A stretch of DNA of 30,531 bases. It comes from Candidatus Eiseniibacteriota bacterium. GTDB lineage: Bacteria > Orphanbacterota > Orphanbacteria > Orphanbacterales > Orphanbacteraceae. The position numbers were made by a program, and so were the translations under genes. The notes below the pieces were generated by a model that did no database searches, was not told the origin of the DNA, and saw nothing but the letters and a program-made list of their open reading frames with translations. The stretch lies in assembly GCA_029262235.1 (NCBI GenBank), contig JAJCZU010000011.1, forward strand, positions 1 through 30,531, written 5' to 3'. Positions within the stretch are counted from its first letter, which is position 1, and each line of letters opens with the position of its first letter. Below are positions 1-30,531 of this stretch, piece by piece.

Positions 1-526
<526 letters not shown>

Positions 527-583
527 AGGCTTAGTCACTGGTACTTTGGTGTCAGACACTCCTGATAATTTGGAGGCACCACA

Positions 584-1096
584 TTGAGTGAATACTCTAA
601 GAGCGATCACATCCGTGATGTGTACGCTAACTATGGACTCGCCATGTATATGGCTCAGGTGCTTGAACACGAATTGGTGAACGGAATGGTGACTGTAAAT
701 CGGGCTAACGGTCGCATCACTACACTGAGCGAGCTTGATCAGTTCATGGAGTTGAGATTCGAGAAGAGAACACTTGGCACGCTCATCAATGAGATGCGAG
801 ACCACATTGCTGTTGATCCAGAACTCGACTCCCTACTATCGAGTACCCTCAAGACTAGAAACTGGCTTGCTCACGCCTACTTCAGAGAGAGAGGAGATGG
901 AGACTTCTATACTCGGCCGGGCAAGGATAGAATGATCGCGGAACTGCAAAGGGCCCGTGACATGTTTGTTGAGGCGGATAGGATGCTCTCCGAAGCAACA
1001 CGATCCCTGAGAGAGTCGCTCGGCCTAACAGATGACGTGATCGAGGCTGAACTGAAAAACCTCGTCCAGACAGCTCGTGGAGAATCAAATGACTAG
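584..1096 (+). CDS. Small helical protein with a HEPN-like RX4HXY motif
   Basis: The protein has 170 residues, is predicted largely helical, and has no signal peptide or membrane segment. I do not recognise a named family with certainty. Residues 92-99 read RNWLAHAY, which matches the RX4HXY catalytic signature of HEPN ribonucleases such as HepT toxins, and the more general RNxxxH. The start is TTG with a good Shine-Dalgarno (GGAGG at 572-576, spacing 7); no ATG competes. The 3' end overlaps the next gene by eight bases, so the two are probably co-translated. Base composition is more AT-rich than the core genes. The position between an IS end and a decayed integrase beside tRNA-Gly suggests an acquired defence or toxin-type gene. 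RNase activity is inferred from the motif alone. Confidence 0.7.
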   Translation: MSEYSKSDHIRDVYANYGLAMYMAQVLEHELVNGMVTVNRANGRITTLSELDQFMELRFEKRTLGTLINEMRDHIAVDPELDSLLSSTLKTRNWLAHAYFRERGDGDFYTRPGKDRMIAELQRARDMFVEADRMLSEATRSLRESLGLTDDVIEAELKNLVQTARGESND

Positions 1097-2108
1097 AACG
1101 CGAGAATACAAGGCCGCGGAATCCCCTGCCTTGAGCAAGGCCAAAGTCGCTAGCATGACGTCATGGTTCGCGATTGCAATAGCATTGGGTTCCCTCGCGT
1201 ATACTATTTGGAGCGATAGCGAGAGCCGTGCTCAGGCTCAGCGCCATAGAGTTGATGCGCAGAGGGTCATCTGGCGCGATGATCTTAGGGCTGCCGTGGA
1301 AGCATTGGACTCCGATGTCAGATGGGCTTTGATCAACGAGGGCGCATCCAATCAAGCTGAACCGTCCGATGTAAGAGCACAACGTTTACATAAACTAGCG
1401 AGTAGTTATAGCAAAGCAGTTTCGATGCTGACTGATGTAGAGCCGCTTCAAGATTCGCTGCAACACGCAATTAACGGATTCTTTGTATATTCAAAATCCA
1501 ATGTGATTTCGGCGCATGAAACCGTGTTTGATGCGATTAGTGAAATGAAAAAACGTCGCACAGAGATGCTTCGAATTCTTGACAAGATATCTGCAACAGT
1601 AGACTCCACCGTCTTTGAGAAACATGATCAGGTCTCAAAAGGATCAGTGCGTACGGATTCGGAAAAGGCAGACGAGGCACCAAAGAGAGAGGACAAACTT
1701 CTAGAGATCTGTCTAACCGCTGGCCTGACAATTGTTGGCGGTGTATTGGTATTTGTCATGGGGCAGTCGATCGATCGCTTTCTAATTCGACCGTATCACC
1801 ACTTGCGAGAGATTCGAGCCCGAATCGCCACACACCTCATCTTTTACGCAGACGTCTACTCAAATCCGGGGGTGGTCGCCAAAGATGTCCAGTTGGAAGT
1901 GTCAAGCGCAATTCGCCAGGATGCCGCAGAGTTCACTGGGGCCTGGAATGGGTTCTATCGTTGGGTTTACCCGCGCAGGAGTGTCCAGGAAATCCAAGGA
2001 GCCTTGATCGGCCTGTCCAACGGTCTATCCAGGTCCGGTGCTGTTGATGCGAATATCGACCGACGAGACAAACTCAAGAAGCTACTGAAGGTGGACATCG
2101 GGGACTAG
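1089..2108 (+). CDS. Two-helix membrane protein, partner of the HEPN-like gene
   Basis: This is an unrecognised membrane protein of 339 residues. I chose ATG 1089 because GGAGA lies seven bases upstream; a GTG at 1077 is the alternative. One hydrophobic segment lies near residues 24-42 (SWFAIAIALGSLAYTIW) and a second near 208-228 (LTAGLTIVGGVLVFVMG). Between them is a polar, helical, probably extracytoplasmic region of about 165 residues. The C-terminal domain after the second helix contains YADVYSNPG, a phrase I associate with a widespread uncharacterised domain. The start lies inside the upstream HEPN-like gene, so the two were probably acquired as a unit. A sensor or effector-anchor role is speculation. 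Confidence 0.7.
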   Translation: MTRTREYKAAESPALSKAKVASMTSWFAIAIALGSLAYTIWSDSESRAQAQRHRVDAQRVIWRDDLRAAVEALDSDVRWALINEGASNQAEPSDVRAQRLHKLASSYSKAVSMLTDVEPLQDSLQHAINGFFVYSKSNVISAHETVFDAISEMKKRRTEMLRILDKISATVDSTVFEKHDQVSKGSVRTDSEKADEAPKREDKLLEICLTAGLTIVGGVLVFVMGQSIDRFLIRPYHHLREIRARIATHLIFYADVYSNPGVVAKDVQLEVSSAIRQDAAEFTGAWNGFYRWVYPRRSVQEIQGALIGLSNGLSRSGAVDANIDRRDKLKKLLKVDIGD

Positions 2109-2386
2109 TCGCTCTGCCGTATGCTGAACTCAGCCTTGGATCCTTCAACAAGGCCATTCGAAACAATACGGGAATCCCCAGGTTCCACGTCCATCAACTG
2201 AGACACACCTTTGCGCGCCAATGGCTTGAGCGCGGAGGCAGCCTGGCCGCACTCCAGTAGATCCTAGGACAATCCACCGTTACGCCCCCGTAACGGTATG
2301 GCAAGCTGAGCGATGATGTGGTATTTAGAGGGGCGCAACAGGTACACTCCGTAGCAGTTTCAGATCATGACGCCGTAAGTCGTTGA
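2102..2386 (+). pseudogene. Tyrosine recombinase (phage-type integrase), C-terminal remnant
   Basis: In the frame beginning at 2102 the translation reads like the end of a Xer/phage-type integrase. HQLRHTFARQWLERGGSL carries the catalytic H-x-x-R box, followed by ILGQSTV and RYGKLSD, which contains the nucleophilic Tyr. Two in-frame stops interrupt it: TAG after AALQ, and TAA at 2291-2293 just before RYGKLSD. No N-terminal half is present. The frame ends at TGA 2384-2386, two bases before tRNA-Gly. This is the expected position for an element that once used the tRNA locus. It is clearly non-functional. Confidence 0.85.
2276..2297. repeat. Perfect 9-bp hairpin inside the integrase remnant
   Basis: ACCGTTACG at 2276-2284 is perfectly complementary to CGTAACGGT at 2289-2297, with a CCCC loop. 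The second arm contains the in-frame TAA that interrupts the integrase just before its catalytic Tyr. No T-run follows, so it is not a classical terminator. Confidence 0.6.
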
Positions 2387-2387
2387 T

Positions 2388-2463
2388 GCGGGAATAGCTC
2401 AGTTGGTAGAGCATCAGCTTCCCAAGCTGGAGGTCGCGGGTTCGAGCCCCGTTTCCCGCTCCA
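2388..2463 (+). tRNA. tRNA-Gly (anticodon CCC)
   Basis: This is a complete 76-base cloverleaf. The acceptor stem pairs GCGGGAA with TTCCCGC, the D arm is GCTC/GAGC, and the anticodon loop TTCCCAA gives CCC. The T loop is TTCGAGC and the CCA end is encoded. It reads glycine GGG codons. The integrase remnant ends two bases upstream, marking this tRNA as a past integration hot spot. Confidence 0.93.
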
Positions 2464-2487
2464 TTTCAGCCTAACTGCCCTTTTTGC

Positions 2488-2515
2488 TTGACTCTAGCGA
2501 ACATCTCATTACAGT
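2488..2515 (+). promoter_or_regulatory. Possible sigma-70 promoter for the der operon
   Basis: TTGACT (2488-2493) and TACAGT (2510-2515) are separated by 16 bases, between the tRNA-Gly end and the der start. The -35 box is near consensus and the -10 moderate. This gives a short leader before ATG 2551. Confidence 0.45.
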
Positions 2516-2550
2516 TTAGTCGAAGTCACTTCGAGGAGATTCTTAAGCAT

Positions 2551-3861
2551 ATGTCCACACCCCTCGTCGCCATCGTGGGGCGTCCCAACGTCGGCAAGTC
2601 CACGTTGTTCAACCGCCTCGTCGGCGGGCGCCACGCTGTTGTCAGCGAACAAGAGAAAACGACGCGCGACCGCAACTACGGCACGGCCGAATGGAACGGG
2701 CGCCAGTTTCGCATCGTCGACACGGGCGGCTACCTGCCGGACCGCGACGCAACGCGTATCGACAAGCTCGTTGTCGAGCAGATCCGGAGCGCGATTCAGG
2801 AAGCGGACCTCGTGCTGTTTGTGGTGGACGGCATCGCGGGCGTGCTCCCCGACGACTCGGAAACGGCGCAGGCGCTCCGGCGCGACATGGGCAACGTGAT
2901 CCTCGTCGGGAACAAGGTCGACAACGACAGCATCGGCCACGGACTTTACGAATTCCTCGAACTCGGCATGGGCGAGGCGTACCCCGTATCCGCCACGCAC
3001 GGAATCGGTATCGGCGATCTGCTCGACGAAATCGTGAACGCGCTTCCGTCGGGGAACGGGAAGCCCGAAGTCGAAGGTCTCAAGATCGGCATCATCGGGA
3101 AGCCGAACGTCGGGAAGTCGTCGCTCGTGAACGCGTACCTCGGGCGCGAGCAGATGATCGTGAGCGAGATCCCGGGCACCACGCGCGACGCGGTCGACTC
3201 GCGCATCATGTGGCGCAAGGAGCCCATCATCCTCGTCGATACGGCGGGCCTCAAGCGCCGGTCACGCGTCACCGAAGACATCGACTACTACTCCGTGCTC
3301 CGCACGAACAAGACGATCGAACGAAGCGACATTCTGTTCCTGATGCTCGACGCGTCGGAACCGATCACGAACCAGGACGCGCGGGTCGCTTCTCTCGCGG
3401 CCGAGTCGGGGAAGGGGGTCGTGCTCCTGCTCAACAAGACCGACAAGGACCTGCCCGAACAGCTCGAGAAGATTCGAGAAGAAATCCCGCACCGCATGCC
3501 GTTTCTCAAGTTCGCGCCGATCGTTTCGACCTCGGCCGAAACGCGTAGAGGCATCGGACGGGCGCTCGATGTCGCGCGCGAAGTCGAAATTGCGCGTCAC
3601 GAGAAGATCCCGACATCCAAACTGAACGATATTATTGAAGCGGCGCTCATTCGCAACGCGCCGCCGGCCGGCCGCGGCAAGAACCAGATCTTCTACGGCA
3701 CGCAGACCGGCGTCGCGCCGCCCACGTTCCTGTTCTTCGCGAAAGAGCCCGAAGCCGTGCCGCCGTTCTACCGCAAGTATCTGATCCGCGTGATCCGCGA
3801 GACCTACCCGTACGAAGGGACGCCGATCTTCATTCACATCCGGAAGCGGGATCGCCGATGA
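2551..3861 (+). CDS. der: Ribosome-biogenesis GTPase Der (EngA)
   Basis: Der carries two tandem GTPase domains and acts in 50S subunit maturation in the cytoplasm. From ATG 2551 the protein has 436 residues, typical of the family. The first P-loop is GRPNVGKST (residues 10-18), followed by DTGGY and NKVD. The second is GKPNVGKSS (from about 183), with DTAGL and NKTD. A KH-like C-terminal domain ends in FIHIRKRDRR. I chose 2551 over an upstream in-frame TTG at 2488 because GAGGAG lies about ten bases upstream and family members begin at this point. The stop overlaps plsY by four bases (ATGA). The gene is essential in most bacteria and heads a phospholipid-synthesis operon here. Confidence 0.97.
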   Translation: MSTPLVAIVGRPNVGKSTLFNRLVGGRHAVVSEQEKTTRDRNYGTAEWNGRQFRIVDTGGYLPDRDATRIDKLVVEQIRSAIQEADLVLFVVDGIAGVLPDDSETAQALRRDMGNVILVGNKVDNDSIGHGLYEFLELGMGEAYPVSATHGIGIGDLLDEIVNALPSGNGKPEVEGLKIGIIGKPNVGKSSLVNAYLGREQMIVSEIPGTTRDAVDSRIMWRKEPIILVDTAGLKRRSRVTEDIDYYSVLRTNKTIERSDILFLMLDASEPITNQDARVASLAAESGKGVVLLLNKTDKDLPEQLEKIREEIPHRMPFLKFAPIVSTSAETRRGIGRALDVAREVEIARHEKIPTSKLNDIIEAALIRNAPPAGRGKNQIFYGTQTGVAPPTFLFFAKEPEAVPPFYRKYLIRVIRETYPYEGTPIFIHIRKRDRR

Positions 3862-4502
3862 CGGGATTCGGACCAGCGGAAATCATTCTCGTCCTCGGCT
3901 CGTATCTGATCGGGGCCATCCCGTTCGCGTATATCGTGACGAAGCTCTTCATGGGCGTCGACATCCGCACGGTGGGCTCGAAGAACGTCGGCTTCACGAA
4001 CGTCTATCGCACCGCGGGCCCCGGCCCCGGCGTATTGGTCCTGATCGGCGACATCGGAAAAGGCGCGGCGGCCGTGTGGCTCGCAAGGCGCATGGGGGGC
4101 GCCGACTGGGTGCTCGTGATGGCCGGCCTGCTGGCGGTCATCGGGCATTCGTGGACCGTGTTCCTGAGCTTCCATGGCGGCAAGGGAGTCGCCACCGCAT
4201 GCGGCGTGCTCTTCTCGCTGATGCCGTACGCGGGCCTCGTGTGCCTGGCCGTCTTTCTCGTGGCCCTGGCCTTCTCGCGCATGGTTTCGCTCGGTTCGAT
4301 CGCGGCGGCCGCATCGCTGCCCCTCATCTATCTCGCGCTTTCCTTCATACAGGGGCTCCCCGTGCGACCTGCGTTTCTGACATTCTGCGTGGTCGTGTCC
4401 ACGCTCGTACTCCTTCGGCACCGCGCCAACATCGCGCGCATTCTCTCGGGCAATGAGAACAAGTTCGATTTCAAGCCGGAGCGGGGAGGGGGCAAGTCGT
4501 GA
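3858..4502 (+). CDS. plsY: Acyl-phosphate:glycerol-3-phosphate acyltransferase PlsY
   Basis: PlsY is an integral inner-membrane enzyme that transfers an acyl group from acyl-phosphate to sn-glycerol-3-phosphate, giving lysophosphatidate, the first step of phospholipid synthesis. The 214-residue protein shows the three family motifs. They are SKNVGFTNVYR (motif 1, about residues 40-50), HSWTVFLSFHGGKGVAT (motif 2, glycine-rich phosphate site) and RHRANIARILSGNE near the C-terminus. Several hydrophobic segments alternate between them, as expected for a five- to seven-helix protein. It overlaps der upstream by ATGA, and gpsA starts (GTG) inside its last codons. The adjacent gpsA makes the enzyme's substrate, so the order is metabolically coherent. 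Confidence 0.96.
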   Translation: MTGFGPAEIILVLGSYLIGAIPFAYIVTKLFMGVDIRTVGSKNVGFTNVYRTAGPGPGVLVLIGDIGKGAAAVWLARRMGGADWVLVMAGLLAVIGHSWTVFLSFHGGKGVATACGVLFSLMPYAGLVCLAVFLVALAFSRMVSLGSIAAAASLPLIYLALSFIQGLPVRPAFLTFCVVVSTLVLLRHRANIARILSGNENKFDFKPERGGGKS

Positions 4503-5509
4503 AGGTTTGCGTTCTCGGCGCCGGCAGCTGGGGCACGGCGCTCGCGCTCGTACTGCACGGGCGGGGCGAAGACGTGACGCTCTGGTCGCGCACCCAGGGT
4601 AAGCTCGACGGCATTCGCACCGCCGGCGAGAACCGTACGTTCCTGCCCGGCGTCGCCGTACCGCGTGACCTGAAACTCACCTGCGATCTCGCGGAAGCCA
4701 CCGCGAATGCCGAAGCCGTCGTCTTCTCCGTGCCGTCACGCGCCACCGCGCCCCTCGCAAAAGAAGTGGCCGCCCAAATGGCCGCCCTCGCGCCAAAGCC
4801 GCGCGCGCCGCTCGTCGTACTCACCGCGAAAGGCTTCGAACCCGAATCGAAGCGCCGGCTCTCCGAAGCCGTAAGCGATTCGCTCCCGCGCGAACGTGTG
4901 GCCGTGCTCGCCGGTCCGAGCCACGCCGAAGAAGTCGCGCGCCGTGTACCGACAACTGTTGTGGCCGCGAGCTACGAACAGAGCGCGGCCGAAGAAACAC
5001 AGCACCTCTTTTCGACCGACCGTTTCCGCGTTTACACGAACCACGATATCGTCGGCGTCGAAACCGCCACCGCGCTCAAGAACATCATCGCTCTCGCCGC
5101 CGGAATCTGCGACGGACTCGGCTTCGGCGATAACTCCAAAGGCGCGCTTCTTACACGCGGCCTTGCGGAAATGTCACGCCTCGGTGTCGCGCTCGGCGGC
5201 GACCCCGCCACGTTCGCGGGACTCGCCGGCATGGGCGACCTGATCACGACATGCATCAGCACGCACAGCCGCAATCGCAGCTTCGGCGAAGCCATCGGCC
5301 GCGGCAGGTCGGCAGAGGACGCCGAACGCGCTTCCGTCATGGTCGTCGAAGGCGTCGGCACGACGAAGATCGCCGCCGAACTCGCGCGCGAACACGATAT
5401 TGAAATGCCCATAACGTTTGAGGTCGAGAGCGTTCTCTTCCACGGGAAGAAACCGATGGACGCCATGGCGGATCTCATGACCCGCGACCTCAAAGCAGAA
5501 GTCTGGTAG
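4499..5509 (+). CDS. gpsA: Glycerol-3-phosphate dehydrogenase [NAD(P)+]
   Basis: GpsA reduces dihydroxyacetone phosphate to sn-glycerol-3-phosphate in the cytoplasm, feeding PlsY. The protein has 336 residues, standard length. The N-terminal Rossmann motif is VLGAGSWGTALA. The catalytic-lysine segment TALKNIIALAAG and the substrate segment GFGDNSKGALLTRGLAEM are intact, as is the C-terminal helical domain with GMGDLITTC. The GTG start overlaps the plsY stop by four bases, indicating translational coupling. A MerR-like regulator follows after a very short gap. Confidence 0.97.
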   Translation: MKVCVLGAGSWGTALALVLHGRGEDVTLWSRTQGKLDGIRTAGENRTFLPGVAVPRDLKLTCDLAEATANAEAVVFSVPSRATAPLAKEVAAQMAALAPKPRAPLVVLTAKGFEPESKRRLSEAVSDSLPRERVAVLAGPSHAEEVARRVPTTVVAASYEQSAAEETQHLFSTDRFRVYTNHDIVGVETATALKNIIALAAGICDGLGFGDNSKGALLTRGLAEMSRLGVALGGDPATFAGLAGMGDLITTCISTHSRNRSFGEAIGRGRSAEDAERASVMVVEGVGTTKIAAELAREHDIEMPITFEVESVLFHGKKPMDAMADLMTRDLKAEVW

Positions 5510-5533
5510 ATGACAATGGAAGGGAGAAGCCGT

Positions 5534-5884
5534 ATGAAACGAAAGCCCCCCGCAAAGGTCTATTACTCCATCACCGAGATCGCGGATCAGACCGACGTCA
5601 AACCGCACGTCCTTCGCTACTGGGAGTCCGAATTCGGATGCCTGTCGCCGAAGAAGAACCGCGCCGGGAATCGTGTATATCAGGAGAAGGACATCAAGAT
5701 GGTCCGTCTCATCAAAGACCTTCTTTATGACGAGGGCTACACGATCGCCGGCGCGAAGAAGAAGCTGAACCGCAAAGGCGTGCTCGAAGACGCCACGCTC
5801 TTCGCCGTGCAGGACGAATCCGATCTCATCCGCGCGATCAAAGGCGACCTCGAGGACCTCCTGCGGACATTGCCGGAGGGGTAG
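5534..5884 (+). CDS. MerR-family transcriptional regulator
   Basis: This is a small DNA-binding protein of 116 residues from ATG 5534. That start is preceded by AGGGAGAAG; an in-frame ATG at 5510 right after the gpsA stop is less likely. The N-terminal winged-helix HTH has the typical MerR order: YSITEIADQTDVKPHVLRYW, then the wing PKKNRAGNRVYQEKD, then MVRLIKDLLYDEGYTIAGAKKKL. The C-terminal part is short and acidic, with no obvious metal- or drug-binding cysteines. It resembles the MerR-like genes often found beside fatty-acid and phospholipid genes. Its target is unknown; autoregulation of this operon is plausible. The sequence after its stop is non-coding. Confidence 0.9.
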   Translation: MKRKPPAKVYYSITEIADQTDVKPHVLRYWESEFGCLSPKKNRAGNRVYQEKDIKMVRLIKDLLYDEGYTIAGAKKKLNRKGVLEDATLFAVQDESDLIRAIKGDLEDLLRTLPEG

Positions 5885-5891
5885 TGTTGGT

Positions 5892-6020
5892 GCGGCGGGT
5901 CGGGCAGATCTCCTCGCCCACGCCCAGTCGGGCCGGCTGACAAGAATAACGAAACGAGTGCGCCGTACCCCCGGCCCTCCAATGGGGCTCGGGACTGCGG
6001 GGATCCGTCCGTCCCGCCGC
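5892..6020 (+). repeat. Structured dispersed element, copy A
   Basis: This is one of three copies of a roughly 130-bp element. The left arm at 5892-5910 (GCGGCGGGTCGGGCAGATC) pairs with the right arm at 6002-6020 over 16 of 19 positions plus a G-U. An internal stem GGGCCGG (5930-5936) pairs with CCGGCCC (5971-5977). The conserved core CTCCAATGGGGCTC is at 5977-5990. The arm sequence differs completely from copies B and C, but the pairing is kept. Confidence 0.75.
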
Positions 6021-6064
6021 TCACTCCACCCCTCTTTTGAGCGAGAGGAAAAAGGAGGGGGGCA

Positions 6065-6260
6065 AGAGAGGGAGAAGAGCGGATAAGAAGGAGCGGATCT
6101 GACCAGTGCCGCTCCCTGCGCACCTGCTCTCCGTCTTCATCCCTGCACGACCTTCGTTCGTATTTCGACCAGCTTCCCGACCTTCTGCCACCGCTCCCGC
6201 ATCTCTGCTTCTGCCTTCTCCGTTCCCTCTTCCTTCTTATCCCTTCTTTTCCCTTCCTAT
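6065..6260. repeat. Purine/pyrimidine inverted repeat between copies A and B
   Basis: A purine-rich tract around 6065-6100 is imperfectly complementary to a pyrimidine-rich tract around 6222-6260. It includes a perfect 11-bp match, GGATAAGAAGG (6081-6091) against CCTTCTTATCC (6232-6242). It is nested between the inverted element copies A and B, so 5892-6428 as a whole is one large compound inverted repeat. I see no gene in it. Confidence 0.6.
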
Positions 6261-6296
6261 TCCTCTCCCCATTCTTCCCTTCGGGGCGGGGGTTGA

Positions 6297-6428
6297 GGGC
6301 GGTGAGGGAGGTGGATCCCCGCAACCTGAGCCCCATTGGAGGACCCGGGGTACGGCGCCCTCGCTTCACAACTCATGACCCAGGGTCCGACAGGGCGAAG
6401 GTGAGGAGATTCACCTCCCTCATCGCCC
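6297..6428 (-). repeat. Structured dispersed element, copy B (reversed)
   Basis: The same element as copy A on the opposite strand. In element orientation the left arm is GGGCGATGAGGGAGGTG and the right arm CACCTCCCTCACCGCCC, pairing at all but one position (an A-C apposition). The arms lie at 6412-6428 and 6297-6313. The internal stem GGACCC/GGGTCC corresponds to 6383-6388 and 6341-6346. The core lies at 6328-6341. It ends about 24 bases before the tRNA-Pro promoter. Confidence 0.78.
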
Positions 6429-6451
6429 CTCACTTACCCTCTTTCTCCCGG

Positions 6452-6480
6452 TTGTGCCTTTCCCACCCCGGTGCTATTCT
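6452..6480 (+). promoter_or_regulatory. Sigma-70-like promoter of tRNA-Pro(GGG)
   Basis: TTGTGC (6452-6457) and TATTCT (6475-6480) are spaced by exactly 17 bases. The predicted start site near 6487 lies about 16 bases before the mature tRNA. Confidence 0.6.
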
Positions 6481-6502
6481 CTTCCATCTGTATCGAAAAG
6501 GT

Positions 6503-6579
6503 CGGGGCGTGGCGCAGCCTGGTAGCGCACTTGTATGGGGTACAAGGGGTCGCTGGTTCGAATCCAGTCGCCCCGACCA
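6503..6579 (+). tRNA. tRNA-Pro (anticodon GGG)
   Basis: This is a complete 77-base cloverleaf with acceptor CGGGGCG/CGCCCCG, D arm GCGC/GCGC and anticodon stem CTTGT/ACAAG. The loop ATGGGGT gives GGG. The T arm is CTGG-TTCGAAT-CCAG and CCA is encoded. It reads proline CCC and CCU. A second proline tRNA (CGG) with near-identical acceptor and D arms lies at 9345-9421. Confidence 0.94.
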
Positions 6580-6602
6580 TTTTTTTCGAAGCCGGCGCCC
6601 GT

Positions 6603-6620
6603 AAACGCGAGGCGTTTTTT
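6603..6620 (+). terminator. Short rho-independent terminator after tRNA-Pro(GGG)
   Basis: AAACGC (6603-6608) pairs with GCGTTT (6612-6617) around a GAG loop, and the arm runs on into further Ts to 6620. The structure stops one base before the glycosyltransferase ATG and contains its only Shine-Dalgarno-like GAGG (6609-6612). Confidence 0.5.
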
Positions 6621-6621
6621 C

Positions 6622-7314
6622 ATGCACTCGATTCTCGTTCTCATTCCCGCGTACCAGGTCGAGACATCGCTGCGCGCGCTGGTCGCCGGAATTGCGGAGC
6701 ATGCGCCGGGCGCCCATACACTGATCGTGAACGACGGCTCGACCGACGGCACGGATGCGGTGGGGCGCGGGCTGGCGGAGGCGAGCGCAGACGTTACGTA
6801 CGTCGCGCACGACGAGAATCGCGGCAAGGGGGCGGCGCTCCGCACGGGCTTTTCGTGGGCGATCGAGCACGGCTACGATGCGGTCATCACCATTGACGGC
6901 GACGGGCAGCATCCGCCAGAATCGATTCCCGACTTCGTCGCGCGCCTCGAAGAGACGGGCGCGGACCTGATCGTCGGCTCCCGCACGCGGCGGCATTCGG
7001 ACATGCCGCTTCATCGACGGGCCTCGAACAAGATCACGACGTGGCTGGCTTCACGATGGGCGGGGAAGAAGCTGCCGGACAGCCAGTCCGGGTTTCGGCT
7101 CGTCACGCGCCCCGTGCTCGAACGGGTGAAGCTCGAGACGTCGCGCTACGAAACGGAAACCGAGCTGCTGATCAAAGCCGCGCGGGCGGGCTTTCGCATC
7201 GAGGGCGTTCCGATTCCGACGATTTACGATGACGAAACGAGCCACATCGACGCGTGGAACGACACGGTTCGCTTCTTGAAACTGCTGCGCGCGCTTCGCC
7301 TGCAGGACGATTGA
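6622..7314 (+). CDS. Family 2 glycosyltransferase (polyprenyl-phosphate sugar transferase type)
   Basis: This is a soluble-looking GT-A glycosyltransferase of 230 residues, similar to dolichol-phosphate mannosyltransferase and other lipid-phosphate sugar transferases. SILVLIPAYQVE opens the nucleotide-sugar domain. NDGSTDGT (about residues 38-45) and the metal-binding DGDGQH near residue 93 follow. QSGFRLVTRPVL is the typical distal motif. The C-terminal membrane helices of DpgS/GtrB types are absent, so membrane contact would be peripheral. ATG 6622 fits the family start; the upstream in-frame extension would read through tRNA-Pro. Donor and acceptor cannot be told from sequence. surE follows after five bases. 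Confidence 0.9.
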   Translation: MHSILVLIPAYQVETSLRALVAGIAEHAPGAHTLIVNDGSTDGTDAVGRGLAEASADVTYVAHDENRGKGAALRTGFSWAIEHGYDAVITIDGDGQHPPESIPDFVARLEETGADLIVGSRTRRHSDMPLHRRASNKITTWLASRWAGKKLPDSQSGFRLVTRPVLERVKLETSRYETETELLIKAARAGFRIEGVPIPTIYDDETSHIDAWNDTVRFLKLLRALRLQDD

Positions 7315-7319
7315 GAGTC

Positions 7320-8069
7320 ATGCGCATACTGATTACAAACGACGACGGCATCGACGCGAACGGCATCTCTGCACTCGCGGACGCGGCGGCTGCGTTCGGC
7401 AAGGTCTCGGTTGTCGCGCCGGCCGCGCAGCAGAGCGCGACCAGCCATTCCATCACGCTGCACAAGCCGCTTCGCATCGAAGAGATCCGGCCCGACTGGT
7501 TCACGGTAACGGGAACGCCGACCGACTGCGTTCTGCTTTCGGGCAAGGGCTTTCTCGACGAACTTCCCGACCTCATTCTTTCAGGCATCAATCACGGGCC
7601 GAACCTCGGCGACGACGTGACGTATTCGGGCACGGTCGGCGCGGCGATCGAGGGGGCGGTGCTCGGCATTCCGAGCGCGGCGTTTTCACTGGCCGGACGC
7701 GGAAGCGATGGACTCGCGGCGTGTCTCCCGTTCGTGGGCGCGATCATCGAACAGATGATCGAGAAGCCGCCGGCGCCGCGCACGTACTGGAACGTGAACT
7801 TCCCCGACCTGCCCGCGGGCGGGATTCAGGGAGTGGCGATCACGCACATCGGGCATCGCGTCTATCAGGACACGGTGGTCGAAAAGATCGATCCGCGCGG
7901 CAAGCCTTACTATTGGATCGGCGGCGACACACCGACCTGCGATCTCGAAGAAGGAAGCGATTTTCGTGCGATTCACGATCGTCTCGTGTCGATCACGCCG
8001 CTTCATCTCGACATGACGGACGAACCGGCAATGGCCGAACTCAGAACGCGGGAGTGGACGACGCGTTGA
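7320..8069 (+). CDS. surE: 5'/3'-nucleotidase SurE
   Basis: SurE is a metal-dependent survival-protein nucleotidase that removes phosphate from nucleoside 5'- and 3'-monophosphates in the cytoplasm. From ATG 7320 the protein has 249 residues, normal length. It begins MRILITNDDGIDANGI, where the Asp pair binds the metal. It keeps the Ser/Asn box SGINHGPNLGDDVTYSGTVG and the SAFSLAG segment. An in-frame upstream start at 7254 would overlap the glycosyltransferase and is rejected. The surE-pcm order is the classical pairing of stationary-phase survival genes. The pcm start overlaps the surE stop. Confidence 0.96.
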   Translation: MRILITNDDGIDANGISALADAAAAFGKVSVVAPAAQQSATSHSITLHKPLRIEEIRPDWFTVTGTPTDCVLLSGKGFLDELPDLILSGINHGPNLGDDVTYSGTVGAAIEGAVLGIPSAAFSLAGRGSDGLAACLPFVGAIIEQMIEKPPAPRTYWNVNFPDLPAGGIQGVAITHIGHRVYQDTVVEKIDPRGKPYYWIGGDTPTCDLEEGSDFRAIHDRLVSITPLHLDMTDEPAMAELRTREWTTR

Positions 8070-8767
8070 AACGACTACCGGGGATCGAGCAGTTCAAGAA
8101 CGCGCGCGCGCGCATGGTCGCGCGTGATGTCGAGGAGGCGGGCGTTACCGAACCGCACGTTCTCGAGGCGCTGCGCGCGGTGCCGCGCCACGTGTTCGCC
8201 GACAAGGCGCTCGAGTTCCAGGCGTACGGCGGCCATGCGCTTCCGATCGGCCACGGGCAGACGCTGAGCCAGCCGTACATCGTGGGCCGCATGACCGAAC
8301 TGCTCGCGCTCACGGGGGAGGAGACGGTGTTCGAAGCGGGCACCGGTTCCGGCTATCAGGCCGCCGTGCTCGGGCTTCTCGCGAAGACCGTCTACAGCGT
8401 CGAGCGCCTCCCGGAACTCGCGCGCCGTGCGAACCGGGTGCTCGCGGATCTCGGTCTTGCGAACATTCTCGTCGCGGCGGGGGACGCCTATCACGGCTGG
8501 GGGCGTTACGCGCCGTTCGACCGCATCATTATAACGGCCGGCTGCTCGGCCATTCCGCAGCCGCTGCTCGACCAGCTCGCGGATCCCGGTATCCTGGTCG
8601 CCCCGGTCACGGCCGATGGAGAGAAACAGGAGCTGATCGTGGTGCGAAGGTCCGCGGGTGTCGACACCCGGATCCGGGCAGGCGAATGCCGGTTCGTGCC
8701 GTTTATCGCGACGGAGGGTCCCGACGCGGATCCGGAAAGGGAATCACGTGCTTCGACGACTCTATGA
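8066..8767 (+). CDS. pcm: Protein-L-isoaspartate O-methyltransferase
   Basis: Pcm uses S-adenosylmethionine to methylate isoaspartyl residues, starting repair of damaged proteins. The protein has about 233 residues. The motif VFEAGTGSGYQAAVLG is the SAM-binding glycine loop, followed by YSVERLPELA and FDRIIITAG. The N-terminal VPRHVFADKALEFQAYGGHALPIGHGQT includes the family's substrate loop. I prefer TTG 8066, which overlaps the surE TGA and has GGGAG about nine bases upstream; GTG 8054 in the same frame is possible. The last 20 bases overlap the next gene. The C-terminal tail after FVPFIATEG is not conserved. Confidence 0.93.
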   Translation: MKRLPGIEQFKNARARMVARDVEEAGVTEPHVLEALRAVPRHVFADKALEFQAYGGHALPIGHGQTLSQPYIVGRMTELLALTGEETVFEAGTGSGYQAAVLGLLAKTVYSVERLPELARRANRVLADLGLANILVAAGDAYHGWGRYAPFDRIIITAGCSAIPQPLLDQLADPGILVAPVTADGEKQELIVVRRSAGVDTRIRAGECRFVPFIATEGPDADPERESRASTTL

Positions 8768-9338
8768 CTGGGTACTGCACTGGGCGAAAACCCCGTACGG
8801 CGTGCTCGCACTGCTGCTGATCGCGATCGCGGAATCGTCCGTATTCCCGGTGCCGCCGGATCCTCTGCTCATCGCCCTCTGTATCGCAATCCCGGCCAAG
8901 GCGTACCGATTCGCGATCCTCTGCGCCGTGGGCTCCGTTATCGGGGGCGCGATCGGCTATTTCATCGGGCACAGTTTCTGGGAGGTAGCGGGACCGTGGT
9001 TCTTCACGCACATTCCGGGCTTCAGCGAGGCAAAATTCGCCAAAGTGGGCGACATCTACGACCAGTACAACTTCTGGTTCGTCCTCGTGGCCGGTTTCAC
9101 GCCCATTCCCTACAAGATCTTCTCGATCGGGGCGGGCGTCTTCCAGATCAACTTCGTGACCTTTATCCTGGCCTCGATCGTCGGCCGATCGGCCCGTTTC
9201 TTCCTCGTCGCGGGCCTGATCCACAAATTCGGCGAACCGATTACGGAGTTTATCGATAAGTACTTTAATATACTGTCCATCGCCTTTATAGTTCTTCTGA
9301 TAGGTGGCTTTTACCTCATCAAATTCGTGCTTCACTAG
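8748..9338 (+). CDS. YqaA/DedA-family membrane protein
   Basis: This is an inner-membrane protein of 196 residues in the SNARE-associated/DedA group. Members with demonstrated function act as undecaprenyl-phosphate or phospholipid flippases, but the YqaA branch is uncharacterised. The N-terminal [19 protein letters not shown] and [19 protein letters not shown] are typical of Yqa[10 protein letters not shown], the re-entrant segment [16 protein letters not shown] and [12 protein letters not shown] follow, with a final helix near the C-terminus. The GTG start at 8748 has GGAAAGGGA just upstream. Expression is probably coupled to pcm (20-base overlap). tRNA-Pro(CGG) begins six bases after its stop. 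Confidence 0.9.
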
Positions 9339-9344
9339 ATTGGT

Positions 9345-9421
9345 CGGGGCGTGGCGCAGCCCGGTAGCGCGCCTGCTTCGGGTGCAGGAGGCCGGAGGTT
9401 CGAATCCTCTCGCCCCGACCA
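9345..9421 (+). tRNA. tRNA-Pro (anticodon CGG)
   Basis: This is a complete 77-base cloverleaf with acceptor CGGGGCG/CGCCCCG, anticodon stem CCTGC/GCAGG, loop TTCGGGT giving CGG, T arm GGAGG-TTCGAAT-CCTCT and encoded CCA. It reads proline CCG. It is probably transcribed through from the preceding operon, since I see no convincing separate promoter. Confidence 0.94.
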
Positions 9422-9500
9422 CTTCTCGATTCTGCCCAGGCCCGGTCTTCGCTTCCCGGAACTTTCGAAACACGCGCCCCATGGGTTGCAACCGGATGAC

Positions 9501-10508
9501 ATGAACGTATTCGTTTACAGCACCAAGTCCTACGACCGGACGTTTCTCGAACAGGAAAACGCCGGCTTCGGCCACGCACTGACGTTCCTCGAGGCACGCC
9601 TGAACAGCAAGACGGCGCAACTGGTCGACGGTCACGAAGCCGTCTGCGCGTTCGTGAACGACGAACTCGACGCCGCCACGTTCGAGGTGCTCGCGGCTCG
9701 CGGGGTCCGGCTCGTGGCGCTTCGCTGCGCCGGTTTCAACAACGTCGATCTCGATGCCGCCGCCCGTTTGAAAATCACGATCGCACGCGTCCCCGCGTAC
9801 TCGCCGCACGCCGTCGCGGAGCACACGATTGCGCTCCTGCTGGCACTGAACCGCAAAGTGCATCGCGCCTACAATCGCGTGCGCGACGGCAACTTCAGCC
9901 TCGACGGTCTGCTCGGATTCGACATCAACGGCCTGACCGCGGGCGTGATCGGGACCGGCAAAATCGGCAGAATCGTCGCGCGCATATTGATGGGGTTCGG
10001 CTGCCATGTGCTCGTACATGATCCGTACCCGGATGCGGAGTTCGCGGAAACCGGCCCGCGGTACGTGCCGCGCGATGAACTGCTCGCGTCATCGGACATC
10101 ATTACGCTGCACTGCCCGCTGACACCCGCAACGCATCACATGATCGACGCCGAAGCGCTCACCCGGATGAAGCGGGGGGCCACGCTGATCAACACGAGCC
10201 GCGGCGCGCTCGTTGACGCGAAGGCCGTCGTGGAAGCGCTCAAGTCGGGCAGTCTCGGCTTCCTCGGACTCGACGTTTACGAAGAGGAAGCGGATCTCTT
10301 CTTCGAAGATCTTTCCGGCAAGGTCATCCAGGACGATGTGTTCGCGCGCCTGACGACCTTCCCGAACGTCATCATCACGGGGCACCAGGCATTCTTCACG
10401 CGGAACGCACTCGAGAATATCGCCCGCACCACGTGCGAGAACGTGCGTGAGTTCGAAGAGACGGGCGCCTGCACGAACGAAGTCACGACCGCGCTGCGAA
10501 GCCGCTAA
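9501..10508 (+). CDS. ldhA: D-lactate dehydrogenase-like 2-hydroxyacid dehydrogenase
   Basis: This is an NAD-dependent D-2-hydroxyacid dehydrogenase of 335 residues, closest in pattern to fermentative D-lactate dehydrogenase (pyruvate to D-lactate). The N-terminal [12 protein letters not shown], then [17 protein letters not shown] (substrate Arg region), [13 protein letters not shown], and the Rossmann motif [10 protein letters not shown] are typical. [10 protein letters not shown] carries the catalytic-region Arg, and [12 protein letters not shown] carries the catalytic His. LdhA-type signatures such as [16 protein letters not shown] support lactate over phosphoglycerate or formate dehydrogenase. 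ATG 9501 fits homologues; the longer reading frame begins inside tRNA-Pro. The Shine-Dalgarno is weak. Fermentative lactate production is inferred. Confidence 0.92.
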
Positions 10509-10547
10509 ACACGCCGTTCGGCATGGCTCTTTCCGCCTGCACACAAT

Positions 10548-10997
10548 CTACGAATGCAGCATCAGAAACCGTCCCGCAACCACGAGAACGAGCACGCTCC
10601 GGAGCGTCCAGAAAACAGTGCGGATCCAGTTCGTGCGCACCAGTTTGTCGTGCGCCGCTTCGTCATAGCCGTCGCTCAGAACGACATGCTGCGGAACCTG
10701 CAGCGTCCAGGTCGACCACCAGATCACGAGCAGAAGCGCGAGCCCGAGCGCGGCGAGCGGCCGCGAATAGAGAGCGTGCGGGAAGACGACGAGCCACACT
10801 GCACTCGCCAGTTCGAGCAGCATCGGCGGCACGACAACGCGTGTCGTGAACCGGGAATGGTCCACTTCGAACTCGGCGAAGCGTGCGGGATCGGCGAGGC
10901 GAAAGAGCGGATAGTGCACGACCTGCACGTACCAGATCACGCCCGTCATGAAGAGCGTGGCCGCCAGGTGTGCGAGAAGTACGATCGTCGTCAACAT
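10548..10997 (-). CDS. Conserved four-helix membrane protein
   Basis: This is a hydrophobic protein of 149 residues with about four membrane segments. They are ILLAHLAATLF-type residues 3-28, MLLELASAVWLVVF, a central LALGLALLLVIWW segment and a C-terminal SVLVLVVAGRFLML. Between helices 3 and 4 it has TLQVPQHVVLSDGYD and the strongly patterned TNWIRTVFWTLRS. I recall these from a widespread uncharacterised membrane family. ATG 10997 is chosen because TGAGGAGAC lies just upstream; an upstream extension to 11189 would run into the sigma-factor gene. It is divergent from the sigma gene. Function unknown. Confidence 0.8.
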   Translation of the reverse strand: MLTTIVLLAHLAATLFMTGVIWYVQVVHYPLFRLADPARFAEFEVDHSRFTTRVVVPPMLLELASAVWLVVFPHALYSRPLAALGLALLLVIWWSTWTLQVPQHVVLSDGYDEAAHDKLVRTNWIRTVFWTLRSVLVLVVAGRFLMLHS

Positions 10998-11041
10998 GCC
11001 AGTCTCCTCATTCTTTGCGAGCGCGTGCGGACCGGCTCCCC

Positions 11042-11069
11042 TTGCAATTCCGCGAACCTCATGGATAAT
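11042..11069 (+). promoter_or_regulatory. Sigma-70-like promoter of the sigma-factor gene
   Basis: TTGCAA (11042-11047) and GATAAT (11064-11069) are spaced by 16 bases, with a predicted start near 11076. It lies in the divergent gap between the membrane-protein gene and the sigma-factor gene. Confidence 0.55.
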
Positions 11070-11119
11070 GAAGAATAATGCAATCACGGATCGAAAGGAC
11101 GAAGTAAGCGCAGCCCCCC

Positions 11120-11986
11120 ATGAAAAGCCCCGAATCGAGGCGGCCGTACGGTTTCGGAGCGGGCGCCGACGCATCGGAAACCGAAGCACTTCGCGTCTAC
11201 CTCGACGACATCGGGAAGATTCCGCGCCTTACGCCCGATGAAGAGAAGGAACTCGCCGACCGGATCCAGGCCGGCGATCAGGAAGCGCGCCGCACGCTCA
11301 TCATCGCCAATCTCCGCCTCGTTGTCACGATCGCCAAGCAGTTTCGAAACCAGGGTATCCCGTTTCTCGACCTGATCGAAGAAGGGAACCTGGGCGTGAT
11401 CCGCGCCGCGGACCGTTTTCTCTCTTCCAAAGGCGTGCGCTTCAGCACGTACGCCGCGTGGTGGATTCGCCAGGGAATCCTGCGCATCCTCGCCAGCCGC
11501 GGCCGCATGATTCACATTCCGATCTACGTCGTGCAGCTCGTGACCCGCTTTCGCAAAGCCGAACGCAAACTGCGCGCCGCACTCGGGCGCGAGCCGACCA
11601 CCGACGAGCTTGCGAAAGAACTCGATCTCTCCCGCAAGAAGTGCCAGATGGCACGGAAGCTTCTCGAGAACGTGCAAAGCCTCGACTCGATGGCGAGCCT
11701 CGACACCGTGGACCAGATCGTGCGCGAATCGACAGACGTGCGCGTCCCGAGCGGCGCGCGCCTCGTGGAACTGCAGCTCGAACACGAACGTCTCGATCGC
11801 CTGCTGCAGCGCCTGACAGAACGCGAGGAAATGATCCTGCGCGTTCGGTTCGGATTCGACGATGACGAGCCGCATTCTCTCGCGGAAACCGGGCGTCAGC
11901 TCGGGCTCAGCCGCGAGCGGATCAGGCAGATCGAAGCACACGCACTGGGGAAACTCAGGCGTCTGTTCGATGAAGGCGGGGAGTAG
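11120..11986 (+). CDS. Sigma-70 family RNA polymerase sigma factor (RpoD/RpoS-like, group 2)
   Basis: This is a 288-residue primary-like sigma factor without region 1.1. Region 1.2 reads ALRVYLDDIGKIPRLTPDEE, near residues 25-44. Region 2 is NLRLVVTIAKQFRNQG, then DLIEEGNLGVIRAADRF and FSTYAAWWIRQGI, which contact the -10 element. Region 3 includes RMIHIPIYVVQLVTRFRK and a REPTTDELAKEL helix. Region 4 is LTEREEMILRVRFGFDDDEPHSLAETG plus the -35 reader LGLSRERIRQIEAHALGKL. The short N-terminus suggests an alternative, stress- or stationary-phase-type factor, not the housekeeping RpoD. The neighbouring surE and pcm are classically stationary-phase genes, but that link is only suggestive. Confidence 0.93.
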   Translation: MKSPESRRPYGFGAGADASETEALRVYLDDIGKIPRLTPDEEKELADRIQAGDQEARRTLIIANLRLVVTIAKQFRNQGIPFLDLIEEGNLGVIRAADRFLSSKGVRFSTYAAWWIRQGILRILASRGRMIHIPIYVVQLVTRFRKAERKLRAALGREPTTDELAKELDLSRKKCQMARKLLENVQSLDSMASLDTVDQIVRESTDVRVPSGARLVELQLEHERLDRLLQRLTEREEMILRVRFGFDDDEPHSLAETGRQLGLSRERIRQIEAHALGKLRRLFDEGGE

Positions 11987-12008
11987 GGAGGAATCGGAGG
12001 AGGCGATG

Positions 12009-12143
12009 GGGAGACCGGGGTGTCGGGGCTCTCCTCGCTTCGCCCTGTCGGACCCTGGATCATCGAAGTTGAGAAGACCGCGCCGTGCCCCGGGTCCTCC
12101 AATGGGGCTCAGGCTGCGGGGAGCCCCGACACCTTGATCTCCC
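12009..12143 (+). repeat. Structured dispersed element, copy C
   Basis: The arms are GGTGTCGGGGCTC (12019-12031) and GAGCCCCGACACC (12121-12133), a perfect 13-bp inverted repeat that continues outward with GGGAGA (12009-12014) and TCTCCC (12138-12143). The internal stem is GGACCC (12050-12055) with GGGTCC (12092-12097), and the core CTCCAATGGGGCTC lies at 12097-12110. The stretch 12144-12286 up to apt is GC-rich and shows nothing else I can name. Confidence 0.8.
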
Positions 12144-12286
12144 ACGTTCCTGCCCGCTTCCGGACCGGATCCCCGCGGATTCGAACGGCCGCTGACTTCC
12201 CGGGTTTCTGGGCGCGGCGGCCGGAGGGCCCGGGCACTTGCTCGGGGCGGCGGGCGGGTGGTATCGTCTGCGGTCTGGAGGAAAAC

Positions 12287-12811
12287 ATGACTGCACTCAC
12301 ACGCTTCATTCGTGACGTCCCCGACTTTCCGAAACCGGGAATCACGTTCAAGGACATTACGACGCTGATCGGCGACCCGGCGGCGTTCGCGCAATCGATC
12401 CAAGAACTCTCGGCGCCGTTCAGAACGGAGCGCATCGACAAGATCGTGTGCATCGAGTCGCGCGGCTTTCTGTTCGGGACACCGATCGCGCTCGAACTGA
12501 ACGCGGGAATCGTGCCGCTCCGAAAACCCGGCAAGCTGCCGTACGAAACGATCCGGCACGAGTACGAGCTGGAGTACGGAACCGACGCGCTCGAGATGCA
12601 CGTCGATGCGATCGAGAAGGGCGACCGCGTCCTGATCGTCGACGACCTGCTCGCGACCGGGGGAACCGCCGAGGCGGCCGCGGCGCTCGTCACGAAGATG
12701 GGCGGAATTGTGGAGTCGTTCGTGTTCCTGATCGAGCTTTCGTTCCTGAACGGCCGCTCGAAACTCGGGGGCCACAAGGTTCACTGCCTGATCGATTACG
12801 ACGGAGAGTAA
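12287..12811 (+). CDS. apt: Adenine phosphoribosyltransferase
   Basis: Apt converts adenine and PRPP to AMP in purine salvage. The protein has 174 residues, normal length. It starts MTALTRFIRDVPDFPKPGI, a typical Apt N-terminus, followed by FKDITTLI. The segment IVCIESRGFLFGTPIA and the PRPP-binding loop VLIVDDLLATGGTAEA are intact. RKPGKLPYE is the family's base-binding region. ATG 12287 is supported by GGAGG at 12277-12281; the frame runs further upstream through the repeat element but no better start exists. It is transcribed alone and converges on the reverse-strand gene ending at 12860. Confidence 0.97.
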   Translation: MTALTRFIRDVPDFPKPGITFKDITTLIGDPAAFAQSIQELSAPFRTERIDKIVCIESRGFLFGTPIALELNAGIVPLRKPGKLPYETIRHEYELEYGTDALEMHVDAIEKGDRVLIVDDLLATGGTAEAAAALVTKMGGIVESFVFLIELSFLNGRSKLGGHKVHCLIDYDGE

Positions 12812-12859
12812 CGGCCGCGCGGTCGAATTGAGAGCGCGTCCACCGGGACAGGTCATGCC

Positions 12860-13558
12860 CTAGGGGCAGTCTCCCAGTATTGCGGAGGCCGTTGAAAATC
12901 CTGAACAGCTATGCCCACCCGCGAGATGGGGCAGATACTTGAATGTGTCAAAGAAATTCACCTGCGGCACTCCACCAGGAACGAAATCCCCACACCAGAA
13001 GTCCGTACCGAAGCTGAGCGGCGGTAGATACTTGAAGGTATCGAAGAAGTTTACGGTAAGGCTCCCGTTGAAGTCGGGTGTCTGGATGCAATAGCCCTGC
13101 ACGATCGGCCCCAGTGCGATGGTCCCGCCCGGGCAAGTCGCGGTCGCAGAGAGCGTGAAACGGAACCGCCCGCATCCGCCTCCTGTAACAGGAAAGGTGA
13201 CCCGCCCGGTTGCATCGGTCGTTAGCGTCCTTGGGTTTGTTCCGCAGACCCGCCCGGAACTACCGGCTCCCAGTTCGTCCTGTACGTCATGCTCAACATC
13301 GAGCAGCAGCTCGACATCGCAGTCTTCACACGGATCACTGCTCGCGTCATTCACCTGCACCGTAACAACAATCGTATCTCCATCTCCTCCGGGACACCAG
13401 AACAGAGGGTCCCCGCCCCAGGCGCTGTTCGGGTGCACGCCTACGGCAACGGTGAGGGAGGACTCGGATGCGGAGGGTCCCGTACCTGCCAGCAATGCGG
13501 ATGGAAGAGTCACAATAAGAAGGAACGCAAGAAGGATTCGCAGGTAACAGGGGGCCAT
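12860..13558 (-). CDS. Secreted cysteine-rich protein with two dockerin-like C-terminal repeats
   Basis: This is an exported protein of 232 residues of no family I can name. ATG 13558 follows GAAGGAG, and the signal peptide MAPCYLRILLAFLLIVTLPSALLAG is clear. Residues about 34-155 look like a beta-sandwich with conserved-type glycines and cysteines (eleven Cys in all, so disulfides are likely outside the cell). The C-terminal part repeats VNFFDTFKYLP twice (from residues 169 and 200). The first copy is preceded by DFNG, and D162-N164-D173 has the spacing of a dockerin-type calcium loop, although position 5 is Ser. The second copy is degenerate. A strong promoter lies upstream at 13642-13670. 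A dockerin role is inferred. Confidence 0.78.
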   Translation of the reverse strand: MAPCYLRILLAFLLIVTLPSALLAGTGPSASESSLTVAVGVHPNSAWGGDPLFWCPGGDGDTIVVTVQVNDASSDPCEDCDVELLLDVEHDVQDELGAGSSGRVCGTNPRTLTTDATGRVTFPVTGGGCGRFRFTLSATATCPGGTIALGPIVQGYCIQTPDFNGSLTVNFFDTFKYLPPLSFGTDFWCGDFVPGGVPQVNFFDTFKYLPHLAGGHSCSGFSTASAILGDCP

Positions 13559-13641
13559 GATTTTTTCTCCTTCGCAGGCTACGAAACGCAAGAGCTGCCT
13601 GTAGGCACCACGCGCCGTCAGAGCGCCTGGAACCCGCTACC

Positions 13642-13670
13642 ATTATACAAGTAGATATCCAAACTGTAAA
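13642..13670 (-). promoter_or_regulatory. Near-consensus sigma-70 promoter of the dockerin-like gene
   Basis: On the reverse strand TTTACA (13670-13665) and TATAAT (13647-13642) are separated by exactly 17 bases. The predicted start near 13635 gives a leader of about 77 bases. It is the closest match to consensus in the window. Confidence 0.75.
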
Positions 13671-13799
13671 TGTTCCGACTATCGGGAATACGATATGGCA
13701 GGTCTCATTTCGCAGGGCAGCTAGCGGTATCCAGCACCTGTTGCTCACTGCGGGCTCTTGAGCCGTGTGCTACATTGATACTGAAGGAGGGTGATAGAA

Positions 13800-14339
13800 A
13801 TGAGGCTGAGCACTCGCATTGTTTCGATGTCGATCCTGCTTGCAGGCCTGGCGTTTGGGCAGGGTGTCGAACTGGACACCGACGGAGCGCTCGGCACCGG
13901 CCCCGATACTCTGGCCGCGAGTAGCGGCGAGGCCGTCCTGATTGACGCCTGGGTGTCACACCCGGCTAACGGGCCCATCTTTTCAGCGAACTTCACGCTA
14001 TCGCATGACGGTCCTGCGAGCTGGAATCCGTATTCGCATGCAACCGGCTGGACGACGGAGCCGGATTTAATGTTCGGCCCCAACGAGTGGCTCGTTCAGG
14101 CGACTGACTTCGAATTTGTCGGCCTTGTTCCTCCCTTTCTGCACGGGACCGCGAGCTATGACTACGATGGACCTTCCGGCTTCGTGACTGTCACGATTGT
14201 TCAGCCGAACGGCTGCTTCACTTCAAATTTTACAGATTGCATTTTTCAAAACAACGTCGGGACTGTCTTCGGCCATCCCGAGGAAACCACGCCCATCGAG
14301 ATTTCGAACTGGGGCGCGGTCAAGGAACTCTTTCGGTAG
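13800..14339 (+). CDS. Secreted protein with C-terminal WGAVKELFR motif
   Basis: This is an exported protein of 179 residues with no known family. ATG 13800 has AAGGAGG ten bases upstream; a GTG at 13791 abuts that site and is unlikely. The signal peptide is MRLSTRIVSMSILLAGLAFGQ. The mature protein opens with VELDTDGALGTGPDTLAA and appears all-beta, with a cohesin-like rhythm (DAWVS, SANFTLSHDG, GLVPPFLHGTASYDY, FVTVTIV). It ends in NWGAVKELFR. A paralogue at 29299-29880 shares the opening (IEIDLDGQLGNGPDT), the PPFL-TA-Y segment and the ending WGRVKELFR. It is divergent from the dockerin-like gene. The function of the C-terminal motif is unknown; a sorting or anchoring signal is one possibility. 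Confidence 0.78.
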   Translation: MRLSTRIVSMSILLAGLAFGQGVELDTDGALGTGPDTLAASSGEAVLIDAWVSHPANGPIFSANFTLSHDGPASWNPYSHATGWTTEPDLMFGPNEWLVQATDFEFVGLVPPFLHGTASYDYDGPSGFVTVTIVQPNGCFTSNFTDCIFQNNVGTVFGHPEETTPIEISNWGAVKELFR

Positions 14340-14450
14340 GAACACGGCCCTCTCAAGAAGACATGGTTTACCGCGAGGCCAAGAGGGTTTATCGTGGAAA
14401 GTCGTAGCCAGTGCCGTGGCCAACGGTACTCAGAAATCCGTAACTCCTTT

Positions 14451-14490
14451 AGCCCCCGTAGCTCAGGTGGATAGAGCACCGGTTTCCTAA
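14451..14490 (+). repeat. 40-bp direct repeat = 5' half of tRNA-Arg(CCT), left copy
   Basis: These 40 bases are identical to 21637-21676, the base before tRNA-Arg(CCT) plus its 5' half. The match breaks exactly after the anticodon loop (TTCCTAA), and the sequence beyond cannot complete a cloverleaf. This is therefore a tRNA fragment and a candidate att site, not a functional tRNA. With its twin it brackets a segment of about 7.1 kb. Confidence 0.85.
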
Positions 14491-14548
14491 GACTAATAAC
14501 GGGAATTTCGCCCGAGTCACACAAGCGACGACATCACAGTTAATTACC

Positions 14549-14584
14549 AGCGCCCCGGTTGCTTAACGCGATCGGGGCGCTTTC
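14549..14584 (+). terminator. Hairpin terminator next to the tRNA-Arg fragment
   Basis: AGCGCCCCG (14549-14557) is perfectly complementary to CGGGGCGCT (14573-14581), with a 15-base loop and a short following TT-C-T run. The T-tract is weak, so efficiency is uncertain. The rest of 14340-14802 holds only the tRNA fragment, this hairpin and the GGTAGCA pair. Confidence 0.5.
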
Positions 14585-14634
14585 TACTTGAACTAGTTAT
14601 GTGGGGTCTTTTTCGGTATTATCAGGGTTGATAC

Positions 14635-14652
14635 GGTAGCAATTTGGTAGCA
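14635..14652 (+). repeat. Paired GGTAGCA direct repeats near the candidate att site
   Basis: GGTAGCA occurs at 14635-14641 and 14646-14652, an 11-bp period that puts both on the same face of the helix. They lie about 150 bases inside the left tRNA fragment. Short helically phased repeats beside a core site are typical of arm-type sites of tyrosine recombinases. Confidence 0.45.
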
Positions 14653-14802
14653 GGGGCTATCCTTTCGATGAGCGTAACGGCCCCAAAGGGGAAACTACTT
14701 AACTCAATGGCTTTGCACCGAGTCTAGTATTGATGAAGGCTCATTGTCAGAGTCACGGATGGGTCGTGGCCTCGCAATGCCACCTGAGCCAGGAGGGTTG
14801 AG

Positions 14803-17800
14803 ATGATGGCCGGTTCTTCACGCCTGACGAGAATCATCGCTTTCACATTCCTGTTCACATTTCTTGCGACCAACGCCAAGGCTCAGCAGGCTCCGGGTTC
14901 ACTATCGGCAAAGAAGCCGAATCTGCCGATTGCGGGCTCTCTCTTCCAGCTCCTAGAGATCCGGGAAGCTTCCGGAAAAGTTGAGGCAGCGTCGTTCGCC
15001 TCTGTTCGTGGAATGGAAGTCCTCGATGATCGCGTCGCCGTGACCATCCGTTCAGCCCCCGGCAAAACCACACACACAATTCGGGATCAACAGTTGCTCT
15101 CTCTCGGCGCATCCCTGGGTTCTCGCTCTGAGCACTCCGTAGATATGATGATACCTATCGGTTCACTTCGTGCTCTAAGTACAGTTCCTGGCGTATTCTT
15201 CACAGAGCCTAGGCAGGAGCCTGTTCTCGCAGCTTCTCGTGAGGGAGTTGTTGTGAGCGAGGGCGTGGGGTTGATAGGCGCGAGCAACTACCACTCCGAA
15301 TTCTATTTCGGCAGCGACATCTATGGCCACCGGGTTAAGGTTGCGGTTGTAGACGGGGGATTTCTGGGGTTGTCCGCAGCTATCTCGGCAGGAGAGTTAC
15401 CACCTGATTCGAAGACCTACGTAGTAGGCGGTGGGAGTATCGAATCTGGCACTGATCATGGAATAGCTGTCGCGGAGGCTCTGATCGATGTCGCCCCACT
15501 CGTAGACCTTTATCTTATTAAAGTCACGTCCGACACGGATCTCTCGGCAGCGGTTGACCTCTGCATTTCCCTTGATATTGAAGTAATGAACGTGTCACTC
15601 GGGTACACGGGTCACCCGGGCGATGGAACCGGCAGTTTAGCATCCTACGTAACCAATGCGTATGAGAATGGGATTCTCTGGATTAACTCTGCCGGCAACA
15701 GCGCGAAGAAACATTACTACGGAAAATTCTCGGATAACGACGCGGACGGTTACCACAACTACCTGCAATCAGATGAGCTTCTCCCCATCTGGATCGAGGC
15801 CGGTGTTCCGCTTACCGTTGCTCTCACGTGGCGCGCTTGGCCGGCCACATACGATGACTATGATCTACACCTCCTAGACTTTTCCCAGAACCTGGTTGCT
15901 CAGTCTACAACGGCTCAGTCTACCTACTTCCTGGAACCTAAGGAAATGCTGATATACACGCCAACATACACAGGCGTCCACTGGGTCGTGATCGAAGAAT
16001 GGTCATCTTCGGTGGATCATCTATTCGATATCTTCATCACCTCAGGAGAGGTTCAGCAATACGGGGGTGCCAATCGGAGTATCCTCTCGCCCGCCGATGC
16101 AATTCATGCGGTCGCTGTTGGTGCCATCGATAGAGAAGACTGGACTACTGGCCCCCCCGAAGACTTTAGCTCCAAAGGTCCGACAACTGATGGCCGAATC
16201 AAGCCGGACATCTCAGGACCTGATAACTGCAATAGTCTAACTTACGGACACTGGCCCGGAACCTCAGCTTCGTCGCCCCACGTAGCGGGCGCAGCGGCAT
16301 TGCTGAAGTCGGTCTATCCCCAGTGCACTGTCGATGAATTGCGAACCAAGCTGCTTAGCTCGACCATTGATATGGGTGTTCAGGGCATGGACCACGAATA
16401 CGGTTACGGGCGCCTTGTTCTGCCCGAGATCTCTACAGGTCAGCTGACTGCTTTCAGCGCAGTCGCTGGAGACGAATCGGTAAGCCTTTCGTGGACAAAC
16501 CCAACTGACATCGATTTTCAGTCGACGCTCATTCGCTACAGCTATGTGGGCTATCCGGAGAACCCGATCGACGGAGTTCCCATCGAGAACGGCAATAACG
16601 GCTTCTTCTTCGGTAATCCCGGGGAGGTTGATGGTGGCACGCACACTGGCTTAGCAAGCAGCGCTCCGATTTACTATTCGGCATTCGCAACGAATGGTCT
16701 CACTTTTTCTCCCCCAAAGACGACGTCTGCCACGCCTTTCGATGCAACTGCGCCTGCCAACGTAACGGCGTTAAGTGTATTGGGGAGCGACGGCTCGATC
16801 AATATCACGTGGACGAATCCGTCGACTCCTGACATCGCCGGTACACTCGTTCGTTACTCGACCTCTGCTGCGCCGAGCGGCCCTACGGCGGGAACAGCCG
16901 TCCCCAACGGCAACAACGGCTTCTTTGTGGGAGGGCCTGGCACCGCAGGCAGCTTCACGCACAACGGGCTAACGAACGGCACGAAATACTACTATTCGGC
17001 CTTCGCGTATGACGAAGTCCCCAACTACTCATCAGGTGCGAGCGCTTCGGGTACGCCCGCGGACGGTGCTGCTCCTGCCAGCGTTAGCGGGTTCAACGCA
17101 TTCCGTAGCGACGGCTCGCTCAACCTCACGTGGACGAATCCCTCTACCTCAGATTTCGCCGGAACACTTGTTCGGTACTCGACCTCTACCGCGCCGAGTA
17201 GCCCGACCGCGGGAAAGGTTGTACCCAATGGCAACAATGGCCTCTTCGCGGGAGGTCCTGGCACTGCGGGCAACTTCACGCACAGCGGGCTCACGAACGG
17301 AACGACATACTATTATTCGGCTTTCGCATACGACGAAGTGCCCAACTACGCCTCGCATACGAGCGCTTCGGGTACGCCAGCAGACCTAGCTGCCCCGGCT
17401 GGCCCATCCGGGCTGACCGCATCCGCGGGGAACGGCGAAGCCACGCTTTCGTGGACGAATCCGGCGGACGCTGATTTCTCGGGAACTCTGATCCGATACT
17501 CGACGAGCGCGTTCCCGTCGGGACCGACGGATGGAACGGCAGTGCCGAACGGTTCGAACGGGGTCATCTCGGATTCTCCGGGCAGCAAGGGGAACTTCAA
17601 CCACACGGGGCTCACGAACGGCACGACGTATTACTATGCGGCGTTCGCGTTCGACGAGGTCCCGAACTACAGCGCGGCCGTAACAACGACGGTTAACCCG
17701 GGGGACACGCAGGCGCCTGCTGCGGTGACATCGTTCACGAGTTCGGCGGGTGATGAGCAGGTGTCCCTCAACTGGCAGAACCCGGCAACCGGCGACTTCA

Positions 17801-19641
17801 CGAAGACGGTCGTTCGCTATTCGACTTCGGCTTTCCCGGCGAACGCGCAGGATGGAACCGGAGTCGACAACGGATCAGGTGGCGTCTTCTCGGCATCACC
17901 GGGTTCGAAAGGTTCGTTCGAGCACACCGCGCTCACGAACGGGCAGACTTACTTCTATGCCGCGTTCGCGAGCGACGCCGCGAACAACTACGCCGCGGCC
18001 ACGACAACATCCGCGATGCCGGCGGACGTGAGTTCACCGGCCGCAGTCAGCGGATTCTCCGTTGCTGCGAGCGACGGGCAGGCTGCGATCTCATGGACGA
18101 ACCCGAACGACGGCGACTTCGAGTCGACGCTTCTGCGCTACTCGACGACATCGGCGCCATCAGGTCCGACCGACGGAGCAGCAGCACCGAACGGCAGCTC
18201 CGGGGAGTTCGCGGGAAGCCCCGGGTCACCCGGATCGTTCACGCACACGGGACTCACGAACGGCACGACCTACTTCTACGCCGCGTTCGCCCACGATGAA
18301 GTACCGAACTACGCGGCAGCGGTCACGGGAAGTGGAACACCGCAGGACGTCTCGGCGCCGTCGGCTGTCGCAAGCCTGACCGCCGAGGGGGGAGAGGGCG
18401 AGATCACGATCTCGTGGACGCAGCCGAATGCCGGCGATCTTGCGGGCACGGTTCTGCGTTACTCAACATCAGGAGCCGTGAGCGCGATCACCGATGGCAC
18501 CGCTGTACCGAACGGCGCGTCGGGCCTGTTCACCGAGGGGTCGGGGCAGGCTGTCAGCTTCACGCACACCGGCCTTGCGAACGGCGTCACTCACTTTTAT
18601 GGCGCGTTCGCGTATGACGAGGTGCCGAACTATTCGTCCGTTGCGCAGGCGTCGGCTGCGCCGGAGGACAACACCGCGCCATCGCTCGTGACGGCGATCT
18701 TCCAGAACCCGTACGCGACGGACTACCTCGATGTATATCTCGTCGCTTCGGAGGCGCTCGACGGCGGCACGATTGATGTCACTGTCGCAGACGATCCCGT
18801 CGCCATGAGCCTGAACGACGCGGACGAACATATCTGGAAGGGGGACTACACCCTGAACGGTTCGGGAGTGATGACTGTCGCCGCAACGGCAAGCGATCTT
18901 GCGGGGAACTCCTCGTCGGTCGCGGCCGCGATGAGCGCAGCCTACGTGCTTGCCGGATCGGGCGCACAGGTCGAGAGCCCGGACGGCCGGCTCATGCTCG
19001 ACATCGAAGCGGGCACGCTACGTAACGACGGCTACGTGCTGACCATCCCGCACGAAAGCGGAAGCGTGGGAGGGACGCCGGAGTTCGCCAAGAACGTACT
19101 CCAGTTTCCCGATGCCGACCTCACCTACACGCTGAGTCCCGCCGATGCGCTGCAGGGACAGCCCGCAACGCTGACGTATCGATACGCCGGGGAGAAGCTC
19201 GACGTCTCACCGGACCGTCTCTATCTGACCCGCGTTCCGGCAGGAAGCCCGCTCGCTTCGTATGTCGATCCGAGCACGGGCACCGTGTCGGCCACGATCC
19301 GCGAACTCGGCACGTACAAGCTCGCGATCGGTGCGCCGGGCACGAGCCCCGTGATCGGTCCCGGGTTCGCGCGGCTCTACCCGAGTCAGCCGAATCCGTT
19401 CAATCCCGTGACGACGATTCGCCTCGAGCTCGGCTCACCGCAGTACGCGCAGCTCGAGATCTTCTCCGTCGCCGGCGTGAGGGTTCGCACGCTCCTTGCG
19501 AAGCGCTTATTCGCGGGAGTGCACGACATCGTGTGGGACGCGACCGACGATTCCGGGGGAGATGTCGCGAGCGGAGTCTATCTCTATCGACTGACGACGG
19601 ACCGTTCCGAAGCCACGCGTCGCATGGTGTTGGTCCGATGA
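14803..19641 (+). CDS. Secreted subtilisin-like (S8) serine protease with seven tandem repeats and FlgD-like C-terminal domain
   Basis: This is an exported protease of 1612 residues. A signal peptide (FTFLFTFLATNAKAQ) is followed by a propeptide-like region and an S8 domain. The likely catalytic triad is D184 (VAVVDGGF), H219 (DHGIAVAE) and S488 (GTSASSPHVAGAAALL), with oxyanion N299 (SAGNS). Insertions separate N299 from S488. From about residue 543 come seven fibronectin-III-like repeats of 107 residues (650, 757, 864, 971, 1078 and 1185 start units 2-7), sharing LSWTNP, RYSTS and GLTNGTTYYYAAFA. After one Ig-like domain and a ZU5-like stretch, residues about 1526-1612 form a FlgD/type-IX-like tail (YPSQPNPFNPVTTI, SGVYLYRL, RRMVLVR). 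AGGAGGG precedes ATG 14803. GC content rises along the gene, being lower before about 17390. Extracellular proteolysis is likely; substrate unknown. Confidence 0.9.
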   Translation: MMAGSSRLTRIIAFTFLFTFLATNAKAQQAPGSLSAKKPNLPIAGSLFQLLEIREASGKVEAASFASVRGMEVLDDRVAVTIRSAPGKTTHTIRDQQLLSLGASLGSRSEHSVDMMIPIGSLRALSTVPGVFFTEPRQEPVLAASREGVVVSEGVGLIGASNYHSEFYFGSDIYGHRVKVAVVDGGFLGLSAAISAGELPPDSKTYVVGGGSIESGTDHGIAVAEALIDVAPLVDLYLIKVTSDTDLSAAVDLCISLDIEVMNVSLGYTGHPGDGTGSLASYVTNAYENGILWINSAGNSAKKHYYGKFSDNDADGYHNYLQSDELLPIWIEAGVPLTVALTWRAWPATYDDYDLHLLDFSQNLVAQSTTAQSTYFLEPKEMLIYTPTYTGVHWVVIEEWSSSVDHLFDIFITSGEVQQYGGANRSILSPADAIHAVAVGAIDREDWTTGPPEDFSSKGPTTDGRIKPDISGPDNCNSLTYGHWPGTSASSPHVAGAAALLKSVYPQCTVDELRTKLLSSTIDMGVQGMDHEYGYGRLVLPEISTGQLTAFSAVAGDESVSLSWTNPTDIDFQSTLIRYSYVGYPENPIDGVPIENGNNGFFFGNPGEVDGGTHTGLASSAPIYYSAFATNGLTFSPPKTTSATPFDATAPANVTALSVLGSDGSINITWTNPSTPDIAGTLVRYSTSAAPSGPTAGTAVPNGNNGFFVGGPGTAGSFTHNGLTNGTKYYYSAFAYDEVPNYSSGASASGTPADGAAPASVSGFNAFRSDGSLNLTWTNPSTSDFAGTLVRYSTSTAPSSPTAGKVVPNGNNGLFAGGPGTAGNFTHSGLTNGTTYYYSAFAYDEVPNYASHTSASGTPADLAAPAGPSGLTASAGNGEATLSWTNPADADFSGTLIRYSTSAFPSGPTDGTAVPNGSNGVISDSPGSKGNFNHTGLTNGTTYYYAAFAFDEVPNYSAAVTTTVNPGDTQAPAAVTSFTSSAGDEQVSLNWQNPATGDFTKTVVRYSTSAFPANAQDGTGVDNGSGGVFSASPGSKGSFEHTALTNGQTYFYAAFASDAANNYAAATTTSAMPADVSSPAAVSGFSVAASDGQAAISWTNPNDGDFESTLLRYSTTSAPSGPTDGAAAPNGSSGEFAGSPGSPGSFTHTGLTNGTTYFYAAFAHDEVPNYAAAVTGSGTPQDVSAPSAVASLTAEGGEGEITISWTQPNAGDLAGTVLRYSTSGAVSAITDGTAVPNGASGLFTEGSGQAVSFTHTGLANGVTHFYGAFAYDEVPNYSSVAQASAAPEDNTAPSLVTAIFQNPYATDYLDVYLVASEALDGGTIDVTVADDPVAMSLNDADEHIWKGDYTLNGSGVMTVAATASDLAGNSSSVAAAMSAAYVLAGSGAQVESPDGRLMLDIEAGTLRNDGYVLTIPHESGSVGGTPEFAKNVLQFPDADLTYTLSPADALQGQPATLTYRYAGEKLDVSPDRLYLTRVPAGSPLASYVDPSTGTVSATIRELGTYKLAIGAPGTSPVIGPGFARLYPSQPNPFNPVTTIRLELGSPQYAQLEIFSVAGVRVRTLLAKRLFAGVHDIVWDATDDSGGDVASGVYLYRLTTDRSEATRRMVLVR
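16429..18675 (+). repeat. Seven 321-bp coding tandem repeats in the subtilase
   Basis: The repeats encode 107-residue fibronectin-III-like units, in register without frameshift. Units 2-3 (16750-17391) resemble each other more and are less GC-rich. Units 4-7 (17392-18675) use GC-rich codons like the core genes. Unit 1 is the most diverged. Confidence 0.85.
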
Positions 19642-19658
19642 CCGGGGGGAGCAGGAAC

Positions 19659-20303
19659 ATGACTGGGAACTTTCGAATCTGGCTCGCGTGTGTGACCGCA
19701 ATTTCGTTCCTTACCTTCTCGCAGTTCGGATGCGGCGGGGGAGGGGGCGATGGTGGCGGAGGCGGAGGTGGCACGGGCCCCGACGAGACGCCCGCCGAGC
19801 GCGCTGCCGCGCATACCGATGACGGCTGGGACGCGTTCGAAGGCGGCAACTTCGCCGACGCCAAGAGTGACTTCGAGGCGGCGCTTGCCGACGTCGCGAA
19901 CTATGGCGAAGCCCTGCACGGACTCGGCTGGGTGGCCCTGAGCGAAGGCGACCTCAACGAGGCCGCATCCAAGTTCTCATCAGCGCAGGGCCAGGGCGTC
20001 ACGAGCCTCGACGTGAAGGCCGGGCTCGCTGTCGCGCTCCGTGACAAGGTGCCCGCAGACTATCAGGGCGCGGTCAATGCCGCCAACGCAGTGCTCACCG
20101 GCAACGCCAGCTACGCCTTCGAGTACGACGCCGATCTCGACGCCGATGCGCTCCGTCTCATCCTGGCGCAGTCGTACTTCGCGCTGCAGGATTATGACGA
20201 GGCGTACGATGAGGTACTGGCACTCGGCGGAGTAAACTTGGATCAGGGATCGAGTACTTTTGTGGAGGATCTGCTAGCGGAGATCCAGCGGCTGGGCGGA
20301 TGA
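19659..20303 (+). CDS. Exported TPR-like protein (possible lipoprotein)
   Basis: This is a 214-residue protein. The signal region is FRIWLACVTAISFLTFSQFGC, and the Cys is followed by a glycine-rich linker (GGGGG-D-GGGGGG). FGC is a poor lipobox but the C-G linker pattern is typical of surface lipoproteins. The mature part has tetratricopeptide-like helices: GWDAFEGGNFADAKSDFEAAL, then YGEALHGLGWVALSEGDLNEA, and further pairs to QSYFALQDYDEAYDEV. Such proteins act as scaffolds for protein-protein contact. I prefer ATG 19659, which has GGGGGGAGCAGG upstream; ATG 19638, overlapping the protease stop, is in the same frame. It is probably co-transcribed with the protease and may assist its export or anchoring. 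Confidence 0.82.
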   Translation: MTGNFRIWLACVTAISFLTFSQFGCGGGGGDGGGGGGGTGPDETPAERAAAHTDDGWDAFEGGNFADAKSDFEAALADVANYGEALHGLGWVALSEGDLNEAASKFSSAQGQGVTSLDVKAGLAVALRDKVPADYQGAVNAANAVLTGNASYAFEYDADLDADALRLILAQSYFALQDYDEAYDEVLALGGVNLDQGSSTFVEDLLAEIQRLGG

Positions 20304-20355
20304 ACGGAACAGATGTCAGATACCAGGTCCATGGGAACCAGGAGGTCGATACGTT

Positions 20356-20838
20356 ATGCGCTACCCTGTTCTGGCCTTGTTGGTTCTTGCATGCGTCTTC
20401 CTCGGATGCTCGAAAGAAGATCCTGATGCACGAGCCAGCAGGCTTACCGCAGAGCTCATTAAGGAGGCTTCGGAGTTTGACGCTCTCGGAGCTCTGGAGA
20501 AAAAGCATCCTGACAAGAAGAAGGAGTTGCGAAACGGCGAACAATACTTGAGGTCAGAGCTCATCAGCGAAGACGACTACGAGATGTTAATCATAGCTAT
20601 TGGCGCTCTAAACATTCTCTCGGACCCTCGTCTGGCAAAGAAGTACCTTGGAGATGGCCAATCTAAGGAGCAGACCGAATCATCGAGGATTGAGTTTGAG
20701 AAAAACCTGGACATGCTCGCAGTGAAACTGATGGAGGCAGATGAGCTTTCTAAGATGCGTGAATCTGTTGCCAACCTGGAAGAACGTGCTCAGAAGATGC
20801 TGTTACAGAAACAGAAATCGAAGTATGGATTGGATTGA
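20356..20838 (+). CDS. Small lipoprotein of unknown function
   Basis: The protein has 160 residues. The N-terminus MRYPVLALLVLACVFLGCSKED is a textbook lipoprotein signal peptide with lipobox FLGC. The mature part is highly charged and helical, with heptad-like Leu/Ile spacing in the second half (ELSKMRESVANLEERAQKMLLQKQ), so a coiled coil is possible. AGGAGG at 20340-20345 supports ATG 20356. Codon use is more AT-rich than the protease tail upstream. It lies in the segment bracketed by the tRNA-Arg half repeats. I recognise no family. Confidence 0.72.
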   Translation: MRYPVLALLVLACVFLGCSKEDPDARASRLTAELIKEASEFDALGALEKKHPDKKKELRNGEQYLRSELISEDDYEMLIIAIGALNILSDPRLAKKYLGDGQSKEQTESSRIEFEKNLDMLAVKLMEADELSKMRESVANLEERAQKMLLQKQKSKYGLD

Positions 20839-20886
20839 GAATAGGGGAGACCAACTTGACAACGTGGCCGCCAGATAGGAATTGAA

Positions 20887-21528
20887 ATGAACCCGTTTCA
20901 TCATCTTGACTTCAGCGAAGTGCGCGAACATTACGATAGAAGGGAAGAGATCTCCCAATCGATGCGCAACCTTTTCGAAAGCCGACGCATTGAGCAATTC
21001 GTCCACTGTGCTCTTGGTCTGACCGATGACGGGACCGGGAACTACTCCGCTCATGAACACGGTCTCGGCCCGAAGATTCTGGAGGATCGTGCCCCTGAAG
21101 AGATCTTCGCACTGGCGGAGGAACTGGATGTTTGTCAGAACCCTGAGGCCATACCTGCGATCATTTACAAACATCGTATTCCGTATCTCGGCATCAGCGT
21201 AGGGTCTGAGATGGCGACCATGTTGAACCCGAAGCGTTTCTGGGTGGGAAACATCAGAACCATTTGGGCGCATCTGTGGGTCCGGAACCAGTTCAATCCG
21301 AAGCACGCGAATGAGCAGCTTGAAGCGTATCGTCTCGGCGATGCGAATGCAGAGATCAAGTACTCGCTATGGAAGACTCTCTATGTAGATCTCGGCCCGT
21401 CCCTTGGCGAACTGGCTGAACGCGCGGCGGCAGCATCGCGATCGCAGGATGTGGAGCCGGGCACGATCCCGAATCTCTGGGCCGATGCCGTTGCATCATT
21501 CGGCTTTCACTTTCGGGAAGAGGAGTAG
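20887..21528 (+). CDS. Uncharacterised soluble protein
   Basis: This is a 213-residue protein with no signal peptide and no membrane segment. I do not recognise a named family. The middle is well ordered and carries IPYLGISVGSEMATMLNP followed by RFWVGNIRTIWAHLWVRNQF, and the end has IPNLWADAVASFGFHF. These aromatic-rich phrases resemble conserved hypothetical proteins I have seen elsewhere. ATG 20887 follows a weak AGGAATTGAA. It lies 48 bases after the small lipoprotein and may be in the same transcript. It is the last gene inside the tRNA-Arg-bracketed segment. Confidence 0.68.
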   Translation: MNPFHHLDFSEVREHYDRREEISQSMRNLFESRRIEQFVHCALGLTDDGTGNYSAHEHGLGPKILEDRAPEEIFALAEELDVCQNPEAIPAIIYKHRIPYLGISVGSEMATMLNPKRFWVGNIRTIWAHLWVRNQFNPKHANEQLEAYRLGDANAEIKYSLWKTLYVDLGPSLGELAERAAAASRSQDVEPGTIPNLWADAVASFGFHFREEE

Positions 21529-21578
21529 TCGGCGTTGGCGTGCCCCGCTCACATTGCACCCCCTCATGTCCATGACTC

Positions 21579-21607
21579 TTGCACTGAACACACCCCCCTG
21601 TGGTAAC
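21579..21607 (+). promoter_or_regulatory. Possible promoter of tRNA-Arg(CCT)
   Basis: TTGCAC (21579-21584) and GGTAAC (21602-21607) are spaced by 17 bases, about 30 bases before the tRNA. The -10 box is poor. If the 7.1-kb segment is an integrated element, this promoter would be supplied by the element. Confidence 0.35.
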
Positions 21608-21636
21608 CTGCTGACACGAATTCGCATACACGATTC

Positions 21637-21676
21637 AGCCCCCGTAGCTCAGGTGGATAGAGCACCGGTTTCCTAA
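21637..21676 (+). repeat. 40-bp direct repeat = 5' half of tRNA-Arg(CCT), right copy
   Basis: Identical to 14451-14490, but here the sequence continues into a complete tRNA. The sequences upstream of the two copies are unrelated beyond one or two bases, so the repeat is bounded by the tRNA itself. Confidence 0.85.
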
Positions 21677-21711
21677 ACCGGGTGTCCCAAGTTCGAGTCT
21701 TGGCGGGGGTA
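21638..21711 (+). tRNA. tRNA-Arg (anticodon CCT)
   Basis: This is a complete cloverleaf with acceptor GCCCCCG/CGGGGGT (closing G-U), D arm GCTC/GAGC, anticodon stem CCGGT/ACCGG and loop TTCCTAA giving CCT. The T arm is CCAAG-TTCGAGT-CTTGG. CCA is not encoded, unlike the glycine and proline tRNAs here. It reads arginine AGG. Confidence 0.92.
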
Positions 21712-21877
21712 TTTCTTTCCTCTACGTATCCTGAGACCGATTTCTCCGTTCTTCGCCAGCCCTCCCATCGCGCCCCCCCTGGATCCGAATCGCGCGCGTC
21801 GGGGTAGCCAATAGAGCCGTAAATCCATACAATGCAGGGGTACACATTCGGGCATCACTGCCGGGAGAGAATGACGC

Positions 21878-22243
21878 GTGGACGTTCGCAGAGATGAACA
21901 GGGCGGGGTTACGATCCTGCGGCCGGCGGGGAAGCTTCTCGGCGGCAGGCAGTCGGAATCGCTGTCGCGGGAGATCAACCACGCGATCAGCGGCGGCAGC
22001 CGAAGCGTGCTGGTCGACATGGCGGGTGTCCCGTGGATGAACAGCTCGGGGCTCGGCACGCTCCTGGCGGGGTTCATGGCGATCAAGGCGGCGGGCGGCA
22101 CGCTCAAGTTCATGCACACACAGCCGCGGGTCGAGAGCGTTCTGCTCACGACGAAACTCGTCACGCTTCTCGAGGTTTTCACGGATGAAGATCAAGCGAT
22201 TGCCGGCTTTGAGGAGACGATGGGGCAGTCGCCGCGTTCCTAG
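21878..22243 (+). CDS. STAS-domain anti-anti-sigma factor-like protein
   Basis: This is a single STAS-domain protein of 121 residues, similar to SpoIIAA/RsbV antagonists of anti-sigma kinases. The phosphorylation site region reads VPWMNSSGLGTLL, with Ser57 in the position of the regulatory serine; the usual Asp before SSG is Asn here. GTG 21878 has GGGAGAG seven bases upstream. The next gene starts inside it, so the STAS gene, a small membrane protein and a diguanylate cyclase form one overlapping cluster. No anti-sigma kinase is adjacent, so the partner is elsewhere, or the protein has a non-sigma role such as the lipid-asymmetry or polarity functions known for some STAS proteins. Confidence 0.9.
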   Translation: MDVRRDEQGGVTILRPAGKLLGGRQSESLSREINHAISGGSRSVLVDMAGVPWMNSSGLGTLLAGFMAIKAAGGTLKFMHTQPRVESVLLTTKLVTLLEVFTDEDQAIAGFEETMGQSPRS

Positions 22244-22463
22244 ATCGCGCACGGTCCTCCGCATCCGCAGCATTCTCTACGTCGTACTGGCGGTCCTGTT
22301 CGGGCAGGCGCTCCTCGTCTATATCCGGGGGATCATGCCCCGGGCGGAACCCTCGATCACAGTCTGGCTCATGCCGGCCCTGATCGCCTTCGCGGCGCTC
22401 TGGGCGCTCTACGCAGCCTGGCGTTCGCTCCAGAAGGCCCGCAGCATCGAGGACGACTCGTGA
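22185..22463 (+). CDS. Small two-helix membrane protein
   Basis: This is a 92-residue protein with a basic N-terminus and two hydrophobic segments, SILYVVLAVLFGQALLVYI and TVWLMPALIAFAALWALYAAW, ending in a charged tail. I recognise no family. It starts 59 bases inside the STAS gene with CGAGG about nine bases upstream, and its stop overlaps the diguanylate cyclase start by four bases. The gene is supported mainly by the membrane pattern and by filling the gap between two sound genes. The exact start is uncertain. Confidence 0.6.
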   Translation: MKIKRLPALRRRWGSRRVPRSRTVLRIRSILYVVLAVLFGQALLVYIRGIMPRAEPSITVWLMPALIAFAALWALYAAWRSLQKARSIEDDS

Positions 22464-23326
22464 GTCCGGACACGGCCTGGATCGAGCTCATGGCGCTCGG
22501 CGGCGACGTGGCGCATCGTGACTTCATCGAATCCTTCCTTATCTATTGGGAGAGCCTGCCCGGCGTGCGCGGGGCCTCTGTGTTCCTGGTCGAAGGGACG
22601 GAGGGGGCGCATTACGTGCGGGAGAGCGGTAAGATCGTGCGCCGCACGGCGAAATCGCCCCCGGATGGCGCCCCGGGGGTGCAGGCCTTTCGCCTGGGCT
22701 CGGAGGGCGAGATTCGTGGTACCGTGTATCTGACCCGGGCAGTGGAAGAGGCCCCCCGGGACCCCGCAGCGTGGGAAGGGGCCGGCTCGATCGAAGGTTT
22801 CCGGGTCGCGCTCGAGAATCGGGCCCGTTTCCTGACCGTGCAGAGCGAAGGGCGGACAGATCCCCTGACGGGACTCGCGAATTTCAGGGCGGCGGAAGAA
22901 ACGATCACGCGCGAAGTGGCTCGCGCGCGCCGGTTCGATCGGACATTTTCGCTGCTTTTGATCGATCTCGATCAATTCAAACGAATCAATGATCTCTGGG
23001 GACATCTCGAAGGAGACCGGGTCTTGAAGAAAGTGGCAAAGCTTTTTGACCGTGAGGTCCGATCCATAGATAGAGCGGCGAAATACGGGGGGGACGAATT
23101 CGTTCTGATCCTTCCCGGCACGAGCCGCGACGGCGCACGCGTACTCGGCGAACGTCTGCTCAAGGCGATCGCCACGCACCGGCTCCCGGACGAAACGACG
23201 CTTACGGCGTCGATCGGCATCGCCACTTTTCCCGGCGACGGGAACGACCGGGAATCGCTATTCGAATCGGCCGACCGGGCTCTCTACCGCGTGAAGCGGC
23301 AGGGCGGATCCGCGGTCGCAGCCTAA
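22460..23326 (+). CDS. Diguanylate cyclase (GGDEF domain)
   Basis: This 288-residue protein makes cyclic di-GMP from two GTP. The N-terminal 130 residues form a poorly conserved, possibly GAF-like sensor region with no membrane segment. The GGDEF domain runs from about residue 135 (DPLTGLANFRAAEE) through LLLIDLDQFKRINDLWGH. The active site is YGGDEF, and the product-binding inhibitory site RSID lies five residues upstream, so feedback inhibition by c-di-GMP is expected. TASIGIATFP and a DRALYRVKRQG end are typical. The GTG start overlaps the preceding stop. Downstream nucleotide-sugar genes fit c-di-GMP control of exopolysaccharide, though that link is inferred. Confidence 0.94.
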   Translation: MSPDTAWIELMALGGDVAHRDFIESFLIYWESLPGVRGASVFLVEGTEGAHYVRESGKIVRRTAKSPPDGAPGVQAFRLGSEGEIRGTVYLTRAVEEAPRDPAAWEGAGSIEGFRVALENRARFLTVQSEGRTDPLTGLANFRAAEETITREVARARRFDRTFSLLLIDLDQFKRINDLWGHLEGDRVLKKVAKLFDREVRSIDRAAKYGGDEFVLILPGTSRDGARVLGERLLKAIATHRLPDETTLTASIGIATFPGDGNDRESLFESADRALYRVKRQGGSAVAA

Positions 23327-23344
23327 AGGGAAACGAAAACGAAC

Positions 23345-24664
23345 ATGAGTGTTTCATCGGCTCAGGAAACGGCGCTTCAAAAGAAGATCCGTACGAAACA
23401 GGCGAAGCTCGGGGTGATCGGACTCGGCTACGTGGGACTGCCGCTCGCGATGGAGTTCGCGAAGGCGGGTTACGACGTTGTCGGCATCGACACCAACGAA
23501 GGAAAACTCGCGGAGCTCGCGGCGGGCCGGTCGTACGTGAAGGACGTGCCGTCGAGCGAAGTGCAGGACGCGATCGACAAGGGACACTTCCGCGCCACCA
23601 GCGATTTCTCGGTCATCAAAGAGCTCGACACGATCAACATCTGCGTGCCGACACCGCTTCGCAAAACGCGCGACCCCGACATCAGCTACATCCATGCGGT
23701 GGTCATGGAGATCCAGAAGCACCAGCGCCGGGAACAGCTGATCGTGCTCGAGAGCACCACGTATCCGGGCACCACGGAAGAAGTGATCCTGCCGCTCCTC
23801 AGTGAAAGCGGGCTCGAAGTGGGGCGCGATTTCTATCTTGCGTTCTCGCCCGAGCGCGTCGACCCGGGGAACCCGCACTATCAGACGCGGAACATTCCGA
23901 AGGTCGTCGGCGGCGTCACGCCGGTCTGCACGGAACACGCGATCGCTCTCTACAAGGCGAGCGTCGACACGGTCGTTCCGGTTTCTTCGACGAAGGTCGC
24001 GGAGATGGTGAAGCTGCTCGAAAACACGTTCCGGTCGGTCAACATCGGGCTCGTGAACGAGATCGCGCTCATGTCGCACACGCTCGGGCTGAACGTCTGG
24101 GAAGTGATCGATGCGGCGGCAACGAAGCCGTTCGGTTTCATGCCGTTCTACCCGGGTCCGGGACTCGGCGGCCACTGCATCCCGATCGACCCGTTCTACC
24201 TGTCATGGAAAGCGAAGCAGTTCGGTTTCGAGGCGCGCTTCATCGAGCTCGCCGGGCAGATCAACGGCTACATGCCGCACTTCGTAGTCTCGCGGATCAG
24301 CGACGTGCTGAACGAGCAGAAGAAAAGCATCAGCGGGTCGAAAGTACTGATTCTGGGGCTCGCGTATAAATCGAATATCGACGACATTCGGGAATCGCCC
24401 GCGCTCGACATCATCGGCCTCCTCAATAAGAAGGGGGCGGTTCTCACGGCGTGCGACCCGTTCCTCGAGGATCCGAGCCAGGTCGACATAGGGTGCGAGG
24501 TTCTCGCCCTGACCCCGGAAGTGGTCCGGGCGGCGGATTGCGTGGTGATCGTGACGGCGCACAAGCAGTTCGACTACGAGATGATTCTCAAGGAGAGTCG
24601 GGTCATCGTCGATACGAGGAATGCGCTTAAAGGGCAAACCAGCGAAAAAATACATCTTCTTTAG
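23345..24664 (+). CDS. Nucleotide-sugar 6-dehydrogenase (UDP-N-acetylhexosamine dehydrogenase type)
   Basis: This is a 439-residue NAD-dependent enzyme of the UDP-glucose/UDP-ManNAc dehydrogenase family. It oxidises the C6 hydroxyl of a UDP-sugar twice to a uronic acid. The Rossmann motif is VIGLGYVGLPLAMEFA, and the segment LESTTYPGTT and AFSPERVDPGN follow. The catalytic Cys is C278 in GPGLGGHCIPIDP. The pattern is closer to the WbpA/WbpO/TviB type (UDP-GlcNAc or UDP-GalNAc) than to plain UDP-glucose dehydrogenase, but substrate cannot be fixed by eye. It is followed 18 bases later by a 4-epimerase-like gene. The two would make an activated uronic acid for exopolysaccharide or O-antigen. 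Confidence 0.93.
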   Translation: MSVSSAQETALQKKIRTKQAKLGVIGLGYVGLPLAMEFAKAGYDVVGIDTNEGKLAELAAGRSYVKDVPSSEVQDAIDKGHFRATSDFSVIKELDTINICVPTPLRKTRDPDISYIHAVVMEIQKHQRREQLIVLESTTYPGTTEEVILPLLSESGLEVGRDFYLAFSPERVDPGNPHYQTRNIPKVVGGVTPVCTEHAIALYKASVDTVVPVSSTKVAEMVKLLENTFRSVNIGLVNEIALMSHTLGLNVWEVIDAAATKPFGFMPFYPGPGLGGHCIPIDPFYLSWKAKQFGFEARFIELAGQINGYMPHFVVSRISDVLNEQKKSISGSKVLILGLAYKSNIDDIRESPALDIIGLLNKKGAVLTACDPFLEDPSQVDIGCEVLALTPEVVRAADCVVIVTAHKQFDYEMILKESRVIVDTRNALKGQTSEKIHLL

Positions 24665-24682
24665 GAGCGACTGACAACTGCC

Positions 24683-25645
24683 ATGGGGAACTATCTCATC
24701 ACAGGAGGAGCCGGATTCATCGGCTCACACATCGCGCGGGCGCTGGTCAATCGCGGCGATTCGGTAAAAGTCTTCGACAACTTCTCGACGGGGAAGAGGG
24801 AGAATCTGGACGACCTCGACGGGAAAGTCGCGATTCATCGCGGCGACCTGCGGGACGTGGATTCCGTTACGGACGCCATGCGCGATATCGACGTTGTTTA
24901 TCACGAAGCCGCGCTGGCTTCCGTGCCACGCTCGATCGCCGATCCCGTTTCGACGAACGCGGTCAATATCGACGGCACGCTGAACCTGCTCTGCGCGGCG
25001 CGCGACGCAAAAGTGAAACGCTTCGTGTTTGCGTCTTCGTCTTCGGTTTACGGCGATCAGCCCGGCGACTCGAAGCGCGAGGACATGCGCCCCACGCCGC
25101 TTTCCCCGTACGCCGTTTCGAAGTATGTCGGCGAGCTCTACGGCAAAGTGTTTCATGATGTATACGGGCTGCCGTTCGTCGGCATCCGGTACTTCAACGT
25201 GTTCGGACCGTATCAGGACGAAGACTCCGACTACGCGGCCGTCATTCCGATCTTCAGCCGCGCGCTTCTTACAGGCAAAGCTCCGATCATCTACGGCGAC
25301 GGCAGGCAGACGCGCGACTTCACGTTCGTAGGGAACGTCGTGCAGGCGAACCTGCTCGCGGCAGAACGGAAGCAGGCCGTAGGCAGGATCATGAACGTGG
25401 CGTGCGGGGGGAGTTACGACCTCAACTATCTGCTCTCCAAACTGCAGCTCGCGTACGAAACGAATACCGAAGCCGTCTACAAGGACGCGCGCATGGGCGA
25501 CGTCAAGCATTCCAAAGCGGACATTTCGCTCGCGCGCGAAGCTCTCGGCTACGAGCCGGCGACCGGGTTCGAAGAGGGGCTGAAAGAGACCGCACAATGG
25601 TACCTTCAGAAAATATCGGCGACTCCATCGAATCCGAATTCATGA
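24683..25645 (+). CDS. NAD-dependent nucleotide-sugar epimerase (UDP-GlcNAc 4-epimerase/WbpP-like)
   Basis: This is a 320-residue short-chain dehydrogenase-type epimerase. The N-terminus LITGGAGFIGSHIARAL binds NAD. ASSSSVYGD and the catalytic Tyr143-Lys147 pair (SPYAVSKYVGE) are present. RYFNVFGPYQDEDSDYAAVIPIF and GDGRQTRDFTFV match UDP-N-acetylhexosamine or UDP-glucuronate 4-epimerases. It lies directly after the nucleotide-sugar dehydrogenase, as in surface-polysaccharide clusters. The stop overlaps the histidine-kinase ATG (ATGA), which is unusual: a biosynthetic enzyme is translationally coupled to its likely regulator. Confidence 0.93.
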   Translation: MGNYLITGGAGFIGSHIARALVNRGDSVKVFDNFSTGKRENLDDLDGKVAIHRGDLRDVDSVTDAMRDIDVVYHEAALASVPRSIADPVSTNAVNIDGTLNLLCAARDAKVKRFVFASSSSVYGDQPGDSKREDMRPTPLSPYAVSKYVGELYGKVFHDVYGLPFVGIRYFNVFGPYQDEDSDYAAVIPIFSRALLTGKAPIIYGDGRQTRDFTFVGNVVQANLLAAERKQAVGRIMNVACGGSYDLNYLLSKLQLAYETNTEAVYKDARMGDVKHSKADISLAREALGYEPATGFEEGLKETAQWYLQKISATPSNPNS

Positions 25646-26775
25646 ATCCGGTTTCGAGCGCCGACCGCCGCAATCGAATCGGGTGGGACGTCATCGAAGC
25701 GCTCAGCGTCGGTGTGATCCTGTTCGAGTTCGACGGAACGATTCGCGAGATGAATTCCGCCGCGGCGCGCGTTCTCGACATCGACAGAAAATCATCGCTC
25801 GGCCAGAAGTTCACGTCGGTACTGCCCGCAGACAGCGTGGTGCGTCAGATCATGCAGAGCACGTGCAGAATGGGGCGCTCGGTAGCCGACGTCATGGGAC
25901 GCGTGTCGGAGAAGCACGACGCGAATGCCATCCGGTGCCGCACTACGGTTCTTCGCAGAAAAGACGGTGACCTCTACGGCGCACTTTGTCATTTCGAAGA
26001 CGTGAGCGATCTGAACAGCATGGAAGCCGAAGTGCAGCAGCTCGACCGGCTTGCGACAATCGGCCGCTTCGCCTCGGGCATCGCGCATGAAATCCGCAAT
26101 CCGCTCATGGGCATTTACGCGGGCGTGCAGTTCCTCGAGAAGACGCTCGAACTCGCTTCCGCCAAACAGAAAACCACATTCACGATTATCTCCGATGAAG
26201 TCGAACGCCTGAACCGCATCGTGACCGACCTGCTCGGCGCGGCGCGTCCGCCGGAGCCCGAGCTTCGCACAGTCGACCCGAACGCCGTGCTCGAGAAAGC
26301 GCATCAGCTTCTCCAGGACGAAGCGGAGCGCGCCGACGTACATTTGCGCATCGACACCGACGACACGCTTCCCGGGCTCGCGCTCGATCCCGACCTTGCC
26401 ACGCAGGTATTGCTGAACCTCGGGCGGAACGCCATTCAGGCCGCCGGGGAGAACGGCGAAGTCTGCCTGAGCTGCAGTCTCTCGTCCGGATCGCCGCACG
26501 AGGGGATGCTCCCGCGCGAAGGAAGCCCCGCCGGTATCGAATTCAAGGTGCGCGATAACGGCCCCGGCGTCCCGGCGGAAGAACTCGAAACGATCTTCGA
26601 ACCGTTCCAGACTTCCAAGAAGCGGGGCACGGGACTCGGACTCTATATTTCGTACCAGATCATGGAGCGCCATCGCGGCGCGCTCTGGGTAAAAAGCGAA
26701 CAGGGCCACGGCGCCGAGTTCGTGGCGCGCTTTCCGTATCAAGCGCCGCCGGGCGACGCGGAGGTGCGCGCATGA
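25642..26775 (+). CDS. PAS-domain sensor histidine kinase (NtrB-like)
   Basis: This is a cytoplasmic two-component kinase of 377 residues from ATG 25642. That start overlaps the epimerase stop; an in-frame ATG at 25597 would add 15 residues. A PAS domain occupies about residues 15-125 (ALSVGVILFEFDGTIREMN, then RTTVLRRKDGDLYGALCHFEDVSD). The H-box is GIAHEIRNPLMGI with H149 as phosphoacceptor. The ATPase domain has the N box NLGRNAIQAA, DNGPGVP and GTGLGLYIS. No membrane helix is present, so it senses an internal signal. Its gene overlaps the cognate NtrC-type regulator by four bases, making a clear pair. Confidence 0.94.
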   Translation: MNPVSSADRRNRIGWDVIEALSVGVILFEFDGTIREMNSAAARVLDIDRKSSLGQKFTSVLPADSVVRQIMQSTCRMGRSVADVMGRVSEKHDANAIRCRTTVLRRKDGDLYGALCHFEDVSDLNSMEAEVQQLDRLATIGRFASGIAHEIRNPLMGIYAGVQFLEKTLELASAKQKTTFTIISDEVERLNRIVTDLLGAARPPEPELRTVDPNAVLEKAHQLLQDEAERADVHLRIDTDDTLPGLALDPDLATQVLLNLGRNAIQAAGENGEVCLSCSLSSGSPHEGMLPREGSPAGIEFKVRDNGPGVPAEELETIFEPFQTSKKRGTGLGLYISYQIMERHRGALWVKSEQGHGAEFVARFPYQAPPGDAEVRA

Positions 26776-28184
26776 AGGGCACCATTCTCGTTGTCGACGA
26801 TCACGATTCCATCCGCCACTTCCTGAGCGAAACGCTCGAGGCCGACGGCCACACGGTCACGGCCGCGGCCAACGCCGCCGAAGCGCTCCAGGCTTTCGCC
26901 GAGCGCGACCCCGACATCGTGCTTCTCGATATCAATCTCGGCGAAGACTCCGGCTTCGACGTCCTCGAGCAGATCCGGGCTCTCCGCGCCGACGCTACGG
27001 TGGTCATGATCACGGGGAACGCCGAGATCCGATCGGCCGTCGACGCCATGCGTCTCGGCGCCGTCGACTATCTGCCGAAACCCGTCGACTTTGACCATCT
27101 GCTGCTCGTGATCGACCGCATCCTGCATCAGCAGAAGAAGTCACAGGTGCTCGACCGCATGCAGCAGTCGCGTCGCAAGGAATTCGGCATCGACTTCGTG
27201 ACGGGCGAAAACAGCAAGATGCAGCAGGTGATCGATCTGCTGCGCCAGGTTTCCGTGAGCGACACGACAACCGTATTGATTGAAGGCGAGTCGGGAACGG
27301 GTAAAGAACTGATCGCGCACATTCTGCATCAGCTCGGAAATCGCGCGGAAGGGCCGCTGCTCGACATCAACTGCGCGGCCCTTCCCGAAGAGCTGCTCGA
27401 AAGTGAACTCTTCGGCCATGAGAAAGGCGCCTACACGGACGCCCATCAGCAGAAGAAGGGGCTGCTTGAACTCGCAGACAACGGGACGCTCTTTCTCGAC
27501 GAAGTGGGCGAGATGAGCCTTGCCATGCAGGTCAAGCTGCTCCGCGTTCTCGAAAAACGCCAGTTCCGGCGCGTGGGCGGCGTGAAGGATATTTCCGTCG
27601 ACGTTCGCATCGTCTCGGCCACGAACCGCAATCTCGCGAAGGAAGTCCAGGCCGGGCGCTTTCGCGAAGACCTCTTCTATCGCCTGAAAGTCGTGCCGAT
27701 CGTGCTGCCACCTCTCCGTGAGCGGGGGGACGACATCACGCTGCTTGCCACGCACTTTCTTGAGCAGTTCAATCAGCAGTTCCGGAAATCGTTTCACGGA
27801 TTTACCGACGGCGCGCTCCGCGCATTGCATGAATACTCCTGGCCGGGTAACATTCGGGAACTGCGGAACCTGATCGAACGGACCGTGCTTCTTAATAAGG
27901 GAGAACGCGTCGACCAGGCGATGCTGGGACTCGAAGAGGACGCAGTCGGGGGAAGCGACCCCGGCATGCAGGCCATGATGAACGTTCTCGACGGCAAGAT
28001 CCCGGCCGACGGATTCCCGCTCGAAGAGACGCTCAATCTGATCGAAAAGGAGATCATTTGTCAGGTCAACGAACGCGTGCAGGGGAACCAGACCCGCGCC
28101 GCCAGAATCCTCCATATGAACCGCGACAAACTTCGTTACAGAATGAAGCAGTACGGCATCGATCGCGAGTCGCCCGTCTCCTGA
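26772..28184 (+). CDS. NtrC-family sigma-54-type response regulator with GAYTDA loop
   Basis: The 470-residue regulator has three domains. The receiver has acceptor Asp53 (IVLLDINLG) with DD at residues 9-10 and K in LPKPVD. The AAA+ domain has Walker A GESGTGKE (172-179), Walker B GTLFLDEVGE and an arginine-finger region RVGGVKDISVDVRIVSAT. The C-terminal Fis-type HTH is NQTRAARILHMNRDKLRYR. The sigma-54 contact loop, normally GAFTGA, reads GAYTDA (219-224). The Thr is kept but the second Gly is Asp. Variants of this kind occur in the family, and some do not activate sigma-54. It pairs with the upstream kinase. The end of the gene runs directly into the LptE-like gene. Confidence 0.93.
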   Translation: MKGTILVVDDHDSIRHFLSETLEADGHTVTAAANAAEALQAFAERDPDIVLLDINLGEDSGFDVLEQIRALRADATVVMITGNAEIRSAVDAMRLGAVDYLPKPVDFDHLLLVIDRILHQQKKSQVLDRMQQSRRKEFGIDFVTGENSKMQQVIDLLRQVSVSDTTTVLIEGESGTGKELIAHILHQLGNRAEGPLLDINCAALPEELLESELFGHEKGAYTDAHQQKKGLLELADNGTLFLDEVGEMSLAMQVKLLRVLEKRQFRRVGGVKDISVDVRIVSATNRNLAKEVQAGRFREDLFYRLKVVPIVLPPLRERGDDITLLATHFLEQFNQQFRKSFHGFTDGALRALHEYSWPGNIRELRNLIERTVLLNKGERVDQAMLGLEEDAVGGSDPGMQAMMNVLDGKIPADGFPLEETLNLIEKEIICQVNERVQGNQTRAARILHMNRDKLRYRMKQYGIDRESPVS

Positions 28185-28231
28185 CACGGGTCGCTGACTT
28201 CCGTCTTCCGACACGGGTCGCTCATTCCCGT
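28179..28231 (+). repeat. Imperfect tandem duplication at the regulator-LptE junction
   Basis: CACGGGTCGCT occurs twice within about 27 bases, each followed by a similar CTTCCGTC/TTCCCGTC stretch. The duplication falls over the regulator stop and the 5' end of the LptE-like gene. It accounts for the odd basic peptide (TRVADFR, TRVAHSR) before the signal sequence. Confidence 0.6.
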
Positions 28232-28738
28232 CCGCCGAGCACCCCGTCACTCTCGTTTCTTCTCCTTGTGTTTCTCATCACCGGATGCGGCTACAGCCTC
28301 TCTTCGAAATCCAATCCCCATATCAGCACCGTCGCCGTCCCGATCTTCCAGAACGAAACACTCGAAAAAGGCGTCGAAGATCTGCTGACGCAGGAGATCA
28401 TCGAAGTGCTCCAGCAGAACCAGCAGCTCAAACTCACCGATGAGAAACGTGCGGATTCCGTGATCTACGGCACGATCGTCGACTACAAGCGCACGCCCTA
28501 TTCGTACGACTCCGGCGAGAACGTCCAGCAGTACAAAGTGGAGATCTTCGCCCGCGTCGAGTACGAGGACCGCAAGAAGCAGAAGACGCTCTGGAAACTC
28601 CCGCGCATGCTCGGCTGGTCGACTTACTTCGCGCTCGCGGTCGACGGGGAGGAAGTGGAAGAGGAAGAGGACGCCCAGCAGCGCGCCGTGCAGAAGCTTG
28701 CCGAAGACATCAAAACGAAGACCGTCGAAGGTTGGTAA
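28181..28738 (+). CDS. LptE-like LPS-assembly lipoprotein (start uncertain)
   Basis: This is an outer-membrane lipoprotein resembling LptE, the plug of the LptD LPS translocon. SFLLLVFLITGCGYSL contains the lipobox (LITGC) and the family's GCGYSL start. ISTVAVPIFQNETLEKGVEDLLTQEIIEVLQ is the most typical LptE/DUF4136-like segment, and the acidic C-terminus ends with AVQKLAEDIKTKTVEGW. No ATG, GTG or TTG gives a proper signal peptide. GTG 28268 leaves only six residues before the Cys. I place the start at CTG 28181, overlapping the regulator stop, as a guess. It follows an approximate tandem duplication at the junction. The C-terminal part is sound; only the 5' end is uncertain. Confidence 0.82.
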   Translation: MTRVADFRLPTRVAHSRPPSTPSLSFLLLVFLITGCGYSLSSKSNPHISTVAVPIFQNETLEKGVEDLLTQEIIEVLQQNQQLKLTDEKRADSVIYGTIVDYKRTPYSYDSGENVQQYKVEIFARVEYEDRKKQKTLWKLPRMLGWSTYFALAVDGEEVEEEEDAQQRAVQKLAEDIKTKTVEGW

Positions 28739-28787
28739 TGGTGGGGACGAGATTCGGACTGGCCGTGCTCTTGAAAGAAGTGGGAGG

Positions 28788-28887
28788 ATGGCGGGTCCCT
28801 GTGGCGCCTCGCCACACCCTGTCGCGCCCGGCCACCCCTGCCTCGGCAGGCTCGGCAGGGGTCCCCGTCCGGCGCGCCACCCGCCAT
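28788..28887. repeat. 100-bp complex palindrome
   Basis: ATGGCGGGT (28788-28796) pairs with ACCCGCCAT (28879-28887). Inside are GTGGCG/CGCCAC (28801-28806/28810-28815) and CCCCTGCC/GGCAGGGG (28835-28842/28854-28861). Short stretches such as CCTCGC and CCTGTCG recall the dispersed element, but the core CTCCAATGGGGCTC is missing. Confidence 0.55.
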
Positions 28888-28952
28888 GCTCACAAATTGT
28901 AGTGCGCGCGCATCCGATCCCGTCCTTGAAGCGTGAGGAATCCGGAGGAGGA

Positions 28953-29025
28953 GGGGGAGTCGGAGGCTGGTAGAGAGTGGGTTGTTAACCGCCGGGTCAC
29001 CAGTTCGAGTCCCACCCGGGAGCCA
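28953..29025 (+). pseudogene. Decayed tRNA-Asn (GTT) remnant
   Basis: The D-loop phrase GCTGGTAGAG, anticodon region TTGTTAA, TTCGAGT T-loop and terminal GCCA all align with bacterial tRNA-Asn. The T stem (ACCAG against CCCAC) and the anticodon stem (GTGGG against CCGCC) do not pair, and the 5' acceptor strand does not match the 3' strand. It is more likely a pseudogene than an active tRNA. Confidence 0.6.
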
Positions 29026-29031
29026 GAGTGG

Positions 29032-29065
29032 GAGACCTCGCAGGTCATGCGGGGTCTCTTTTTTT
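29032..29065 (+). terminator. Strong rho-independent terminator
   Basis: GAGACCTCGCA (29032-29042) pairs with TGCGGGGTCTC (29048-29058), an 11-bp stem with one G-U and a five-base loop, followed by seven Ts. It would end transcription from the LptE operon or the tRNA-Asn remnant. The rest of 29066-29298 shows nothing I can name. Confidence 0.88.
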
Positions 29066-29298
29066 GGGTTGGGGGCGATGTTGGGTGGAAACGGGCCGAA
29101 ACTGCCTCAATCGCGGCTCGCTCTGCCTGGCCTCGGCCCTGTGGAAATGGCGGGACGAGGATCGGTTCCGCTACCTGTCTCAATGTCTCTCCAGTAGAGC
29201 CCCCGAGTCACGTAACGGTGACGATGAAAGATCGGGGCCGTTCAGCCTGCTTGACTTCCGCAAGAAGTCCCGACTCCGCGGATTGTTAGTGTTTGGGA

Positions 29299-29880
29299 TT
29301 ATCGGAACAGTTCTTTCACTCGGCCCCATTGCGTGGTCTCGGTTGCAGTCGTGGTGACTTGCACGACGGCGCCGACAGAGGAGTCGAACTGGCGAACGTC
29401 GAAATCACCGTTGTCCCATGCTGTGTCCTCCAGATCGATGGAGAGCGATCCTGTCGTTCCGGCCATTACAGAGTATTTTGCGGTAGCTGCCAGGAATGGC
29501 GGAAACAATCCCTGCGGAGCGAATGCGAAAAATGCTACACAACTATCATCGGGTTCCACGCTTGCAGTGTCTGCTGATACCTCGATGATTCCCTCTTCAA
29601 ATGTTAGTATGGCTCCCGATTCGCACGCAAAGAACCCGAATTGTGTGAGGTACACGCCCGGTGTCGGCGTAATCCAGATCTCAGCGGCAATCGTATCCGA
29701 TACCGCTGCGAAAACCGTGTCCGGCCCATTGCCCAGTTGCCCGTCAAGATCGATCTCGATGGAGTTCTGAGCGTAAGACGATTCGGGTAAACCGACTATG
29801 CTGATGAAGAGTCCGATCGCACTCAGAATGCCGACGGTGTTCATAGGCTTGGCGATTCGTTTTCCATTAGGCGTTGGCAT
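29299..29880 (-). CDS. Secreted protein with C-terminal WGRVKELFR motif (paralogue)
   Basis: This 193-residue exported protein is a paralogue of the protein at 13800-14339. ATG 29880 has AAAGGAGAAGG just upstream; a second Met 13 residues later is nearer the hydrophobic core TVGILSAIGLFISIVG, with cleavage near SSYAQ. The mature protein begins SIEIDLDGQLGNGPDTVFA, is predicted all-beta, keeps the GLFPPFLAATAKYS segment, and ends TTQWGRVKELFR. In the last nine codons the two paralogues differ at several third positions but preserve nearly all residues, so the motif is under protein-level selection. An upstream extension to 30015 is not supported. It lies next to an IS copy. Confidence 0.78.
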   Translation of the reverse strand: MPTPNGKRIAKPMNTVGILSAIGLFISIVGLPESSYAQNSIEIDLDGQLGNGPDTVFAAVSDTIAAEIWITPTPGVYLTQFGFFACESGAILTFEEGIIEVSADTASVEPDDSCVAFFAFAPQGLFPPFLAATAKYSVMAGTTGSLSIDLEDTAWDNGDFDVRQFDSSVGAVVQVTTTATETTQWGRVKELFR

Positions 29881-30005
29881 TCCTTCTCCTTTCGTGCCTG
29901 GCGCACCAGACGAACAACTGCATTCATCGAACCAAGACAACCTTGCGTACGCTTCGTTGCGACCCGGCAACAACATTGACGAAGTACACCCCCGAACTGA
30001 AGTTC

Positions 30006-30531
<526 letters not shown>

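Follow-up and report, generated by a model that had tools for sequence, protein, structure and literature searches.

RESULTS

Hairpin elements of the window

The window, i.e., the whole stretch of 30,531 nucleotides that was analyzed, is one complete contig (C11) of the source genome and carries at its ends (positions 1 to 526 and 30006 to 30531) inverted fragments of an IS3-type transposase gene (rve domain, integrase) that are 95% complementary to one another; judged from these termini, IS copies are evidently where the contig breaks. Three hairpin elements are located between its genes. Copy A (5892 to 6020, plus strand) starts 7 nt 3′ of the stop codon of a MerR-family gene (5534 to 5884). 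Copy B (6297 to 6428, minus strand) is convergent with copy A and lies in antisense orientation approximately 74 nt upstream of a tRNA gene (6503 to 6576). Copy C (12009 to 12143, plus strand) starts 22 nt 3′ of the stop codon of a sigma-70-type gene (11120 to 11986), with a phosphoribosyltransferase gene (12287 to 12811) downstream. Elsewhere in the window, a large open reading frame (14803 to 19641) with subtilase and FlgD Ig-like domains contains 321-bp tandem repeats (16489 to 18652), and a 43-base stretch (14448 to 14490 and 21634 to 21676) matches part of the tRNA gene at 21638 with 98% identity; by its similarity, this stretch has the appearance of a partial tRNA or of what remains of an attachment site.

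The three copies, which the first-pass annotation had placed at these positions and strands, can be aligned across their interior, and the core CTCCAATGGGGCTC as well as a 5′ core are common to all of them, as that annotation had described. The family core is an imperfect hairpin, CTCCTCGCC..GCCCTGT / ATGGGGC..GGCTGCGGGG, enclosed by locus-specific outer stems. In copy C, all parts of which are given for the plus strand, the inner part of the locus-specific left outer arm, GGTGTCGGGGCTC (12019 to 12031), is complementary to that of the right outer arm, GAGCCCCGACACC (12121 to 12133). The conserved 5′ side of the inner stem P3, GCCCTGT (12042 to 12048), has ATGGGGC as its partner and forms with it a conserved tandem G-U wobble; the covarying apical stem consists of GGACCC (12050 to 12055) and GGGTCC (12092 to 12097), and the core CTCCAATGGGGCTC spans positions 12097 to 12110. 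Predicted folding of copies A, B, and C was stronger than that of all 200 dinucleotide shuffles of each, with z scores of −4.1, −5.9, and −4.2, respectively. The element is noncoding, comprises approximately 130 to 150 bp, and often has a purine-rich 3′ tail; such purine tracts follow copy A (6038 to 6102, plus strand) and copy B (6200 to 6287, minus strand, hence pyrimidine-rich on the plus strand). When the whole window was searched against Rfam with default settings, only tRNAs scored above threshold and the element had no match at the gathering score; a permissive search of the A-B region gave sub-threshold matches only.

Copy number and distribution

Copies A, B, and C are members of a dispersed family of hairpin repeats located between genes in two species of one genus. 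The first-pass annotation had counted three copies, which was an undercount: nearly 50 were found over the two species, approximately 28 in the source genome (4.47 Mb, 11 contigs) and approximately 18 in the sister species. Specifically, an exact 15-mer of the core matched 26 times in the source genome, compared to no match for the reversed control, and a covariance model, which was built on 39 copies from both species and does not require the exact 15-mer, identified 29 places in the source genome, including a weak one, as well as 18 in the sister species. Beyond the exact 15-mer, the model added only two clear copies in the source genome and one in the sister species. Note that the invariance of the 15-mer is partly a matter of construction, because most copies were collected by means of it.

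The covariance model detected no copies in five other genomes of the family, representing four genera; the searches at phylum and order level covered the same 7 genomes. When 84,980 species genomes were scanned with an exact two-part pattern, a search that diverged relatives would escape, the matches comprised the genome of the sister species, deposited under the name Gemmatimonadetes bacterium SS_bin_27, and a scatter of others. The scattered matches outside the genus have neither the core nor the arms nor the rest of the element and look like chance, as does the single match among viral contigs. The plasmids and phages searched gave no relevant match to the element. Overall, the family acts like an extragenic palindromic repeat of the ERIC/REP type whose occurrence is restricted to one genus.

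No match to the Y1/RAYT transposase family (PF01797) was found in the source genome (approximately 95.5% complete), whereas the control genomes gave matches, and reverse transcriptase (PF00078), as looked for in a retron or group II intron-like element, was likewise without a match in this genome. The first-pass annotation had offered a new ncRNA family or a hairpin repeat moved by a transposase. The hairpin repeat is borne out by copy number, intergenic position, and narrow distribution; its transposase mover was not established, there being no Y1/RAYT match, nor was the ncRNA family, there being no Rfam match.

Position relative to genes and purine tracts

According to gene positions from a simple codon-usage caller, which are rough, approximately 17 to 18 of the copies with a 5′ neighbor in the source genome follow a gene on the same strand, mostly at a distance of 9 to 90 nt, and approximately 7 to 8 do not; a tandem pair of copies is situated between divergent genes. 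A riboswitch was rejected, as the copies are mostly located 3′ and not 5′ of genes, and A and B face each other. On the 3′ side, a purine tract and a small motif resembling a hairpin often follow the element. Among 12 long purine/pyrimidine tracts taken from the window and from source-genome stretches fetched around elements, which do not represent a genome-wide rate, 8 lie 12 to 39 nt 3′ of an element, always with the purines on the strand of the element. The tract directly adjoins, at several loci, a hairpin with the appearance, by eye, of the terminator of the convergent gene. The outgroup stretches that were read contained no long purine/pyrimidine tracts.

Pairing and covariation within copies

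The outer arms have a mean length of approximately 25 bp, are rich in G+C, differ from copy to copy, and have no common ends. A proximal segment, TGTCGGCT/ACCGACA, is common to approximately one-third of the copies; the distal parts of the arms, as well as the whole arms of the remaining copies, are unrelated in sequence. Nevertheless, each arm pairs with its own partner, as had been noticed for the first three copies: over 39 copies, the mean pairing score was 13.1 for the own arm versus 4.0 for the arms of other copies, and a mean as high as that observed did not occur in 10,000 permutations. G-U pairs accounted for 5% of the arm pairs versus 17% of the cross-copy pairings.

Covariation in the stems, as looked for in a structured ncRNA, was present. 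A MAFFT alignment, imperfect in the arms, gave a covariation score of 0.233 versus 0.125 in shuffles (0 of 500), and this score fell once the partner was shifted by one to three columns. Within the element, covariation is found between columns 35 and 111 (C-G 18, U-A 16, G-C 2), columns 33 and 113 (C-G 18, G-C 9), and columns 48 and 94. The last of these is the pair of the apical stem in which the first-pass annotation had correctly seen GGGCC/GGCCC in copy A versus GGACC/GGTCC in copies B and C; over 39 copies it is G-C in 22, A-U in 15, G-U in 1, and unpaired in 1. That annotation would have been contradicted by a genome search returning only the three copies or by absence of covariation among additional ones, and neither was observed. 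P3 (GCCCTGT/ATGGGGC) is invariant save for one cell of the alignment, including its tandem G-U wobble; only its 5′ half counts as independent evidence of conservation, because the 3′ half lies within the 15-mer used for collecting the copies.

Orthologous copies in the sister species

Orthologous sites were assigned by flanking DNA, and 11 sites were compared against the 15 usable copies of the sister species. The ortholog was the best match for the 3′ arm at all 11 sites and for the 5′ arm at 8 of them; the arms are therefore locus specific and inherited. The pairing score was 16.1 within species, compared to 12.9 when arms were paired across species (Wilcoxon P = 0.0024). Where both bases of a pair had changed, 22 of 28 pair observations were still paired (each pair being counted from both species), and changes that preserved pairing were two-sided in 22 and one-sided in 8 cases. 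These arm-only counts replaced counts from full RNA folds, since alternative folds and exchanged apical modules had inflated the number of broken pairs. At one pair of sites, L012/L034, an insertion of approximately 5 nt is present in both arms, a single example of its kind. At 4 of the 11 sites (L006/L031, L008/L037, L015/L045, and L010/L100), the apical modules do not match despite matching arms, and the apical sequence of the ortholog ranks only 7th to 15th of 15; from these rankings, the mismatch is read as a probable exchange between copies.

At most of the other sister sites that were looked up, the element was present or the contig ended inside one; there has therefore been little movement since the species split. 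At site A of the sister species, the hairpin persists as a remnant, behind which lie a gene and, at the end of the contig, a pyrimidine tract; the spacer between A and B, only approximately 270 bp here, holds a gene in the sister species. This gene, in the sister stretch L119 (orthologous to approximately 3900 to 5920 of the window and beyond), appears by eye to be quinone-oxidoreductase-like and is absent between A and B here. At C3:66706, approximately 370 bp with a hairpin, a tract, and an element separate two genes that in the sister species almost abut, with no stem. At this one empty site, which was examined for a target-site duplication, the insertion boundaries are ambiguous, and the extra DNA includes the terminator-like hairpin and the tract. 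The gene pair is not preserved in the outgroups, so that the site is not polarized as gain or loss. Between the tRNA gene and the merR-like gene, two other genera have a short spacer without such a stem, and the same holds downstream of the sigma gene.

Other palindromic families

Two unrelated palindromic families, with approximately 38 and 27 places in the genome, likewise have a conserved core inside differing self-complementary arms, as judged by eye from twelve fetched copies of each, some of them near-identical duplicates. The smaller one, CGGGTCCTGTCGCGCC...GGCGCGCCACCCG, occurs at 28818 to 28886 of the window, at C8:319164-319254, and at approximately 25 more places (L176 to L187), its arms varying while staying complementary. 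The larger one, TTCTCGGATCCGC..GGCCTC...TTGGCCATTTGGCCAGG, occurs at C6:112889-112974 and approximately 37 more places (L164 to L175), with arms that differ between copies and pair within each; some of its copies neighbor the present element at a distance of at most a few hundred bases.

DISCUSSION

Origin of the matching arms

Self-matching arms at every site mean that the hairpin either is under selection or is repeatedly repaired by a copying process. Stems can be created, and their pairing restored, when replication switches templates (PMC8794818), and because such switching can give the same pattern, covariation alone is not decisive for RNA; the view of the first-pass annotation that retained complementarity is the hallmark of selected structure was too strong in this respect. 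We favor, with a probability of about 0.5, the reading that the elements are genus-restricted long extragenic palindromic repeats whose outer stems are kept largely by DNA template switching around a selected core. Most copies would have spread before the two species separated and would then have been retained mostly downstream of genes. Replication would, by switching templates across the hairpin, rewrite their outer stems into self-complementary arms, mostly at the level of DNA; the core would be under selection to be recognized by some factor, and apical modules would be swapped between copies through gene conversion. The resulting, presumably very stable hairpin at the mRNA 3′ end would be a likely side effect or a function. 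Several observations lean toward DNA templating: two-sided changes that kept pairing exceed one-sided ones, whereas a stepwise route via G-U should give the opposite; the low share of G-U in arm pairs likewise speaks for templating over stepwise compensation in RNA; and the insertion in L012/L034 is symmetric. The two unrelated families with similarly rewritten arms were also counted for the DNA-level view. The case for template switching is drawn from such patterns.

P3 and the conserved G-U pairs look like selection at the level of RNA or sequence, as template correction would tend to erase them, and the same-strand position just after stop codons suggests a role at the transcript level. Together with the strong folding of A, B, and C, the covariation in excess of all 500 shuffles, and the presence of the element at many sites in both species, this is what would be expected of a functional 3′-UTR RNA that is transcribed with the upstream gene, sets or protects the mRNA 3′ end, and covaries through selection for RNA pairing. 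We regard this explanation as possible yet clearly less probable than the favored one: roughly one-quarter to one-third of the copies, including B and the tandem pair between divergent genes, are not downstream of a same-strand gene, only approximately 28 copies are distributed among thousands of genes, the element is absent outside the genus, and G-U pairs are few in the arms. Unrelated self-complementary arms and positions past stop codons would be accounted for if the core were a mobile insert that enters the loop of preexisting hairpins such as terminators, the arms being host stems, and the similar appearance of three unrelated core families fits such a process. Nonetheless, the proximal arm segment common to approximately one-third of the copies belongs to the element itself, the corresponding spacers of other genera have no matching stem, and at the one empty sister site the genes almost abut without a stem, although gain and loss are not polarized there; the insertion of a core into host hairpins is accordingly rather improbable. 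Integron-like attC recombination sites or gene-cassette boundaries, which would recall the hairpins 3′ of genes, their orientation with the gene, and the A-B spacer that holds a gene in the sister species, are very improbable as judged by the arrangement of the copies, which are dispersed and not arrayed; the outer stem is moreover their most variable part, and their positions are largely stable between species.

In a wider reading, a genome-wide process in this lineage could give unrelated repeat cores (at least three families, approximately 90 places) locus-specific, continually re-templated stems, such that the hairpin and not the sequence would be inherited at each site and strong covariation would arise largely without RNA selection. 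This generalization is tentative, and we consider it distinctly less probable than template switching in the family itself; should the rewritten arms hold in other families, they would be a property of the genome and not of one element. Covariation is held to be the strongest evidence for functional RNA. Being locus specific in its arms, poor in G-U pairs, and strongly covarying, with one symmetric insertion, the family is a natural case for testing to what extent template switching in replication can mimic such evidence, and a caution for covariance-based discovery of ncRNAs.

Relationship to known repeats and hairpins

The family is a new one of extragenic palindromes from a poorly sampled phylum, without a known mobilizing enzyme. 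With fewer than 200 bp, no coding capacity, and dispersed copies, the element resembles ERIC and bacterial MITEs, and as an extragenic palindrome in many copies it resembles REP/REPIN sequences. It works like an extragenic palindromic repeat, lacking the conserved ends of ERIC/MITEs and the RAYT association of REPs. Specifically, the ERIC or IRU sequences of enterobacteria are intergenic imperfect palindromes of approximately 127 bp, the transcripts of which fold into long stem-loops (PMC2229807), and they share size class, imperfect palindromy, and intergenic position with the element; the first-pass annotation had rightly noted both the ERIC-like size and the dissimilar arms. ERIC is listed as bearing inverted repeats at its termini, ending in TA, and duplicating its target (PMC2229807), whereas the ends of the element are locus specific, with no common TA ends seen, and conserved A+T-rich terminal inverted repeats with 5′-TA-3′ ends are absent from it. 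REP/REPIN sequences are likewise extragenic palindromes in many copies, often in inverted pairs, and are linked to RAYT transposases (PMC3116915); unlike REPs, which comprise 20 to 40 bp (PMC3733652), the element is approximately 130 to 150 bp long, has variable arms, and resides in a genome with no Y1 transposase match. The stem-loop sequence families of bacterial genomes (PMC2267715) are also repeated, mostly intergenic, and share a predicted secondary structure; what distinguishes the element from these 92 families, taken as a group, is that its outer stems are locus specific and compensated and that its apical modules differ. A parallel in mode of working is offered by hairpins maintained by template switching (PMC8794818), with multi-base compensatory changes and perfect stems; those hairpins are described for RNA genes, whereas the element described here is an interspersed repeat family to which the same mechanism is ascribed by inference.
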